From Gemmatimonadaceae bacterium (GTDB lineage: Bacteria > Gemmatimonadota > Gemmatimonadetes > Gemmatimonadales > Gemmatimonadaceae): DNA of 64,000 nt. The DNA lies in the NCBI GenBank assembly GCA_011525845.1, contig WYBP01000008.1, forward strand, positions 372,001 through 436,000. Direction: 5' to 3'. Under the pieces are notes generated by a model, which was not told the origin of the DNA, did no database searches, and saw nothing but the letters and a program-made list of their open reading frames with translations. Of the stretch, positions 1-64,000 are shown piece by piece (position 1 is the first letter of the stretch; each line of letters starts with the position of its first letter). The position numbers and the translations under genes are program-made.

Positions 1-2
1 CC

Positions 3-350
3 CGCGCGAGCTGGGTGGCGATGCAGGCCGGCGCCGACTTCATCAAGACGAGCACGGGGAAGGAGGGCGTGAACGCGACGCTCCCCGTCTCGGTGACGAT
101 GGTGCGGCAGATCCGCGAATATGAGGCGCGTACCGGCTTCAAGGTCGGGTACAAGCCGGCCGGCGGGATCCGCACCGCCAAGCAGGCGCTCGACTACCTG
201 CTGCTCATGAAGGAGGAACTCGGGGACCGCTGGCTCCGGCCCGACCTCTTCCGCTTCGGCGCGTCGAGCCTGCTCACCGACATCGAACGCCAGCTCGAAC
301 ATTTCGTGACGGGCCGCTACGCCGCGGCCCATCGCCACCCGATGCCCTAG
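3..350 (+). CDS. deoC: deoxyribose-phosphate aldolase, C-terminal part (cut by window start)
   Basis: This is the C-terminal ~115 residues of DeoC, the class I aldolase that splits 2-deoxyribose-5-phosphate into glyceraldehyde-3-phosphate and acetaldehyde. The frame is open from base 3, so the true start lies upstream of the window. The segment GADFIKTSTGK carries the Schiff-base lysine (codon 45-47), and the later KPAGGIRT segment is the conserved phosphate-binding/second-lysine region. An ALDH16-type aldehyde dehydrogenase follows 24 bp later and could oxidise the acetaldehyde product (inference from context). deoB and cdd lie further downstream, so this looks like a deoxynucleoside catabolism neighbourhood. 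Confidence 0.93.
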   Translation, partial: RASWVAMQAGADFIKTSTGKEGVNATLPVSVTMVRQIREYEARTGFKVGYKPAGGIRTAKQALDYLLLMKEELGDRWLRPDLFRFGASSLLTDIERQLEHFVTGRYAAAHRHPMP

Positions 351-374
351 CCGTCCCCAGCGAGGCGACCAGCG

Positions 375-2780
375 ATGTCCAGCGTAGCCGAGATCTTCGA
401 GACCATGGAATACGGGCCCGCCCCCGAGAGCGACGCCGAGGCGCGGGCCTGGCTCGCGCGCCACGGGAGCCGGTTCGGGCACTTCGTGAACGGGGCGTAC
501 ACCAAGGCGGGCACCACCTTCGACGTCATCGACCCGAGCACCACCGCGCTCCTGGCGAAGGTATCGCAGGGGAGCGCGAAGGACGTGGACGCGGCGGTGG
601 CCGCCGCGCGGAAGGCCTTCCCGAAGTGGTCGAAGCTCTCCGCCCACGCGCGCGCGCGGCACCTCTATGCGCTCGCCCGGATGGTGCAGAAGCACTCGCG
701 GCTCTTCGCCGTGGTGGAGTCGCTCGACAATGGGAAGCCGATCCGCGAGACGCGGGACCTCGACATCCCGCTGGTGGCACGGCACTTCTACCACCATGCC
801 GGCTGGGCGCAGCTGATGCCGACCGAGTTCGCCGGCCACGGGCCGGTGGGCGTGGTGGGGCAGATCATCCCGTGGAACTTCCCGCTGCTGATGCTGGCGT
901 GGAAGGTCGCCCCGGCGCTCGCGGCGGGGAACACGGTGGTGCTCAAGCCGGCGGAGTTCACCCCGCTCTCGGCGCTCCTCTTCGCCGAGCTCGCGCACGA
1001 GGCGGGACTCCCGCCCGGCGTGCTGAACATCCTCACCGGGGACGGGCGCACCGGCGCGGCGCTCGTGGAGCACGCGGACGTCGACAAGATCGCCTTCACC
1101 GGCTCCACCGACGTGGGGCGGATCATCCGGAAGGCGACGGCCGGGAGCGGCAAGAAGCTCTCCCTCGAGCTCGGCGGGAAGTCGCCCTTCATCGTGTACG
1201 AGGACGCGGACCTCGACAGCGTCGTCGAGGGCGTGGTGGACGCGATCTGGTTCAACCAGGGGCAGGTCTGCTGCGCGGGCTCGCGCCTGCTCGTGCAGGA
1301 GGGGATCCACGACCGGCTGATCGCCAAGCTGCGCGTGCGGATGGAGAAGCTCCGGGTCGGCAAGCCGCTGGACAAGGCGGTGGACATGGGCGCGATCGTC
1401 GCGCCCGAGCAGCTCGACCGCATCCGCTCGCTGGTGAAGCAGGGGCGCGAGGAGGGGGCGGAGATGTGGCAGCCCTCCTGGAGCGTGCCGAAGAACGGCT
1501 GCTTCTATCCGCCCACGCTCTTCACCAACGTCGAGCCGGCGAGCACCATCGCGCAGGTGGAGATCTTCGGCCCCGTGCTCGTGGCGATGACCTTCCGCAC
1601 GCCGGAGGAGTCGGTCGCGCTCGCGAACAACACGCCCTTCGGGCTCGCGGCGAGCGTCTGGACCGAGAACATCAACCTCGCGCTCGACATCGCCCCGAAG
1701 ATCAAGGCGGGGGTGGTCTGGGTGAACGCGACCAACCTCTTCGACGCGGCCGCGGGGTTCGGCGGGTACCGCGAGTCCGGGTTCGGGCGCGAAGGCGGAC
1801 GCGAAGGGATGTACGAGTACTGCAGACGTGAGATGGGAGATGGGAGAAGTGAGGTGACTCCGCGGCGCGGGAAGAAGCCTGTCGCGCGCGATGCATCCGC
1901 CCCACACCTCCCATCTCCCCCCTCCCCTCTGCCGTCCGTCGACCGCACCCCGAAGCTCTTCATCGGCGGGAAGCAGGCGCGTCCCGACTCCGGCTACTCG
2001 CGCGTCATCAACGGGCCGAAGGGGCAGCGGGTCGGCGAGGTGGGGGAGGGGAACCGGAAGGACATCCGGAACGCGGTGGAGGCGGCGCAGGGGGCCGCGA
2101 AGTCCTGGGTGCGGAGCACGGCGCACCTGCGCGCGCAGGTCCTCTACTACATCGGCGAGAACCTCGACGCGCGTGGCGCCGAGTTCGCCGCGCGCCTCCG
2201 CGCGATGACCGGGGCGACCGCTGCGGCCGCCCGGGGCGAGGTCGAGGCCAGCGTCGCGCGCCTCTTCACCTACGCGGCCTGGGCGGACAAGTGGGACGGC
2301 GCGGTGCACCACGTGCCGATCCGCGGCGTGGCGCTCGCGATGAACGAGCCGATCGGCGTGGTCGCCGTCGCGGCCCCCGACGAGGCGCCGCTGCTCGGCT
2401 TCGTCTCCACCATCGCCCCGCTGCTCGCCACGGGGAACGCGGTGGTCGCGCTCCCCAGCGAGCCGCACCCGCTCGCGGCCACCGACCTCTACACGGTGTT
2501 CGAGAGCTCCGACGTGCCCGCCGGCGTGGTGAACATCGTGACCGGCGCCAAGGACGCGCTCGCGAAGACGCTCGCCGAGCACGATGACGTGGAGGGCTTC
2601 TGGTACTGGGGCACGGCGGCCGGGGCCAAGGCGGTGGAGTTCGCCTCCGCGTCGAACATGAAGCGCACCTGGTGCCACGCCTCGCCCGTCGACTGGTACC
2701 ACGAGGTGGAGCGCGAGGCGCGCGAGTTCCTCCGCGAGGCGTCGCAGGTCAAGAACATCTGGGTGCCCTACGGCGAGTGA
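375..2780 (+). CDS. double-domain aldehyde dehydrogenase, ALDH16 type
   Basis: This 801-residue protein has two ALDH modules, about the size of the ALDH16 family (human ALDH16A1 is 802 residues). Module 1 (about 1-490) is a complete NAD(P)-dependent aldehyde dehydrogenase: Asn168 in PWNFP, Glu265 in ELGGKSP and the nucleophile Cys299 in GQVCCAGSR. Glu-to-Cys spacing is 34, as in canonical ALDHs. Module 2 (about 527-801) is a truncated ALDH fold without the catalytic Glu or Cys, as expected for ALDH16. The linker (about 485-526) is low complexity and encoded by an inverted pyrimidine-rich repeat. The gene lies 24 bp after deoC, so oxidation of deoxyribose-derived acetaldehyde is a plausible role, but the substrate is not shown by the sequence. 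Confidence 0.9.
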   Translation: MSSVAEIFETMEYGPAPESDAEARAWLARHGSRFGHFVNGAYTKAGTTFDVIDPSTTALLAKVSQGSAKDVDAAVAAARKAFPKWSKLSAHARARHLYALARMVQKHSRLFAVVESLDNGKPIRETRDLDIPLVARHFYHHAGWAQLMPTEFAGHGPVGVVGQIIPWNFPLLMLAWKVAPALAAGNTVVLKPAEFTPLSALLFAELAHEAGLPPGVLNILTGDGRTGAALVEHADVDKIAFTGSTDVGRIIRKATAGSGKKLSLELGGKSPFIVYEDADLDSVVEGVVDAIWFNQGQVCCAGSRLLVQEGIHDRLIAKLRVRMEKLRVGKPLDKAVDMGAIVAPEQLDRIRSLVKQGREEGAEMWQPSWSVPKNGCFYPPTLFTNVEPASTIAQVEIFGPVLVAMTFRTPEESVALANNTPFGLAASVWTENINLALDIAPKIKAGVVWVNATNLFDAAAGFGGYRESGFGREGGREGMYEYCRREMGDGRSEVTPRRGKKPVARDASAPHLPSPPSPLPSVDRTPKLFIGGKQARPDSGYSRVINGPKGQRVGEVGEGNRKDIRNAVEAAQGAAKSWVRSTAHLRAQVLYYIGENLDARGAEFAARLRAMTGATAAAARGEVEASVARLFTYAAWADKWDGAVHHVPIRGVALAMNEPIGVVAVAAPDEAPLLGFVSTIAPLLATGNAVVALPSEPHPLAATDLYTVFESSDVPAGVVNIVTGAKDALAKTLAEHDDVEGFWYWGTAAGAKAVEFASASNMKRTWCHASPVDWYHEVEREAREFLREASQVKNIWVPYGE
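1828..1930. repeat. inverted CTCCCATCTCCC-type repeat inside the ALDH16 gene
   Basis: The left arm contains GGGAGATGGGAG (1835-1846) and the right arm its exact complement CTCCCATCTCCC (1908-1919). They are separated by about 60 bp of GC-rich sequence. The outer edges carry GTGAGG-like and CACACC/CCCTCCCCTCT extensions of the same repeat family found upstream of miaB, clpB and the PfkB kinase. The element stays in frame and encodes the Arg/Pro/Ser-rich linker between the two ALDH modules. Confidence 0.7.
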
Positions 2781-2786
2781 GGGACC

Positions 2787-2817
2787 GGCGGGCGAGCCGC
2801 CGCGCTACTCGCCCGCC
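2787..2817. terminator. bidirectional hairpin between convergent ALDH16 and mazG genes
   Basis: GGCGGGCGAG (2787-2796) pairs perfectly with CTCGCCCGCC (2808-2817) across an 11-nt loop. It begins just after the ALDH16 stop and overlaps the last codons of mazG on the other strand. No T-tract is present, so intrinsic termination is a guess from position and stem strength. Confidence 0.5.
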
Positions 2818-3590
2818 TTCACCTCGTCCCAGATCCCGTCGAGCGTCTCGAGCCCCGCGGTGCGGACGTCCACGCCGCGCTCGGCCGCGAGGCGCTCCAC
2901 CATCTCGAATCGCCGCTGGAACTTCGCGTTCGCGCGGTCGAGCGCGAGCGAGGGATGCGTGCCGGCCTTCCGGCAGAGGTTCACCACCGCGAAGAGCAGG
3001 TCGCCCAGCTCGGCCTCGAGGCGGGCGTGCCGCTCGTCGAGTGCGGGGACGCCGTGCGTGTCGAACGAGGCCCCTGACTTCGCGACCTCCGCGCGCACCT
3101 CCTCCAGCTCCTCGGCCACCTTCGCGATCGGGCCCTCGACGTCCGGCCAGTCGAACCCCACGCCGGCGGCGCGCTCCTGCAGCCGGTGCGCGCGGTGCAG
3201 GGCGGGGAGCCCCTCCGGCAGGCCCTCCGCGAGCGAGCGCCGCGACTTCGCCTTCATCTGCTCCCAGGGCGTGCGCTCGGCGTCCGTGCCGTAGAGCCAG
3301 GGGTGCCGTCGCCGCATCTTCCCCACGAGGGAGCCCGCCACGTCCTCGGGTCCGAAGGCCCCCCGTTCCTCCGCGATCACCGCGTGGAAGAGCACCTGCA
3401 GGAGCACGTCGCCGAGCTCCCCGCACATCGCCTCGTCGTTCCCCTCGCGGAGCGCGTCGTCGAGCTCATGCATCTCCTCGTTCAGGTAGGGGCGCAGCGA
3501 CTCGTGGGTCTGGGCGCGATCCCAGGCATCGCGCGCCCGGAGGTCGCGCATGATGGCCAAGGCATCTTCAAGCGTGGCTTTGTCTTGCAT
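2805..3590 (-). CDS. mazG: nucleoside triphosphate pyrophosphohydrolase MazG
   Basis: This 261-residue all-alpha NTP pyrophosphohydrolase hydrolyses (d)NTPs to NMP and pyrophosphate, a house-cleaning role. Two MazG repeats are visible. The first has the metal-binding EExxE motif (EEMHE, residues 38-42) followed by the ELGD motif (about 58-61). The second, near the C terminus, has EELEEVRAE and ELGDLLFAVVN. The length matches full bacterial MazG rather than the single-domain form. It is divergent from alr with only 34 bp between start codons, and the putative alr -35 box overlaps its first codons. Confidence 0.95.
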   Translation of the reverse strand: MQDKATLEDALAIMRDLRARDAWDRAQTHESLRPYLNEEMHELDDALREGNDEAMCGELGDVLLQVLFHAVIAEERGAFGPEDVAGSLVGKMRRRHPWLYGTDAERTPWEQMKAKSRRSLAEGLPEGLPALHRAHRLQERAAGVGFDWPDVEGPIAKVAEELEEVRAEVAKSGASFDTHGVPALDERHARLEAELGDLLFAVVNLCRKAGTHPSLALDRANAKFQRRFEMVERLAAERGVDVRTAGLETLDGIWDEVKAGE

Positions 3591-3613
3591 CGCTCTCGGG
3601 GGTCCGGTAATCT
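3585..3613 (+). promoter_or_regulatory. sigma70-like promoter for the alr operon
   Basis: TTGCAT (3585-3590), a 17-bp spacer and TAATCT (3608-3613). The -35 box overlaps the mazG start codon on the opposite strand. Transcription would begin around 3620-3625, at or next to the alr ATG, so the transcript would be leaderless or nearly so. Confidence 0.6.
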
Positions 3614-3624
3614 TGACGTTCTGA

Positions 3625-4704
3625 ATGCCAAGTGAATCTACGCGGGAGCCGGACGCGCGCGCCTGGATCGAGGTTGATCTCGGCGCGCTCTTGCGAAACG
3701 CACGTGCGCTCTCCGCGCACGCGCGGGTTCCGCTCGTCCCGATGGTGAAGGCGGATGCCTACGGGCTCGGCGCGCTGCCAGTCGCGCGCGCGCTCGAGTC
3801 GCTCGACCCGATGGCCTATGGCGTGGCGACGCTCGCGGAGGGAGCGGAGCTCCGCGCGGCGGGGATCCGCCGACCGATCATCCTCTTCTCTCCCGCCCGC
3901 GTCGCGGACCTCCCGTCGATTCGTGCGGCATCGATCACGCCGACCCTCGCGTCGGTGGACGGGGTGGAGGCGTGGATGGCGGGAGGCGGGGGCGACTGGC
4001 AGCTCTCCATCGACACCGGGATGCATCGGGCGGGCGTGCGGTGGGACGCGCTCGACCCGCTCCTCCCGACGCTGGCGCGCCACGCGCCGTCGGGCGCCTT
4101 CACGCACTTCCACTCCTCGGAGCTCGACGACGGCTCGCTCGAGGTGCAGGAGGAGCGCTTCCGGGCGGCGGTCGCCCGCCTCCCGGTGCGTCCGCGCCTC
4201 CTGCACACGCAGAACAGCGCGGCGATCGTCCGCTCCACGCCGTCAGCTTGGGACTGCGTGCGTCCGGGCATCTTCCTCTACGGCGTGGGGAGCGGGGTGC
4301 GTGCGGCGCTGCGGCCCGAGCCGGTGGTCGCCCTCCATGCCCGCATCCTCGAGGTGCGCGACGTGCACGCGGGGGAGAGCGTGAGCTACGACGCCACCTG
4401 GCGGGCAGCGCGTCCGTCGCGGGTCGCCACGGTCGCCTGCGGCTACGCCGACGGCCTCCGCCGCCACCTCGGGAACCGGGCCCACGCCCTCGTGCGCGGC
4501 GCGCGCGCGCCGATCGCCGGCGTCGTGACGATGGACATGGCGATGCTCGATGTCACGGATGCCGGGGCGGGAGTCGGCGATGTCGTGACCTTCCTGGGCG
4601 CCGAGCGCACGGTGGAGGAGGTCGCCGCGGAGGGCGGGCTCTCGCCGTACGAGCTCCTGACCGGCCTCCGCCAGCGGCTCCCCCGTGCGTACCGGGGGGC
4701 GTGA
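3625..4704 (+). CDS. alr: alanine racemase
   Basis: PLP-dependent racemase making D-alanine for peptidoglycan. The 359-residue length fits the family. The PLP Schiff-base lysine is Lys42 in PMVKADAYGLG near the N terminus. The second catalytic base is Tyr255 in VSYDATW, in the C-terminal beta domain. No Shine-Dalgarno precedes the ATG, and a good -10 box ends 11 bases upstream, which suggests a leaderless start. The stop shares one base with the deoB ATG (TGATG), making alr the first gene of the alr-deoB-cdd-lipoprotein-barrel operon. Confidence 0.95.
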   Translation: MPSESTREPDARAWIEVDLGALLRNARALSAHARVPLVPMVKADAYGLGALPVARALESLDPMAYGVATLAEGAELRAAGIRRPIILFSPARVADLPSIRAASITPTLASVDGVEAWMAGGGGDWQLSIDTGMHRAGVRWDALDPLLPTLARHAPSGAFTHFHSSELDDGSLEVQEERFRAAVARLPVRPRLLHTQNSAAIVRSTPSAWDCVRPGIFLYGVGSGVRAALRPEPVVALHARILEVRDVHAGESVSYDATWRAARPSRVATVACGYADGLRRHLGNRAHALVRGARAPIAGVVTMDMAMLDVTDAGAGVGDVVTFLGAERTVEEVAAEGGLSPYELLTGLRQRLPRAYRGA

Positions 4705-5873
4705 TGGGTGCACGGCGGGCGATCATCCTCGTGCTGGACGGGGTCGGCATCGGCGAGGCACCCGACGCCGCGGCGTATGGTGACGTCGGGTCGGACACCC
4801 TGGGCAATACCGCGCGCGCCGTCGGCGGGCTCGCGCTCCCGGCGCTCGCGCGCGCCGGACTCGGGCGCATCGCGCCGCTCCTGGGCGTCACGCCCGAGCC
4901 GTCGCCCACGGGGGCCTGGGGCTCGATGGCGCCCCGTTCCGCCGGAAAGGACAGCACCACCGGGCACTGGGAGATCGCCGGTGTGCACCTCGCCAAGCCC
5001 TTCCCGACCTACCCGAAGGGATTCCCCGCGGAGCTCGTCGCGGAGTTCGCGCGGCGCACCGGCCGGCCGGTGATCGGCAACGTCGTGGGGAGCGGCACGG
5101 CGATCCTCGACCGATTCGCGGAGGAGCACCAGCGCACGGGCGCCTGGATCCTCTACACCTCGGCCGACTCGGTCTGGCAGGTGGCGGCGCACGAGGAGGT
5201 GGTGCCACTCGCCGAGCTCTACGCCGCCTGCGACATCGCGCGCGAGCTGCTCGTGGCCCCGCACGACGTGTCGCGGGTGATCGCCCGGCCCTTCGTGGGC
5301 ACCACGGGGGCGTGGAAGCGTACGGCCAACCGGCGGGACGTCTCGATCGCGCCTCCCGAGGAGACGCTGCTCGACGCCCTCCAGGCCGCGGGGATCCCGC
5401 GCCACGGGGTAGGGAAGGTGGACGACCTCTTCGCGCGGCGGGGGCTGGAGGGCGGGCACACCCGCGACAACGCCGAGGGGATCCAGCGCATCCTCGAATG
5501 GCAAAAGGGCGGCCCCAATGGGTTGTTGTTCTGCAACCTTGTAGATTTCGACCAGCTCTTCGGGCACCGGAACGACGTTCCGGGGTTCTATCAGGCGTTG
5601 CGGGAGTTCGACGCCGCCCTGCCGACCCTCATCGCCGCCCTCCGCGAGGACGACCTGCTGTTCATCACCGCTGACCACGGGAACGACCCGACGACCCCGT
5701 CGACGGACCACGCACGCGAGTGCGTGCCGTTGCTCGTGCACGGCCCCGCGGTGCGCCCCGTGGACCTGGGCCGTCGCGAGACGTTCTCGGACCTGGGCGC
5801 CAGCGTAGCCGAGTGGCTCGGTGTCGCGTTCCGCGGGCGAGGGACCTCCTTCCTGCCGCAGTTGATCCGCTGA
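4704..5873 (+). CDS. deoB: phosphopentomutase
   Basis: This 389-residue alkaline-phosphatase-superfamily mutase interconverts (deoxy)ribose-1-phosphate and -5-phosphate. Metal ligands appear in LDGVGIGEAPDA at the N terminus and in ITADHGND near residue 315. The phospho-acceptor threonine is in GKDSTTGHWE (Thr85/Thr86; Bacillus phosphopentomutase uses Thr85). VDFDQLFGHRND is also conserved. The start is the ATG that overlaps the alr stop; the frame is open further upstream but that part has no similarity to the family. It feeds DeoC, whose gene lies upstream. A short stretch at about 5500-5560 uses unusually AT-rich codons for this genome. Confidence 0.95.
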   Translation: MGARRAIILVLDGVGIGEAPDAAAYGDVGSDTLGNTARAVGGLALPALARAGLGRIAPLLGVTPEPSPTGAWGSMAPRSAGKDSTTGHWEIAGVHLAKPFPTYPKGFPAELVAEFARRTGRPVIGNVVGSGTAILDRFAEEHQRTGAWILYTSADSVWQVAAHEEVVPLAELYAACDIARELLVAPHDVSRVIARPFVGTTGAWKRTANRRDVSIAPPEETLLDALQAAGIPRHGVGKVDDLFARRGLEGGHTRDNAEGIQRILEWQKGGPNGLLFCNLVDFDQLFGHRNDVPGFYQALREFDAALPTLIAALREDDLLFITADHGNDPTTPSTDHARECVPLLVHGPAVRPVDLGRRETFSDLGASVAEWLGVAFRGRGTSFLPQLIR

Positions 5874-6289
5874 TGTCCGTCGCGCTCGATGCGAGCCTGC
5901 CCGCGCTGCGCGCGGGCGCCCAGGAGGCCATGCTGCAGGCGTATGCGCCGTACTCGGAGTTCCGCGTCGGCGCGGCGCTCCTCACGGAGAGCGGCGCGAT
6001 CGTCTCCGGGTGCAACGTGGAGAACGCGTCCTATCCCGCCGGGATCTGCGCCGAGCGCGCGGCCCTCGGCGCCGCCGTCGCGGCGGGGCACCGCCGATTC
6101 ACCGCCGTCATGATCGTGTCCGAAGCCAGCGAACCGACGCCGCCCTGCGGCATCTGCCGCCAGGCGCTGGTGGAGTTCGCTCCCTCCCTCGCGGTGGTGT
6201 CACGCACCGTCGGGGGATCCGAAGCCCGGTGGACGCTCGATGAGCTGCTGCCGCGCCCCTTCACGCCCTCTTCGCTCCAATCCCGATGA
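5873..6289 (+). CDS. cdd: cytidine deaminase
   Basis: This 138-residue homotetrameric-type enzyme deaminates cytidine and deoxycytidine to (deoxy)uridine. Zinc and proton-shuttle residues are plain: Cys59 and Glu61 in GICAERAA, and Cys92 and Cys95 in PPCGICRQ. The substrate-binding CNVENASYP segment is intact. It overlaps deoB by one base (TGATG) and the next gene by four (ATGA), consistent with coupled translation in a nucleoside-salvage operon. Confidence 0.95.
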   Translation: MSVALDASLPALRAGAQEAMLQAYAPYSEFRVGAALLTESGAIVSGCNVENASYPAGICAERAALGAAVAAGHRRFTAVMIVSEASEPTPPCGICRQALVEFAPSLAVVSRTVGGSEARWTLDELLPRPFTPSSLQSR

Positions 6290-7593
6290 ATCGGCGCCTC
6301 CTTCGCGCCCCCGCGCTCCTCGCCCTGGGCTTCGCCCTGGTGGCGGGCGCCTGCAGCGAGAAGCTCGACAACGGTGCGGCCTGCCCGGCGCTCTGCCCCG
6401 GCCAGGAGCTGGTCGTGCTCGACACGATCCTGACGCCAGCCATCCAGTTCGACACCACGCTGGGGCAGTACCCCTTCCTCGGGTTCGAGTCGCCGATGCT
6501 GCTGGCGAACCGGGGCGGCGTGCTCGACACGCGCATCATCGCGCGCTTCGACACGCTCGTGCGGGACTACGCGCCGACCGGCGACACCCTGCGCCCGATC
6601 CACACCGTGGACTCGGCGGCGGTGGCGATCCGCCTCCTGAAGACGTCGGTGTCGGTGCCCGCGACGTTCTTCCTGGACCTGTACAACGTGGACGACGCCA
6701 CGGCGGAGGACTCGGTCCCGTCCGCGCTCCTGCCGCACTTCGTGCCGGGGCGGCTCATCGGGACGCTGCAGGTGGACAGCGCCGAGTTCACGGACTCGGC
6801 GTCGGTGAACATCCCGATCGACACCGCGCACCTGATGGCCGCGGTGCGCGATCCCGCGCGGCGCATCCGGGTGGGCATCGCGATCCGGAGCGCGGACCCG
6901 GTGGCGTTCCGGGTCACCACCGCGGATGACCCGGGGAACGGTCCCCGCCTCCGGTTCCGCCCCGTCTCGGCGACGCCCGGCGGCGCCGACTCCACGCAGG
7001 TGGCGTTCGTGGTCACGCCCACGTCGCAGACGCCGACGCGCCCGCAGTTCGCGAACGCGGACTACCTCGACTATCCGCTCATCGCGAGCGCGCCGAACAT
7101 CCGCGCCGCCGCCAGGTTCTCCGTCGGGGGGCTGCCGTCGCTCCGCACGTACCTGCGCTTCGACCTGCCGCGCTGGCTGACCGATTCGAGCTTCGTGGTG
7201 CGGGCCCGGCTCGTCTTCACGCAGGATCCCATCTATGGGCTCGACCAGGCGGACTCCATCGTCGTCTATCCACAGCTGGTCATCGCGACGAACGCGGTGA
7301 CGGAGCTCTCGCGGGCCGCGACACTGCTCGCGCCCACGGGCTTCTTCGTGCAGGACTCGATCCGCCGGGCCCCTGCCGATTCGGGTGCGGTGGAGATCGA
7401 GATCAACTCGTTGATCCGCCAGTGGGCCACCACGGACGGTGTCCGCGCGCTCCCCAGCGCGATCGTGCTCCGCTCCGGGCTCGAGGGGCAGTCCGCCGCC
7501 GGCCTGCGCTTCTTCGGCCTGGGCGCGGCGCCGGAGCTCCGGCCCCGCCTGCGGGTGAGCTACGTCCGCAACACCAACTTCGGTCGTCCATGA
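6286..7593 (+). CDS. predicted lipoprotein of unknown function
   Basis: This 435-residue protein begins with a type II signal peptide (two arginines, a hydrophobic stretch and the lipobox LVAGAC with Cys23), so it should be a lipid-anchored envelope protein. The mature part is rich in beta-type segments. The C-terminal half contains a TYLRFDLPRWL stretch, which I tentatively compare with DNRLRE-like or other extracellular beta-sandwich domains. No catalytic motif is recognisable. It overlaps cdd and the following barrel gene by ATGA, and lipoprotein plus barrel probably act together at the outer membrane (inference). Confidence 0.85.
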   Translation: MNRRLLRAPALLALGFALVAGACSEKLDNGAACPALCPGQELVVLDTILTPAIQFDTTLGQYPFLGFESPMLLANRGGVLDTRIIARFDTLVRDYAPTGDTLRPIHTVDSAAVAIRLLKTSVSVPATFFLDLYNVDDATAEDSVPSALLPHFVPGRLIGTLQVDSAEFTDSASVNIPIDTAHLMAAVRDPARRIRVGIAIRSADPVAFRVTTADDPGNGPRLRFRPVSATPGGADSTQVAFVVTPTSQTPTRPQFANADYLDYPLIASAPNIRAAARFSVGGLPSLRTYLRFDLPRWLTDSSFVVRARLVFTQDPIYGLDQADSIVVYPQLVIATNAVTELSRAATLLAPTGFFVQDSIRRAPADSGAVEIEINSLIRQWATTDGVRALPSAIVLRSGLEGQSAAGLRFFGLGAAPELRPRLRVSYVRNTNFGRP

Positions 7594-8717
7594 TGCGTCG
7601 CGTCCTGCTCCTCCTCGCGTTCGCCGCCGGCGCCTCCCTCGACGCGCGCGCCCAGGGTGCGCTCGCGGTGCAGGGCTTCGGGTACCCCACCGGCCAGCTG
7701 AGCGCCGCGTCCCTCGGGCTCGGCGGCGCGAACGCCGAGATCGATCCCGCCTCCCCGCTCAACCCGGCGAACCTCGGACGTCCCACGCGCTACTCGATCT
7801 ATCTCCAGTACGAGCCCGAGTTCCGCCGCACCACGATCGGCAGCAACTCGTCCAACACCACCACGATCCGCTTCCCCGGGTTCCTGATGAGCGGGGCGAT
7901 CGGGCGCTTCACGCTGGGTGCGTCGTTCAGCACCCTGCTCGACCGCACCTGGTCGAACGTGTACACCGACACGATCGTGATCGACGGCACGCCGCAGAGC
8001 TCCACCCTGATCGCCGGGAGCGATGGCGCGATGAACGACGCGCGCTTTGCCTCCTCGTTCTGGATCAACCCGCGGCTGCAGGTGGGCCTTGGGGTGCACG
8101 CGATCTCCGGGGAGAACCGCGTGCAGTTCGGCCGCTTCTTCGCCGATTCGTCCGGGCTCGGCAACGTCTCGCAGAGCTCCGTGATCAACTTCTCGGGGCG
8201 CGCCTTCTCGCTCGGCGTGATCGGGGCCCCGACGTCGAACCTGCTGCTCGGGGCCTCCGCCCGGATCGGCGGGGACGTCACGGCGGAGCAGGCCGACGAG
8301 CCGCTCTCGGAGGCGAAGGTGCCCTCCCGCTTCGGCGTCACGGCCGCCTGGTTCGGGATCCCGAACACGACGATCGCGGCGCGCGTCGAGCGGACCGAGT
8401 GGACCGCGCTCGACGGACTCTCGACGGCGGCCACGACGCTCTTCGATGCGACCGAGCTCGGGCTCGGGGTCGACGTCGTGGGCCCGCGGATCGGCCAGGC
8501 ATTCTCGACGGCGCGGATCGGCTTCCGCGACCGCACCCTGCCGTACGGCGTGAACGGCGAGCAGGTGAGCGAGCGCAGCCTCTCGGGCGGAGTCGCGATC
8601 CCGCTCGCGCGGGGCCGCGGGAACATCGACCTCGCGCTGCAGCGCGCCACGCGGAAGGCCGCCGGTGCGACGGAGAAGGCCTGGTTCCTCTCGATCGGCC
8701 TGGGCATCCGGCCCTGA
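7590..8717 (+). CDS. predicted outer-membrane beta-barrel protein
   Basis: This 375-residue protein has a Sec signal peptide (hydrophobic LLLLAFAAGASL then a DARAQ cleavage site). The N-terminal segment is rich in Asn-Pro-Ala and Gly (PLNPANLGRP), resembling FadL/PorV-like barrels, followed by many alternating amphipathic beta strands. It ends in a hydrophobic strand (LSIGLGIRP) but lacks a terminal Phe. The start is the first of two tandem ATGs, overlapping the lipoprotein stop. The function is unknown and the family assignment is tentative. Confidence 0.82.
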   Translation: MMRRVLLLLAFAAGASLDARAQGALAVQGFGYPTGQLSAASLGLGGANAEIDPASPLNPANLGRPTRYSIYLQYEPEFRRTTIGSNSSNTTTIRFPGFLMSGAIGRFTLGASFSTLLDRTWSNVYTDTIVIDGTPQSSTLIAGSDGAMNDARFASSFWINPRLQVGLGVHAISGENRVQFGRFFADSSGLGNVSQSSVINFSGRAFSLGVIGAPTSNLLLGASARIGGDVTAEQADEPLSEAKVPSRFGVTAAWFGIPNTTIAARVERTEWTALDGLSTAATTLFDATELGLGVDVVGPRIGQAFSTARIGFRDRTLPYGVNGEQVSERSLSGGVAIPLARGRGNIDLALQRATRKAAGATEKAWFLSIGLGIRP

Positions 8718-8747
8718 TGCGCGCCTGACCGCCGGAGCCCCGACGCC

Positions 8748-9977
8748 ATGATGACGACCCCCGGCGCATCGGGCGCTCCCGCGCAGGCCCTCGTGCTCGT
8801 CGCGGACGACGTCGAGGCGAACGTCGAGTTGCTGCGCGACCAGCTGGCCGCACTCGACTGCCGGGTGATCCATGCGGTCGATGGCCCCTCGACGCTCGCG
8901 ATCTGCACCGCCGAGCGGCCGGACCTCTGCATCCTCGACGTCGCCATGCCAGCGGGCGACCTCGGCGTGGATGCGCGGGAGACGGGGCTGGAGGTGTGCC
9001 GGCGCCTCAAGCGCGACCCGCGCACCGCGCGCATCCCCGTGATCTTCGTCTCCGCGCTGAACGATCCCGCGGAGCGCCTGCGCGCGATCGAGGCGGGCGG
9101 GGATGACTTCCTGCTCAAGCCGCACAACCGGCACATGCTCGGCGCGCGCGTCCGCAGCCTCCTCAAGCTCAAGGGCGCGACCGACGCACTCGAGGAGAGC
9201 CTGAAGCGGCTGCGGGAGTTGCAGAAGGCGCGCGACGACCTGATGCGGATGATCGTGCACGACCTCAAGACCCCGCTCACCTCGATGCTGGCGACGCTCG
9301 AGATGCTCCGCGACGGGGACTTCGGCGCGCTCCCCGACCGGCCGGCGCGCGCCCTCTCCGACGTGGAGGGGAAGGCGGAGGACCTGCTCGGGCTCATCGA
9401 GGACCTGCTCGACGTCTCCCGGATGGAGGAGCGCTCGCTCCCCCTCCAGCCCGAACCGATCGCGCCGGCCGCGTTGATGGCCGAGATCCTGTTCGACTGG
9501 CAGCTCCGGTTCCGCCAGGAGCAGACCGAGGCGCGCACCGACGTCGCGGACGACGCGCCGGTCTTCTCCGCCGACAAGACGCTGCTCAAGCGCGTGCTCG
9601 CGAACCTCGTGCAGAACGCCGTCACGCACTCGCCGGTGCCGGTGACGCTCACGCTCGGCGCGCGGCGCGACCCCGCCGGGATCGTCCTCTCGGTGGCCGA
9701 CACCGGGCCGGGCATCCCGGATGAGTACCAGGACCTCGTGTTCCAGAAGTTCGAGCAGGTGCGCGCGCCGAACGCACCGCGGGTGCGCAGCTCGGGGCTC
9801 GGACTCGCCTTCTGTCGCGTGGCGGTGGAGTCGCACGGCGGGCGCATCTGGGTGCGGAGCCGGGAGGGGGAGGGGAGCACCTTCTTCATCCAGCTCCCGC
9901 TGGCGCCGTTGCCACGCCCTCCGCGCGTGCTGCGGACGGGAGAACACCCCGCCGTCACGCCGTCGGAAAGCCGTTGA
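8748..9977 (+). CDS. receiver domain-histidine kinase hybrid (soluble)
   Basis: The 409-residue signalling protein has an N-terminal receiver domain (about 14-135) with acidic pocket VADD, phospho-acceptor Asp64 in CILDVAMP and Lys in the LLKPH segment. A short coiled coil leads into a HisKA domain with His171 in MIVHDLKTPLTS. The HATPase domain has the N box (NLVQNAVTHS) and the G1 box (VADTGPGIP). There are no transmembrane segments, so it is cytoplasmic and probably takes its signal through the receiver domain. It follows the barrel gene by 30 bp. The cognate output regulator is not in the window. Confidence 0.92.
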   Translation: MMTTPGASGAPAQALVLVADDVEANVELLRDQLAALDCRVIHAVDGPSTLAICTAERPDLCILDVAMPAGDLGVDARETGLEVCRRLKRDPRTARIPVIFVSALNDPAERLRAIEAGGDDFLLKPHNRHMLGARVRSLLKLKGATDALEESLKRLRELQKARDDLMRMIVHDLKTPLTSMLATLEMLRDGDFGALPDRPARALSDVEGKAEDLLGLIEDLLDVSRMEERSLPLQPEPIAPAALMAEILFDWQLRFRQEQTEARTDVADDAPVFSADKTLLKRVLANLVQNAVTHSPVPVTLTLGARRDPAGIVLSVADTGPGIPDEYQDLVFQKFEQVRAPNAPRVRSSGLGLAFCRVAVESHGGRIWVRSREGEGSTFFIQLPLAPLPRPPRVLRTGEHPAVTPSESR

Positions 9978-9998
9978 GCGGCAGGGCGAGGTAGTTTC

Positions 9999-10037
9999 CT
10001 CACACCTCCAACCTCACACCTCCCATCTCCCATCCGC
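9999..10037 (+). repeat. CTCACACC/CTCCCATCTCCC pyrimidine-rich repeat before miaB
   Basis: Nearly every base is C, T or A: CTCACACC appears, then CCTCACACCTCCC, then CATCTCCCATCC. The tract ends 5 bp before the miaB ATG, and no purine-rich Shine-Dalgarno lies between. It belongs to the same family as the tracts at 18526-18555, 38064-38087 and 42779-42846. Confidence 0.65.
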
Positions 10038-10042
10038 CGTTC

Positions 10043-11371
10043 ATGCCCTCCGTCTATATCGAGACCTACGGCTGCCAGATGAACGTCAGCGACTCCGAGC
10101 TGATGTACGGCAAGCTGCGCTCGGAGGGCTACGAGACGGTGGACGCGCCGCAGGGCGCGGACGTGGTGCTCGTGAACACCTGCGCCATCCGCGAGAACGC
10201 CGAGCAACGCGTGATCGGCCGGCTGGGGGAGCTGCGGCGGGACCTCAAGCCGGGGGCGGTGCTCGGCGTGACCGGCTGCATGGCGCAGCGCCTGGGCCCG
10301 CGGCTCCTCGAGACGGACACGCGCGTCCAGCTCGTGGTGGGGCCCGACGCCTACCGCATGCTCCCGGCACTCATCGAGGGCGCACGGCAGGGAGAGCGCT
10401 TCAGCGCCACCGACTTCGACCTCGAGGAGCACTACGAGGATTTCACCGCGCGCCGCTTCGAGGGGGTGAAGGCCTGGATCCCGGTGCAGCGCGGCTGCGA
10501 CTACCGGTGCACCTACTGCATCGTGCCGACCACGCGCGGGCCCGAGCGGAGCCGCCGCCTCGCCGACGTGGTGCGCGAGACGCGCGAGGTGGTCGCACAG
10601 GGGATCACCGAGGTCGTGCTGCTCGGTCAGACGGTGAACTCCTACCACGACGGCACGCACGACTTCTCGGACCTCCTGCGTGCCGTGGGGGCGGTCGAGG
10701 GTCTGCGGCGGCTGCGGTACACGAGCCCGCACCCGAACGACTTCTCCGACCGCGTGATCGCGGCGATGGCCGAGACGCCCACGGTCTGCGAGCACGTGCA
10801 CCTGCCGATGCAGAGCGGCTCCACCTCCATGCTCAAGCGGATGCTGCGCCGGTACACGCGGGAGGAGTACCTCGACTGCGTCTCCCGCCTGCGCGCGGCG
10901 ATCCCCGGGCTCGGCCTCACCACGGACATCATCGTCGGGTTCCCGGGGGAGACGGACGAGGAGTTCGAGGAGACGCTCTCGCTCTGCCGTGAGGTGCGCT
11001 TCGACGACGCCTTCACCTTCAAGTTCTCCGCGCGCGAGGGGACGCCGGCCACCCGGATGCCGGCCGAGTGGACGGTGCCGCCCGAGGTCGTGGACGCGCG
11101 GTATGACGCGCTCTTCGCGACGCTGCGCGGGATCTCGCGCGAGCGGAACATGGCGCGGCTCGGCGAGCGCCTCGAGGTGCTGGTGGAGAAGGAGGCGCGG
11201 AAGGGCGAAGGGCTCTACCAGGCGCGCTCCCGCGACTTCAAGACCGTGCTCGTGCCTGGGACGCCGGAGTCGGTCGGCACCTACCTGCACGTGGAGCTCA
11301 CCGGCACCACCGGGGCGACCTTCACGGGCACGCCGGTCGCGGAGCGCCACGCGCTGCCGATGGCGGGGTAG
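10043..11371 (+). CDS. miaB: tRNA-2-methylthio-N6-dimethylallyladenosine synthase
   Basis: MiaB is a radical-SAM methylthiotransferase that converts i6A37 to ms2i6A37 in tRNAs reading UNN codons. All parts are visible in 442 residues. The N-terminal UPF0004 domain has three cluster cysteines (TYGCQMN, NTCAIRENAEQ, TGCMAQR). The radical-SAM triad is Cys152, Cys156 and Cys159 in CDYRCTYC. A C-terminal TRAM domain follows. Its partner miaA starts at 63231, and the two tRNA-Ser genes in this window carry the expected A36-A37-A38 target. Confidence 0.97.
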   Translation: MPSVYIETYGCQMNVSDSELMYGKLRSEGYETVDAPQGADVVLVNTCAIRENAEQRVIGRLGELRRDLKPGAVLGVTGCMAQRLGPRLLETDTRVQLVVGPDAYRMLPALIEGARQGERFSATDFDLEEHYEDFTARRFEGVKAWIPVQRGCDYRCTYCIVPTTRGPERSRRLADVVRETREVVAQGITEVVLLGQTVNSYHDGTHDFSDLLRAVGAVEGLRRLRYTSPHPNDFSDRVIAAMAETPTVCEHVHLPMQSGSTSMLKRMLRRYTREEYLDCVSRLRAAIPGLGLTTDIIVGFPGETDEEFEETLSLCREVRFDDAFTFKFSAREGTPATRMPAEWTVPPEVVDARYDALFATLRGISRERNMARLGERLEVLVEKEARKGEGLYQARSRDFKTVLVPGTPESVGTYLHVELTGTTGATFTGTPVAERHALPMAG

Positions 11372-11450
11372 GCGCGCCGCTCGCGGCGTGAGGCACCGGC
11401 GCGCACGGAAGTGATGGCGCGCTGCGGCGCGCGGGAGGCGGTGCTGCAGG

Positions 11451-13706
11451 ATGCCGCTCATCCTTCGCGCCGCCTTCACCTGGGTCGCGGCGACCGCGGC
11501 CGCGCTGGGCGGTGTGCTAGCCCACGCTCCCACGCCGATCGCTGCGGCCGTCGGCTGCGCTGTGTTCGCCATCGCCGGGGTCGCGTGGCGACGAGGCGCG
11601 TTCGCCGGAAGCGCTCCCGCGCTTGGCCTGGTCGCGGCCGCAGGGCTCCTGCTCGGCACCGACCTCCGCCGCACCGATGCGCACTGCCTCGCCGCTGCCG
11701 CGACGGCCCGCGAGTGGACGCTGCGCCTGCGGATGCCGGCGGAACCCGGGTCGTTCGTGCGCGCCGAGGGCGTCGCCCCCGGGTGCCGGCTCCTCGCGTG
11801 GGTGGCCGTGCGCAGCGGGAGTGCCGCATCCGGCAGTGTCGTGCGCATCACGCGCGCGGAGGCCTCCGCGGGTGAGGATGCGCTGCTCCTCCGCGACGCG
11901 GTGCTCACGCTGGACCGGGGTCCCGGTCCCCTCGACCGCTGGCGGAACCGCACCGCGGCATCGCTCGACGCGCGCTTCGGCACCGACGCGCCACTCGTGC
12001 GCGCCCTGCTCATCGCCGACACGCGGGGGCTCTCCCCCGAGCTCCGGGCGCGCTACGCGGACGCGGGGCTCGTGCACCTGCTCTCGATCTCGGGGCTGCA
12101 CGTGGCGATCATCGGCGGCGCGATGCTGCTGCTGTTCGAGTCGCTGCGCCTCACGCGCGCGCCGGCGGCGGGGGCTGCCGTCGCATGCACCGTGCTCTAC
12201 GTCTGCGCGATCGGCGCGCCGCCACCGGCCGTGCGCAGCGCCACCCTCTTCGCGGCGACCGCGGGGAGCCGGCTCCTGCAGCGTCCGGTCTCCCCCTGGG
12301 GCGCGTACGCCCTCGGCGCGCTCGTGCCGCTCATCGACCCGCGCACCGTGCTCGACCTCGGCTGGCAGCTCTCCGTGGCGGGGTACGCCGCGATCATCGT
12401 CGCGGGGCGCATGAGCCGGCGCCGGCTGCCCGAGGCGTGGCGCGGCTGGCGTCGCGCGCTGGCGCGCGAGCTGCTCAGCGGCGTCCTCACCACCGCCGCC
12501 ACCGCGCCGCTCGTGGCCTGGCACTTCGGGCGGTTGAGCCTGGTGTCGCCGCTCAGCAACCTGGCGGCCGGCCCGGTGGTGTCGCTGCTCCAGCCCACCC
12601 TCTTCCTCGCGATGCTGGTGCCCGTGCGCGCGCTGGCGGACTTCACGGCGGACGCCGCGCGCCCGCTCCTGCGCGCACTCGACCTCGTGGCGTCCGCGGC
12701 CGCGTCCCTTCCCGGTGCCTCCGTGGTGGTCGCCCCGACGCTCTGGGCCGCGCTGCTCGCGGGGGGCGCGACCTTCGCGCTCCTCGTGGCCGGCTGGGCG
12801 CGCGCCTGGCGCGCGCCGCTCACCATCGCACTCGGCGCGCTCGCGCTGCTCGCCTGGTTCCCCCTCGGGCCCACGCTCGGCGCCGCGGGCGCCGAGCTCC
12901 ACCTCCTCGACGTCGGGCAGGGGGACGCGATCGCGATCCGCTCGCCGCGCGGACGCTGGGTGCTGGTGGACGCGGGTCGCGCCTGGCGGTCGGGCGATGC
13001 CGGCCGGGCGACGGTCATCCCCTACGTGCGCCGTCGCGGCGGCGAGGTGGCGCTCCTCGTCCTGACGCACCCGCACGCGGACCACATCGGGGGAGCACGC
13101 AGCGTGCTCCGCGCCCTCGGCGTGCGCGAGATACGGGACGCGGCGTTCGTGGAGCGGAGCGCGACCTATCGTGAGCTGCTGGGCGAGGCCGAGGCGCAGG
13201 GGACACGATGGCAGCGTGCGCGCCCCGGCGAACGCGTCGACGTCGATGGCGTGGAGCTGGAGTTCCTCGCCCCCGACTCGACCTGGACCGCGTCGTTGCG
13301 CGACCCGAACGAGGCGAGCACGGTGGTGCGCGTGCGCTACGGCGCGGTCCGCTTCCTGCTCACCGGGGACGCGGAGCGCGGCGAGGAGGCGTGGCTCCTC
13401 GCCCACGCGCGTGACGCGCTCACGGCCGAGGTGCTCAAGGTGGGCCACCACGGTTCGGGGACGAGCTCGACGCCGGACTTCGTCGCCGCCGTCGCGCCCC
13501 GTCTCGCGCTGGTCTCGGTGGGCGCGGCGAACCTCTACGGCCATCCGAGCGCCGACGTGATGCGCCGGCTCGTGGACGCCGGCGCGACCGTGCTCCGCAC
13601 CGACCAGCTCGGCACGATCGTCGTGCGCACCGACGGTCGCGAGCTCGATGTCGAGAGCGGTGGGCGGCGCTGGCGCGTGGCACGGCCATTGCCCGTGATG
13701 CGGTGA
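11451..13706 (+). CDS. comEC: ComEC/Rec2 family DNA-uptake channel protein
   Basis: This 751-residue inner-membrane protein is the predicted channel carrying single-stranded DNA across the membrane in natural transformation. The order is: N-terminal membrane segments, a soluble DUF4131/OB-like region, the polytopic competence domain (starting near residue 195 with LLSISGLHVAIIGG), and a C-terminal metallo-beta-lactamase-like domain. The last has DVGQGDAI, and HPHADHIGG with metal ligands at residues 540-545. No other com genes are in the window, so competence is suggested rather than shown. GGGAGG lies about 15 bp before the ATG. Confidence 0.95.
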   Translation: MPLILRAAFTWVAATAAALGGVLAHAPTPIAAAVGCAVFAIAGVAWRRGAFAGSAPALGLVAAAGLLLGTDLRRTDAHCLAAAATAREWTLRLRMPAEPGSFVRAEGVAPGCRLLAWVAVRSGSAASGSVVRITRAEASAGEDALLLRDAVLTLDRGPGPLDRWRNRTAASLDARFGTDAPLVRALLIADTRGLSPELRARYADAGLVHLLSISGLHVAIIGGAMLLLFESLRLTRAPAAGAAVACTVLYVCAIGAPPPAVRSATLFAATAGSRLLQRPVSPWGAYALGALVPLIDPRTVLDLGWQLSVAGYAAIIVAGRMSRRRLPEAWRGWRRALARELLSGVLTTAATAPLVAWHFGRLSLVSPLSNLAAGPVVSLLQPTLFLAMLVPVRALADFTADAARPLLRALDLVASAAASLPGASVVVAPTLWAALLAGGATFALLVAGWARAWRAPLTIALGALALLAWFPLGPTLGAAGAELHLLDVGQGDAIAIRSPRGRWVLVDAGRAWRSGDAGRATVIPYVRRRGGEVALLVLTHPHADHIGGARSVLRALGVREIRDAAFVERSATYRELLGEAEAQGTRWQRARPGERVDVDGVELEFLAPDSTWTASLRDPNEASTVVRVRYGAVRFLLTGDAERGEEAWLLAHARDALTAEVLKVGHHGSGTSSTPDFVAAVAPRLALVSVGAANLYGHPSADVMRRLVDAGATVLRTDQLGTIVVRTDGRELDVESGGRRWRVARPLPVMR

Positions 13707-13760
13707 TACGGCCACCTTTCCGGTCGCCGACCTTCCCCGAGCCCGCTGGAGCGCGTACCC

Positions 13761-16366
<2,606 letters not shown>

Positions 16367-16383
16367 TCCGCGGTGGCCACCGC

Positions 16384-16418
16384 TTGAAGGCACCACCGCG
16401 CGCCGATAACTTTATCGG
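16384..16418 (+). promoter_or_regulatory. promoter with overlapping palindrome for fmdB-argS
   Basis: TTGAAG (16384-16389), a 17-bp spacer and TAACTT (16407-16412). The perfect palindrome CCGATAA-CT-TTATCGG (16403-16418) is centred on the -10 box and could be an operator for a dimeric regulator. The region between the mutase and fmdB genes (79 bp) has no other feature. Confidence 0.55.
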
Positions 16419-16445
16419 GCTCCGCACGTTACGCCTCTCCCCGCC

Positions 16446-16871
16446 ATGCCGACCTACGAATACCGCTGCCCCTCCGGGCACGAGTTCGAGGACTTCGTCC
16501 TCAAGATCAGCGCTGCCAAGTCCGAGCTGCCGTGCCCGACCTGTGGCGCGGTCGCTGCGCGCCGCATGTCCGCCGGCTCCGGGCTCCTGTTCAAGGGCTC
16601 CGGCTTCTACATCACGGACTACGGGAAGGACGGCAAGAAGGACCAGCGCGCCGCCGCCGCGAAGGGCGGCGATGGCGCCGCATCGGGGTCGAAGTCCGAC
16701 GCGAAGTCCGGCGGCGCCTCCTCCGGCGGGGAAGGGAGCGCCACGAAGGGCGACGGGAAGTCGGGCGACTCCGGCACCGCCAAGGCGGCAGCGAAGCCGG
16801 CGGCCCCGGCCGCCTCGGGTTCGACCGGGTCCGGCACGTCCAAGGCGCCGAAGTCCGGTTCGTCGGAGTGA
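16446..16871 (+). CDS. FmdB-like zinc-ribbon protein
   Basis: This 141-residue protein starts with the FmdB-type N terminus MPTYEYRCP and has a second knuckle LPCPTCG. The rest (about 75-141) is a low-complexity Gly/Ser/Ala/Lys tail. The first knuckle is unusual: where the family normally has CPxCGHEFE, this one reads CPSGHEFE, so the second cysteine is missing and His may take its place. The family's function is uncertain (the old 'formamidase regulator' label is weak). The stop overlaps the argS GTG (GTGA). Confidence 0.85.
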   Translation: MPTYEYRCPSGHEFEDFVLKISAAKSELPCPTCGAVAARRMSAGSGLLFKGSGFYITDYGKDGKKDQRAAAAKGGDGAASGSKSDAKSGGASSGGEGSATKGDGKSGDSGTAKAAAKPAAPAASGSTGSGTSKAPKSGSSE

Positions 16872-18511
16872 GCAGCGTCGACGTCCTGCGCGCCGCGCTG
16901 ACCCGGGCCGCCGTCGCGATCGGCGCACCTGAGGACGTCCAGCCCTCGCTCGAACGCCCGCGCGATCCCGCGCACGGCGACTGGGCGACGAACCTGGCGA
17001 TGACGCTGGCCAAGCCGCTGGGCCGGAAGCCGCGCGAGGTCGCGGACGCGCTCATCGCGGCGCTCGACGCCAAGGGCGCCGGGCTCGCCGAGGCGAGCGT
17101 CGCCGGGCCGGGGTTCATCAACTTCCGGCTCGCCACCGCCGACCTCGCCGGAGGGCTGGCGCGGGTCCTCGCCGCCGGCACCTCGTGGGGCCACGGGACG
17201 GGCGGGCAGGGGCGGTCGGCGAACGTCGAATTCGTCTCGGCGAATCCCACGGGCCCGCTCCACGTCGGGCATGGTCGCCAGGCGGCGCTCGGCGACGCCA
17301 TCGCCTCGCTGCTGACGTCGCAGGGGTGGAAGGTGACGCGTGAGTTCTACTACAACGACGCGGGTGTGCAGATCCAGAACCTCGCGCTCTCCGTGCAGGC
17401 GCGGCTCCGCGAGCTCGCGGGCGAACCCCTCGCGATCCCCGAGGGCGGCTACCACGGCGAGTACATCAAGGACATCGCCGCGACGTATCGCGCCGAGCGC
17501 GCGGACGATCCGCGCGGCGACGATCTCGAGGCGGTGCGGGCCGTGGCGGTGCGCGCGCTCCGGCACGAGCAGGACCTCGACCTGCGGGCGTTCGGCGTGC
17601 AGTTCGACCACTACTTCCTCGAGTCGTCGCTCTACACGGACGGCAAGGTGGACGCGACGGTCGCGGCGCTCACCAGGTCCGGGCACACGTTCGAGGACGA
17701 CGGCGCGCTCTTCCTGCGCACCACCGCGTTCGGCGACGACAAGGACCGTGTGATGCGGAAGCGCGACGGCACGTTCACGTACTTCGTGCCCGACGTGGCC
17801 TACCACGTGACCAAGTTCGAGCGCGGCTTCACCCGCGCGATCAACGTGCAGGGGGCGGACCACCACGGCACGACGGCCCGCGTGCGCGCGGGGCTGCAGG
17901 CGCTCGCGCTCGGCGTGCCGAAGGGCTACCCCGAGTACGTGCTCCACCAGATGGTGACCGTGATGCGGGGCGGGGAGGAGATGAAGATCTCCAAGCGCGC
18001 CGGCAGCTATGTGACCGTGCGCGACCTGATCGACGAGGTCGGGCGCGACGCGGTGCGCTACTTCCTGCTGATGCGGAAGGGCGACTCGCAGCTGGTGTTC
18101 GACGTGGACCTCGCCCGCTCGCAGAGCGAGGAGAACCCCGTCTACTACATCCAGATGGCGCACGCGCGACTCTCGGGCATCTTCCGCGTGGGCGAGGTGG
18201 ACGTCGCGTCCATCGACGGGTCGGGCGTGGAGTGGAGCGCCCTGGGGGAGCCGGAGGAGCGCGAGCTCGTGAAGGCGCTGCTCGACTATCCGGATTTCGT
18301 CGCCGCGGCGGCGGACGCGCTCGAGCCGCATCGCGTGGCCAACTGGCTCCTCGAGACGGCACGGCTCGTGCATACCTGGTACCACAAGCACCACGTGCTC
18401 GGCGAGCCGGAGCCCGTGATGCGGGCCCGACTCGCGCTGGCACGCGCGGCACAGTTGACGTTGGCCAGCGGTCTCGGCCTGCTCGGCATCTCCGCTCCGG
18501 AGCGGATGTAG
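16868..18511 (+). CDS. argS: arginyl-tRNA synthetase
   Basis: Class I synthetase charging tRNA-Arg, 547 residues from a GTG that overlaps the fmdB stop. The frame is open further upstream through fmdB, but only from here does it match the ArgRS N-terminal domain (DPAHGDWATNLAM). The HIGH-type motif is HVGH (132-135), the KMSKS-type motif is KISK (373-376), and the anticodon-binding helical domain ends the protein (QLTLASGLGLLGISAPERM). This is a complete, ordinary enzyme. Confidence 0.96.
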   Translation: MSSVDVLRAALTRAAVAIGAPEDVQPSLERPRDPAHGDWATNLAMTLAKPLGRKPREVADALIAALDAKGAGLAEASVAGPGFINFRLATADLAGGLARVLAAGTSWGHGTGGQGRSANVEFVSANPTGPLHVGHGRQAALGDAIASLLTSQGWKVTREFYYNDAGVQIQNLALSVQARLRELAGEPLAIPEGGYHGEYIKDIAATYRAERADDPRGDDLEAVRAVAVRALRHEQDLDLRAFGVQFDHYFLESSLYTDGKVDATVAALTRSGHTFEDDGALFLRTTAFGDDKDRVMRKRDGTFTYFVPDVAYHVTKFERGFTRAINVQGADHHGTTARVRAGLQALALGVPKGYPEYVLHQMVTVMRGGEEMKISKRAGSYVTVRDLIDEVGRDAVRYFLLMRKGDSQLVFDVDLARSQSEENPVYYIQMAHARLSGIFRVGEVDVASIDGSGVEWSALGEPEERELVKALLDYPDFVAAAADALEPHRVANWLLETARLVHTWYHKHHVLGEPEPVMRARLALARAAQLTLASGLGLLGISAPERM

Positions 18512-18525
18512 CGCCGCCGCAGTGA

Positions 18526-18555
18526 CTCACACCTCACACCTCACATCTCACACCT
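18526..18555 (+). repeat. CTCACACC tandem repeat before the PfkB kinase gene
   Basis: Four imperfect copies of an 8-bp unit: CTCACACC, CTCACACC, CTCACATC, then TCACACCT. The tract ends one base before the kinase ATG, so no Shine-Dalgarno can fit between. It is the cleanest member of the repeat family seen before miaB, btuB and clpB. Confidence 0.75.
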
Positions 18556-18556
18556 G

Positions 18557-19471
18557 ATGTCTGTCCTCGTCGTCGGTTCCGTCGCGCTCGACTCCGTGGA
18601 GACCCCGTTCGGGAAGGCCGACGAGGTGCTCGGCGGGTCGGCCAACTACTTCTCCGCGGCGGCCGTGCACCAGACGCCGGTGCAGATGGTGGGCGTCGTC
18701 GGGAGCGACTACCCCGTCGAGAAGCTGGAGCCGTTGCGCGCGCGCGGCGTCGATCTCACCGGCCTCGAGCGCGCTGAGGGGGAGTCATTCCGCTGGCGCG
18801 GGCGCTACCGCCACGACCTGAACTCGGCGGAGACGCTCGAGACGCGCCTCGGCGTCTTCTCGCACTTCAAGCCGAAGCTCCCGCCGCAGTTCCGGAGCGC
18901 GGAGTATGTCTTCCTCGCGAACATCGACCCGCGGCTCCAGCTCGACGTGCTGAGCCAGATCAGCAAGCCGAAGCTCGTGGCCTGCGACACGATGAACTTC
19001 TGGATCGAGTCGCGACGGCCGGACCTGCTCGAGCTGATCGGCAAGGTGGACCTGATCACGCTGAACGACGGCGAGGCGCGCCAGCTGACCGAACACGCGA
19101 ATCTCGTGCAGGCCGCGCGCTGGATCCTCGAGCGCGGGCCGCGGGTGGTGCTCATCAAGAAGGGGGAACACGGCGCCTTCATGTTCACGAAGGACACCAT
19201 CTTCTTCGCCCCCGCGTATCCGCTCGAGTCGGTGTTCGACCCGACCGGCGCCGGTGACTCGTTCGCGGGCGGGTTCATGGGGTGGCTCGCCCGCACGGGG
19301 GACCTCTCGGAGTCGAACATGCGCCGCGCCGTGATCGTGGGGTCGGCCATGGGGTCGTTCGTGGTGGAGGGCTTCTCGATCACCCGGCTGCTCGAGGTCA
19401 CGCGCTCGGACATCGATGCCCGTGTCGCCGACTTCCATCGGCTGGTGAGCTTCGACCAGGCGCTGGGTTGA
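18557..19471 (+). CDS. PfkB-family sugar/nucleoside kinase
   Basis: This 304-residue ribokinase-like protein has the N-terminal GGSANYFSAAA signature and the C-terminal ATP/anion-hole signature DPTGAGDSFAGG (228-239, catalytic Asp234). Segment order fits carbohydrate kinases of the ribokinase/adenosine kinase group. The substrate cannot be told from sequence; purM, 7 bp downstream, makes a purine or nucleoside link possible but unproven. Translation appears to start directly after a CTCACACC repeat, without a Shine-Dalgarno. Confidence 0.9.
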   Translation: MSVLVVGSVALDSVETPFGKADEVLGGSANYFSAAAVHQTPVQMVGVVGSDYPVEKLEPLRARGVDLTGLERAEGESFRWRGRYRHDLNSAETLETRLGVFSHFKPKLPPQFRSAEYVFLANIDPRLQLDVLSQISKPKLVACDTMNFWIESRRPDLLELIGKVDLITLNDGEARQLTEHANLVQAARWILERGPRVVLIKKGEHGAFMFTKDTIFFAPAYPLESVFDPTGAGDSFAGGFMGWLARTGDLSESNMRRAVIVGSAMGSFVVEGFSITRLLEVTRSDIDARVADFHRLVSFDQALG

Positions 19472-19478
19472 TCCGCCC

Positions 19479-20510
19479 ATGACCGGGGAGCGACTCACCT
19501 ACGCGAGCGCCGGCGTCGACATCGACGCGGCGGAGGACTCGAAGCACCGCATCAAGCGGTTGGTCGAGTCGACGTTCACGGCGGGGGCGCGGGGGGCGTT
19601 CGGCGGGTTCGGCGGCATGTTCCGCGTGCCCGAGGGCGCCCGGAAGCCGCTCCTGGTCTCCAGCGCCGACGGCGTCGGCACCAAGATCAAGGTCGCCATC
19701 GAGGCGGACCGGCACGACACGATCGGCCACTGCCTCGTGAACCACTGCGTCAACGACATCCTGGTGCAGGGGGCGACGCCCCTCTTCTTCCTGGACTACG
19801 TCGCCTTCGGCAAGCTCGTGCCCTCCGTGGTCGAGGCGATCGTCGCGGGCGTGGCCGCGGGGTGCCGCGAGAACGGCGCGTCCCTCGTCGGGGGCGAGAC
19901 GGCGGAGATGCCGGGCGTCTACACGCCGCCGGACTACGACCTCGCGGGCTTCATCGTCGGGATGGTCGAGGAGGACGAGGTCATCACCTCCGCCGGCGTG
20001 CAGGATGGCGATCTCCTCGTCGGGCTCGCCAGCACCGGTCTCCACACCAATGGCTACTCGCTCGCCCGTCACATCGTGACGGAGCGGCTGAACCTCGGTC
20101 CCCACGCGGTGTTTCCCGAGTCGGGTGGCAAGTCGGTGGCCGATGTCCTGCTGGCGGTCCACCGCTCGTACCTCCCGATCCTCCGGCCGGTGCTCCCCCG
20201 CGTGCACGCGATGGCGCACATCACCGGAGGTGGGATCCCGGGGAACCTCGACCGGGCGCTGCCGCCGCACCTGGACGCGGTGGTGGAGATGGCCTCGTGG
20301 GAGATCCCGCCGCTCTTCCGGGTGTTGGAGGAGGCGGGGAAGGTGGAACGCGCGGAGATGTACCGGGCGTTCAACCAAGGTGTTGGCATGATTGTGATTA
20401 CGGACACATCCGGCGCCTCCGCCGTGCGTGACCTCGCGGGGAAGGCCGGCGTCGATAGTTGGATCATCGGTCACACCCGTCCCGGCACTGGACGGGTCCA
20501 ACTCGTCTAA
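19479..20510 (+). CDS. purM: phosphoribosylformylglycinamidine cyclo-ligase (AIR synthetase)
   Basis: Fifth step of purine synthesis: ATP-dependent closure of FGAM to aminoimidazole ribotide. The 343-residue length is normal. Visible family segments are SSADGVGTKIKVA near the N terminus, VNHCVNDILVQGA, GGETAEMPGVY and the C-terminal AHITGGGIPGNL. ATG follows CCCATG 7 bp after the kinase stop. Codons around 20374-20410 are unusually AT-rich, just ahead of the next gene. Confidence 0.96.
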   Translation: MTGERLTYASAGVDIDAAEDSKHRIKRLVESTFTAGARGAFGGFGGMFRVPEGARKPLLVSSADGVGTKIKVAIEADRHDTIGHCLVNHCVNDILVQGATPLFFLDYVAFGKLVPSVVEAIVAGVAAGCRENGASLVGGETAEMPGVYTPPDYDLAGFIVGMVEEDEVITSAGVQDGDLLVGLASTGLHTNGYSLARHIVTERLNLGPHAVFPESGGKSVADVLLAVHRSYLPILRPVLPRVHAMAHITGGGIPGNLDRALPPHLDAVVEMASWEIPPLFRVLEEAGKVERAEMYRAFNQGVGMIVITDTSGASAVRDLAGKAGVDSWIIGHTRPGTGRVQLV

Positions 20511-20527
20511 CCCCGGAGTCGTTCCCC

Positions 20528-21478
20528 ATGCGTCGCATCCTCGCCGCATCCGCCATCCTCGCCGCCGTCGCCCTTCCCGCGGCCGCCCAGAATCCCAACT
20601 GTTCCGGCGCCTCCTCCACCACGGCGGACGCCTGCGAGAAGGCGACCGACCTTTTCAACTACATGATGCCGCAGCTCGGCACCTCGCTCGTCGGGGGCAG
20701 CCACACGCTCGGCGTCGGGACCACCCTCGGCGGGTTCCCGCACTTCGCCATCGCCCTGCGCGGCAACGCGATCATGGGTGACGTGCCGGATCTCGGGACC
20801 ATCAACGTCTCGATCGCGGGCCGGCAGTCCTCGAACATCGACACCAAGAGCCAGGTGCTCGGCCTGCCGGGCGTGGACTTCGCCCTCGGCCTCTACAAGG
20901 GCTTCCCGCTCGGCGTCACGCGCGTCGGTGGCGTGGACCTGATCGGCAGCGTCACCTACATCCCGGACGTGGACACGGATGAGGTGACGATCGCCACGGA
21001 CGGCGGCTCCACCAAGATCGGCATCGGCGCGCGCGTCGGGCTCCTCGAGCAGTCGCTGATCGTGCCGGGCGTCTCGTTCTCGTACCTGGTGCGCGACCTG
21101 CCCACGCTGACCATGAACGCCTCGGCGGGGAACGCCGACTTCACCATCTCCGACTTCTCGGTGAAGACCAAGTCGTGGCGACTCGCGGCGCAGAAGAACC
21201 TGATGATCTTCCAGCTCGGCCTCGGCGTCGGCCAGGACACCTACGAGTCGGCCGCCGACGTCGCGATCAGCGGCGCGGGAGCGATGAACACCGCCGTCGC
21301 GCAGGAGATGACGCGCACCACGCTGTACGGCTCGGTCGGCTTCAACCTCCTGGTCGCGAAGGTCGTCGGCGAGGTGGGCCAGGTGAGCGGCGGCGACATC
21401 TCCACCTACAACAACTTCTCCGAGGCGGCCGACAAGTCCCGGCTCTACGGCTCGGTCGGTATCCGCATCAGCTTCTGA
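20528..21478 (+). CDS. predicted outer-membrane beta-barrel protein
   Basis: This 316-residue protein has a Sec signal peptide ending in AAAQ (hydrophobic ILAASAILAAVALPAA). A Cys-containing mature N terminus (NCSGAS...DACEKA) is followed by a regular series of amphipathic beta strands, ending in the classic barrel C terminus YGSVGIRISF with a terminal Phe. This supports an outer-membrane barrel of 10-14 strands, function unknown. It sits 17 bp behind purM with a modest GGAG before the ATG, so it is probably co-transcribed or driven by an internal promoter. Confidence 0.85.
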   Translation: MRRILAASAILAAVALPAAAQNPNCSGASSTTADACEKATDLFNYMMPQLGTSLVGGSHTLGVGTTLGGFPHFAIALRGNAIMGDVPDLGTINVSIAGRQSSNIDTKSQVLGLPGVDFALGLYKGFPLGVTRVGGVDLIGSVTYIPDVDTDEVTIATDGGSTKIGIGARVGLLEQSLIVPGVSFSYLVRDLPTLTMNASAGNADFTISDFSVKTKSWRLAAQKNLMIFQLGLGVGQDTYESAADVAISGAGAMNTAVAQEMTRTTLYGSVGFNLLVAKVVGEVGQVSGGDISTYNNFSEAADKSRLYGSVGIRISF

Positions 21479-21510
21479 CCGAGGCACACTCCCCCCTCTC
21501 CCCGCCACCC

Positions 21511-21527
21511 GCCCCGCACGACGGGGC
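21511..21527 (+). other. GC hairpin between the barrel gene and ribD
   Basis: GCCCCG (21511-21516) and CGGGGC (21522-21527) form a 6-bp stem with a CACGA loop, ending 4 bp before the ribD ATG. There is no T-tract and no FMN riboswitch consensus here, so it may simply modulate ribD translation. Confidence 0.35.
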
Positions 21528-21531
21528 GCGG

Positions 21532-22596
21532 ATGCGCCGCGCGCTGCTCCTGGCGCGGCGCGGCTGGGGCCGGACGGCGCCGAACCCCCTGGTCGGCGCC
21601 GTCGTCGTTCGCGACGGCAAGACCGTCGGCGAGGGGTTCCACGCGGAGTTCGGAGGCCCGCACGCGGAGGTGCACGCGCTCGCCGAGGCCGGCCCGAGGG
21701 CGGAGGGGGCCGACGTCTACGTGACGCTCGAGCCCTGCGCGCACGAGGGCAAGACGCCCCCCTGCGTCGACGCGCTGATCGCCGCGCGGGTGCGGCGGGT
21801 GGTGGTCGCGGCGCGGGACCCGAATCCCGTCGCCGCTGGTGGCATCGCCCGGCTGCGCGCTGCGGGGATCGCCGTCACGGAGTCGGTCGAGCGGCGCTCG
21901 GCGGAGGACCTCAACGCCCCCTTCCTCTTCGTGCAGCGGGAGCCTGCGCGGCCCTTCGTCACGCTCAAGCTCGCAATCTCCCTCGACGGGATGCTCGCCT
22001 CCGCGGACCGGAGCCAGCGATGGCTCACCGGGGAGCGGGCCCGCCGGCAGGTGCACCGGCTGCGGGCCGGCGTGGACGGCGTGGCGGTGGGGATCGGCAC
22101 CGCGCTGGCCGACGACCCCGCGCTCACGGTGCGGTCCGGCCGTCGCCCGCGCGTGGCGCCCCGGCGCATCGTGTTCGACCCCTCGGCGCGCCTCCCGACC
22201 GTGAGCAAGCTGGCGCGGACGGCCCGCAAGGTGCCCACCTGGGTCCTCGCGGACGCACCGGACGCCGGGCGGTCCGAGGCGCTGGAGCGCGCGGGGGTCC
22301 GCGTCCTCTCCGCCCCGGGGATCGGCGCCCAGCTGGCGGTGCTGCGGCGTGAGGGGATCCACCACCTGCTCGTCGAGGGGGGGGCGGGGATGGCGGGTGC
22401 CCTGCTGAGCGGCGGTTTCGTGGATCGACTCGTTATCTTTCAGGCGCCGGTCCTCCTGGGGGCCGGGGCACTGCCCGCGTTCGGGTCCGTGTCGTTGGGC
22501 TCGGGATTCCCCGAGCGGTGGCGGGTGATCGAGCATCGGATGTTCGACGACGATGCGATGGTCAGCTACGCGCCGCTCCCGGCTCCGGGCCGCTGA
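21532..22596 (+). CDS. ribD: bifunctional riboflavin deaminase/reductase
   Basis: RibD deaminates and then reduces the pyrimidine intermediate of riboflavin synthesis. The N-terminal deaminase has zinc ligands His44 in HAEVHAL (with proton-shuttle Glu46) and Cys69 and Cys78 in PCAHEGKTPPC. The reductase domain (about 145-354) has KLAISLDGMLA and the NADPH-binding LLVEGGAGMAG. ATG at 21532 aligns with the family start (RMRRALLLARRG versus the usual YMARALELAxRG). Slightly upstream non-ATG starts are possible, since the frame is open back to the barrel gene. First gene of ribD-ribE-ribBA-ribH-nusB. Confidence 0.94.
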   Translation: MRRALLLARRGWGRTAPNPLVGAVVVRDGKTVGEGFHAEFGGPHAEVHALAEAGPRAEGADVYVTLEPCAHEGKTPPCVDALIAARVRRVVVAARDPNPVAAGGIARLRAAGIAVTESVERRSAEDLNAPFLFVQREPARPFVTLKLAISLDGMLASADRSQRWLTGERARRQVHRLRAGVDGVAVGIGTALADDPALTVRSGRRPRVAPRRIVFDPSARLPTVSKLARTARKVPTWVLADAPDAGRSEALERAGVRVLSAPGIGAQLAVLRREGIHHLLVEGGAGMAGALLSGGFVDRLVIFQAPVLLGAGALPAFGSVSLGSGFPERWRVIEHRMFDDDAMVSYAPLPAPGR

Positions 22597-22618
22597 TTCC
22601 ACCCTCGCGCCCACGCGC

Positions 22619-23215
22619 ATGTTCACGGGACTCATCACTGCCGTCGGCGAGATTCGCGAGGTGTCCGAGACGGACGCCGGTCGCGAGTTCGTGGTGGCCG
22701 CCCCCTACGAAGGGGTGGCCGTCGGTGAGAGCATCGCGGTGAACGGGGCCTGCCTCACGGTGCGCGAGCGCGCGCCGGGGTGGTTCCGCGTGGCGGCGGT
22801 GGTGACGACGCTGGCGCGCACCACGGTCGCGGGGTGGCGGGTCGGCACCCGGGTGAACCTCGAGCGCGCGCTCGCGGTGGGCGACCGGCTCGGCGGCCAC
22901 ATCGTGCAGGGCCATGTCGACGGGGTCGGCCGCGTCTCCGCGGTGGAGCGCCAGGGGGACGCGCTGCTCATCGACGTCGAGGTGCCGGCCGACGTGGACG
23001 AGCTCCTCGTGCCCCTCGGCAGCGTGGCGGTCGACGGCGTCAGTCTCACCGTCAACGCGCTCCCGCGCCCCGGCGTGCTGCAGCTCTCCCTGATCGAACA
23101 CTCCCTCCGCCACACCACGCTCGGGGCGCTGCGCGTCGGCGACCCGGTGCAGCTCGAGGCGGACATCCTTGCGAAGTACCTCAAGCGCCTCGCGGCGCCC
23201 CTCCTGGCCACCTGA
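22619..23215 (+). CDS. ribE: riboflavin synthase, alpha chain
   Basis: This 198-residue trimeric enzyme dismutates two 6,7-dimethyl-8-ribityllumazines to riboflavin. It starts with the canonical MFTGLIT. The two lumazine-binding barrels are visible as an internal repeat: VNGACLTV with NLERAL and HIVQGHVDGVG in the first, and VDGVSLTVN with LIEHSLRHTTLG in the second. It overlaps ribBA by one base (TGATG) and follows ribD by 22 bp. Confidence 0.96.
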   Translation: MFTGLITAVGEIREVSETDAGREFVVAAPYEGVAVGESIAVNGACLTVRERAPGWFRVAAVVTTLARTTVAGWRVGTRVNLERALAVGDRLGGHIVQGHVDGVGRVSAVERQGDALLIDVEVPADVDELLVPLGSVAVDGVSLTVNALPRPGVLQLSLIEHSLRHTTLGALRVGDPVQLEADILAKYLKRLAAPLLAT

Positions 23216-24417
23216 TGACGTTCGGCACCATTGAGCAGGCCCTCGAAGACCTGAAGGCGGGGAAGTTCCTCGTCGTCGCCGATGACGAGGATCGCGAGAA
23301 CGAGGGCGACCTCATCTGCGCGGCGGAGTTCATCACGCCCCAGATGGTCAACTTCCTGATGCGCGCCAAGGGGATGATCTGCGTGGCGCTCACCCCGGAG
23401 CGGGTGACGCAGCTGGGGCTCGCGATGATGGGAGACGAGAACACCGACGCCCTGCGGACGGCCTACACCGTCACGGTGGACGGCGCACCGAAGCATGGCG
23501 TGACCACGGGGATCAGCGCGAGCGACCAGGCGACGACCATCCGCCTGATGGCGGCTCCCTCGACGCATCCGAGCGACCTGCGCCGGCCGGGCCACGTGCA
23601 CCCGCTCCGCGCGCGCGAGGGTGGCGTGCTCCAGCGGGTCGGCCACACCGAGGCCGCCGTGGACCTCATGCGCCTCGCGGGACTCCAGCCGGCCGGGGTC
23701 ATCTGCGAGATCCTCACCGACGAGGGCGCCTCCGCGCGGCGCCCGGACCTCGAGGCCTTCGCCGAGCAGCACGGCCTCACGCTGGTCACCGTCGCCCAGC
23801 TCGTCGCCTACCGCCTGCAGCACGAGCGCCTCGTGCACCGGGAGGCCGAGGTGCGGCTCCCCACCGAGTTCGGGGACTTCCGCCTGATGGGTTACCGGAA
23901 CGACGTGGACGACCACGAGCACGTGGCTCTGGTGTACGGCGACGTCGCCGATGGGGAGGACGTGCTGGTGCGGATGCACTCCAAGTGCCTCACCGGCGAC
24001 ACCTTCCACTCGCTGCGCTGCGACTGCCACTGGCAGCTGCGAGAGGCCATGCGCCTGGTGGTGGAGGCGGGGCGAGGAGTGATCGTCTACCTCGACCAGG
24101 AAGGGCGTGGGATCGGCCTGCTGAACAAGCTCAAGGCGTACGCCCTCCAGGACGCCGGCGCCGACACGGTGGAGGCGAACGAACGGCTCGGCTTCGCGCC
24201 GGACCTGCGCAACTACGGCATCGGCGCGCAGATCCTGCTCGACCTCGGGCTCCGGTCGATCCGGCCGATCACGAACAACCCCAAGAAGCTCGTGGGGCTC
24301 GAGGGGTACGGCCTCCGCCTTGGCGAGCGCGTGCCGATCATCTCGCCCTCCACGAGCGAGAACGCCGAGTACCTCGAGACCAAGCGGACGAAGCTCGGTC
24401 ATCTCCGGGCGATCTGA
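23215..24417 (+). CDS. ribBA: bifunctional DHBP synthase/GTP cyclohydrolase II
   Basis: This 400-residue fusion supplies both riboflavin precursors. The RibB half (1-200) keeps the acidic DDEDRENEGD loop, HGVTTGIS and RPGHVHPLRAREGGVLQRVG, so it looks active rather than degenerate. The RibA half (about 205-400) has the zinc cysteines Cys258, Cys269 and Cys271 (the 11 and 2 spacing of E. coli GTP cyclohydrolase II) and DQEGRGIGL. Flanking overlaps with ribE and ribH are one base each (TGATG). Confidence 0.96.
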   Translation: MTFGTIEQALEDLKAGKFLVVADDEDRENEGDLICAAEFITPQMVNFLMRAKGMICVALTPERVTQLGLAMMGDENTDALRTAYTVTVDGAPKHGVTTGISASDQATTIRLMAAPSTHPSDLRRPGHVHPLRAREGGVLQRVGHTEAAVDLMRLAGLQPAGVICEILTDEGASARRPDLEAFAEQHGLTLVTVAQLVAYRLQHERLVHREAEVRLPTEFGDFRLMGYRNDVDDHEHVALVYGDVADGEDVLVRMHSKCLTGDTFHSLRCDCHWQLREAMRLVVEAGRGVIVYLDQEGRGIGLLNKLKAYALQDAGADTVEANERLGFAPDLRNYGIGAQILLDLGLRSIRPITNNPKKLVGLEGYGLRLGERVPIISPSTSENAEYLETKRTKLGHLRAI

Positions 24418-24917
24418 TGCCGGAGTTCATCGGGGAGCCGACCGGCGCCGGGCGCCGGGTGGTGGTGGTCGCGGCGCGCTTCAACACGCTCGTGACGGAG
24501 AAACTCGTGGAAGGCGCGGTGGACTGCTGCGTGCGGCACGGCACCGCCTTCGAGGACATCGACATCGTCTGGGTGCCGGGCGCGTGGGAGCTCCCGGCCG
24601 CGCTCGCCAAGCTGCTGCTGACGGAGCGCTACGACGCGGCGATCGCGATCGGCGCGGTGGTGCGGGGCGAGACCCCGCACTTCGACTTCGTCGCGGGGGA
24701 GGCGTCGCGCGGGCTCTCGGCGCTGCAGGGGGAGTTCGGCGTGCCGGTCGGGTTCGGCCTCCTCACCACGGACACGATGGAGCAGGCCACGGCGCGCGCG
24801 GGCGGCGCGCATGGCAACAAGGGGTGGGATGCGGCGCTCGCGGCGCTCGAGATGGCCGACCTCTTCGCACGGCTCGACCTCGCCGAGGGGGACGGGGACG
24901 ATGCCGGCACGCGTTGA
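24417..24917 (+). CDS. ribH: lumazine synthase
   Basis: This 166-residue enzyme condenses the RibD product with DHBP to 6,7-dimethyl-8-ribityllumazine. Family landmarks are ARFN near residue 20, the PGAWELP loop and GAVVRGETPHFDFV, with the catalytic His in the last. The C terminus overlaps nusB by 17 bp. A ribH-nusB junction is common in bacteria. Confidence 0.96.
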   Translation: MPEFIGEPTGAGRRVVVVAARFNTLVTEKLVEGAVDCCVRHGTAFEDIDIVWVPGAWELPAALAKLLLTERYDAAIAIGAVVRGETPHFDFVAGEASRGLSALQGEFGVPVGFGLLTTDTMEQATARAGGAHGNKGWDAALAALEMADLFARLDLAEGDGDDAGTR

Positions 24918-25323
24918 GACACGGGGCCGCTCCCGGGCCCTGCAGGCGCTCTATGCCTGGGACGTGCGCGGCGCCACCGCGGACCTCCCGCGCATCGCCA
25001 CGCTCGTCTGGGACGACCTCGCGATCCCGCCCGACGAGCGCGCCTTCGCCGAGGCGCTGGTGCAGCTGATCGCCGCCGAGCGCGCCGGGATCGACGCCGA
25101 CCTCTCGGACGTCACCACCAACTGGCGACTCGAGCGGCTCGGCCACATCGAGCGCTCGGTGCTGCGCCTCGCGGCCGCGGAACTCCTGCAGGGGGGCACG
25201 CCGCCGCGCGTCGTGATCCAGGAGTGCGTGCGGCTCGCCGAGCGCTACGGCTCGTCGCAGAGCGCGCGCTTCGTGAACGGCGTGGTGGACGCCCTGGCCC
25301 GTCGGATGGGGCGCCTCAATTGA
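24901..25323 (+). CDS. nusB: transcription antitermination factor NusB
   Basis: A 140-residue all-alpha protein that with NusE (S10) binds boxA RNA in rRNA antitermination. The N-terminal TRGRSRALQALYAWD and C-terminal FVNGVVDALAR helices are typical. The start ATG (24901) lies inside ribH; later in-frame starts would cut the conserved first helix. The stop overlaps a TTG start of the glycosyltransferase (TTGA). Confidence 0.93.
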   Translation: MPARVETRGRSRALQALYAWDVRGATADLPRIATLVWDDLAIPPDERAFAEALVQLIAAERAGIDADLSDVTTNWRLERLGHIERSVLRLAAAELLQGGTPPRVVIQECVRLAERYGSSQSARFVNGVVDALARRMGRLN

Positions 25324-26426
25324 AGCTGCTCGCGGTCAACTGGCAGGACATCGACAACCCGCTGGGCGGTGGCGCCGAGACGCACCTGCACGAGATCCTC
25401 GACCGCCTCGCCGCGTGGGGACACGAGGTGGTGCTGCTCTGTGGGGGGTGGGCGGGGTGTCCCTCGCGCGCGGAGCGGAACGGGGTGGAGATCCATCGCG
25501 TGGGGACGCGCCAGACCTTCGCCTTCCACGCGCGCCGCTACTGGGAGCGGGAGCTCCGGGGGCGCGGCTTCGACGTCCTCTACGAGGACATCAACAAGGT
25601 CCCCCTCTACACCACCCGCTGGGGCGCGCGCCGCGTGGTGGCCGTGGTGCCCCACCTCTTCGGCGGCGCGGCGTTCCAGGAGCTGAACCCCATCCTGGCG
25701 ACGGCGGTGTGGCTCGCCGAGCGGCCGTTGCCGCGGATGTACCGGGACGTGCCGTTCCAGGCGATCAGCGAGAGCACGGCGGACGATCTCGTGGCGCGCG
25801 GCCTGCGGCGCGATCAGGTGGTGGTGATCCCGCCCGGCGTCTCGTTCGACCACTACACGCCCGATCCCGCTGCGCGCGCGCCGCACCCGACCTTCGCCTA
25901 CCTCGGCCGCCTCAAGAAGTACAAGGGCGTCGACCTGGTGATCCGGGCCTTCGCGCGGGTCCGGCACCCGGAGGCGGTGCTGGAGATCGCGGGCGCGGGG
26001 GACCATCGCCCGGCGCTCGAGGCGCTCGTGGCCTCGCTTGACCTCGGTGCGCGCGTGCGGTTTCTTGGCTTCGTGAGCGAGGCGGAGAAGCTCGCGCTGC
26101 TGCGCCGCTCCTGGGCGGTGGCGCTCGCGTCGCCCAAGGAGGGGTGGGGCCTCACGAACGTCGAGGCGGAGGCATGCGGGACCCCCGTGGTCGCGTCCGA
26201 CTCGCCCGGCATCCGGGAGTCGGTGCGGCGCGGGGAGACGGGATTCCTCACGCCGCATGGCGACATCCCGGCGATGGCGGAAGCGCTCGACCGACTGGCC
26301 GCATCGCCCGCGCTGGTGGCGTCCATGGGACGCCAGGCACGGGCCTTCGCGGAGACCTTCACCTGGGACCGCTGCGCGCGCGCGACCGAGGCGCACCTGC
26401 TCCAGGCCATCAACCCCGGAGGGTAG
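25320..26426 (+). CDS. GT4-family glycosyltransferase
   Basis: This 368-residue GT-B fold glycosyltransferase starts at a TTG that overlaps the nusB stop. The N-terminal acceptor domain has NPLGGGAETHLHEI. The C-terminal donor domain has GRLKKYKGVDLVIRAF and the E-x7-E-type nucleotide-sugar signature EGWGLTNVEAEACGTPVVAS, as in GT4 retaining enzymes. The acceptor is unknown; cell-envelope glycan is the usual role. The start is chosen because homology begins at once with KLLAVNWQDIDNPLGGGAE. Confidence 0.88.
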   Translation: MKLLAVNWQDIDNPLGGGAETHLHEILDRLAAWGHEVVLLCGGWAGCPSRAERNGVEIHRVGTRQTFAFHARRYWERELRGRGFDVLYEDINKVPLYTTRWGARRVVAVVPHLFGGAAFQELNPILATAVWLAERPLPRMYRDVPFQAISESTADDLVARGLRRDQVVVIPPGVSFDHYTPDPAARAPHPTFAYLGRLKKYKGVDLVIRAFARVRHPEAVLEIAGAGDHRPALEALVASLDLGARVRFLGFVSEAEKLALLRRSWAVALASPKEGWGLTNVEAEACGTPVVASDSPGIRESVRRGETGFLTPHGDIPAMAEALDRLAASPALVASMGRQARAFAETFTWDRCARATEAHLLQAINPGG

Positions 26427-26431
26427 GACCC

Positions 26432-26764
26432 TTGGACATCCATGTGCACGAGCACCATGCGAGGATCTCGGCGGCGATGCGCAAGCGCGCCGAGCGGCTC
26501 GTCGTGAAGGCCGCCGAGCGCATCCCGCGCGTGGTGTCGGCGACGATCCACTTCGAGCAGGATGGCGCGGTGCGCCGGGTCACGATCGCGATGCACGCGC
26601 CGCGGCACCACGACCTGATGGGGCGGGCGGAGGGGCGGTACTTCGGGCCCGCGCTCGTCACGGCCCTGGCGCGCGTGAAGTCGCAGGCGTCGAAGGAGAA
26701 GCGCGGCCTCGGCAAGGCGCGCGCGAAGGTGCGGGCGCGCAGCCGCGCGCGCGCGGACCGCTGA
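26432..26764 (+). CDS. hpf: ribosome hibernation-promoting factor, short form
   Basis: This 110-residue S30AE/HPF-like protein binds the 30S decoding region in stationary phase. It starts at TTG, 8 bp after GGAGG, and begins DIHVHEHHARIS, the usual first strand. It ends in a basic Lys/Arg-rich tail (KARAKVRARSRARADR) and lacks the long-form dimerisation domain. hpf directly before hprK and PTS genes is a known arrangement in Proteobacteria. Confidence 0.85.
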   Translation: MDIHVHEHHARISAAMRKRAERLVVKAAERIPRVVSATIHFEQDGAVRRVTIAMHAPRHHDLMGRAEGRYFGPALVTALARVKSQASKEKRGLGKARAKVRARSRARADR

Positions 26765-26779
26765 CCGCCCGACCCCGCC

Positions 26780-27748
26780 ATGGCCGCGATCACCATCGGT
26801 GAGTTCGCCGAGCGCGCGAAGGAGCTGCTCGAGCTCGAGGTGATGGGGAGCCCGGACGGGCTCTCGCGCGAGGTGCCCTCGGCCGATGCCTCGGGCCCGG
26901 GACTCGTGCTGGCCGGCTACACCGGCCGTTTCGTGCACCAGCGGCTGCAGGTGTTCGGCGAGACGGAGATCAGCTACCTCCGCTCGCTCGCGGCGGGCGA
27001 GCGCGATCGGATCTTCGCGAGCTACTTCGCGTATCCGATCCCCTGCGTGATGGTGACCAAGGGCCTCGACCTCCCGGAGGGGATGGAGCGTGCGGCCACG
27101 CAGGCGGGCGTGGCGATCCTCCGCTCCCGGCTCAAGACGCAGGAGTTCTACCACCGCATCACGCCCCTCCTCGAGGACCTCTTCGCGCCCACGGTCTCGC
27201 TGCATGGATCGCTCGCGGACGTCTACGGCGTCGGCCTCCTCTTCACGGGCGCGAGCGGCATCGGCAAGTCGGAATGCGTGCTCGACCTCGTGGAGCGGGG
27301 CCATCGCCTCGTGGCGGACGACCTCGTCATCACCAAGCGGCGCGGCACGGACGTGCTGATCGGGGCGGGGCACCCGCTGCAGCGCCACTTCATGGAGATC
27401 CGCGGTGTCGGGCTGATCGACGTGCGCTCGATCTTCGGCGTGCGCGCGGTGCGGCAGCAGAAGCGGATCGAGGTGATGGTCGTCCTGCAGGCCTGGAAGG
27501 AGGGGATGGTGGTCGAGCGCACCGGGCTCGACATGGACACGGCCAACATCCTCGGCGTCGAGATCCCGCGGATCACGGTGCCCCTGAACCCGGGGAAGAA
27601 CATCACCGTGGTGGCGGAGGTGATCGCGATGAACCACCTCGTGCGCTACAGCGGGGAGGACCCGGCGGCCGCGTTCAACGAGCGGCTCAAGGGCCACCTG
27701 CGGAAGAAGACGGACCTGCAGCGCTACCTGCTGGCGGACAATGAGTGA
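26780..27748 (+). CDS. hprK: HPr kinase/phosphorylase
   Basis: This 322-residue bifunctional enzyme phosphorylates and dephosphorylates Ser46 of HPr. The N-terminal domain is about 1-130. The catalytic domain has His142 in SLHGSLADVYG, the Walker A loop GASGIGKSE (157-165) and the family signature HFMEIRGVGLIDVRSIFGV. Its substrate HPr (Ser46 present) is encoded 2.3 kb downstream in the same operon. It overlaps the EIIA gene by 8 bp. Confidence 0.95.
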   Translation: MAAITIGEFAERAKELLELEVMGSPDGLSREVPSADASGPGLVLAGYTGRFVHQRLQVFGETEISYLRSLAAGERDRIFASYFAYPIPCVMVTKGLDLPEGMERAATQAGVAILRSRLKTQEFYHRITPLLEDLFAPTVSLHGSLADVYGVGLLFTGASGIGKSECVLDLVERGHRLVADDLVITKRRGTDVLIGAGHPLQRHFMEIRGVGLIDVRSIFGVRAVRQQKRIEVMVVLQAWKEGMVVERTGLDMDTANILGVEIPRITVPLNPGKNITVVAEVIAMNHLVRYSGEDPAAAFNERLKGHLRKKTDLQRYLLADNE

Positions 27749-28118
27749 GCGTCCGGCGGCCATCGTCGCCGGCCATGGCGGCTTCGCGGCCGGGATCGTC
27801 TCGGCGGTGGAGCAGGTCACCGGGATGGCGGGATGTTTCGTCCCCGTCACCAACGCGGGCCTGGCGCCCGCGGGGATCGACGAGGCCCTGCGGCGCGCGC
27901 TGGCGGAGTCGGGGGCGCGGCTCATCTTCACCGACCTCCCCGCCGGGAGCTGCACCATGGCGGCCCGGCGCCTCGCGAAGGAGGACCCGGGGCTGGTGGT
28001 CGTGACCGGGGTCGCCCTGCCGACGCTCCTTGCGTACGCCTGCGGCTCCGCCGTGCCGGAGGCGGTGGAGAGCGGGCGCAAGGCCATGCAGCTGCTCGAG
28101 GCGCCGCGTGCCCCTTGA
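27741..28118 (+). CDS. mannose-family PTS enzyme IIA
   Basis: A 125-residue EIIA-Man domain, taking phosphate from HPr on His12 in IVAGHGGFAAG. The family segments TDLPAGSCTMAAR and VTGVALPTLLA are present. In this family, stand-alone EIIA can be transport-linked or regulatory. It overlaps hprK and, by about 11 bp, the EIIB gene. Confidence 0.9.
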   Translation: MSERPAAIVAGHGGFAAGIVSAVEQVTGMAGCFVPVTNAGLAPAGIDEALRRALAESGARLIFTDLPAGSCTMAARRLAKEDPGLVVVTGVALPTLLAYACGSAVPEAVESGRKAMQLLEAPRAP

Positions 28119-28599
28119 CCACTTCCGGATCGACGACCGCCTGATCCACGGCCAGGTCGTGGTGGGGTGGGGCCAGCCCTGCGCGATCGGCTTCCTGGTG
28201 CTCGTGGACGACGAGGTCGCGCGCTCGGACTGGGAGCAGGAGCTCTACCGCATGGGCGTGCCCCCCGAGATGGACGTGTACTTCGACTCGGTGGAGAGTG
28301 CGGCGCGCCGGCTCCCGGAGTATCGCGCCGATCGGCGCTGCGGCATGCTGCTCACCGGGGACATCGACACGATGGAGCGCCTCGTGGCGCGTGCGCCGGA
28401 CATCACCGCGGTCACCGTCGGCGGGATCCATCACAAGGCCGGGCGTGCGGCGCGCCTCCGGTACGTCTTCCTCACGCCGGACGAGGAGGCGCGCCTGCGG
28501 GCGCTCGCGGAGCGCGGGGTGACGGTCACCGCGCAGGACGTGCCGAGCGCCTCGCCCCTCTCGCTGGACGCGCTGCTGCGCGGCGACGGGAGCGGCTGA
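28108..28599 (+). CDS. mannose-family PTS enzyme IIB
   Basis: A 163-residue EIIB-Man/Sor domain with the phosphocarrier histidine His14 in RIDDRLIHGQVVVGW, the diagnostic motif of the family. It starts at GTG inside the end of the EIIA gene (VPLDHFRIDD), because homology begins immediately. It overlaps EIIC by one base. Confidence 0.9.
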   Translation: MPLDHFRIDDRLIHGQVVVGWGQPCAIGFLVLVDDEVARSDWEQELYRMGVPPEMDVYFDSVESAARRLPEYRADRRCGMLLTGDIDTMERLVARAPDITAVTVGGIHHKAGRAARLRYVFLTPDEEARLRALAERGVTVTAQDVPSASPLSLDALLRGDGSG

Positions 28600-29288
28600 T
28601 GGGCGGGGACATCCTCTTCTACGTGCCGCTCGCGGTGCTGGGCGCGGTGCTCGGGCTCGACGTCGTGAGCTTCCCGCAGGCGATGATCTCGCGGCCCATC
28701 GTGGCGTCGACCCTCGCGGGCGGACTGATCGGGCAGCCGGTGCGCGGACTCACCATGGGGGTGCTGCTCGAGTTCTTCGCGCTCGAGTCCCTCCCGTTCG
28801 GCGCATCGCGCTACCCGGAGTGGGGGTCCGCCGCGGTCGTCGGGGGCAGCCTCTTCGCCGCGATCCCGGACGGGTCCGCCGGCGCGATGTCGGTCGCGGC
28901 CTTCGCCGCGCTCGTCACGGCATCCATCGGCAGCTCCTCGATGGTGTTCCTGCGCCGCTGGAACGCCATCTGGGCGCGCGGGCAGCAGCGCCGCATCGCG
29001 CGCGGGTCGGGGAGCGCCGTGGTCGCGCTCCAGCTGGCGGGGCTCTCGGCGGACCTGATCCGCGGGGGCGTGTTGACCCTCGTGGCACTGGTCGTCTTCT
29101 CGCCCCTGAATCGCGCGATCGTCGGCACCTTCAGCATGTCACCGGTGATCTCGCGCGCCGTCGTCGTCGCCGTGGCGTCCGCCGTCGGGCTCGCCGCGAT
29201 CTGGAAGGTGGTGCGCACCACCGCGGGCGCCCGCTGGTGGCTGGCGGCGGGCGTCGGGGCCGGTTTCATCATCGCGGGGACGCTATGA
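28599..29288 (+). CDS. mannose-family PTS enzyme IIC
   Basis: This 229-residue polytopic membrane protein has EIIC-Man features: MISRPIVASTLAGGLIGQPVRGLTMG, then GVLLEFFAL and a Pro/Tyr loop SRYPEWG. About six to seven hydrophobic segments are seen. It is shorter than enteric ManY (about 265), so it may be a compact or regulatory version. It overlaps EIIB (TGATG) and EIID (ATGA). Confidence 0.86.
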   Translation: MGGDILFYVPLAVLGAVLGLDVVSFPQAMISRPIVASTLAGGLIGQPVRGLTMGVLLEFFALESLPFGASRYPEWGSAAVVGGSLFAAIPDGSAGAMSVAAFAALVTASIGSSSMVFLRRWNAIWARGQQRRIARGSGSAVVALQLAGLSADLIRGGVLTLVALVVFSPLNRAIVGTFSMSPVISRAVVVAVASAVGLAAIWKVVRTTAGARWWLAAGVGAGFIIAGTL

Positions 29289-30052
29289 CGGGTGACGCAC
29301 AGACCCCGGCGCTCCCGCTGCACCTGCGCGCGGCGATCCTCCTCCGGCTCCTCGCGATCCAGGGCGTCTGGAACTACGAGACGATGCTCGGCAACGGGAT
29401 CGCGTTCGCGATGGAACCGGCGCTGCGCCGGCTCCCGGGGGGACGGCAGGGCGAGGCGTATCGGACCGCCATGGCCCGTCACAGCGGCTACTTCAACGCG
29501 CACCCGTACCTCGCCGCGGTGGCCGTCGGCGCGCTCATCCGGGCGGAGCTCGACGGCGTCCCCGCGGCGCAGATCGACCGGTTCCGGACCGCCGCCCCCG
29601 GGCCGCTCGGATCGGTGGGGGACCGCCTCATCTGGGCGGGATGGCTCCCGCTCTGCTCCTCGCTCGCGCTCCTCGCCTACGGGCTGGGCGCGGGGCCGCT
29701 GGCCGTCGTGCTCCTCTTCCTGCTGACGTATAACTTCGTGCATCTGGGGCTGCGCATCTGGGGGCTCCACGCGGGGTGGACCCAGGGGCTGCGCGTGGCG
29801 CAGGCGCTCGCGAATCCCCTCCTGCGGCAGGGACCGGCGCACGTGGCCCGTGCGACGGCGTTGGTCGCGGGCGTGGCGTTGCCGGTGGCGGCGCATGCGC
29901 TCATCGGGCCTGGCCGGGTCCTGCTCGGAAGCGTGCTCGCGGCGGTCGCCGCCGGCGCGACGCTGGTGACGCTGCTCCATGGCCGGTTCGAGGGGTGGCG
30001 GCTCGCCACCCTCGCCCTGGCCACCTTCGTCCTCTACACCATGGTGCGCTGA
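29285..30052 (+). CDS. mannose-family PTS enzyme IID
   Basis: This 255-residue protein shows the EIID signature LLAIQGVWNYETMLGNGIAFAM followed by HSGYFNAHPYLAAVAVGA. The C-terminal half has membrane segments (PLAVVLLFLLTYNFVHLGLR, plus a hydrophobic tail). Together with EIIA, B and C it completes a mannose-type permease; the sugar is unknown. It overlaps HPr by one base (TGATG). Confidence 0.88.
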   Translation: MTGDAQTPALPLHLRAAILLRLLAIQGVWNYETMLGNGIAFAMEPALRRLPGGRQGEAYRTAMARHSGYFNAHPYLAAVAVGALIRAELDGVPAAQIDRFRTAAPGPLGSVGDRLIWAGWLPLCSSLALLAYGLGAGPLAVVLLFLLTYNFVHLGLRIWGLHAGWTQGLRVAQALANPLLRQGPAHVARATALVAGVALPVAAHALIGPGRVLLGSVLAAVAAGATLVTLLHGRFEGWRLATLALATFVLYTMVR

Positions 30053-30318
30053 TGCCCGAACGCGCAGTGCAGGTGGTGAACGCGAACGGGATCCACGCCC
30101 GCCCCGCGGCCGAGATCGTGAAGGTCGCGGGGAAGTTCCGCTCGAACATCACGATCGCGCGCGAGGACCTCGAGGTGAACGCCAAGAGCATCATGGGCGT
30201 CATGATGCTGGCAGCGGAGTGCGGCTCCACGGTGCACCTCAAGGCCGACGGCGACGATGCGGACGGCGCGCTCGAGGCGCTCACGCTGCTGATCTCCTCC
30301 AAGTTCGGGGAATCGTAG
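30052..30318 (+). CDS. phosphocarrier protein HPr
   Basis: The 88-residue HPr carries both phosphorylation sites at standard positions: His15 in NGIHARPA (from enzyme I) and Ser46 in NAKSIMGVM (target of HPr kinase). With hprK, EIIA-D and EI in the same operon, both transfer and regulatory phosphorylation should operate. It sits 4 bp before ptsI and overlaps EIID by one base. Confidence 0.95.
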   Translation: MPERAVQVVNANGIHARPAAEIVKVAGKFRSNITIAREDLEVNAKSIMGVMMLAAECGSTVHLKADGDDADGALEALTLLISSKFGES

Positions 30319-30322
30319 CGGC

Positions 30323-32089
30323 GTGCCCTCCACCATCCACGGGGTCTCGGCATCGCCGGGGATCGTCGTCGGCGAGGCCCACCTCCTGTTCTGGGAGGTG
30401 CCCGAGGTGCGCGCGCGGGTCATCGCCGAGGACGAGATCGAGGGCGAGCTCGTCCGGTTCCACGCGGCCGTGGAGAAGGCGATCGACCGCCTCCACCGGG
30501 TGAAGGCGCGGGCCGAGGAGAAGGCGGGCGCGGCGGAGGCGGCGATCTTCGACGTGCAGGTCGCCATCCTGCAGGACGTCGAGCTCCGCAAGCGGGTGGA
30601 GACGCTCATCCGCCAGAGCCTCTCGGCGGAGAAGGCGTTCGACCTCGTGCTGATCGAGTGGCGCGACCACTTCGCGCGCTCCACCAATCCCATGATGCGG
30701 GAGCGGATCGGCGACATCACGGACGTCCACATCCGCGTGCTCTCGCTCCTGCTCAACCTCCCCGACCACGACCCGGTGGACCTCGAGCCGGGTTCGAACG
30801 CGATCCTGGTCACGCACGACCTCACGCCGAGCCTGACGATCCAGCTCGACCGGCGCGCGATCGTCGGCATCGCCACCGACGCCGGCACGCGCACCTCCCA
30901 CGTCGCGATCCTCGCGCGCTCCCTCGGCCTGCCGGCCGTGGTCGGGTTGATCGACGCCACGTCGAAGATCACCAGCGGCGACCGCCTGATCCTGGACGGC
31001 ACGAACGGCACGCTGATCCCGCGGCCGACGGCGGCGGTGCTCGCGCAGTTCGCCGATCGGGCCCAGCGCGAGCAGGCGGCGCAGCGCGAGCTCGCCTCGC
31101 TCGCGGGCGCCGAGCCGGTGATGACGGACGGCACGCGGGTGACGCTGCTCGCCAACGTGGATCTCCCCGACGAGGCGGCCCCCGCCGCGGCGAGCGGGGC
31201 CGGGGGGGTGGGGCTGATGCGCACGGAGTTCCTCGTGCTCGGCCGCACCGCCATGCCGAGCGAGGACGAGCAGTACGAGGCGTACGCCAAGGTGCTGAGG
31301 GCGTTCGGCACCCTGCCCGTGGTGATCCGCACCTATGACGTCGGCGGGGACAAGCTCCCCATCGGCGGCTTCCCGCACGAGCCGAACCCGTTCCTGGGGT
31401 GGCGGGCGATCCGCATGTGCCTCGACGAGCCGGAGCTCTTCAAGGTGCAGCTGCGGGCGCTGCTGCGCGCCGCCGTGCACGGCAACGCGCGGATCCTCCT
31501 GCCCCTCGTCGTCTCGGTGGAGGAGGTGCGCCAGGCGCGCTTCCTGCTGCAGGAGGCGGCGGCCGAGCTGACGCGCCGCGGGGTGCCGTTCAAGGCCGAC
31601 GTCCCGCTGGGCGTGATGATCGAGACGCCCGCGGCCGCGATGTCGGCGGACTCGTTCGTGGGCGAGGTGCAGTTCTTCAGCATCGGGACCAACGACCTGG
31701 TGCAGTACACCCTTGCCGTGGACCGGGGGAACGCCTCGCTCGTCACCCGCTTCACGCCCCTCCACCCGGCGGTGCTCCGCCTGATCGCGCGCACGGTGCA
31801 GGTGGGGCACGGGGCGGGGCTCGAGGTGGAGGTCTGTGGCGAGATGGCCTCGCAGCCGCTGATGGCCTACGCGCTGCTCGGGCTCGGGATCCGCACGCTC
31901 AGCGTCGCCGCGCCGGGGATCCCGGTGCTCAAGCGGATCGTGCGGGGCGTGAGCGCCACCGGCTCGGCGGTGGCGGCCCAGGCCGCCCTGGCCGCCGACA
32001 CGCCGCGCGAGGCGGAGCAGATCCTGCGGCAGGCCCTGGCCGAGGAACTCGGCGAGGAACTGCTCGGCGGGTTGCTGGGGCTCGCGTAG
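30323..32089 (+). CDS. ptsI: PTS enzyme I (phosphoenolpyruvate-protein phosphotransferase)
   Basis: This 588-residue enzyme moves phosphate from PEP to HPr. The swivelling domain holds the phospho-histidine His193 in [21 protein letters not shown]. The HPr-binding helical domain is N-terminal ([20 protein letters not shown]). The C-terminal PEP-binding barrel has [23 protein letters not shown] and the catalytic Cys in EVCGEMA. GTG start, 4 bp after HPr. Confidence 0.96.
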
Positions 32090-32100
32090 GGGCGTTATCG
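32072..32100 (+). promoter_or_regulatory. candidate promoter for metK inside the end of ptsI
   Basis: TTGCTG (32072-32077), a 17-bp spacer and TTATCG (32095-32100). The -10 box is imperfect. Transcription would start near 32107 and include the strong hairpin at 32116-32148 in the metK leader. Confidence 0.35.
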
Positions 32101-32115
32101 TTCGGCACGCGATAT

Positions 32116-32151
32116 GCGAGTGGCCGGCGTGACGCGCCGGCCATTCGCTTT
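32116..32151 (+). terminator. hairpin after ptsI, before metK
   Basis: A 14-bp stem pairs GCGAGTGGCCGGCG (32116-32129) with CGCCGGCCATTCGC (32135-32148) through one G-T pair and a TGACG loop, followed by TTT and a pyrimidine tract. Probably the terminator of the PTS operon. If metK is transcribed from 32072-32100 it would instead be a leader hairpin/attenuator. It does not match a SAM riboswitch consensus. Confidence 0.6.
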
Positions 32152-32175
32152 CCCTCCCTCCTCGCACCCCGACCC

Positions 32176-33354
32176 GTGCAACATCGCCACCTCTTCACAT
32201 CCGAGTCCGTCACCGAAGGGCACCCGGACAAGGTCGCCGACCAGATCTCCGATGCGGTGCTCGACGCGCTCCTGGCGATCGACCCCGAGTCGCGCGTGGC
32301 CTGCGAGACGATGGTCACCACCGGTCTCGCCACTATCTTCGGCGAGGTCACGACCGAGGCCTGGGTGGATCTCCGCAAGCTGGTGCGCGAGACCATCAAG
32401 GGGATCGGCTACACGGAGGCGGGGATCGGGTTCGACGCCGACTCGTGCAGCGTGCTCAACGCGCTCGGCCAGCAGTCGCGCGACATTGGGCAGGGCGTGG
32501 ACACCGGCGGCGCCGGCGACCAGGGCATGATGTTCGGCTTCGCCTGCGACGAGACGGAGGAGCTGATGCCCCTCCCGATCGTGCTGGCGCACAAGCTCAC
32601 GCACGCCCTCGCGGCGCGTCGCAAGGACGGCACGCTCCCTTGGCTGCGCCCGGACGGCAAGTCCCAGGTCTCGGTGCTGTACGACAAGGGGCGTCCCGTG
32701 GAGGTCGACACGGTCGTCCTCTCGACGCAGCACGCCGAGTCGGTCAAGAACAAGGTCATCCACGAGGCGGTGACGCGCGAGGTGATCGAGGCGGTGATCC
32801 CCCGCGAGCTCCGCGCGAAGAAGATGAAGATCCACATCAACCCGACGGGGCGGTTCGTGGTCGGCGGCCCGCACGGCGACGCCGGCCTCACCGGCCGCAA
32901 GATCATCGTCGACACCTATGGCGGGATGGGCCGTCACGGCGGCGGCGCGTTCTCCGGCAAGGACCCCTCGAAGGTGGATCGCTCGGCGGCGTACGCAGCG
33001 CGCTGGGTGGCCAAGAACATCGTCGCCGCCAAGCTGGCGACGAAGGTCGAGGTGCAGCTGGCCTACGCCATCGGCGTCGCCCAGCCGGTCTCGGTGATGG
33101 TGGACACCTTCGGCACGGGCACCGCGTCCGAGACGGCGATCATGAAGGCGGTCTCCTCGCTCTTCGACCTCACGCCGAAGGGGATCATCACGGCCCTCGA
33201 CCTCAAGAAGCCGATCTACGGACCGACGGCCGCGTATGGGCACTTCGGCCGCGACCCGGTGAAGGCGGAGCGGCTCGGCAAGAAGGTCTCCCTCTTCACG
33301 TGGGAGCGCACGAACCGGGCCGCCGAGCTCAAGCGCGCCGTGCGCGGCGGCTGA
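32176..33354 (+). CDS. metK: S-adenosylmethionine synthetase
   Basis: This 392-residue enzyme makes SAM from methionine and ATP. Signatures: [19 protein letters not shown] near the N terminus, [12 protein letters not shown], and the glycine-rich [16 protein letters not shown]. It starts at GTG; the leader before it is pyrimidine-rich (CTTTCCCTCCCTCC...) with no Shine-Dalgarno. The frame is open far upstream through ptsI, but that part is unrelated to MetK. Confidence 0.95.
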
Positions 33355-33361
33355 GCGGACG

Positions 33362-33871
33362 ATGGTCGAGGTGACCGTCGCCCGGCTCGGGCTCGATGCC
33401 TCCTCGTCCGCGTTCGTGGTGGTGCTCGAGGACAAGGTGGGCGAGCGCGCGCTCCCGATCTGGATCGGTCGGCCCGAGGCGGAGGCGATCGCGGCGCACC
33501 TCAACGGGGTGAAGCGCGAGCGTCCGATGACGCACGACCTCGCGCAGCAGATCGTGCTGGGGCTCGGCGGCCTGCTCCGCCGGGTGCAGGTGACCAAGGT
33601 GCACGACGGCACGTACCACGCCGAGCTGCACCTCACGCGCGGGGGGCAGCCGGTGCTGGTTGATGCCCGCCCCTCGGACGCGATCGCGCTGGCGCTCCGG
33701 CTCGAGGCGCCGATCTTCGTCGCGGAGTCGCTCTTCTCGGATGAGGCCGATGAGGTCATCCCGGACGCCGATGCCGGGACCGCCGGCGAGGACGACCACC
33801 TTTCCGCGGAGGAGCTCAAGCGGCACCTCGCGCAGCTGCGCCCTGAGGACTTTGGACGCTTCACACCCTGA
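33362..33871 (+). CDS. DUF151/bifunctional nuclease family protein
   Basis: This 169-residue protein has a BFN/DUF151 domain (about 1-125): VVVLEDKVGERALPIWIGRPEAEAI is split over two segments, with MTHDLAQQIV and VDARPSDAIALALR, which are diagnostic. A short C-terminal acidic/UVR-like helix (EELKRHLAQLRPEDFGRF) follows. Plant and mycobacterial relatives were reported as nucleases; cellular role uncertain. It lies 7 bp after metK. Confidence 0.88.
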   Translation: MVEVTVARLGLDASSSAFVVVLEDKVGERALPIWIGRPEAEAIAAHLNGVKRERPMTHDLAQQIVLGLGGLLRRVQVTKVHDGTYHAELHLTRGGQPVLVDARPSDAIALALRLEAPIFVAESLFSDEADEVIPDADAGTAGEDDHLSAEELKRHLAQLRPEDFGRFTP

Positions 33872-33890
33872 TCCCACGCGTTCCGGCGGC

Positions 33891-35090
33891 ATGCGGCGGC
33901 GTGCGGTGACCCGCCTCGCTCGCCGCACGGCGTCCGTGGTGCTCGCGGCGTTCGTCGCGCTGCCGCCGCTCACCCTCACCTCTCGCGCGCTCCAGTCGCA
34001 GCCGGCGGAGCGCACGATCGAGGGGCGCGTGGTGCTCCCCGGGCGCACCGCACCAAGCCCGGTGGGAGGGGCGCTGGTCGTCCTCCACCGCGTGGGGGCG
34101 GACGCCGCCGGGCCGCTGGACTCCCTGCGCACACGCGGCGACGGGACGTTCCGCTTCCGGTACCGGCCGAGCGGGGATACCTCGGCGGTCTACTTCGTCT
34201 CGACGAACCGCGGAGGCGTCGCGTACTTCACGGCGCCACTGCGTCAGTCGGCCGCGAGGGGCGCCGACACGGAGCTCCTCGTGTACGACACGACGAGCGG
34301 CCCGGTGAGGATCGCCGTGCAGGGGCGCCACATCATCCTCCCCGCGCCCGACTCAGCGGCGAGCCAGGTGCGCACCGTCATCGAGGTGTACGAGCTCAGC
34401 AATGACTCGACCCTGACGCGCGTGGCGGGGCGGGACGGTGGCGCCACGTTCGGGGCGCCGCTCCCGCCGGGCGTCACGCGCGTGACGGCGGGGCAGGGGG
34501 ACATCTCGCCGGACGCGGTGCGCGTGCAGGATGGCCGGCTGCACGTGGATGCCCCGCTGGCGCCGGGGCTCAAGCAGCTCTCGTTCTTCTATGAGGTGCC
34601 GCTCGATGCGCTCCCGCTCGCCTACACGCTGGAGTCGGACGTCCCGGTGCTCGAGGTGCTGATCGAGGACCCGAACGGCACGGCGTCGGGCGCGGGGCTC
34701 GCCGACCTCGGCCCCGCGCAGGTCGAGGGGCGGGTGTTCCGCCGCTTCCTCGCGTCGAACGCGCCGGCGGCCGCCCAGGTGACCGTCACTTCACCGGGCG
34801 CGGGGATGACGAGCTCACGGCAGCTGCGGCTCATGCTCATCGTGACGGCGGTCGGTGCGGCGATGCTCCTCGGGCTCGGGATGGCGTTCATGCGCAAGGG
34901 ACCCGCGGCGCTCGCGCGCCGGCGCGCTGATGATCCCGAGTCCCTCGCGCTCGCGGTGGCGGCGCTGGACGAGCGCTTCGAGCGGCTGGAGTCCCCCACC
35001 GAGGCGCAGCGCGCCGAGCACTACCTGGCGCGGGCGCAGCTCAAGGGACGGCTCAGTGCCGCGCTTGCCAAGCGTGATGGCCTGGGGTAG
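33891..35090 (+). CDS. membrane-anchored carboxypeptidase-regulatory-like protein
   Basis: This 399-residue protein has an N-terminal signal peptide (basic RRRAVTRLARR, then a hydrophobic stretch). A CarboxypepD_reg-like beta sandwich (about 40-130, RTIEGRVVLPGR) is followed by further beta-rich segments, a transmembrane helix near 320-345 (LMLIVTAVGAAMLLGLGMAF) and a short cytosolic helical tail. The bulk is therefore periplasmic. No catalytic motif is seen and the function is unknown. Its TAG stop forms part of the -10 box of the next operon. Confidence 0.8.
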   Translation: MRRRAVTRLARRTASVVLAAFVALPPLTLTSRALQSQPAERTIEGRVVLPGRTAPSPVGGALVVLHRVGADAAGPLDSLRTRGDGTFRFRYRPSGDTSAVYFVSTNRGGVAYFTAPLRQSAARGADTELLVYDTTSGPVRIAVQGRHIILPAPDSAASQVRTVIEVYELSNDSTLTRVAGRDGGATFGAPLPPGVTRVTAGQGDISPDAVRVQDGRLHVDAPLAPGLKQLSFFYEVPLDALPLAYTLESDVPVLEVLIEDPNGTASGAGLADLGPAQVEGRVFRRFLASNAPAAAQVTVTSPGAGMTSSRQLRLMLIVTAVGAAMLLGLGMAFMRKGPAALARRRADDPESLALAVAALDERFERLESPTEAQRAEHYLARAQLKGRLSAALAKRDGLG

Positions 35091-35093
35091 GTT
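35065..35093 (+). promoter_or_regulatory. promoter of the B12 uptake operon
   Basis: TTGCCA (35065-35070), a 17-bp spacer and TAGGTT (35088-35093). The TAG of the -10 box is also the stop codon of the upstream gene. Predicted start about 35100, exactly where the cobalamin riboswitch begins. Confidence 0.65.
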
Positions 35094-35099
35094 CGCTGC

Positions 35100-35254
35100 A
35101 CAACTGAAGGCGAACGCGGGATACGGAAGCCGGTGTGAGACCGGCGCGGCCCCGCCACTGTAACGGGCAGTACGACACGTCCGCTCATCATGCGCCACTG
35201 GACCCCGCCGGGGACCGGGAAGGCGAGCGAGACGGCCCGGAGCCAGGAGACGAC
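35100..35254 (+). ncRNA. cobalamin riboswitch
   Basis: The stretch contains the conserved elements of the AdoCbl-type aptamer in order: GGGATACGGAAGCCGGTG, the GCCACTG core (35154-35160), a GGGAAGGCG-like segment (about 35217-35225) and the B12 box AGCCAGGAGAC (35241-35251). It precedes btuF-btuC-btuD-btuB, the classic target of this riboswitch. Ligand binding normally shuts off expression. Confidence 0.93.
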
Positions 35255-35344
35255 TCACGTTCGCGCCACATCCGGACCCTCGGGGGAGGGTCGGTGGCGT
35301 TCGCGGCGTCCTGGCTTCTTCCTCGGGACCCGCAGCGTGCGACC

Positions 35345-35376
35345 GGCTTCTTCCTGCGCAGGGAGGAGCCTTTTTC
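35345..35376 (+). terminator. riboswitch expression platform: terminator hairpin covering the btuF RBS
   Basis: A 12-bp stem pairs GGCTTCTTCCTG (35345-35356) with CAGGGAGGAGCC (35359-35370), including two G-T pairs, followed directly by TTTTTC. The right arm is also the btuF ribosome-binding site (GGGAGGAG, 35361-35368), 8 bp before the TTG start at 35377. An extra copy of GGCTTCTTCC lies at 35313-35322, and the purine-rich GGGGGAGG at 35282-35289 could act as antiterminator. Confidence 0.75.
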
Positions 35377-36297
35377 TTGCCTGGTCGCATCGCCCGCCTC
35401 GTCACGCCGTTCTTCCTCGCCCTCGCCTGCGCGGCGCCGCGGGAGGGGACGGAGCGCGTGCTCACGGTCGACGACTTCGGGGACACGGTGCGCATCGGCG
35501 CGCCGGCGCAGCGCGTGGTCTCGCTCAACCCCGTCACGACCGAGTTCCTCTTCGCGATCGGGGCGGGGCACACCCTGGTCGGGCGCACGCACTGGGACCT
35601 CTATCCGGCCGAGGCGCGCGCGGTTCCGGACATGGGGAACGGGATGCAGCCGAACGTCGAGGCGGTGCTCGGCCAGCGGCCGGACCTCGTGATCCTGTAC
35701 GAGAGCGGCTCCAACCGCGGCGCGGTGGCGCAGCTGCGGGCGGCCGGCGTGATGACGCTCACGCTGCGCACCGACCGCGTGTCCGACCTCGCACGCGTCG
35801 CGCCGATCATCGGGGAGGCCGTGGGGCGGCGCGCCGAGGCCGTGGCGGTCGCGGACAGCGTGGCGCGGACGCTGGCCGCGCTGCGCGCGCGTCCCGCTCC
35901 GGCGACTGCTCCCGCGACTGCTCCCGCGACTGCTCCCGCGACTGCTCCGACCATCTTCTGGCACATCTGGGACTCGCCGGTGATGACCATCGGCCGCGGC
36001 TCGTATCTCTCCGAGCTGCTCGAGGTCGCGGGCGCGGTGAACATCTTCGCCGACCTGGCGACGCCCTCGCCGCAGGTCTCGCTGGAGGAAGTGGCGCGGC
36101 GTGACCCCGACTTCGTGCTGGCAGGGCCCGACGGCGCGGCCACGATCCGTGCGCACGCCGGCTGGGCCGCGGTGCGCGCGGTGCGCGAAGGGCGCGTGCT
36201 CGTGGTGGACACCTCGGTCGTCGGCCGGCCGGGCGTGCGGATGGGCGAGGCGGCCCGGCACCTGCGCGCGCTCATCCTGGGGGACACGGCGCGGTGA
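35377..36297 (+). CDS. btuF: vitamin B12 ABC transporter, substrate-binding lipoprotein
   Basis: This 306-residue BtuF/FecB-like periplasmic-binding protein has a type II signal peptide (FFLALAC), suggesting lipid anchoring. The family core VVSLNPVTTEFLFAIGAG and the C-terminal lobe segment (DPDFVLAGP) are present. B12 specificity is inferred from the riboswitch and operon. Between the lobes lies a PAT/APAT repeat encoded by a 12-bp tandem repeat. It starts at TTG; the RBS is inside the terminator hairpin. The stop overlaps btuC (GTGA). Confidence 0.9.
   Translation: MPGRIARLVTPFFLALACAAPREGTERVLTVDDFGDTVRIGAPAQRVVSLNPVTTEFLFAIGAGHTLVGRTHWDLYPAEARAVPDMGNGMQPNVEAVLGQRPDLVILYESGSNRGAVAQLRAAGVMTLTLRTDRVSDLARVAPIIGEAVGRRAEAVAVADSVARTLAALRARPAPATAPATAPATAPATAPTIFWHIWDSPVMTIGRGSYLSELLEVAGAVNIFADLATPSPQVSLEEVARRDPDFVLAGPDGAATIRAHAGWAAVRAVREGRVLVVDTSVVGRPGVRMGEAARHLRALILGDTAR
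35902..35949 (+). repeat. four tandem 12-bp repeats inside btuF
   Basis: The unit GCGACTGCTCCC is repeated four times (last copy ends in G), encoding an Ala-Thr-Ala-Pro tetrapeptide repeat in the linker region between the two lobes. Because each unit is 12 bp, copy-number change keeps the frame. Confidence 0.9.
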
Positions 36298-37268
36298 GCT
36301 GGCGACTCGGTCTCGCGCTGCTGCTCGCGCTGCTGGTGGCGGTCACGCTTGGCTTCGCGGTGGGGTCCGTGCCGCTCGCACCCGACGTCGTCTGGCGGGC
36401 GCTCTTCGGCGCGGGAGACGCGTCGGCGGTCGCGATCGTGCAGGGGCTGCGGCTCCCGCGTGTGGCGCTCGGCGTCGTGGTCGGCGCGGGGCTGGCGGCG
36501 AGTGGCACCGCGCTGCAGGCCACGCTGCGGAACCCGCTCGCCGAGCCCTACCTGCTCGGGGTCTCGGGCGGTGCCGCGGTGGGCGCCGTGCTGACGGTGG
36601 TCTTCGGACTCACCGCGCCCGCACTCCTTCCGCTCTCCGCGTTCGCGGGCGCGACGCTGGCGGTGGTGCTCGTGCTCCTGGTGGCGCGGGCGGCCGGCGG
36701 GCGCGCGGACCCGCGCGTGCTCCTGATGGCGGGCGTCGTGATCGGCGCCTTCTGCACCGCCGCGATCATGGTCGCGCTCGCCACCGCGCCAGAGAACACG
36801 GTGCGCGGCGCGCTCTGGTGGATGATGGGGTCGCTCGGCGATGCCCAGTGGACGAGCCTGCGGTGGATCGCACTCTACGTGGCCCTCGGCCTCGCGCTGC
36901 TCATCTGGTGGGGGCGCGACCTCGACGTCCTCTCGCTCGGCGAGGACGCGGCCGCGTCGCTCGGGCTCGACGTCGAGCGGGTTACGCGGCGGATCTACCT
37001 GAGCGCGTCCCTCCTCGCGGCCGCCACCGTGGCCGGCGCCGGCCTGATCGGGTTCGTCGGGCTGATCGTGCCCGCCATCGCGCGCGCGCTCGGCACCCGC
37101 ACCTCGCGCGGGACGCTCATCGCGTCGGCGCTCGCGGGGGGCGCGCTCGTCGTCGCCGCCGACGTGGTGGCGCGCACCGTGCTCCGGCCCACCGAGTTGC
37201 CGCTCGGCGCGGTCACCGCGCTGGTGGGGGTTCCCTTCTTCCTCTGGCGCCTGCGGGGGCAGCGATGA
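36294..37268 (+). CDS. btuC: vitamin B12 ABC transporter, permease
   Basis: This 324-residue FecCD/BtuC-type permease has about ten hydrophobic segments. Diagnostic stretches are RLPRVALGVVVGAGLAASG, LRNPLAEPYLLGVSGGAAVG and LIGFVGLIVPAIARALG, the last facing the ATPase. GTG start overlapping btuF; ATGA overlap with btuD. Confidence 0.93.
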   Translation: MSWRLGLALLLALLVAVTLGFAVGSVPLAPDVVWRALFGAGDASAVAIVQGLRLPRVALGVVVGAGLAASGTALQATLRNPLAEPYLLGVSGGAAVGAVLTVVFGLTAPALLPLSAFAGATLAVVLVLLVARAAGGRADPRVLLMAGVVIGAFCTAAIMVALATAPENTVRGALWWMMGSLGDAQWTSLRWIALYVALGLALLIWWGRDLDVLSLGEDAAASLGLDVERVTRRIYLSASLLAAATVAGAGLIGFVGLIVPAIARALGTRTSRGTLIASALAGGALVVAADVVARTVLRPTELPLGAVTALVGVPFFLWRLRGQR

Positions 37269-38053
37269 TCCGCGTCGAGGACCTCGTGTTGCGCTACCCG
37301 GGGGCGGCGGAGCCGGCGGTGCGTGGCGTCTCCTTCGCCGCCGAGGCGGGGCGCGTGACGGCCGTGGTGGGGCCGAACGGGTCGGGGAAGAGCACGATTG
37401 TCCGCGCCCTGCTCGGGCGACTGGCCCCGGAGCGTGGGACGCTCACGCTCGACGGGCGTCCCGCCGGGGACTACACGCGCCGTGAGGTGGCCACGACGGT
37501 CGCGGTGGTGCCGCAGCGCGAGGAGCCCGTCTTCCCGATGCAGGTGCGCGACTTCATCGCGCTCGGCCGCTATCCGCATGGCGGCGCGTTCGCGGGACGC
37601 TCCGCGGAGGATCGCGGGGCGATCGACCGCGCCGTGGCCCGCGCGGACGTGGCCTCCTTCCTCGACCGGCCGACCGACGCCCTCTCCGGCGGCGAGTGGC
37701 AGCGCGTGCGGATCGCGCGCGCCCTGGCGCAGGGCGGCCGCGCACTCGTGCTCGACGAGCCGACGACCTTCCTCGACATCGCCCACGAGATGGCGGTGTT
37801 CGAGCTGCTCGACACGCTCGCCCGCGGTGGCCAGGCGGTGCTGCTCGTGAGTCATCAGTTGAACCTCGTGGCCCGCTTCGCGGACCACATCGTGCTGCTG
37901 CACCAGGGCCGCGTGGCCGCCTCCGGGACGCCGGACACGGTGATGCGGGGCGACGTGCTGGAGCAGGTCTACGAGTGGCCCCTCGTCGTCGCCCGCGATC
38001 CCGCCGTCGGTGCGCCCGTGCTCGTGCCGCTCCGCGGGCGCGGCACGCGATGA
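37265..38053 (+). CDS. btuD: vitamin B12 ABC transporter, ATPase
   Basis: This 262-residue ABC ATPase has Walker A GPNGSGKS (36-43), signature LSGGEWQRVRIARAL, Walker B LVLDEPTTFLD and the H-loop VSHQLN. It pairs with btuC and btuF in an overlapping operon. The stop overlaps an ATG (38050) of the receptor frame. Confidence 0.95.
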   Translation: MIRVEDLVLRYPGAAEPAVRGVSFAAEAGRVTAVVGPNGSGKSTIVRALLGRLAPERGTLTLDGRPAGDYTRREVATTVAVVPQREEPVFPMQVRDFIALGRYPHGGAFAGRSAEDRGAIDRAVARADVASFLDRPTDALSGGEWQRVRIARALAQGGRALVLDEPTTFLDIAHEMAVFELLDTLARGGQAVLLVSHQLNLVARFADHIVLLHQGRVAASGTPDTVMRGDVLEQVYEWPLVVARDPAVGAPVLVPLRGRGTR

Positions 38054-38063
38054 ACCTCCCGCA

Positions 38064-38087
38064 CCTTCACTCCTCACATCCTCACAT
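38064..38087 (+). repeat. CTCACATC-type pyrimidine-rich repeat before btuB
   Basis: CTTCACTCCTCACATCCTCACAT: two good copies of CTCACATC-like units, ending close to the ATGs at 38086 and 38095. It resembles the tract before the PfkB kinase gene. Confidence 0.6.
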
Positions 38088-38094
38088 GGTCCCG

Positions 38095-40068
38095 ATGTCG
38101 AACCGCTTCGCCCGCACCCCATCCATCCGTTGCGTCGTCTCGCTCATCACGATCGCCGCCGCGCTCGTCGTGCCCGTGGTCATGGACGCGCAGTCCTCGC
38201 CCGACACCACGACCCTGGACGCCACGGTCATCACGGCGACGCGACTCCCCGGCGCGATCCGCTCGCAGACCGCGACCGTCACCGTGCTCGACGGGGCCGC
38301 GCTGCGCGCCGAAGGGGTGACGCACCTGGCCGACGCGCTGCGGCGCGTGCCGGGTGCGGCGGTGGTGGGGAGCGGGTCGTTCGGTTCGCAGGGCTCGCTC
38401 TTCCTGCGCGGCGGACAGAGCAACTACGTGCGCGTGCTCGTGGACGGCGTGGTGGCGAATGATCCGGGGGGCGCGCTGGACCTGGCGCGCCTCACGCTCG
38501 ACGACGTGGAGCGCATCGAGGTGGTGCGCGGACCCGTGAGCGTGGTCTACGGGTCCGAGGCGGTCACAGCGGTCATCCAGCTCTTCACCCGCAGCGGCGG
38601 ACCGCGGGCGGTGCGCGCCGAGGTCGGCGGGGGTTCGTACGGCGCGCTCCGTTCCTCGCTCGGGGCCTCCGGCGGCGGCGCGCGGCTCCGCTGGTCGGTG
38701 CAGGGGGACCAGCACCGGTCGGACGGGATCCTCCCGTTCAACAACGCCTACCGGAACGAGGGGGTGTCCGCGGCGCTCGGCGTCGCGCCTGACGCCGCGA
38801 CGGACCTCCGGCTCACCGCGCGATACAACACCTCCGACTACCAGTACCCGACGAACTCGAGTGGCACGATCGAGGACCGGAACGCGCACAGCACGCAGCA
38901 CCGTCTCATGTTGGGCGTGGACGCGGGACGGCGATGGAACGACCGCACGGAGACGCGCGTCCAGCTGACGGCGAGCGAGTTCCTGCCGCGCAGCACGGAC
39001 CGCGCGGACGACGCGGGGGACACCCTGGGCTTCTACGGCTACACCTCGCGCGCGACCGTGACGCGCCGCGCGGCGGACCTGCGCACGAACGTGCGGCTCT
39101 TTGCGGCGCAGCGGCTGACCGTGGGTGCCGAGCTGGCACGGGACCATGAGAACGGCACCTCGCTCTCCGAGAGCGAGTTCGGCGACTTCCCCGGCGCGTT
39201 CACGGCCGGGCGCACCAACCGGGCGGCGTATGCACAGCTGCTCGGCGATCGGGGGCGGTTCTCCTACACGCTCGGCGGACGCTTCGACGACAACAGTGCG
39301 TTCGGCACCTTCCGCACCGCACGTGTCGGCGTCGCGGTGCGGGTCACCGACGCCCTGACGCTCCGTGCCTCCGCCGGGAACGCGTTCAAGGCCCCGACCT
39401 TCTTCGAGAACTTCGCGGAGGGGTTCACGGTGGGGAACCCGGACCTCGCGCCGGAGCGGTCGCGCAGCGCGGAGATCGGCGCGGAGGCGCAGGGCCGCGG
39501 CGCGGTCCTGCGGGTCACGCTCTTCACGCAGCGCTTCGAGGACCTCGTGCAGTACGACGGGGCGGCGGCGCCGGGGGAGCCGAACTTCCGGAACATCGCG
39601 GCGGCGAACGCCGGGGGCGTGGAGCTCGAAGCTTCGCTCCCGGAGATCCACGGTTTCGTCCTGAGCGGGAGCCACGCCTGGACCGACACGCGGGTGGTGC
39701 GCGCCGGCTTCGACCCCAGTGCGTCGGCCACGTTCGTCGAGGGAGGGCGCCTGATCCGGCGCCCGACGCACCTGAGCACCGTGCAGTTGGGGCGGCCGCT
39801 GGGTGCGGCCGGGACGCTCGGGCTGGCCCTCACGCGGGTGGGGGCGCGCGAGGACCGCGACTTCAGCGGCTTCCCGGCCACTCCCGTGATGCTCGATCCC
39901 CACACGCGCGTGGACCTCTCGGCGGAGCTCCGCGTGCCCGAGCGCTGGCTCGCGGGGGCGCGCGTGCTGCTGCGCGCCGAGAACGTCCTTGCCGCGAGGT
40001 ACCAGGAGATCGTCGGGTTCGACGCGCCGGGGCGCTCCCTCTACGCGGGACTTAAGTTGGAGCGGTGA
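38095..40068 (+). CDS. btuB: TonB-dependent vitamin B12 receptor
   Basis: This 657-residue receptor brings cobalamin across the outer membrane. A signal peptide (hydrophobic LITIAAALVVPVVM then DAQ) precedes a TonB box-like LDATVITATRL. The plug domain has LADALRRVPGAAVV, LFLRGGQSNYVRVLVDGV and VEVVRGPVSVVYGS-like sequence. The rest is a 22-strand-type barrel. Three in-frame ATGs exist (38050, 38086, 38095). I chose 38095 because it gives a normal signal peptide and leaves the CTCACATC repeat upstream; 38050 would overlap the btuD stop (ATGA). The end overlaps recO (GTGA). Confidence 0.9.
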   Translation: MSNRFARTPSIRCVVSLITIAAALVVPVVMDAQSSPDTTTLDATVITATRLPGAIRSQTATVTVLDGAALRAEGVTHLADALRRVPGAAVVGSGSFGSQGSLFLRGGQSNYVRVLVDGVVANDPGGALDLARLTLDDVERIEVVRGPVSVVYGSEAVTAVIQLFTRSGGPRAVRAEVGGGSYGALRSSLGASGGGARLRWSVQGDQHRSDGILPFNNAYRNEGVSAALGVAPDAATDLRLTARYNTSDYQYPTNSSGTIEDRNAHSTQHRLMLGVDAGRRWNDRTETRVQLTASEFLPRSTDRADDAGDTLGFYGYTSRATVTRRAADLRTNVRLFAAQRLTVGAELARDHENGTSLSESEFGDFPGAFTAGRTNRAAYAQLLGDRGRFSYTLGGRFDDNSAFGTFRTARVGVAVRVTDALTLRASAGNAFKAPTFFENFAEGFTVGNPDLAPERSRSAEIGAEAQGRGAVLRVTLFTQRFEDLVQYDGAAAPGEPNFRNIAAANAGGVELEASLPEIHGFVLSGSHAWTDTRVVRAGFDPSASATFVEGGRLIRRPTHLSTVQLGRPLGAAGTLGLALTRVGAREDRDFSGFPATPVMLDPHTRVDLSAELRVPERWLAGARVLLRAENVLAARYQEIVGFDAPGRSLYAGLKLER

Positions 40069-40811
40069 CCGAGACCGACGCGATCGTCCTCCACGGATTC
40101 GACTACCGCGAGACGTCGCGCATCGTCCGGTTGGCGACGCGCGACGCCGGCGTCGTGAGTGCGATCGCCAAGGGCGCGAAGCGGCCGAAGAGCCGGTACG
40201 GCCAGGGGCTGGACCTCTTCACGAGTGGCGTGGCGCACCTCCTCCTGCACCCGTCGCGGGACCTGCACACGCTCACCGGCTTCGACGCGACGCGTGCGCG
40301 CCCCGAGCTCGCGGGTTCCCTCGCGCGCTTCGCCGCGGCGGCGGCGCTCTCGGAGCTCTGCATCCGCTTCGGGTCGGAGGCGGTGCAGGGGGAGATCCAC
40401 GACGTGCTCGCGCGCGGGCTCGACGCGCTCGGCGCCGCCGATGACGAGGCGGTGGCGGCGGTCACGCTGGCCACCGCGTGGCAGCTCGTCGCCGAGCTCG
40501 GGTTCGCGCCGACGCTCGAGAGCTGTGCCGCATGCCACCGGCCGATCGGGCCCGGCGAGGTGGTGCGCTTCGGGCACCGCGCCGGGGGCGCCCTCTGCCG
40601 CCACTGCGCGCCGCAGGCGCCCGGCGCGCGCTCTCTCCCCGCCGACGCGCGGGCCGCGCTCGTCACCTGGATCGCGGGGGGGACGGTGCTGGGACCCGGT
40701 GAGGCGGCCGCGCGTGCCCACCAACGACTCCTGCGGGAGTTCCTCGAGGAGCATCTCGCCGACGGCCGGGCGCTGCGCGCCTGGGGCGCGTGGGAGGGGA
40801 GCGCCCGGTGA
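40065..40811 (+). CDS. recO: DNA repair protein RecO
   Basis: This 248-residue mediator loads RecA with RecR/RecF. The N-terminal OB fold begins TDAIVLHGFDYRETSRIVRL. The zinc-binding part has CAACHRPIGP and the second pair in GGALCRHC. GTG start overlaps btuB; the stop overlaps the selB start. Placing recO behind B12 uptake genes makes riboswitch read-through onto DNA repair possible, unless recO has its own promoter. Confidence 0.93.
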   Translation: MTETDAIVLHGFDYRETSRIVRLATRDAGVVSAIAKGAKRPKSRYGQGLDLFTSGVAHLLLHPSRDLHTLTGFDATRARPELAGSLARFAAAAALSELCIRFGSEAVQGEIHDVLARGLDALGAADDEAVAAVTLATAWQLVAELGFAPTLESCAACHRPIGPGEVVRFGHRAGGALCRHCAPQAPGARSLPADARAALVTWIAGGTVLGPGEAAARAHQRLLREFLEEHLADGRALRAWGAWEGSAR

Positions 40812-42664
40812 TCCTCGGCACGGCGGGTCACATCGACCACGGCAAGACCGCGCTCGTGCGCGCCCTCACGGGGGTGGACACCGACCGGCTCCCGGAGGAG
40901 AAGCGCCGCGGCATCACCATCGCGCTCGGCTTCGCCCCGCTCACGCTGGAGGGGGTGGGCACCCTGGGCGTGGTGGACGTCCCGGGGCACGAGGCGTTCG
41001 TGCGCACCATGCTGGCCGGGGCGACGGGGGTGGACCTCGCGCTCCTCGTCGTCGCGGCCGACGAGGGGGTGAAGCCGCAGACGCGCGAGCATCTCGCCAT
41101 CCTCACCCTGCTGGGGGTGCAGGGCGGGGTCGTCGCGCTCACGAAGCGCGACCTCGTGGACCCCGAGCTCCTCGCGATCGCCATCGACGACGCACGGACG
41201 GCCGTCCGCGGCTCTCCGCTCGCGGACGCCCCGATCATCCCCGTCTCGGCGCACACGGGGGAGGGGATCGACGTGCTGCGCACCGCGCTCGCGGAGCGGG
41301 CGCGCGCCGTGCCCCGCCGCGACGCGGAGGACCTCTGGCGCATGCCGGTGGACCGTGTGTTCTCGGTCGCGGGGGCGGGGACCGTCGTCACGGGCACGGC
41401 GTGGAGTGGCGCCCTCGAGCGCGACGCCGCCCTGCGCGTCGCGCCGGGTGACCGCACGGCGCGCGTGCGCGGCATCGAGACGCACGGGGCGCGGGCCGAC
41501 CGCGCGCTCCCGGGCACCCGCGCGGCGGTGGCACTCGCCGGGATCGACCGCGCGGAGATCCCGCACGACGCCGTGCTCGTGCGGGAGGGGGATCCGTGGA
41601 CGCCCAGCCGCGTGCTCCGGGCCGACGTCGCGCTGCTCGATGCCGCGCCGGTGATCGGTCCGCGCCGCCAGCTGCGGTTCCACCTCGGGACGGCGGAGGC
41701 CGGGTGTCGCGCGGTCGCGGCCGGCGGGCCGATCGCTGCGGGCGCCACGCGCGCCGTGCGCCTGATCCTCGACCGACCGGTCGTGGCGCGCGCCGGCGAC
41801 CGATTCGTGCTGCGCGGCGGGTCGCCGGTGGGCACGCTTGGCGGCGGGGTGGTCACCGACCCCGGACCGCCGAGCGTGCGCGCGAAGCCGTTCGCATCGG
41901 TCGGGGCGGATGCGAGCGCCCGGCTCGGCTGGATCCTGGACGAGGCCGCAGCCGGAGGAGTCGAGGTCGGCACGCTCCCGGTGCGCATCGGCGTCCGGCC
42001 GGCACAGGTGGAGCGGCTGCTCAAGGACGCGCCGAAGGTGGTGCGTGTGGGGGAGCGGCTGTATGGCGCGCATGTGCTCGACCGGCAGCGCGCGCGCCTG
42101 CTCGACGAGCTCCAGCGCGCGCACGCCGCGGACCCTCTCGCGCCGGGGCTCGACCGCCAGACGGCGCGCAATGCGCTCTCGCAGAACCCCGCGCTCGCCG
42201 ACGAGGTGATCCGCCGCGCGGAGCGGGCGGGGCTGCTCGTGGTGGAGGGGGCGTGGCTCCGCGCACCCGGGTTCAGTGCCGGCACCGGCACCGCCGCGCG
42301 CGAGGCGAGGGACCGACTCCTCGACCTGCTGCGGAGTGCCGGCGCCGAACCCCCGAGCGTCGCCGAACTGGTCGCGCAGCTGGGCGACGACGTGCCCGCG
42401 CTGCTCAAGCTGCTCGAGAGGGAGCGCCTCGTGATCCCGGTGGCGCTCGACCGCTGGTTCGCGCGCGAGGGTGTGGTCCTTTTGCTCGGTCGGCTCCGCG
42501 ACCACGTGCGTCCCGGCACGGCGTACCCGCCGAGTGCGCTGCGCGACGCGCTCGGCGTCTCGCGCAAGTACCTGATCCCGTTCCTCGAGTGGTGCGACCG
42601 CCAGCGCATCTCGCATCGCGCGGCGGACGGGCGCACCTTTGGGACGGTGCCGGGAGAACCCTGA
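40808..42664 (+). CDS. selB: selenocysteine-specific elongation factor SelB
   Basis: This 618-residue protein has an EF-Tu-like GTPase domain (GTAGHIDHGKTALVRALTGV; VVDVPGHEAFV; TKRD), two beta-barrel domains and a long C-terminal region of winged helices (about 380-618) that binds SECIS RNA. It delivers Sec-tRNA to UGA. GTG at 40808 overlaps the recO stop and has GGAGGGGA at 8 bp; GTG 40790 would only add six residues. No selA, selC or selD lies in the window, so the rest of the pathway must be elsewhere. Confidence 0.93.
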   Translation: MILGTAGHIDHGKTALVRALTGVDTDRLPEEKRRGITIALGFAPLTLEGVGTLGVVDVPGHEAFVRTMLAGATGVDLALLVVAADEGVKPQTREHLAILTLLGVQGGVVALTKRDLVDPELLAIAIDDARTAVRGSPLADAPIIPVSAHTGEGIDVLRTALAERARAVPRRDAEDLWRMPVDRVFSVAGAGTVVTGTAWSGALERDAALRVAPGDRTARVRGIETHGARADRALPGTRAAVALAGIDRAEIPHDAVLVREGDPWTPSRVLRADVALLDAAPVIGPRRQLRFHLGTAEAGCRAVAAGGPIAAGATRAVRLILDRPVVARAGDRFVLRGGSPVGTLGGGVVTDPGPPSVRAKPFASVGADASARLGWILDEAAAGGVEVGTLPVRIGVRPAQVERLLKDAPKVVRVGERLYGAHVLDRQRARLLDELQRAHAADPLAPGLDRQTARNALSQNPALADEVIRRAERAGLLVVEGAWLRAPGFSAGTGTAAREARDRLLDLLRSAGAEPPSVAELVAQLGDDVPALLKLLERERLVIPVALDRWFAREGVVLLLGRLRDHVRPGTAYPPSALRDALGVSRKYLIPFLEWCDRQRISHRAADGRTFGTVPGEP

Positions 42665-42778
42665 CCGGTCCGACGATTCGGCGGGACGGTCCGACAGGAG
42701 CGTCACCAACCCCGCCGATTCGGCGTAGTGCGCAGGGTCCGGACATTGCACCACGATAGGGCGGTAGTCGCGTTGTCC
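42665..42778. other. intergenic region between selB and clpB
   Basis: Contains two direct copies of GGTCCGAC, two copies of CGATTCGGCG and an inverted CGGCGGG/CCCGCCG pair, within 60 bp. I find no CIRCE element and no convincing -35/-10 pair. The repeats could be operator sites for clpB. Confidence 0.4.
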
Positions 42779-42846
42779 GATGGGAGGGGAGAGGAATGGT
42801 CGCCGTGGCGGCTCCCTCCCATCTCCCATCTCCCCTCTCCCCTCTG
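42779..42846 (+). repeat. inverted/mirror pyrimidine repeat before clpB
   Basis: GATGGGAGG (42779-42787) and CCTCCCATC (42815-42823) form inverted arms. The right side continues as CTCCCATCTCCCC and includes a 17-nt pure-pyrimidine mirror repeat, TCTCCCCTCTCCCCTCT (42829-42845). The tract ends 8 bp before the clpB ATG. It belongs to the same family as the ALDH16 insertion and the miaB leader. Confidence 0.65.
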
Positions 42847-42854
42847 CCTCTCAG

Positions 42855-45440
42855 ATGCTCAGCCCCGACCGCCTGACCGTCAAATCCCAGGAAGCCCTCA
42901 CCGAGGCGATCGCGCACGCGCGTCGCAACGGGAACCCGCTCGTGCACGACACGCACCTGCTGGTGGCGCTCCTCGCCCAGGACGACGGGATCGTCGTCCC
43001 CATCCTCCAGAAGCTGGGCGTCACGCTCCCGCCGCTGAAGGAGGCGCTCGAGCGCGAGATCGCGCGCTACCCCAAGCAGTCGGACGCGCAGCCGAGTCTC
43101 GCGCGCGAGCTCACCGCGGTGCTCGACCACGCGGAGAAGGAGGCCAAGAAGCTCGGGGACGAGTACGTCTCCACCGAGCACCTCCTGCTCGGGCTCGCCG
43201 AGGTGAAGGGCGCCGAGACCGCGTCGCTCCTCAAGGCGCAGCGCGTCACGCACGAGGGGCTGCTGGAGGCGCTGCAGGCCGTGCGCGGGGCGCACAAGGT
43301 CACGGACCAGACGCCCGAGGACCAGTACCGCGCGCTGCAGCGCTACACGCGCGACCTCACCGAGGACGCGCGCAAGGGGAAGCTCGACCCCGTGATCGGC
43401 CGGGACGAGGAGATCCGGCGCGTGGTGCAGGTGCTCTCGCGCCGCACCAAGAACAACCCGGTGCTCATCGGCGAGCCGGGGGTGGGGAAGACGGCGATCG
43501 CGGAGGGGCTGGCGCAGCGCATCGTGAACGGCGACGTGCCGGAGTCGCTGCGCAACAAGAGTCTCGTCTCGCTCGACCTCGGCGCGCTGATCGCGGGCGC
43601 CAAGTTCCGGGGCGAGTTCGAGGAGCGGCTCAAGGCGGTGCTCAAGGAGATCACCTCCAGCGAGGGGCGGTTCGTGGTGTTCATCGACGAGATGCACACG
43701 ATCGTCGGGGCCGGGCGCGCCGAGGGGTCGATGGACGCCGGCAACATGCTGAAGCCCCTGCTCGCGCGCGGTGCGCTGCGGGTGGTGGGCGCCACCACGC
43801 TCGACGAGTACCGCAAGCACGTGGAGAAGGACCCGGCGCTGGAGCGGCGCTTCCAGCCCGTCTTCGTCGGCGAGCCGACGGTCGAGAGCACCATCGCGAT
43901 CCTCCGCGGGCTCAAGGAGCGGTACGAGTCGCACCACGGGGTGCGCATCACGGACGGGGCGGTGGTGGCCGCGGCCACGCTCTCCAACCGCTACATCGGC
44001 GACCGCTTCCTCCCGGACAAGGCGATCGACCTCGTGGACGAGGCGGCCTCGCGGCTCCGGATCGAGATCGACTCGCTCCCGCAGGAGATCGACGAGGTGG
44101 AGCGGCGGATCGTGCAGCTCGAGATCGAGCGGCAGGCGCTCGCCAAGGAGAAGGACAAGGCGACCGTCGAGCGGCGGCAGGGGATCGAGCAGCAGCTCGC
44201 CCAGCTGCGCGAGCAGACCGGCGCGATGAAGGCGCAGTGGCAGCTCGAGAAGGATGCGCTCGGGAGCGTCGGCAAGCTCAAGCAGCAGATCGAGGAGGCG
44301 CGCCTCGACGCCGAGCGCGCCACGCGCGCGGGGGACCTCGGGAAGGCGGCCGAGATCCAGTACGGCCGCATCCCGCAGCTGGAGGCCGAGTTCAAGAAGG
44401 TGGAGGAGCGCCTCACGGCGCAGAAGAGCGGGGGGGCGCACTTCCTCAAGGAGGAGGTGACCGCCGACGACATCGCGGAGATCGTGGCCAGCTGGACGGG
44501 GATCCCCGTCACGCGGATGCTCGAGTCGGAGCGCGAGCGCCTCACTCACCTCGACCAGGAGCTCGCGAAGCGGGTGGTCGGGCAGACGGAGGCGGTGAAC
44601 GCCGTGGCCAACGCCGTCCGCCGCTCGCGCGCGGGGCTGCAGGACCCCAACCGGCCCATCGGGTCGTTCATCTTCCTCGGGCCCACGGGGGTGGGGAAGA
44701 CGGAGACCGCGCGCGCGCTCGCGCACTTCCTGTTCGACGACGAGCACGCGATGGTGCGGATCGACATGTCCGAGTACATGGAGAAGCACGCGGTCGCGCG
44801 CCTGATCGGCGCGCCGCCGGGCTACGTCGGCTTCGAGGAGGGCGGGCAGCTGACCGAGGCGGTGCGGCGCCGTCCGTACTGCGTGGTGCTCTTCGACGAG
44901 ATCGAGAAGGCGCACCCGGACGTGTTCAACATCCTGCTCCAGATCCTCGACGATGGCCGGCTCACCGATTCGCAGGGGCGCACGGTGGACTTCCGGAACG
45001 CGGTCATCATCATGACCTCGAACATCGGCTCGTCCTGGATCCTCGAGGAGGGGACGAAGGACTGGGCGCTCGTCGAGACGCAGGTCACCGCTGCGATGCG
45101 CCAGCACTTCAAGCCCGAGTTCCTCAACCGGGTGGATGACATCGTCATCTTCCGGCCGCTCGGGGAGGAGCAGATCGAGCACATCGTGGAGCTGCAGCTC
45201 GTGCGGCTCGACCGCCTGCTGGCGGACCGCAAGCTGACGCTCCGGCTCGAGCCGGACGCCAAAGCACTCATCGCCCGCGAGGGGTACGACCCGGCGTTCG
45301 GCGCCCGGCCGCTCAAGCGTGCGATCCAGCGGCTGCTGCAGGATCCGCTCGCGATGGCCCTGCTGGACGGGACGTTCAAGGACGGCGACACGATCGTCGC
45401 GCGCGTCGCGGGCGACGAGCTCGAGTTCGCGGTCGCGTGA
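42855..45440 (+). CDS. clpB: ATP-dependent disaggregase ClpB
   Basis: The 861-residue Hsp100 chaperone resolubilises aggregates with DnaK. Order: N domain (1-150), AAA-1 with Walker [10 protein letters not shown] (from Gly206), a coiled-coil middle domain (about 410-520, which distinguishes ClpB from ClpA/C), then AAA-2 with Walker [10 protein letters not shown] (from Gly609) and GYVG pore loop. Start ATG follows a pyrimidine-rich tract and has no Shine-Dalgarno; homology begins at [15 protein letters not shown]. It overlaps tadA by one base. Confidence 0.96.
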
Positions 45441-45922
45441 TGGGCGGCCCCGTCACCTTCGCGTCGCGCGCCGAGGAGGACGCGTGGTGGATGGACCAGG
45501 CCCTCGCGGAGGCGCGCCGCGCCGGCGAGGCGGGGGAGGTGCCCGTCGGGGCCGTGCTCGTGCACAACGGCGCCGTGATGGCGCGCGGAGCGAACGCCAT
45601 GGTCGGAACGCGTGACGCCACGCAGCACGCGGAGCTGCGGGTGCTCCGCGCGGCGGCGTACGCCACCGGGGAGTCCCGGCTCACCACGGCGACGCTCTAC
45701 GTCACCCTCGAGCCCTGCGCGATGTGCGCGGGCGCGATCGTGAACCTGCGGGTGGGGCGCGTGGTCTTCGGCGCGTGGGACGAGAAGGCGGGGATGGCGG
45801 GGAGCGTGCACGACCTCCTGCGGAATCCGCGGCTGAACCACCGCTGCGAGGTGCAGGGAGGGGTGCGCGAGTCCGAGTCCGCCGCGCTCCTCACCGGGTT
45901 CTTCCGCGCGCGCCGCGGGTGA
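45440..45922 (+). CDS. tadA: tRNA adenosine(34) deaminase
   Basis: TadA makes inosine at the wobble position of tRNA-Arg(ACG). The 160-residue length fits. Zinc ligands are His63 in TQHAELRVLRAA (with catalytic Glu65) and Cys93 and Cys96 in PCAMCAGAIV. The C-terminal tRNA-contact segment FGAWDEKAGMAGS is intact. The ATG shares a base with the clpB stop (TGATG). Confidence 0.95.
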   Translation: MGGPVTFASRAEEDAWWMDQALAEARRAGEAGEVPVGAVLVHNGAVMARGANAMVGTRDATQHAELRVLRAAAYATGESRLTTATLYVTLEPCAMCAGAIVNLRVGRVVFGAWDEKAGMAGSVHDLLRNPRLNHRCEVQGGVRESESAALLTGFFRARRG

Positions 45923-45943
45923 GTCTCGCGCGGCCGCGCGCCG

Positions 45944-45972
45944 TTGACCCTCCCGCGGCATCCGTCTAGTTT
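45944..45972 (+). promoter_or_regulatory. promoter of the tRNA-Ser pair
   Basis: TTGACC (45944-45949), a 17-bp spacer and TAGTTT (45967-45972). The predicted start (about 45980) lies some 9 bp before the mature 5' end of the first tRNA. Confidence 0.7.
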
Positions 45973-45988
45973 CCACCCTCGACCTGTA

Positions 45989-46075
45989 GGACAGGTGGCC
46001 GAGTGGTTGAAGGCACCGGTCTCGAAAACCGGCATACCGGCAACGGTATCGTGAGTTCGAATCTCACCCTGTCCG
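45989..46075 (+). tRNA. tRNA-Ser, anticodon CGA
   Basis: The acceptor arm pairs GGACAGG with CCTGTCC. The anticodon loop CTCGAAA sits on stem CCGGT/ACCGG and gives CGA (reads UCG). The variable arm is long (TACCG/CGGTA with a GCAA loop), as in class II tRNA-Ser. The T loop is TTCGAAT; the discriminator base is G and CCA is not encoded. The loop has A36-A37-A38, the MiaA/MiaB target. Confidence 0.95.
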
Positions 46076-46085
46076 TGGCTGGACC

Positions 46086-46118
46086 CGACGCGCTGGCCCT
46101 GCCGGCGCGTCGTCGTTT
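46086..46118 (+). terminator. hairpin between the two tRNA genes
   Basis: CGACGCGC (46086-46093) pairs with GCGCGTCG (46105-46112), followed by TCGTTT. It may be a weak terminator or a processing hairpin between co-transcribed tRNAs. Confidence 0.4.
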
Positions 46119-46141
46119 GCAGGACGCGTTGCGGGACCCAG

Positions 46142-46229
46142 GGACGGGTGGCCGAGTGGTTTAAGGCGCACGCCTGGAAAGTGTGTGTGCGTTCATAGCG
46201 TACCGTGGGTTCGAATCCCACCCCGTCCG
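46142..46229 (+). tRNA. tRNA-Ser, anticodon GGA
   Basis: The acceptor arm pairs GGACGGG with CCCGTCC. The anticodon loop CTGGAAA on stem CACGC/GTGTG gives GGA (reads UCC/UCU). It has a long variable arm with a short stem, T loop TTCGAAT and discriminator G. A36-A37-A38 is present. CCA is not encoded. Confidence 0.95.
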
Positions 46230-46233
46230 TGGA

Positions 46234-46262
46234 GGCGCGGCGACCCTGGTCGCCGCGCCTTC
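46234..46262 (+). terminator. terminator after the tRNA-Ser pair
   Basis: GGCGCGGCGACC (46234-46245) and GGTCGCCGCGCC (46248-46259) are perfect complements separated by CT, followed by TTC. It begins 4 bp after the second tRNA. Confidence 0.75.
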
Positions 46263-46390
46263 GTCGTCCCGGCCGCCGCCGTGACCACTTCGCGACGCCC
46301 CCGTGATGCGCGCGCGACCGACCCCGGCAAACCTTCCCGCGTCCCCGGGTGTCCAAGTGGGTGAACCAGCAAGGAGAGGCGGAGGCGATC

Positions 46391-46579
46391 ATGGAATCGA
46401 GGCGGACGGACGAGGTGGTGGCGGCGCCGGTGGAGCGGGTGGAGCTCTTCGACGAGACGGGAACGCTGATCGGCGTGATCCGCCGGCCCGTCGTGCGCGA
46501 CCTGCTCGGTCCCGGGCGCGAGAAGGTGTTCCTCTCGCGCACGGGCCAGCGCCGCCGCCCGGCCGCGCACGCCGCCTGA
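46391..46579 (+). CDS. small protein of unknown function
   Basis: A 62-residue ORF starting at ATG with a good Shine-Dalgarno (GGAGG 6 bp upstream). The frame opens slightly earlier (GTG at 46349). It reads like real protein: a short acidic N terminus, an amphipathic beta-like core VERVELFDETGTLIGVIRR, then PVVRDLLGPGREKVFLSRTG and a basic/Ala tail. No family is recognised. It lies between the tRNA terminator and pyrR; the flanking 46263-46390 and 46580-46647 hold no other gene. Confidence 0.6.
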   Translation: MESRRTDEVVAAPVERVELFDETGTLIGVIRRPVVRDLLGPGREKVFLSRTGQRRRPAAHAA

Positions 46580-46647
46580 CGCACGGGGGAGCGGCCGCTC
46601 GGGCGGCGCGCTCCCATCCGGCCGCGCACCGCCGCATATTTGGGGGG

Positions 46648-47202
46648 ATGTCCCAGACCCCCATCGTCGCCCTGAACACGCGCGCCGTCGCGCGCACGAT
46701 CTCCCGCATGGCGGACGAGATCCTCGAACTCAACGACGGCACCGACGACCTGATCCTGGTCGGCATCCAGCGCCGTGGCGTCCAGATCGCCGAGCGCATC
46801 GGTGAGGTGATCCGCGAGCGCGAGCAGGTGGAGGTGCCCCGCGGCGCGCTCGACATCACCCTCTACCGCGACGACCTCCAGACCGTGGGCCCACGCCCCG
46901 TGGTCGGCAAGACGCACCTCCCCACGGCGCTCGAGGGGAAGGTGGTGGTGATCGTGGACGACGTGCTCTACACCGGGCGCACCATCCGCGCCGCGCTCGA
47001 CGAGCTCGCCGACTTCGGCCGGCCGTCGCGCATCATGCTCGCGGTGCTCATCGACCGCGGCGGGCGCGAGCTCCCGATCCACGCCGACGTCATCGGCAAG
47101 CGCCTCGACGTCGCGAAGGGGGGGCGCGTCGACGTCTTCGTCCCCTCGCTCGACCAGCGGGACGAGGTCGTCCTCCTCAACCCCGACGGCGGCTCCGCGT
47201 GA
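46648..47202 (+). CDS. pyrR: PyrR: pyrimidine operon regulator/uracil phosphoribosyltransferase
   Basis: This 184-residue type I PRTase has the PRPP loop VVVIVDDVLYTGRTIRAAL. PyrR proteins bind pyr mRNA leaders and attenuate transcription when UMP is high, and may act as a UPRTase. GTGA overlap with pyrB puts it at the head of pyrR-pyrB-pyrC. I see no clear attenuator before pyrB, since the genes overlap. A possible -10 (CATATT) lies about 14 bp before the start. Confidence 0.93.
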   Translation: MSQTPIVALNTRAVARTISRMADEILELNDGTDDLILVGIQRRGVQIAERIGEVIREREQVEVPRGALDITLYRDDLQTVGPRPVVGKTHLPTALEGKVVVIVDDVLYTGRTIRAALDELADFGRPSRIMLAVLIDRGGRELPIHADVIGKRLDVAKGGRVDVFVPSLDQRDEVVLLNPDGGSA

Positions 47203-48158
47203 CGACGCTCGGCAAGGATCTCCTGGGGCTCGCCGGGCTCTCCCGCGAGCAGATCACCGGGATCCTCGACGTGGCCGAGCCGTTGAAGGAGATCTCGGAG
47301 CGGACCATCAAGAAGGTCCCGACGCTCCGCGGCATGACGGTCGTGAACCTCTTCTTCGAGCCGTCCACGCGCACGCGCATCTCCTTCGAGTTCGCCGAGA
47401 AGCGGATGTCGGCGGACACGGTGAACGTCGCGACCGCGGTCTCGAGCGTGTCGAAGGGCGAGACGCTGGTGGACACCGCGCGGAACCTCGAGGCGATGCG
47501 GATCGACATGGTGGTCGTGCGCCACCCCGGCTCGGGCGCGGCACGCTTCCTGGCCGAGCGCATCGAGTCGAACGTGATCAACGCGGGGGACGGCACCTGC
47601 GAGCATCCCACGCAGGGACTGCTCGACCTGCTCACCCTGCGCGACCGGCTGGGCAGCCTCGAGGGGCGCCGGATCTGCATCGTGGGCGACGTGCTCCACT
47701 CGCGCGTCGCGCGCTCCAACATCTGGGGGCTCCAGGCGATGGGCGCGGAGGTCGCGGTCTGCGGCCCCCGCTCGCTCCTCCCCGGCGCGATCCGCGAGAT
47801 GGGCGTGACCGTCTTCGACCGGATCGAGGCGGCGATCGAGTGGGCCGAGGCGCTGAACGTGCTGCGGCTCCAGCTCGAGCGCATGCAGCTGGGCTACATC
47901 CCCTCGCTCCGCGAGTACAACCGTGTCTTCGGCGTGACGCGCGCCCGGCTCGAGCGCGCGCCGCGCGACATCCTCATCCTCCACCCGGGTCCGATGAACC
48001 GCGGCGTAGAGATCGATTCCGACGTGGCCGACGGCCCGCACAGCGTGATCCTCCACCAGGTGACGAACGGCGTCGCCGTCCGGATGGCGGTGCTCTATCT
48101 CCTCGCCGGCAACAAGGCGTCGCTCGCGGACGTGGCGAAGGGCGGAGGTGCCGCATGA
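47199..48158 (+). CDS. pyrB: aspartate carbamoyltransferase, catalytic chain
   Basis: Second step of UMP synthesis. In 319 residues the carbamoyl-phosphate signature FFEPSTRTRISFEFAEKRM and the aspartate-domain HPGPMNRGVEID are intact. No pyrI follows, so regulation is probably not of the E. coli holoenzyme type. GTG start overlapping pyrR; ATGA overlap with pyrC. Confidence 0.96.
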   Translation: MTTLGKDLLGLAGLSREQITGILDVAEPLKEISERTIKKVPTLRGMTVVNLFFEPSTRTRISFEFAEKRMSADTVNVATAVSSVSKGETLVDTARNLEAMRIDMVVVRHPGSGAARFLAERIESNVINAGDGTCEHPTQGLLDLLTLRDRLGSLEGRRICIVGDVLHSRVARSNIWGLQAMGAEVAVCGPRSLLPGAIREMGVTVFDRIEAAIEWAEALNVLRLQLERMQLGYIPSLREYNRVFGVTRARLERAPRDILILHPGPMNRGVEIDSDVADGPHSVILHQVTNGVAVRMAVLYLLAGNKASLADVAKGGGAA

Positions 48159-49444
48159 GCGCGCCACTGCTCCTCAAGGGCGGACGGCTCGTGGATCCCT
48201 CGCAGGGGCTCGACGCCGTCGGCGACCTGCTCCTCGTGGAGGGGGCCGTCGCCGCGATCGGCGGCACCATCGCGGGGCCGGACGGGGCGCGGACGATCGA
48301 CTGCGCCGGTCTCGTCGTGAGCCCCGGCATGATCGACGTGCACGTGCACCTGCGCGAGCCCGGCCGCGAGGACGTCGAGACGGTCGCGACGGGCGCGCAC
48401 GCGGCCGTCGCCGGCGGCTTCACGGCGGTCTGTGCGATGCCGAACACCAAGCCGGTCACCGACAACCAGGCGACGGTCGGCTTCGTGAAGCGGCAGGGGG
48501 AGGCCGCGGGGTTCGCCCGCGTCTACCCCTACGGCGCGATCTCGGTGGGCCAGCAGGGGGAGATGCTCGCGGAGTTCGGCGAGATGGTGGCGGCGGGTGC
48601 CGTCGCCGTGAGCGACGACGGGCGGCCCGTGGAGAACTCCCACCTGATGCGCACGGCCCTCGAGTACGCGCAGACCTTCGGCATCCCGGTGGTGGAGCAC
48701 TGTGAGGTGATGTCGCTCGCGCACGGCGGGTCGATGCACGAGGGCGTCATCTCGGCCAAGCTCGGCCTGAAGGGGATCCCCGGCGAGGCGGAGGAGATCG
48801 ACGTCGCCCGCTGCATCCTCCTCGCCAAGCTCACCGGCGGCCACATCCACCTCTGCCACCTGAGCACCAAGGGGTCCGTGGACCTGGTGCGCTGGGGGAA
48901 GGACCAGGGGGTGCACGTCACGGCGGAGGTCTGCAGCCACCACATCTCGCTCACCGAGGAGGCCGTGGACGGCTACAACACCAATGCCAAGATGAACCCG
49001 CCGCTGCGCACGCCGCGGGACGTGGCCGCGCTCCAGGCGGGCCTCAAGGACGGCACGATCGACCTGCTCGTGACCGACCATGCGCCGCACCATTACGACG
49101 AGAAGGAGCGGGAGTTCGCCGACGCGCCGAACGGCATCGTCGGGCTCGAGACCGCGCTCGGCGTCAACGTCACCTGGCTGCTGGAGCCGGGGATCCTCTC
49201 ACTCCCGCAGCTCGTCGACCGCATGGCGTGCCTCCCCGCCAAGGTGTTCCACCTCCCCGGCGGAACGCTGGCGAAGGGGTCGCCCGCCGACGTCACCGTG
49301 TTCGACCCGGCCCGGACCTGGACCGTCGACCCCAGGGCGTTCAAGTCCAAGGGGCGGAACACCCCCTACGGGGGGCAGGCGCTGAAGGGGCGTGCGGTGT
49401 ACACCGTGGTGGGCGGTCGCCTGGTGTACGCGCTGGAGGCGTGA
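48155..49444 (+). CDS. pyrC: dihydroorotase
   Basis: This 429-residue class I type dihydroorotase closes carbamoyl aspartate. Zinc-binding DVHVHLREPG is near residue 60; ICHLST-like HLCHLSTKGS, CSHHISLTEE and the catalytic TDHAPHHYDEKE follow. The length suits the PyrC/PyrX type that associates with aspartate transcarbamoylase in several bacteria. ATG overlaps the pyrB stop. The 89 bp to the next gene hold a possible -10 (TAGTTT, 49486-49491) without a clear -35. Confidence 0.96.
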   Translation: MSAPLLLKGGRLVDPSQGLDAVGDLLLVEGAVAAIGGTIAGPDGARTIDCAGLVVSPGMIDVHVHLREPGREDVETVATGAHAAVAGGFTAVCAMPNTKPVTDNQATVGFVKRQGEAAGFARVYPYGAISVGQQGEMLAEFGEMVAAGAVAVSDDGRPVENSHLMRTALEYAQTFGIPVVEHCEVMSLAHGGSMHEGVISAKLGLKGIPGEAEEIDVARCILLAKLTGGHIHLCHLSTKGSVDLVRWGKDQGVHVTAEVCSHHISLTEEAVDGYNTNAKMNPPLRTPRDVAALQAGLKDGTIDLLVTDHAPHHYDEKEREFADAPNGIVGLETALGVNVTWLLEPGILSLPQLVDRMACLPAKVFHLPGGTLAKGSPADVTVFDPARTWTVDPRAFKSKGRNTPYGGQALKGRAVYTVVGGRLVYALEA

Positions 49445-49533
49445 CGCCGGGGAGGTGCTCGCCGATGCGGACACGCCATATCTTGTAGTTTCTGGTCCAT
49501 GGCCCACTCGCGGCCGCTCACACCGGATGGAAG

Positions 49534-50673
49534 ATGGGAAAGTCTGACAACCCGAGGATCGACGCGCTCGACGCGCTGCTCGCGGAGAAGCGCAAGCACG
49601 AGGGATACCTGGCGAAGCTGGAGGACCGGCGCGCCGGGACGCCCGAGCACGTGTTCGCGCGGCTGCGGGACGAGTACCTCACCAAGCTGACGGACCTGCA
49701 GGTGCGCGCCTCGGCCGAGGCGGAGGCGCTCACCGAGACGCTGCGCGAGGACGAGACGGCGGTGCAGGAGATCGAGCAGCGCCTCGCCGCCGTGACCGAG
49801 GAGCGGGTGGAGGGCGAACTCCGCGCGGAGGTCGGGGAGTACGACCCGAAGGAGTGGGCGAAGAAGCTCGAGGCCCTGACCGCGAGCGTGAGCAAGATCG
49901 AGAAGGAGCGGGACGCGCGCGTCGCCAGCTTCGAGCGGACGCGCGACCTGCTGATCGAGGCGAAGGGGGCGGATGCGGTCGCGGCCCTCATGGCGCCGGC
50001 ACGCGGCGCGGCGGCCGCGCCGACAGCCGCACCGTCGGCCGCTCCCGCTGCTCCCGCGGCGCCTGCGCCGGCCCCGGCCGCCCCGGCATCGCCGGCCGTG
50101 GCCGCGTCGGCACCGGTCGCGCGGCTCACGCCTGCTGCACCGCAGGCGGCGCCGACCCCGCGCATGACGCCCGCGGCCGCAGCGGCCGCGCAGGCGGGCC
50201 GCGCGGGGGCTGCGCCCCAGTCGGCGCCGGCCCCCAAGGCGCCTCCCGCGGCCGCAGGCCAGACTCCGCCGCGCGGCTCACCGGCGGCCCCCGCAGGCTC
50301 CGGCGCGCCGATCGCCGGTGGGCCCTCGTTCGACGAGCTGGCGTTCCTGAACTCCGTCGTGGGCCGCACCTCGACGCCGCTCAAGTCGGACCAGCTCCCC
50401 CCGCCGCCGCGCCCGTCGCGGCCCGTGGGCGAGATCAAGGAGGGTCCGTCGGGGCCGGCGAGATCCGCGGCCGCCCCTCAGGTGCCCGCCTCCCCGGCGC
50501 CCCCGCCGGCCAAGGCCGAGCCCGAGGATGACGAGCCCAAGTCGGCGCTCGGGAAGCCGACCCCGCGCTCGTCGCAGGCGATCAAGACGCTCAAGTGCCA
50601 GGAGTGCGGCACGCTCAACTACCCGACCGAGTGGTACTGCGAGCGCTGCGGGGGCGAGCTGGCCGCGCTCTGA
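49534..50673 (+). CDS. coiled-coil protein with Pro/Ala linker and C-terminal zinc ribbon
   Basis: Unrecognised 379-residue protein with three parts. Residues 1-150 are charged and heptad-like (coiled coil). About 155-345 is a long Ala/Pro-rich disordered linker. The last 25 residues form a zinc ribbon with CQECG and CERCG pairs. The architecture resembles scaffold or adaptor proteins with a tethered zinc finger. No enzyme motif and no signal peptide are seen, so it is probably cytoplasmic. It stands alone between pyrC and the convergent rpsT. Confidence 0.85.
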   Translation: MGKSDNPRIDALDALLAEKRKHEGYLAKLEDRRAGTPEHVFARLRDEYLTKLTDLQVRASAEAEALTETLREDETAVQEIEQRLAAVTEERVEGELRAEVGEYDPKEWAKKLEALTASVSKIEKERDARVASFERTRDLLIEAKGADAVAALMAPARGAAAAPTAAPSAAPAAPAAPAPAPAAPASPAVAASAPVARLTPAAPQAAPTPRMTPAAAAAAQAGRAGAAPQSAPAPKAPPAAAGQTPPRGSPAAPAGSGAPIAGGPSFDELAFLNSVVGRTSTPLKSDQLPPPPRPSRPVGEIKEGPSGPARSAAAPQVPASPAPPPAKAEPEDDEPKSALGKPTPRSSQAIKTLKCQECGTLNYPTEWYCERCGGELAAL

Positions 50674-50701
50674 CCCGCGGCGACGCGAGGCCCGGATGCA
50701 C

Positions 50702-50735
50702 GAAGCGCCGCGCTCCCGAGGGAGCGCGGCGCTTC
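50702..50735. terminator. bidirectional terminator, zinc-ribbon gene/rpsT
   Basis: A perfect 16-bp inverted repeat, GAAGCGCCGCGCTCCC (50702-50717) and GGGAGCGCGGCGCTTC (50720-50735), separated by two bases, between two convergent genes. It is followed by TCACTT on the + strand. Confidence 0.8.
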
Positions 50736-50754
50736 TCACTTCCGGCGACCGACG

Positions 50755-50988
50755 TTACTTCGCCTTGGCGAGCTTCGACTTCTGGCGCGCGGCGGCGTTC
50801 TTGTGGATCAACCCCTTGCGGGCGGAGCGGTCGAGGAGCTGCACGGCCTTCATGCGCTCCACGGGCGAGGCCTCGGTGGACTTCGCGGTCTTCATGGCGG
50901 TCCGGAGCGCAGCGCGCTGCGACCGGTTGCGCGCGGTCGCTGCACGGGTCTTGCGCATGTTCTTCTTCGCGGACGCGATTCTCGGCAC
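50755..50988 (-). CDS. rpsT: 30S ribosomal protein S20
   Basis: A 77-residue basic three-helix protein binding 16S rRNA. The start MPRIASAKKNMRKTRAATARN and the C-terminal LIHKNAAARQKSKLAK are characteristic. It starts at GTG, with AGGAG 9 bp upstream. It has its own strong promoter on the - strand and a perfect terminator hairpin downstream. Confidence 0.97.
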   Translation of the reverse strand: MPRIASAKKNMRKTRAATARNRSQRAALRTAMKTAKSTEASPVERMKAVQLLDRSARKGLIHKNAAARQKSKLAKAK

Positions 50989-51056
50989 GAGCGGGATCTC
51001 CTGAGGGAATTTCGAGGGCGGCCGGCCGACGAGCGACCGCGCACCATAGCCTGTGA

Positions 51057-51085
51057 ATCGTAGGCGGGGAGCGCCCCTAAGTCAA
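51057..51085 (-). promoter_or_regulatory. rpsT promoter
   Basis: On the - strand: TTGACT (51085-51080), a 17-bp spacer and TACGAT (51062-51057). It leaves a leader of about 60 nt before the GTG start. Confidence 0.75.
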
Positions 51086-51099
51086 CTGCGCCCATTGCT

Positions 51100-51128
51100 T
51101 TGACTCTGCCTCCGCAGGGTCCTAGCTT
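51100..51128 (+). promoter_or_regulatory. promoter of the M50 peptidase-scpAB operon
   Basis: TTGACT (51100-51105), a 17-bp spacer and TAGCTT (51123-51128). Its -35 lies back to back with that of rpsT, 14 bp apart. The predicted start is only about 8 nt before the GTG at 51144, so the leader is very short, or translation begins further in. Confidence 0.72.
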
Positions 51129-51143
51129 TCGGCCCGACGGCCC

Positions 51144-51866
51144 GTGACGGGCCTCACTCCAGCCGCGCCGCACCTCTTGGAAAGTCTTCCCCGGTTCCTC
51201 CTCTTCGCCCCCGTCCTGCTCTTCTCGGTGGTGGCGCACGAATACGCGCACGGCTACGCCGCCCTCAAGCAGGGCGACAACACCGCGCAGATGCTGGGTC
51301 GCCTCACCTGGAACCCGCTCAAGCACATCGATCCGTTCCTCACGATCCTCGTGCCCCTGGCGACGTTCTGGCTGTCGAGCGGCGCGTTCATCTTCGGCGG
51401 CGCCAAGCCGGTGCCGGTGAACCCGCGCAACTACAAGTCGTTCAAGCGCAGCGACATCATCGTCTCGATGGCCGGGATCGCGGTGAACTTCGCGCTCGTG
51501 CCGGTCATCGCCGCGCTGATCGTGGCGCTCGGGCTCCTCGGCCGCGGACTCCCCGTGCTCACGCCGACCATCTCGCTGCTGCAGCTCACCTTCCAGTACG
51601 GGATCCTCTTCAACCTCGTGCTGGCGATCTTCAACCTCCTGCCCGTGCCTCCCCTCGACGGTTCGCACGTGATGAAGTACCTCCTCCCGCCGGCCTGGGC
51701 GATCCGCTACCAGCAGCTCGCGGGGGGCGGCCTCATCCTGCTCATCCTCCTGCTCACCATCGGCCGTCCCGTGATCAGCGCGTGGATGGCGCCGGTGAGC
51801 TTCCTCGCCTCGCTCGTGCTGGGCGCGGTGGCCCCCTTCGTGATGACGAGCCCGTGGACGTCCTGA
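51144..51866 (+). CDS. site-2-protease-like M50 metallopeptidase
   Basis: This 240-residue intramembrane zinc protease of the compact 'Zn-dependent protease' type has metal ligands HEYAH in the first conserved helix (FSVVAHEYAHGYAALKQGD) and the Asp of NLLPVPPLDGSHV. About six hydrophobic segments, no PDZ domain. Start GTG is assumed; a TTG some 33 bp later is an alternative. It shares 13 bp with scpA, and this pairing with scpAB is widespread. Confidence 0.9.
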   Translation: MTGLTPAAPHLLESLPRFLLFAPVLLFSVVAHEYAHGYAALKQGDNTAQMLGRLTWNPLKHIDPFLTILVPLATFWLSSGAFIFGGAKPVPVNPRNYKSFKRSDIIVSMAGIAVNFALVPVIAALIVALGLLGRGLPVLTPTISLLQLTFQYGILFNLVLAIFNLLPVPPLDGSHVMKYLLPPAWAIRYQQLAGGGLILLILLLTIGRPVISAWMAPVSFLASLVLGAVAPFVMTSPWTS

Positions 51867-52606
51867 GCAGCAACGTGCGCGACGACGCGCTGGTGGCCGA
51901 GGGGAGCTTCGTCGTCGAGCTCGCCGGCTTCAACGGCCCGCTCGACCTCCTCCTCGCGCTCATCCGCGACGAGCAGGTGGACATCTACGACATCCCGGTG
52001 GCGCGGATCTGCGAGCAGTTCCTCGGCCGGATGCACGAGCTCAAGCTCAACGAGGCGGCGGAGTACCTCGAGATGGCCGCGCGCCTCATCCGGATCAAGG
52101 CGCAGATGCTGCTGCCCCGGAAGGACGGCATCGAGGGCTGGGAGGACCCGCGTGCGGAGCTGGTGCGCCGGCTGCTCGAGTACCAGCAGATGCGCGAGGT
52201 GGTGGACGTGCTCGAGAAGCTCGGCGAGGACCGGCGCAACCGGTTCAGCCGGTCATACACGCAGCAGGCGGCGGCCCCGCCGCCGGCGCCGCTCGCGCTC
52301 TCGCTCTCGGACCTGCTCGTGGCGGTGGACCGCGTCCTGCGCGCGGCGCGCAAGCCGACCATCCACGAGGTGATCCCCCGTGCGCTCGACGTGGACGGGG
52401 CCATGCAGACCGTGCGCGCGGTGCTGCAACTCCGGGCCCTCGCCCGCTGGCGCGACGTGGTCCGCCCCGATGCCGAACCGTGGGAGGTGCTGAGCGGGCT
52501 GCTCGCGCTCCTCGAGCTCGCGAAGCGCAGCGAGCTGCACCTGACCCAACCCCGACCTTTTGCCGACGTGGAGATCCGCCGTGAACTCGCTGGCGAAGCT
52601 GCTTGA
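51854..52606 (+). CDS. scpA: segregation and condensation protein A
   Basis: This 250-residue kleisin joins Smc heads and ScpB in the bacterial condensin. The hallmark N terminus FNGPLDLLLALIRDEQVDIYDIPVARI and EYLEMAARLIRIKAQMLLP are present, and a winged-helix C terminus follows. The GTG at 51854 lies inside the M50 gene; a GTG soon after is also possible. The end overlaps scpB by 26 bp. Confidence 0.94.
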   Translation: MDVLSSNVRDDALVAEGSFVVELAGFNGPLDLLLALIRDEQVDIYDIPVARICEQFLGRMHELKLNEAAEYLEMAARLIRIKAQMLLPRKDGIEGWEDPRAELVRRLLEYQQMREVVDVLEKLGEDRRNRFSRSYTQQAAAPPPAPLALSLSDLLVAVDRVLRAARKPTIHEVIPRALDVDGAMQTVRAVLQLRALARWRDVVRPDAEPWEVLSGLLALLELAKRSELHLTQPRPFADVEIRRELAGEAA

Positions 52607-53219
52607 AGCCGCCCTCTTCGCGAGCCCCCGTCCCATCCCCGTGGACGAGCTCGCCGCCCTCGACCCCGAGGCCTCGCCGGCCGCGGTGCAGTCCGCGATC
52701 GACGAGCTGCGGGAGCACTACGATGTCGACGGCCATGGCGTGGAACTCGTCGACGTCGGGGGCGGCTGGCAGGTCCTGACGCGGCCGGAGTACACGGAGG
52801 CGATCGAGCGGGCGCAGATGGCGGTGCGCCCCGCGCGCCTCTCCCCGGCGGCGCTCGAGACGCTGGCGATCATCGCGTACCGCCAGCCGATCGGGCGTGC
52901 GGAGGTCGCGGAGATCCGCGGCGTGGACGTGGGAGCGGTGATCAAGGGGCTGCACGAGCGCGGGCTGATCGACGTCGTGGGGCGCGCCGAGGGACTGGGG
53001 CGGGCGTTGCTGTACGGCACCACCTCGCTCTTCCTGGAGCAGTTCGCCCTCCGCCACCTCGAGGAGCTGCCGCGGGTGGATGAGCTCGCGATCGCGCTCC
53101 GCCGCGACGGCCTGCTCCCGGCCGACGCGCCGGTCGTCCCGCCGGCGACCGACGACGGCGCCACCGCAGCGGCCGCAGCGGAGGCCGCGCCGGCCGACGC
53201 GGAGCCGCAGCCGGCGTGA
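52581..53219 (+). CDS. scpB: segregation and condensation protein B
   Basis: This 212-residue condensin partner has two winged-helix domains. LLEAALFASPRPIPVDELA at the start and ALETLAIIAYRQPIGRAEVAEIRG in the middle are typical. The last ~35 residues are an Ala/Pro/Glu-rich tail. It starts at GTG within the end of scpA; its stop overlaps rluB (GTGA). Confidence 0.94.
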   Translation: MNSLAKLLEAALFASPRPIPVDELAALDPEASPAAVQSAIDELREHYDVDGHGVELVDVGGGWQVLTRPEYTEAIERAQMAVRPARLSPAALETLAIIAYRQPIGRAEVAEIRGVDVGAVIKGLHERGLIDVVGRAEGLGRALLYGTTSLFLEQFALRHLEELPRVDELAIALRRDGLLPADAPVVPPATDDGATAAAAAEAAPADAEPQPA

Positions 53220-53950
53220 GCGATGACGCGATGCGGATCCATCGGGCGCTGGCCCGCGCCGGGGTCGCCTCGCGTCGGAAGGCGGAGGAACTGGTCGCGG
53301 CGGGTCGCGTCACGGTGAACGGCGCGGTCGCGCGCACGGGACAGAGCGTGGACCCGTCCCGCGACGCGATCGCGGTGGACGGCACGCCGGTGGGCGCGCC
53401 GGTCGCGCCGCGCTGGTACGTCCTCAACAAGCCCCCCGGGGTGCTCACCACGCGCTCCGACCCCGAGGGGCGGAAGACCGTCTTCTCGCTCGTGCCCCCC
53501 GAACCGGGACTCACCTACGTGGGGCGCCTGGACTACATGACCGAGGGGGTGCTCCTCCTCACGACGGACGGGGACGCGGCCCACCGGCTCACGCACCCCA
53601 GCACCGGGGTACCACGGAGCTATGTCGCCACCGTGCGGGGTCCCGTGAAGCAGGCTGCCGCCGAGATCCGCGCGGGCGTGGAGCTCGAGGACGGGCTGGT
53701 GACGCCGGAGTCGGTGGAGGTCTCGCCCGGCGCGCGCGCGCGCACCTGGGACCTCGCGCTCACCATCCGCGAGGGGCGCACGCGCGAGGTGCGCCGGCTC
53801 TGCGACGCGGTGGGCCTCGAGGTGCTCCGGCTCGTGCGGACCTCGTTCGGGCCGGTCTCCCTCGGCACCCTCGCGCCGGGCGCCTCGCGGGCGCTCACCG
53901 CCCGCGAGCGCGACCTCGTGCTCGCCCTCACCCAGATCGGACCCGATTGA
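53216..53950 (+). CDS. rluB: 23S rRNA pseudouridine synthase, RsuA/RluB family
   Basis: This 244-residue pseudouridine synthase has an N-terminal S4 domain (RIHRALARAGVASRRKAEELVAAGRV) and catalytic Asp106 in VGRLDYMTEGVLLLT. NKPPGVLTT and GRTREVRRLCDAVG are also conserved. RluB-type (position 2605) is the usual role when next to scpB; the exact target is inferred. GTG start overlapping scpB; TGATG with moxR. Confidence 0.92.
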   Translation: MSDDAMRIHRALARAGVASRRKAEELVAAGRVTVNGAVARTGQSVDPSRDAIAVDGTPVGAPVAPRWYVLNKPPGVLTTRSDPEGRKTVFSLVPPEPGLTYVGRLDYMTEGVLLLTTDGDAAHRLTHPSTGVPRSYVATVRGPVKQAAAEIRAGVELEDGLVTPESVEVSPGARARTWDLALTIREGRTREVRRLCDAVGLEVLRLVRTSFGPVSLGTLAPGASRALTARERDLVLALTQIGPD

Positions 53951-54903
53951 TGCCGACGCAGACCCTCACGCACGACATCCTGCACCAGGTCTCGCAACGC
54001 GTCGTCGGTCAGCAGGCGATGGTCGAGCGCCTCCTGATCGCGCTGCTCACCGGCGGCCACGTGCTGCTCGAGGGCGTGCCGGGCCTCGCCAAGACGCTCA
54101 CCGTGCGCACGCTGGCGGAGACGGTGCGCACCTCGTTCAGCCGCATCCAGTTCACCCCCGACCTGCTGCCGGCGGACGTGATCGGCACGCAGGTGTTCGA
54201 CCAGGCGACCGCGACCTTCTCCGTGAAGCGCGGGCCCATCTTCGCCAACATCGTGCTCGCCGACGAGATCAACCGGGCGCCCGCCAAGGTGCAGGCCGCG
54301 CTCCTCGAGGCGATGCAGGAGAAGCAGGTCACGATCGGCGGCACGAGCTTCCCGCTCGTGGAGCCCTTCCTCGTGCTCGCCACGCAGAACCCGATCGAGC
54401 AGGAGGGGACCTACCCGCTCCCCGAGGCGCAGGTGGACCGCTTCATGCTCAAGCTCCGCGTGGGGTATCCCACGCGGGACGAGGAGCGCGAGATCATGAA
54501 GCGGATGGCGGGGGGCGAGACGATCCCCGTGAAGCAGGTCGCGGACCCCGAACACCTGATGCAGGCGCGCAAGACCATCGCCGGGCTCTTCCTCGACGAC
54601 CGGCTCGTGGACTACATCGTGGACCTCGTGCACGCGACGCGCGCGCCGAAGGAGGCCGGACTCCCCGACCTCGTGCCGCTGGTGGAGTACGGGGCCTCGC
54701 CCCGCGCGACGATCGCGCTGGCGCAGGCGGCGCGGGCGCACGCCTACCTCCGCGGGCGGGAGTTCGTCTCGCCGGACGACGTGAAGGCGATGGCGACCGA
54801 TGTGCTCCGGCACCGGGTGCTGCTCACCTACGAGGCGGAGGCGGAGAGCGTCACCAGCGACGAGGTGATCGCCCGCGTGCTGGCGAAGGTCCCCGCGCCG
54901 TGA
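53950..54903 (+). CDS. MoxR-family AAA+ ATPase
   Basis: This 317-residue AAA+ ATPase has Walker A in LEGVPGLAKT, Walker B VLADEINRAPAKVQAALLEAM and sensor 1 ATQNPIEQEGTYPLPEAQVDRF, all hallmarks of MoxR. It acts as a chaperone-like partner of VWA proteins. It heads the operon DUF58-BatD-like-BatA-BatB/C-BatD/E. A preceding TTG would add one residue; ATG shares a base with the rluB stop. Confidence 0.93.
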   Translation: MPTQTLTHDILHQVSQRVVGQQAMVERLLIALLTGGHVLLEGVPGLAKTLTVRTLAETVRTSFSRIQFTPDLLPADVIGTQVFDQATATFSVKRGPIFANIVLADEINRAPAKVQAALLEAMQEKQVTIGGTSFPLVEPFLVLATQNPIEQEGTYPLPEAQVDRFMLKLRVGYPTRDEEREIMKRMAGGETIPVKQVADPEHLMQARKTIAGLFLDDRLVDYIVDLVHATRAPKEAGLPDLVPLVEYGASPRATIALAQAARAHAYLRGREFVSPDDVKAMATDVLRHRVLLTYEAEAESVTSDEVIARVLAKVPAP

Positions 54904-54910
54904 CCGCCGC

Positions 54911-55843
54911 GTGAACCGCGCGGGCGGGGCGGTGGACCGTCGCGGGCCCGGCGCCTCCGCGGTCCCACCCGAGGTGCTCCGGCAGGTGAAGCGGATCGAG
55001 CTGCGCACGCGCGGGCTCGTGAACTCCCGGTTCACCGGCGAATACCACTCCGTCTTCAAGGGGATGGGGATGGAGTTCGCCGAGGTGCGCGAGTACCAGC
55101 CGGGGGACGAGGTGCGCACCATCGACTGGAACGTGAGCGCGCGGATGCGCCGGCTCTTCGTGAAGCGCTTCGTCGAGGAGCGCGAGCTGACGGTGCTGCT
55201 CCTCGTGGACTGTTCCGGGTCGAGCCGCGGCGGGGCCGGCGTGCGCGACAAGCAGGGGATCGCGGCCGAGCTCGCGGCGGTGCTCGCCCTCACGGCCACG
55301 CGCAACAACGACCGGGTGGGGCTCCTCCTCCACTCGGACCGGGTGGAGCACGTGGTGCCGCCCCGGAAGGGGCGGCGGCATGCGCTCCGGCTCGTGCGCG
55401 ACGTGATCGCCTGGCCCTCGGGGTCGCGCGGCACGGACCTCGGCGCGGCGTTCGACTACGCCGCGCGGCTCCTCGCGCACCGGAGCATCGTCTTCGTCGT
55501 CTCGGACTTCGTGAGCCCCGAGATGGAGAAGCCGCTCACGCGGCTCTCTCAGCGCCACGACGTCGTGGCCCTCGTGCTCGACGACCCCGCGGAGCGCACC
55601 CTGCCGGACGCGGGGGTGGCGCGCTTGCGGGACGCCGAGTCGGGACAGCTCGTGGAGGTGGACACGAGCGACCCGGCCGTCCGCGCGCGCTATGCCTCCC
55701 TCGTCCGCACCGAGCAGGAGGCGCGGCGCGCGATGCTCCGCCGGCTGGGGATCGACGAGGTGGTGGTGCCGCTCGAGAAGGGGTACGCGGAACCACTGCT
55801 CCGCTTCTTCCGGACCCGCGAGACCCGGGCGCGGCGCCGATGA
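54911..55843 (+). CDS. DUF58 protein (VWA-like), Bat operon
   Basis: This 310-residue soluble protein has the DUF58 core RTRGLVNSRFTGEYHSVFKG, VREYQPGDEVRTIDWNVSAR, followed by a VWA-like fold with a MIDAS-type DCSGSS. DUF58 proteins couple MoxR ATPases to membrane VWA proteins. GTG start 7 bp after moxR; ATGA overlap with the next gene. Confidence 0.92.
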   Translation: MNRAGGAVDRRGPGASAVPPEVLRQVKRIELRTRGLVNSRFTGEYHSVFKGMGMEFAEVREYQPGDEVRTIDWNVSARMRRLFVKRFVEERELTVLLLVDCSGSSRGGAGVRDKQGIAAELAAVLALTATRNNDRVGLLLHSDRVEHVVPPRKGRRHALRLVRDVIAWPSGSRGTDLGAAFDYAARLLAHRSIVFVVSDFVSPEMEKPLTRLSQRHDVVALVLDDPAERTLPDAGVARLRDAESGQLVEVDTSDPAVRARYASLVRTEQEARRAMLRRLGIDEVVVPLEKGYAEPLLRFFRTRETRARRR

Positions 55844-56763
55844 TCTCGCTCGCGGGCGCGCTCGGGCTGGCCCTGCAGGTCGCGGCCGCCCCACAGGTGA
55901 CCGCGCGGGTGACGCCGGAGTCGCCCGCGCTCGGGGAACCCGTCACCGTGGAGCTGCGCGTCCGCGCCACCGCCGGCAGCGAGATCCGCTTCCCCCCGGT
56001 CCCCGACTCGGCCGACGCGGTGGAGCCGCTGGACCCGCGCCTGATCCGGGACGCGTCCACCGCGTCCGTGCTCGATCGCACCGCCGTCTACCGGCTGATC
56101 GCGTGGGACACCGGGAGCCGCGCGATCACCTTCGGCGACATCTCGGTCTCGCGCGATGGGGCCGTGCAGCGCTACCCGGTGCGGCTGCCGCCATTGCGCG
56201 TCCGGTCGGTGCTGCCGGCCGACAGCGCCAAGCGCGTGCCGCGTGATGCCCGTGGCGCGGTGGCGATCCCCGGCGGCTGGTGGCGCGTCTGGCTCGGACT
56301 CGCGGTGCTGCTCGCGCTCGCCGCCGCCGGGTGGTACGCGTGGCGGCGACGCGGCTCGGAGGACCCGGACCCGGGGCCGGACGCGTCGCGCGTGGCGGAG
56401 GAGGGCTTCGCGCATGCGGAGCGCCTGGGGCTCCTCGAGGCGGGGGAGACGGGCCGCTTCGCCCTGGCGCACGTCGAGGTGATGCGCCGCTATCTCGCGG
56501 TGCGCTTCCCGCAGGCGGCGCCGTCGAAGACGGCACGCGAGGTGGCCGAGGCGCTCGTCGGCGTGGAGTTCCCGATCCTCCCCGAGCGGGTGGCCGAGTT
56601 GCTGCTCCGGAGCGAGCCGATCGCCTTCGCGCAGGCGCCCGTGAGCGCGGACGAGGCGCGGGCGATCGCGGGCGAGGCGCGCGCGATCGTCGGCGACGTG
56701 GAGACGGCGTGGCGCTCGCGGCGCGCCGCCGCCGAGAAGCGCCCCCGGCGGGAGCGCCGCTGA
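55840..56763 (+). CDS. BatD-like/DUF4381-type membrane protein, Bat operon
   Basis: 307 residues: an N-terminal hydrophobic segment (signal peptide, cleavage after QVAAA), a BatD-like immunoglobulin domain (about 18-125, PESPALGEPVTVELRVRA), a transmembrane helix near 148-168 (WWRVWLGLAVLLALAAAGWYAW-like), then a cytosolic helical DUF4381-like region. It seems to be a second, shorter BatD-type subunit and is a likely partner of the DUF58 protein. Overlaps both neighbours. Confidence 0.82.
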   Translation: MISLAGALGLALQVAAAPQVTARVTPESPALGEPVTVELRVRATAGSEIRFPPVPDSADAVEPLDPRLIRDASTASVLDRTAVYRLIAWDTGSRAITFGDISVSRDGAVQRYPVRLPPLRVRSVLPADSAKRVPRDARGAVAIPGGWWRVWLGLAVLLALAAAGWYAWRRRGSEDPDPGPDASRVAEEGFAHAERLGLLEAGETGRFALAHVEVMRRYLAVRFPQAAPSKTAREVAEALVGVEFPILPERVAELLLRSEPIAFAQAPVSADEARAIAGEARAIVGDVETAWRSRRAAAEKRPRRERR

Positions 56764-57752
56764 TGGGCATCGCGACCATCGACTTCGCGACACCCTGGGC
56801 GTTCGCCTTCCTCGCGCCGCTGGCGCTCTGGCTCCTCTGGCGCCGCCGCCGCCGTCCGCCGGCGCTGCTCCACGCACGGGCCGACCTCCTCGCCGCCGGG
56901 CCGCGCCGCGGGCGCTGGGCCGCGCGTGCGACGCTCCTGCTCCGCATCATCGTGATCGTCGCGGCCGTCACCGCGCTCGCCCGCCCGCGGGCCGGCGCGC
57001 GGGCCGAGACCATCCGCGGCGACGGCATCAGCATCGTGCTCGCGCTCGACCTCTCGAGCTCGATGCTCGCCGAGGACTTCCAGCCTGACAACCGGCTCGA
57101 GGTCGCGAAGGAGACGATCAAGGAGTTCATCAGCGGCCGCCAGGTGGACGAAGTCGGGCTCGTCGCCTTCGCCGGCGAGGCGCTCACGCAGGTGCCGCTC
57201 ACGCTCGACTATCCCGTGCTCCTCGCGGCCGTGGAGAACCTCCAGCCCGGGCAACTCGAGGACGGCACCGCGATCGGCACGGGGTTGATCACCGCGACCA
57301 ACCGGCTCCGCGGCGCGCGCGGACGCTCGCGGGTGATCGTGCTGCTCACGGACGGCGAGAACAACCGCGGCACCATCGATCCGCGGACGGCCGCGCAGGC
57401 GGCGGCCGCCCTCGGCATGCGCGTGTACACCATCGGCGTGGGGAGCGAGGGCGTGGCCCCCGTGCCCGTCGGGCGCGGGGTCTTCGGGCTCCGCTACGAG
57501 AACCGGCCCGTGCGGATCGACGAGGTGCTCCTCGAGGACGTCGCCCGGCAGACGGGCGGGCGCTACTTCCGCGCGCGCGACGCCCAGGCGCTGCGCCGCA
57601 TCTACGAGCAGATCGACGCGCTCGAACGCACGCCGCTCCGGGCCACCCGCTACGTGCGGTTCACCGAGCTCTACCTCTGGCCGCTGGCGCTCGCCGCCGC
57701 GGCGCTCCTCGCCGAGCTGCTGCTCCTCTGGCGCCGGGGGCCGCTGCCATGA
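56763..57752 (+). CDS. batA: BatA, membrane VWA protein
   Basis: A 329-residue protein with two N-terminal hydrophobic segments, a periplasm- or cytosol-facing VWA domain with MIDAS DLSSSM and TDGENN, and a C-terminal transmembrane helix (LALAAAALLAELLLLW). Same layout as BatA of the Bacteroides/Leptospira aerotolerance operons. Overlaps both neighbours (TGATG, ATGA). Confidence 0.9.
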   Translation: MGIATIDFATPWAFAFLAPLALWLLWRRRRRPPALLHARADLLAAGPRRGRWAARATLLLRIIVIVAAVTALARPRAGARAETIRGDGISIVLALDLSSSMLAEDFQPDNRLEVAKETIKEFISGRQVDEVGLVAFAGEALTQVPLTLDYPVLLAAVENLQPGQLEDGTAIGTGLITATNRLRGARGRSRVIVLLTDGENNRGTIDPRTAAQAAAALGMRVYTIGVGSEGVAPVPVGRGVFGLRYENRPVRIDEVLLEDVARQTGGRYFRARDAQALRRIYEQIDALERTPLRATRYVRFTELYLWPLALAAAALLAELLLLWRRGPLP

Positions 57753-59416
57753 TGCGTCTCGCGGACCACCCCTGGCTCCTCTGGCTCGGGCCCACGCTCG
57801 CGGTCATCGCGGCGTTGACGATCCTGGCGGGGCATCGCCGGCGGCAGCAGCGCCTCGCGCGCTTCGGGTCGCCGGAGGCGCTCGTGCGCCTGGGCCCGCC
57901 CGGGCTGGCGACCGTCCCCCGCGCGCGCGCGATCCGGCTCGCGCTCGCCGCCGGCCTGCTGGGGCTCGCCCTCACCGGCCCGCGCTGGGGCACCGGGAGT
58001 GCGATCGTCGACTCCGAGGGCATCGACGTGGCGCTGGCGCTCGACGTCTCACTCTCGATGCTCGCCGAGGATGAGCGCCCGAACCGGCTCGAACGGATGA
58101 AGCAGGAGGTGCGGCGCTTCCGCGCGAGCGCACCGGGGGATCGCGCGGCGCTCCTCGCCTTCGCCGGCCGCAGCTACATCCTCGCACCACTCACGAGCGA
58201 CGACGGGGCGCTGGAGCTCTTCCTCGAGAACCTCGATCCGACCATCGTGGGGCAGGCGGGGAGCGCCATCGCGCCCCCGCTCCGCCAGGGGATCGACCTC
58301 CTCTCGGTGAGCCAGGGCGGGGCGGACCGCGCGCTCGTCATCTTCAGCGACGGGGAGGCGTTCGACGACCGGGCGGAGGCGCTCAAGCTCGCGGAGGAGG
58401 CGAAGGCGAAGGGGATCTTCGTGGTGACGGTGGGGTTCGGCACTCCGGGAGGCGCCCCGATCCCGTTGCTGGAGACCGGGGGCACCGAGGTCAAGCGGGA
58501 CGAGAACGGGGAGATCGTGACGACGCGCTACGATGACCGGCTGCTGGCGGAGATCGCGCGGGCCGCGGATGGCGAGTTCGTGCCGGCCGAGGCCACGGAC
58601 AAGGGGACGCGCGTGCGCCGCGCGCTCGCGCAGCTCGAGTCCGTGCGCCGGGAGGAGGAGCGCCGCCTCACGCGCCCCCTCCGGTACCAGTGGTTCGTGG
58701 GGCTCGCGCTCCTCCTGCTCCTCGTGGACGTGTACATCGCGGATGGCGGCCGCTTCCGTCGGCGGGTCCGCGCGACGGCAACCGTCGCCCTCCTGCTGGC
58801 GATGCTCGTCCCGGGCGTGCTCGCGGCGCAGAACCCCCTGCGCGCGGCGGTCAAGGACCAGGAGGCCGGGCGGGTCCTTCCCGCGATCCGCGCCTACCGC
58901 GAGGCCGTCGCGCGGGGCGACCGGCGTCCGGAGGTGCTGTACGACCTCGGGACCGCGCTCCTCGCGGCGGACTCGCTCGACGCCGCGGTGGACGCGCTCG
59001 AGCGCTCGGCGTTCACGCAGGAGCCGGAGCTGCGCGCGCGATCCCTCTACAACCTCGGGCTGGCCTACCTGCGACGCGGCCTGCGCAGCGAGGGAGAGAC
59101 TCGGCAGACCCAGCTCCGGAACGCCCGGCGCGCCCTGCGCACCGTGCTCCTCCAGAAGCCCGGGGACGCCGACGCGCAGTGGAACTACGAGCTCGCGCTC
59201 CGCGCGCCGCCGCAGGGTGGAGGTGGCGGGGGCGGCGCGCCGCCGCCCCCGCAGCAGCAGAGCCAGGCCCCGCGCGATCCCCAGCCGCAGGGGCAGATGT
59301 CGCGACAGCAGGCGGAGGCGCTGCTCGACGCCGCGGGGCGCGACGAGCGCGAGACGCAGGCGCGGCGCCAGCGCGGGAGCCGGAGCCAGTCCGCCGTGGG
59401 CGGGAAGGACTGGTGA
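57749..59416 (+). CDS. BatB-BatC fusion (VWA plus TPR)
   Basis: This 555-residue fusion has a BatB half (1-330): two N-terminal hydrophobic helices, VWA with MIDAS DVSLSM and SDGEAFDD, and a C-terminal membrane helix (FVGLALLLLLVDVYIA). It is followed by a second hydrophobic stretch, VALLLAMLVPGVLAAQ, which looks like the signal peptide of a formerly separate BatC. Then come TPR repeats (about 365-490) and a Gly/Pro/Gln-rich tail. Starts at the first of two tandem ATGs. Confidence 0.9.
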   Translation: MMRLADHPWLLWLGPTLAVIAALTILAGHRRRQQRLARFGSPEALVRLGPPGLATVPRARAIRLALAAGLLGLALTGPRWGTGSAIVDSEGIDVALALDVSLSMLAEDERPNRLERMKQEVRRFRASAPGDRAALLAFAGRSYILAPLTSDDGALELFLENLDPTIVGQAGSAIAPPLRQGIDLLSVSQGGADRALVIFSDGEAFDDRAEALKLAEEAKAKGIFVVTVGFGTPGGAPIPLLETGGTEVKRDENGEIVTTRYDDRLLAEIARAADGEFVPAEATDKGTRVRRALAQLESVRREEERRLTRPLRYQWFVGLALLLLLVDVYIADGGRFRRRVRATATVALLLAMLVPGVLAAQNPLRAAVKDQEAGRVLPAIRAYREAVARGDRRPEVLYDLGTALLAADSLDAAVDALERSAFTQEPELRARSLYNLGLAYLRRGLRSEGETRQTQLRNARRALRTVLLQKPGDADAQWNYELALRAPPQGGGGGGGAPPPPQQQSQAPRDPQPQGQMSRQQAEALLDAAGRDERETQARRQRGSRSQSAVGGKDW

Positions 59417-61431
59417 GCGCGCGCGTCGCCGCGGGCGTGGCGATCGCGCTCGCCGTCGCGGGTGCATCGGCCACCGCGCAGGACGGGGTCACCTTCCGCG
59501 CGACGATCGCCCCCGACACGGTCTACGTCGGCCAGCAGGCGAACTACACGCTCACGGTCCGCATCCCCGCCGACGTGCGGCAGCGGCTGCGCCGGAATCC
59601 CGAGTTCGTGCCGCCGGAGGCCCGGGCGATGCTCGCCTACGACCTGCCCCCGACGAAGGTGGATCCGACGGCGGACGGGCCGGAGGAGCATGTCTTCCGC
59701 CGCGCGCTCTTCCCGCTCACGCCCGGGCGCTACAACATCCCGGCCTCGCGGCTCACCTACGCGCTCCCGCAGAGCCCGAGCTTCTTCAGCCGCGAGGAGG
59801 AGCGCACGCTCCGCTCCGAGCCGCTGGCGTTCGTCGCGATCGACCCGCCGCTGCGCGGGCGGCCGGCGGGGTGGAGCGGGGCGGTGGGGCGCTGGTCCGC
59901 CGCGGTGCGCGTGGACGGCACGGCCGCACGCGTGGGCGACCCCTTCGTGCTGACCCTGCGGGTCTCGGGCACCGGGAACGCGACGCTCCTGCCGCGGCCC
60001 GTGCTCTCGGTCGCGTGGGCGGACATCGTCCCGGAGGACGAGCGCGTCGTGCTGGACTCGACTCCCACCACGCTCGGCGGCGCGAAGGAGTTCTCCTGGC
60101 TCGTGACACCGCGCGAGGCCGGCCCCCGCGTGGTGCCGGTGATCGACTACGTGTACTTCGACCCGGGCTCGCGTGGCTACGAGGTCGCGCGCTCCTCGCC
60201 GGTCTCGCTGCGGATCGCCGCCGGGGACCTCGTGCAGGTGCCCAGCGCGCTCCCGGCCTCGCCTGCGGATACGGTGCTGCCGATCCGGCCCGGCCTCGCC
60301 GGTCCTCGCCCGATCGCGCTGCCGCTGCCCTGGCTCTGGATGTGGGGCGCGCTGCTCGCCCCGCTGCCCTGGGCATTCATCGCCTGGCGGAGCCGCCGGC
60401 CCCGCGTGCGGCGCGTGCGCACGCCACTCGAACGACTCTCCGACGCGCCGACCGCCGATGCGAGCACCGTACGCGCGCTCTTCGAGGAGGAGTTGCGCGG
60501 GCGCACCGGGGTGCGCCTCGAGCGCGCGACGTCGCAGGGCGCGCTGGTGGCCGCGCTGCGCCGCGAGGGCGTGACGGCCGAGGCGGCCGCCGCCGCCGAA
60601 CAGCTGCGTGACTCGCTCGATGCAGCGGCGTACGCCGGCCGGTCGGCGCGCCCGGACCTGCGCGAGCGGTCGCTGGCGCTCCTCAAGCGCATCGGGTCGG
60701 AGGCGCGGCGCGGCGCACCGGCGCTCCTCCTCGCAGGGGCGCTGGCGTTGTCCGGGGCCCCGGAGGTGCTTGCGCAGTCCGGCGAGCCGGCGCTCCTCGC
60801 CTTCACCGAGGGGCACACCGCCTACGTCGGCCGCGACTTCGTGCGCGCGCGCGACGCGTTCCTGCGTGCGGCGCGCGCGGCGCCACGCGATCCGGCCGCC
60901 TGGACCAACTTCGGCACGGCCGCCTGGCAGGCGGCGGACACGGCCAGCGCGGTGCTCGGGTGGCAGCGCGCGCTGCGCCTCGATCCGCTCGCGCGCGACC
61001 TCCGGCCACTCCTCCAGCGCGTGCGCGCCCCGCAGTCGCGCGGCGCGGCGCAGGTCTGGGCCGTGCCGATCCTCCCGGTGGCGGCGCTCGCCTTCCTGCT
61101 CTGGTGCGGCGCCTGGGGGCTGCTCGCGTGGCAGGCACGGCGCGGGACCCTGCGCGCACGCGCGTTCCTCCTCGTGGTGCCCGGCCTCGCCTGCGCGCTC
61201 CTGGCGTACGGACTGGAGACGCGGCTCCGGGCGCAGTCGCTCGTGGTCATCGCGGGTGCCGAGCCGTTGCGCAACCTGCCCGCGCTCGGCGCCGACCCCG
61301 GTGCGATGCCGCTGGTCGGCGAGATCGCGCGCGTGCGCGAGCGTCGCGGTGTCTGGCTCCGGCTCGAGCTCGAGGCGGGGCGCAGCGGGTGGTATCCCGC
61401 CGAGCGCGCCTACGCCCTCGCCCGCGATTGA
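59413..61431 (+). CDS. BatD-BatE fusion (BatD, TPR and SH3-like)
   Basis: This 672-residue protein starts with a signal peptide (GVAIALAVAGASATAQ), then BatD immunoglobulin-like domains (about 20-290) and a membrane helix near 300-325. A helical cytosolic stretch is followed by an internal signal-like segment (ALLLAGALALSGAPEVLAQ, about 437-455), TPR repeats, two more membrane helices and a C-terminal SH3-like domain ending GRSGWYPAERAYAL. The part after the internal signal matches the layout of BatE. GTG start overlaps the previous stop. Confidence 0.88.
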   Translation: MSARVAAGVAIALAVAGASATAQDGVTFRATIAPDTVYVGQQANYTLTVRIPADVRQRLRRNPEFVPPEARAMLAYDLPPTKVDPTADGPEEHVFRRALFPLTPGRYNIPASRLTYALPQSPSFFSREEERTLRSEPLAFVAIDPPLRGRPAGWSGAVGRWSAAVRVDGTAARVGDPFVLTLRVSGTGNATLLPRPVLSVAWADIVPEDERVVLDSTPTTLGGAKEFSWLVTPREAGPRVVPVIDYVYFDPGSRGYEVARSSPVSLRIAAGDLVQVPSALPASPADTVLPIRPGLAGPRPIALPLPWLWMWGALLAPLPWAFIAWRSRRPRVRRVRTPLERLSDAPTADASTVRALFEEELRGRTGVRLERATSQGALVAALRREGVTAEAAAAAEQLRDSLDAAAYAGRSARPDLRERSLALLKRIGSEARRGAPALLLAGALALSGAPEVLAQSGEPALLAFTEGHTAYVGRDFVRARDAFLRAARAAPRDPAAWTNFGTAAWQAADTASAVLGWQRALRLDPLARDLRPLLQRVRAPQSRGAAQVWAVPILPVAALAFLLWCGAWGLLAWQARRGTLRARAFLLVVPGLACALLAYGLETRLRAQSLVVIAGAEPLRNLPALGADPGAMPLVGEIARVRERRGVWLRLELEAGRSGWYPAERAYALARD

Positions 61432-61462
61432 TTCCGCGCGGACGGCGCGGGAGATTGCGCTG

Positions 61463-63262
61463 ATGCCCGCCGCTCCCTCCACCACCGACGCGCGCCGGAT
61501 CGCCGTGCTGGCGCCGGACGTCGCCGACCGCATCGCGGCCGGCGAGGTGGTGGAGCGTCCCGCCTCCGTCGTGAAGGAGCTCGTCGAGAACGCGCTCGAC
61601 GCGGGGGCCACCGTCATCGAGGTGGAGGTGCGCGAGGGTGGCCGCGCGCTGATCCGCGTGAGCGACGACGGCCACGGGATGGACCGGACGAACGCGGAGC
61701 TCGCAGTGGCGCGTCACGCGACGAGCAAGATCCGCGACGCCGAGGACCTCGTCGGCGTCAGGAGCTTCGGATTCCGTGGCGAGGCGCTGCCGGCGATCGG
61801 GTCGGTGTCGCACCTGACGATCGAGAGCGCGACGGCGGATGGTGCCGGAGTGGCCCTGGAGGTCTCGGGGGGCACGTCGCGCGGCGCGCGCGAGCACGCG
61901 CGGAGCCGGGGCACGACCGTCACGGTGGCCTCGCTCTTCTTCAATACGCCCGCGCGGCAGAAGTTCCTGCGGGGCGCCCGGAGCGAGTGGCGGGCCATCT
62001 CGGAGATGCTGACCACGCTCGCCCTCGTGCGGCGCGACGTGCGGTTCGCGGTGACGCACGACGGCAAGGAACAGATGCGACTCCCCGTCGCGGACGACTT
62101 GCGGACCCGGGTGGTGGCGCTCTGGGGGGCGGACACGGGGGAGCGCCTGGTCGCCGTGGACGATGTGCAGGGGCCGATCCGCGTCTCCGGGTTGGTGGAG
62201 CGTCCCTCGGACGTGGGGAGCGCGGGACGTCGCATCTTCGTCACCGTGAATGGTCGCGCCGTGCGCGACACGGGGGTGGTGCGCGCGGCGGAGGCGGCGT
62301 ATCGCTCGACGATCCCGTCCGGGGTGCGGCCGACGCTCCTGCTCGAGGTGGAGCTGCCCGGCGGCGAGGTGGACGTGAACGTGCATCCGGCGAAGGCCGA
62401 GGTGCGGTTCCGCGACCGCTGGACGGTGGAACGCGCGGTGGAGCGCGCGGTGCGGCGGGCGCTCGGCACGGAGGATGCCGCGGCGAGCGTGGGATACGTG
62501 CGGAGCTTCGTGCCCGACGATCCGGCGGCCGTGCGCCCGCTGGGGGTGGCACTCGGCGTCGAGACGCTGCGGCAGGGGGTGGCCGGCGCACCCGCGCCGC
62601 TCTTCGACGCGGTGCCGGCGCCTTCGCCCGCCTCCCCAGCGGAGGCCGACGCGTCCGTGCCGGACGCGGGTGCGCCGGCCGACGAGCAGATCCTCGTCCC
62701 GCCCCTCACGCAGTTCCACCGCACCTACATCACCTTCGAGCGCCCCGATGCGCTGGTGATGATCGACCAGCACGCGGCGCATGAGCGGGTGCTCTACGAG
62801 CGCTTCATGGAGGCGCTGCAGGGTGGGCGCGCCCCGTCACAGCGACTCCTCTTCCCGCTGACGCTCCACCTGACGCCAGCCGAGTCGGAGGCGTTCGAGT
62901 CCAACCGCGATGTCTTCGCGGCCCTCGGGTACGAGGCGGAGGCGTTCGGGGGGCAGAGCGTGCTGGTGCACGCCGTCCCGGCGCCGCACCCGCGTTTCGA
63001 CGCGGAGCGCTGCCTGCGCGACTCGCTCGCGGCACTCACCGGGGACCGCGCGCCGGGGTCCCACGGTCGGCACGAGCGACTCGCGGCGACCGTCGCGTGC
63101 AAGGCGGCCATCAAGGGGGGCGACCTCCTCGCCCCCGAGGAGATGCGGGCGCTCTACGTGGCGCTCGCCCGCACGACGCTGCCCGCGCACGATGTGCACG
63201 GCCGCGCGACCATCCTCCAGCTGAGCTGGGATGAGCTCGACCGCCGGTTCGGGCGTCGCTGA
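61463..63262 (+). CDS. mutL: DNA mismatch repair protein MutL
   Basis: The 599-residue GHKL ATPase has VENALDAGA, DDGHGM, and GFRGEAL in the N-terminal part, an Ala/Pro linker (about 370-410) and a C-terminal dimerisation domain. The endonuclease motif DQHAAHERVLYE fits DQHAx2Ex4E, and ACK and the terminal FGR are present, so it looks like a nicking MutL. The usual CPHGRP motif reads DVHGRA instead. ATG is 31 bp after the Bat operon; miaA overlaps its end by 32 bp. mutS is not in the window. Confidence 0.95.
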   Translation: MPAAPSTTDARRIAVLAPDVADRIAAGEVVERPASVVKELVENALDAGATVIEVEVREGGRALIRVSDDGHGMDRTNAELAVARHATSKIRDAEDLVGVRSFGFRGEALPAIGSVSHLTIESATADGAGVALEVSGGTSRGAREHARSRGTTVTVASLFFNTPARQKFLRGARSEWRAISEMLTTLALVRRDVRFAVTHDGKEQMRLPVADDLRTRVVALWGADTGERLVAVDDVQGPIRVSGLVERPSDVGSAGRRIFVTVNGRAVRDTGVVRAAEAAYRSTIPSGVRPTLLLEVELPGGEVDVNVHPAKAEVRFRDRWTVERAVERAVRRALGTEDAAASVGYVRSFVPDDPAAVRPLGVALGVETLRQGVAGAPAPLFDAVPAPSPASPAEADASVPDAGAPADEQILVPPLTQFHRTYITFERPDALVMIDQHAAHERVLYERFMEALQGGRAPSQRLLFPLTLHLTPAESEAFESNRDVFAALGYEAEAFGGQSVLVHAVPAPHPRFDAERCLRDSLAALTGDRAPGSHGRHERLAATVACKAAIKGGDLLAPEEMRALYVALARTTLPAHDVHGRATILQLSWDELDRRFGRR

Positions 63263-64000
63263 CCCGCCGCTCCGCATCATCGCGGGTCCCACGGGGGCGG
63301 GGAAGTCGGCGCTGGCGCTGGCGGCGGCCGCCGCCCGCGGCGCGCTGATCGTCAGCGCGGACTCGCGCCAGATCTACCGAGGATTCGACGTGGGCACGGC
63401 GAAGCCGACCGCGGCCGAGCGTGCGGCCGTCGCGCATGCGGGGGTGGACGTCGCGGATCCGGGGGAGCGCTGGAGCGCCGCACGCTTCGCGGAGGAGGCG
63501 CGCGCGTGGATCCGGGCCGCCGCCGCGCGGCGGCAACCCGTCCTGGTCGTCGGCGGCACGGGGCTCTGGCTGCAGGCGCTCGTGCGACCGCTCGCGGACG
63601 AGCCCCCGATGGACGCCGAGGCGCGTCGCGCGCTGCAGGCCGAGCTGGCCCTGGTGCCGACCGAGGCGCTGCGCACCGAGGTCGAGCGCGTGGACCCCGC
63701 ACGTGCGGGACTCGGGCGGACCCAGCTCCTGCGCGCGATCGAGGTCGCACGCCTGACCGGCACGCGGATCAGCGACTGGCACGCAGCGGGGGCCGAGAAG
63801 CCGCGCCACGCGGCGCGCTGGATCGTCGTCGATCCGGGCGCCGCGCTGCACGACCGACTCGCCGCGCGCGTATACGCGATGTTCGCCGCGGGCTGGGAGG
63901 AGGAGGTGCGCGGGCTCATGGCCCGCGTCCCGGCCGACGCCCCCGCATGGAACGCTTGCGGGTACCAGGAGGTTCGTGCGCTGGTGGAGGGGCGCGCGAC
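63231..64000 (+). CDS. miaA: tRNA dimethylallyltransferase (3' end beyond window)
   Basis: MiaA adds the dimethylallyl group to A37, the substrate step for MiaB. 256 codons are present. P-loop GPTGAGKS (19-26), SADSRQIYRGFDVGTAKPT and GGTGLWLQAL are the family signatures, and the C-terminal GYQEVRALVEG begins just before the window ends. The start ATG lies inside mutL (32 bp overlap); it gives nine residues before the conserved core. mutL-miaA is a familiar pairing. Confidence 0.94.
   Translation, partial: MSSTAGSGVADPPLRIIAGPTGAGKSALALAAAAARGALIVSADSRQIYRGFDVGTAKPTAAERAAVAHAGVDVADPGERWSAARFAEEARAWIRAAAARRQPVLVVGGTGLWLQALVRPLADEPPMDAEARRALQAELALVPTEALRTEVERVDPARAGLGRTQLLRAIEVARLTGTRISDWHAAGAEKPRHAARWIVVDPGAALHDRLAARVYAMFAAGWEEEVRGLMARVPADAPAWNACGYQEVRALVEGRA

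Follow-up and report, generated by a model that had tools for sequence, protein, structure and literature searches.

Hairpins that can stop transcription or translation at one site form a described category of riboswitch expression platform, in which transcription and translation attenuation are combined by placing the ribosome-binding site (RBS) in the 3' side of a terminator (Barrick & Breaker 2007, PMC2258182). In those platforms, as in the leader described here, the terminator lies near the open reading frame, at most 10 nt from the start codon, with the RBS in its 3' arm, and is predicted to stop transcription or, failing that, to block translation. The antiterminator logic of a cobalamin-type switch has been shown genetically for the corrinoid riboswitch of P. 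megaterium metE (PMC10653944), with which our locus shares an OFF logic, a kissing interaction between loops L5 and L13 that stabilizes stem P13, a P13 3' strand that acts as antiterminator on the 5' arm of the terminator, and a structured intermediate region that tops the antiterminator. In switches of the E. coli btuB type, where the RBS hairpin operates via P13, a kissing loop likewise governs ribosome access to a B12-uptake gene. Our search of the literature, which covered few subscription journals, found no study of the mechanism of cobalamin riboswitches in Gemmatimonadota.

Results

A cobalamin riboswitch precedes a predicted B12-uptake operon

The window, a stretch of 64,000 nucleotides from a soil-type Gemmatimonadaceae bacterium (GenBank assembly GCA_011525845.1, contig WYBP01000008.1, positions 372,001 to 436,000), contains the only match found in this genome to the cobalamin riboswitch family RF00174. 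The match covers the full model (1-189) and scores 66.9 bits, above the curated gathering score of 31.5. Its main elements, and the genes that follow it, are:

35110-35264, + strand: cobalamin riboswitch aptamer (RF00174; the Rfam match spans 35088-35273)
35110-35116 with 35258-35264, + strand: stem P1 of the aptamer, GCGAACG with CGTTCGC, the pairing read from the sequence
35150-35154, + strand: loop L5, CCCCG, kissing partner of L13 (from the sequence and a family table of L5 and L13; role from PMC10653944)
35241-35251, + strand: B12 box AGCCAGGAGAC, part of the aptamer
35377-36297, + strand: btuF-like periplasmic binding protein, first gene of the operon (Peripla_BP_2, PF01497, E 3e-30)
36294-37268, + strand: btuC-like permease (FecCD, PF01032, E 2e-85)
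37268-38053, + strand: btuD-like ABC ATPase (PF00005)

Together with a TonB receptor, these three genes give the order btuFCD-btuB, and the leader in all likelihood belongs to a vitamin B12 uptake operon of this organism. The riboswitch is predicted to bind cobalamin and thereby to change the expression of the genes 3' of it, which are of the B12-uptake type. The neighborhood is syntenic, because many genomes of the family have metK (32100-33360 in the window) some 2 kb ahead of the riboswitch. Two further features of the window are a short PATA-type repeat in the middle of BtuF (PAPATAPATAPATAPATAPT), which derives from a tandem DNA repeat at 35895-35955, and a tandem pair of tRNA genes with long variable arms at 45989-46075 and 46142-46229.

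Upstream of the aptamer, a promoter and a start region can be proposed:

35065-35093, + strand: predicted promoter, with a -35 element TTGCCA (35065-35070), a 17-nt spacer and a -10 element TAGGTT (35088-35093), from the sequence and its recurrence in relatives
35100-35109, + strand: predicted transcription start region, conserved ACAACTGAAG, from the spacing to the -10 element and conservation

The TAG of the -10 element doubles as the stop codon of the upstream open reading frame, as the original prediction had proposed. This promoter is borne out by a TTGC...TAGSTTC pattern that recurs with the same spacing upstream of the riboswitch in most of the printed relatives, from several genera, and is kept also in genera with a different upstream gene, though a strict scan for the sigma-70 consensus did not pick up TTGCCA-17-TAGGTT and found nothing. 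Transcription would accordingly begin within 35100-35109, a placement that follows from motif spacing and conservation.

One hairpin joins a terminator-like stem to the btuF ribosome-binding site

Directly in front of btuF lies a second structural element, which is separate from the aptamer:

35345-35370, + strand: putative terminator and RBS-sequestering hairpin, 11 bp with a GCGC loop, from folds, a terminator scan and covariation in relatives
35361-35368, + strand: Shine-Dalgarno (SD) sequence GGGAGGAG in the 3' arm of the hairpin (duplex with the anti-SD -10.4 kcal/mol), 8 nt before TTG
35371-35379, + strand: U-tract TTTTT C TTG, whose last three bases are the start codon of btuF (35377-35379), from the sequence and from T enrichment and A depletion in relatives

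The hairpin, GGCTTCTTCCT-GCGC-AGGGAGGAGCC, contains two G-U pairs among its 11, was the top terminator-like match of the 8 kb scanned, and is present in all unconstrained folds. With its GC-rich stem followed directly by TTTTT (35371-35375), then by a C and by the first BtuF start, it has the make-up of an intrinsic terminator; with only 6 nt between stem and TTG and the SD in its 3' arm, it also falls within the dual-platform category. The earlier description of a hairpin with TTTTT and a right-arm SD 8 nt before TTG thus stands, except that the stem has 11 bp instead of 12. The SD is placed differently from that of E. coli btuB, since P13 of the window ends at 35299, 78 nt before the TTG, and the separate terminator hairpin has an SD of its own.

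In the window alone, the 40 nt before the start have a folding z of -2.0, so that the strength of the folding signal comes from the homologues; a fold of the whole leader was uninformative (z -1.0).

The hairpin is conserved and covaries across the family

Within Gemmatimonadaceae, RF00174 matches were found in 132 of 148 genomes, and about 130 loci were fetched; a BtuF relative lies directly behind the riboswitch in 108 of these, the window counted. In 103 of the 108, a hairpin stands right before the first start codon in frame, with a gap between stem and start of typically 2-6 nt. These counts include 11 loci in which automatic picks, which had fallen on hairpins in the coding region, were reset by hand to the stem adjoining the start; five loci without a hairpin at the start (L084, L108, L114, L120 and L124) were set aside. 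Three more loci (L081, L094 and L121) carry the same terminator-RBS platform before another gene, which has no BtuF match and begins with CCTTTATGTTTTTC or a close variant.

In 95 of the homologues, the 40 nt that precede the start have a mean z of -3.8 (94% below -2), against +0.5 (2% below -2) for a control stretch of coding sequence behind the start of the same loci. Simple pairing counts are inflated, as the hairpins were selected by folding; this z test and the covariation counted in the 23-locus MAFFT alignment are unaffected. The stems vary widely, with 37 different seven-pair stems among 78 loci. When 23 loci from two genera were aligned with MAFFT without constraints, RNAalifold recovered both P13 and the terminator unaided, and an alignment of the window's genus yields the same structures. 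In the 23-locus alignment, 98.3% of the cells of the terminator's 11 pairs are paired, compared to 85% in shuffles and 54-65% with a slid partner; cells in which both partners changed number 45 versus 15 in shuffles, none of 500 shuffles reaching as high, and the covariation score is 0.66 versus 0.39. The covariance of the hairpin in related genomes, proposed beforehand as a check, is thus found.

A T-tract that runs through the start codon

The ten positions that follow the stem are occupied by T and hardly by A. Across the 103 loci, T frequencies at positions 1-10 are.84,.80,.72,.73,.50,.44,.40,.82,.75 and.56, dropping to.27 and.17 beyond, and A reaches at most.11; the dip at positions 5-7 coincides with the G of the start codon, and the T run carries on through that codon into codon 2. 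Start codons of btuF are TTG (47), GTG (44) or ATG (4), and TTT is the most frequent codon in second place. At 35 control starts, those of ribosomal L14 and metK, T accounts for.00-.20 of the six bases before the start and ATG is used in 29 of 35; this control is small but cleaner than that of the genes in the window, which are similarly T-poor before their starts but whose start calls are crude. Both controls rule out the idea that the T-tract is ordinary spacer composition.

We read this pattern as intrinsic termination at a U-tract that would include the start codon. The main competitor to this reading is a purely translational switch, in which the hairpin would do no more than hide RBS and start codon, with the T's forming an AT-rich, unstructured spacer. 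Such a spacer sits poorly with a tract in which only T is enriched and A is depleted, unlike in the control spacers, in which T's resume past the start codon and end about 10 nt from the stem, and in which ATG starts are near-absent. A purely translational switch does fit the fact that the hairpin is near-universal in the family, yet in about 40% of the loci fewer than 3 T's follow the stem without a break, from which we conclude that termination strength probably varies among loci; the most constant feature, moreover, is the SD carried by the 3' arm, and outside Firmicutes riboswitches are more often predicted to act on translation (PMC2258182). In another family of the same order (f2), however, the T-tract adjoins the stem also in loci whose ATG lies about 9 nt further on, and four cobalamin riboswitches of the window's family (L003, L104, L105 and L130) place a T-tracted, terminator-like hairpin tens of bases ahead of any start and look like plain transcriptional versions. 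On this evidence, we judge the purely translational account unlikely.

A candidate antiterminator formed by the P13 3' strand

Between aptamer and terminator, the following elements can be delineated:

35264-35299, + strand: outer stem of P13, CGCCAC (35264-35269) with GTGGCG (35294-35299), predicted spontaneously on two alignments
35275-35281 with 35286-35292, + strand: inner stem of P13, GACCCTC with GAGGGTC, predicted spontaneously on two alignments
35281-35285, + strand: loop L13 of P13, CGGGG
35282-35289, + strand: purine tract GGGGGAGG, made up of L13 and the P13 3' strand, SD-like and a putative alternative partner of the terminator left arm (alternative fold, shuffled control)
35293-35344, + strand: variable hairpin between P13 and terminator, putative upper part of the antiterminator (folds; moderate own-versus-swapped pairing)

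L5 is complementary to L13, as a kissing interaction would need, and at the level of the family, where L5 reads GCCCCGC or GTCCCGC, the variants of L13 co-occur with it. When the right arm of the terminator is kept open, the best fold of the window pairs the purine strand with the left arm and places the intermediate stem on top. The original prediction had pointed to this purine stretch as an alternative partner, which is corroborated by a shuffle control and by the 95 of 103 loci in which at least four base pairs can form between this stretch and the left arm. For an RNA of the window that ends in the terminator loop, the antiterminator fold has -44.7 kcal/mol and the P13 fold -43.8 kcal/mol; at this decision point, the family median of the difference (antiterminator minus P13) is -0.6 kcal/mol, with 68 of 103 loci within 3. 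Shuffling the sequence downstream of P13 shifts the difference to +3.2, and the value of the own sequence is lower in 90 of 103 cases. In the full-length RNA, the state with an open RBS is about 11.6 kcal/mol less stable than the closed hairpin; as the latter wins once the right arm has been made, the choice must be co-transcriptional.

For the intermediate stem, support from own-versus-swapped pairing is moderate (67 of 103) and most marked in the genus of the window. The purine tract hardly varies and the left arm, which faces the SD, is pyrimidine-rich anyway, so that these positions cannot display two-sided covariation of the antiterminator. Taken together, the computed folds are consistent with a metE-type antiterminator between P13 3' strand and left arm, which would be mutually exclusive with P13.

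A second copy of the left arm (35313-35323), which had been put forward as another switch element, is present in the window and was rejected as a conserved one, with 8-mer copies in only 2 of 103 leaders. Separately, RNAalifold pairs the P1 3' strand CACGT with an ACGTG before the terminator in the window's genus (35256-35260 and the 35335-35340 region; columns 5-9 with 94-98 of alignment A1), a pairing that may connect P1 to the platform.

A Shine-Dalgarno sequence is placed within the 3' arm

Against the anti-SD of 16S rRNA, the 3' arms of the family average -7.3 kcal/mol, compared to -3.0 for stems with randomly flipped base pairs, and the natural arm beats its own flips in 101 of 103 loci, with a spacing between SD and start of mostly 4-9 nt; the placement of the SD is therefore not a by-product of stem stability. 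This result bears on the converse possibility of a purely transcriptional switch, in which overlap with the RBS would reflect tight packing and read-through transcripts would be freely translated. Terminator and antiterminator would by themselves account fully for regulation, and the two folds balance just as the left arm is transcribed. The flip control, with an SD inside the stem in nearly all loci, argues otherwise; the stem is worth roughly 15-20 kcal/mol, so that a folded read-through RNA would be poorly translated, and four loci (L056, L115, L085 and L088) retain the hairpin with hardly any T-tract. We accordingly rate a purely transcriptional switch as quite improbable. It is least plausible that the sequestered RBS leaves the mRNA untranslated and that Rho, not the hairpin, ends transcription, a kind of control described for E. 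coli riboswitches (Bastet et al. 2017), as Rho makes no use of a T-specific tract to terminate and hairpin and tract are arranged as an intrinsic terminator.

Both functions of the hairpin, intrinsic termination and sequestration of the ribosome site, look selected, because the stems covary, the SD lies in the 3' arm, and T's rather than A's fill the next 10 nt. The initial suggestion that one hairpin serves both ends is hence supported by the family-wide position, the covariation, the placement of the SD and the T-specific tract.

Discussion

We consider it likely that the leader acts as an OFF switch, repressed by B12, and that its expression platform is dual. In the absence of cobalamin, P13 would not be held closed, and its 3' strand (GGGGGAGG...GTGGCG) would pair with the variable stem and with the pyrimidine-rich left arm of the terminator to give an antiterminator; no terminator would then form while RNA polymerase passes, and a ribosome could load. 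Upon binding of cobalamin, L5 would kiss L13, P13 would close and the left arm would be freed, so that hairpin 35345-35370 could form and RNA polymerase would let go within the U-tract, close to the start codon of btuF; in transcripts that read through, the SD would still be locked in the 3' arm of the hairpin. Sequence and comparison establish the elements themselves, how they are conserved, the competing pairings, the place of the SD and the T-tract; the dependence on ligand, the efficiency of termination and the relative shares of transcriptional and translational control are what we infer in this scheme.

The design has already been predicted elsewhere, and comparison within the family makes this leader a well-supported further case of it, unusually compact and kept throughout a bacterial family. 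What sets it apart is a start codon that lies within the U-tract of the predicted terminator. Relative to the platforms of Barrick & Breaker, the U-tract of Gemmatimonadaceae crosses the start codon into codon 2-3, start codons throughout the family are shifted to TTG or GTG, and the covariation of the hairpin is explicit. For P. megaterium metE, only transcriptional control is described; in the present leader, the terminator contains the SD as well, and the 3' strand of P13 resembles an SD in its own right. No report of a riboswitch terminator whose U-tract contains the start codon turned up in the literature searched, which is weak evidence, few subscription journals being covered.

Not all relatives have the hairpin. 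In two other families of the same order (f2 and f3), an added hairpin was called in 23 of 37 btuF loci (the call at L177 being a coding hairpin), and 11 of the 37 have a direct layout, with the start codon right behind P13 and GGGAGG as the likely SD (L137, L143, L148, L151, L153, L155, L159, L163, L174, L180 and L182). Two loci of the window's own family, L108 and L120, have the look of this direct layout, again with the GGGAGG of P13 as likely SD. Homologues without the hairpin had been named in advance as grounds for refutation; this minority limits the universality of the platform without refuting it. The P13 purine strand thus seems to act as the actual SD in the direct layout and to imitate one where the hairpin is present.

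The evidence leaves evenly poised a further proposal, according to which U-tract and btuF start codon form one fused element in Gemmatimonadaceae: termination would dictate TTG or GTG starts and U-rich codons 2-3 (UUU, UUC), the purine SD mimic in P13 would rival the true SD for a single anti-SD arm, and the order would hold both an ancestral direct and a derived dual switch.

Dual terminator/RBS platforms have so far mostly been predicted singly, and about 100 covarying examples from across one family make the idea testable. They suggest that riboswitches of Gemmatimonadota use intrinsic termination and that a single stretch of ten nucleotides can serve both termination and the start of translation, and the direct P13-SD switch, set beside the added dual hairpin, would provide a natural series in which to follow the evolution of expression platforms.
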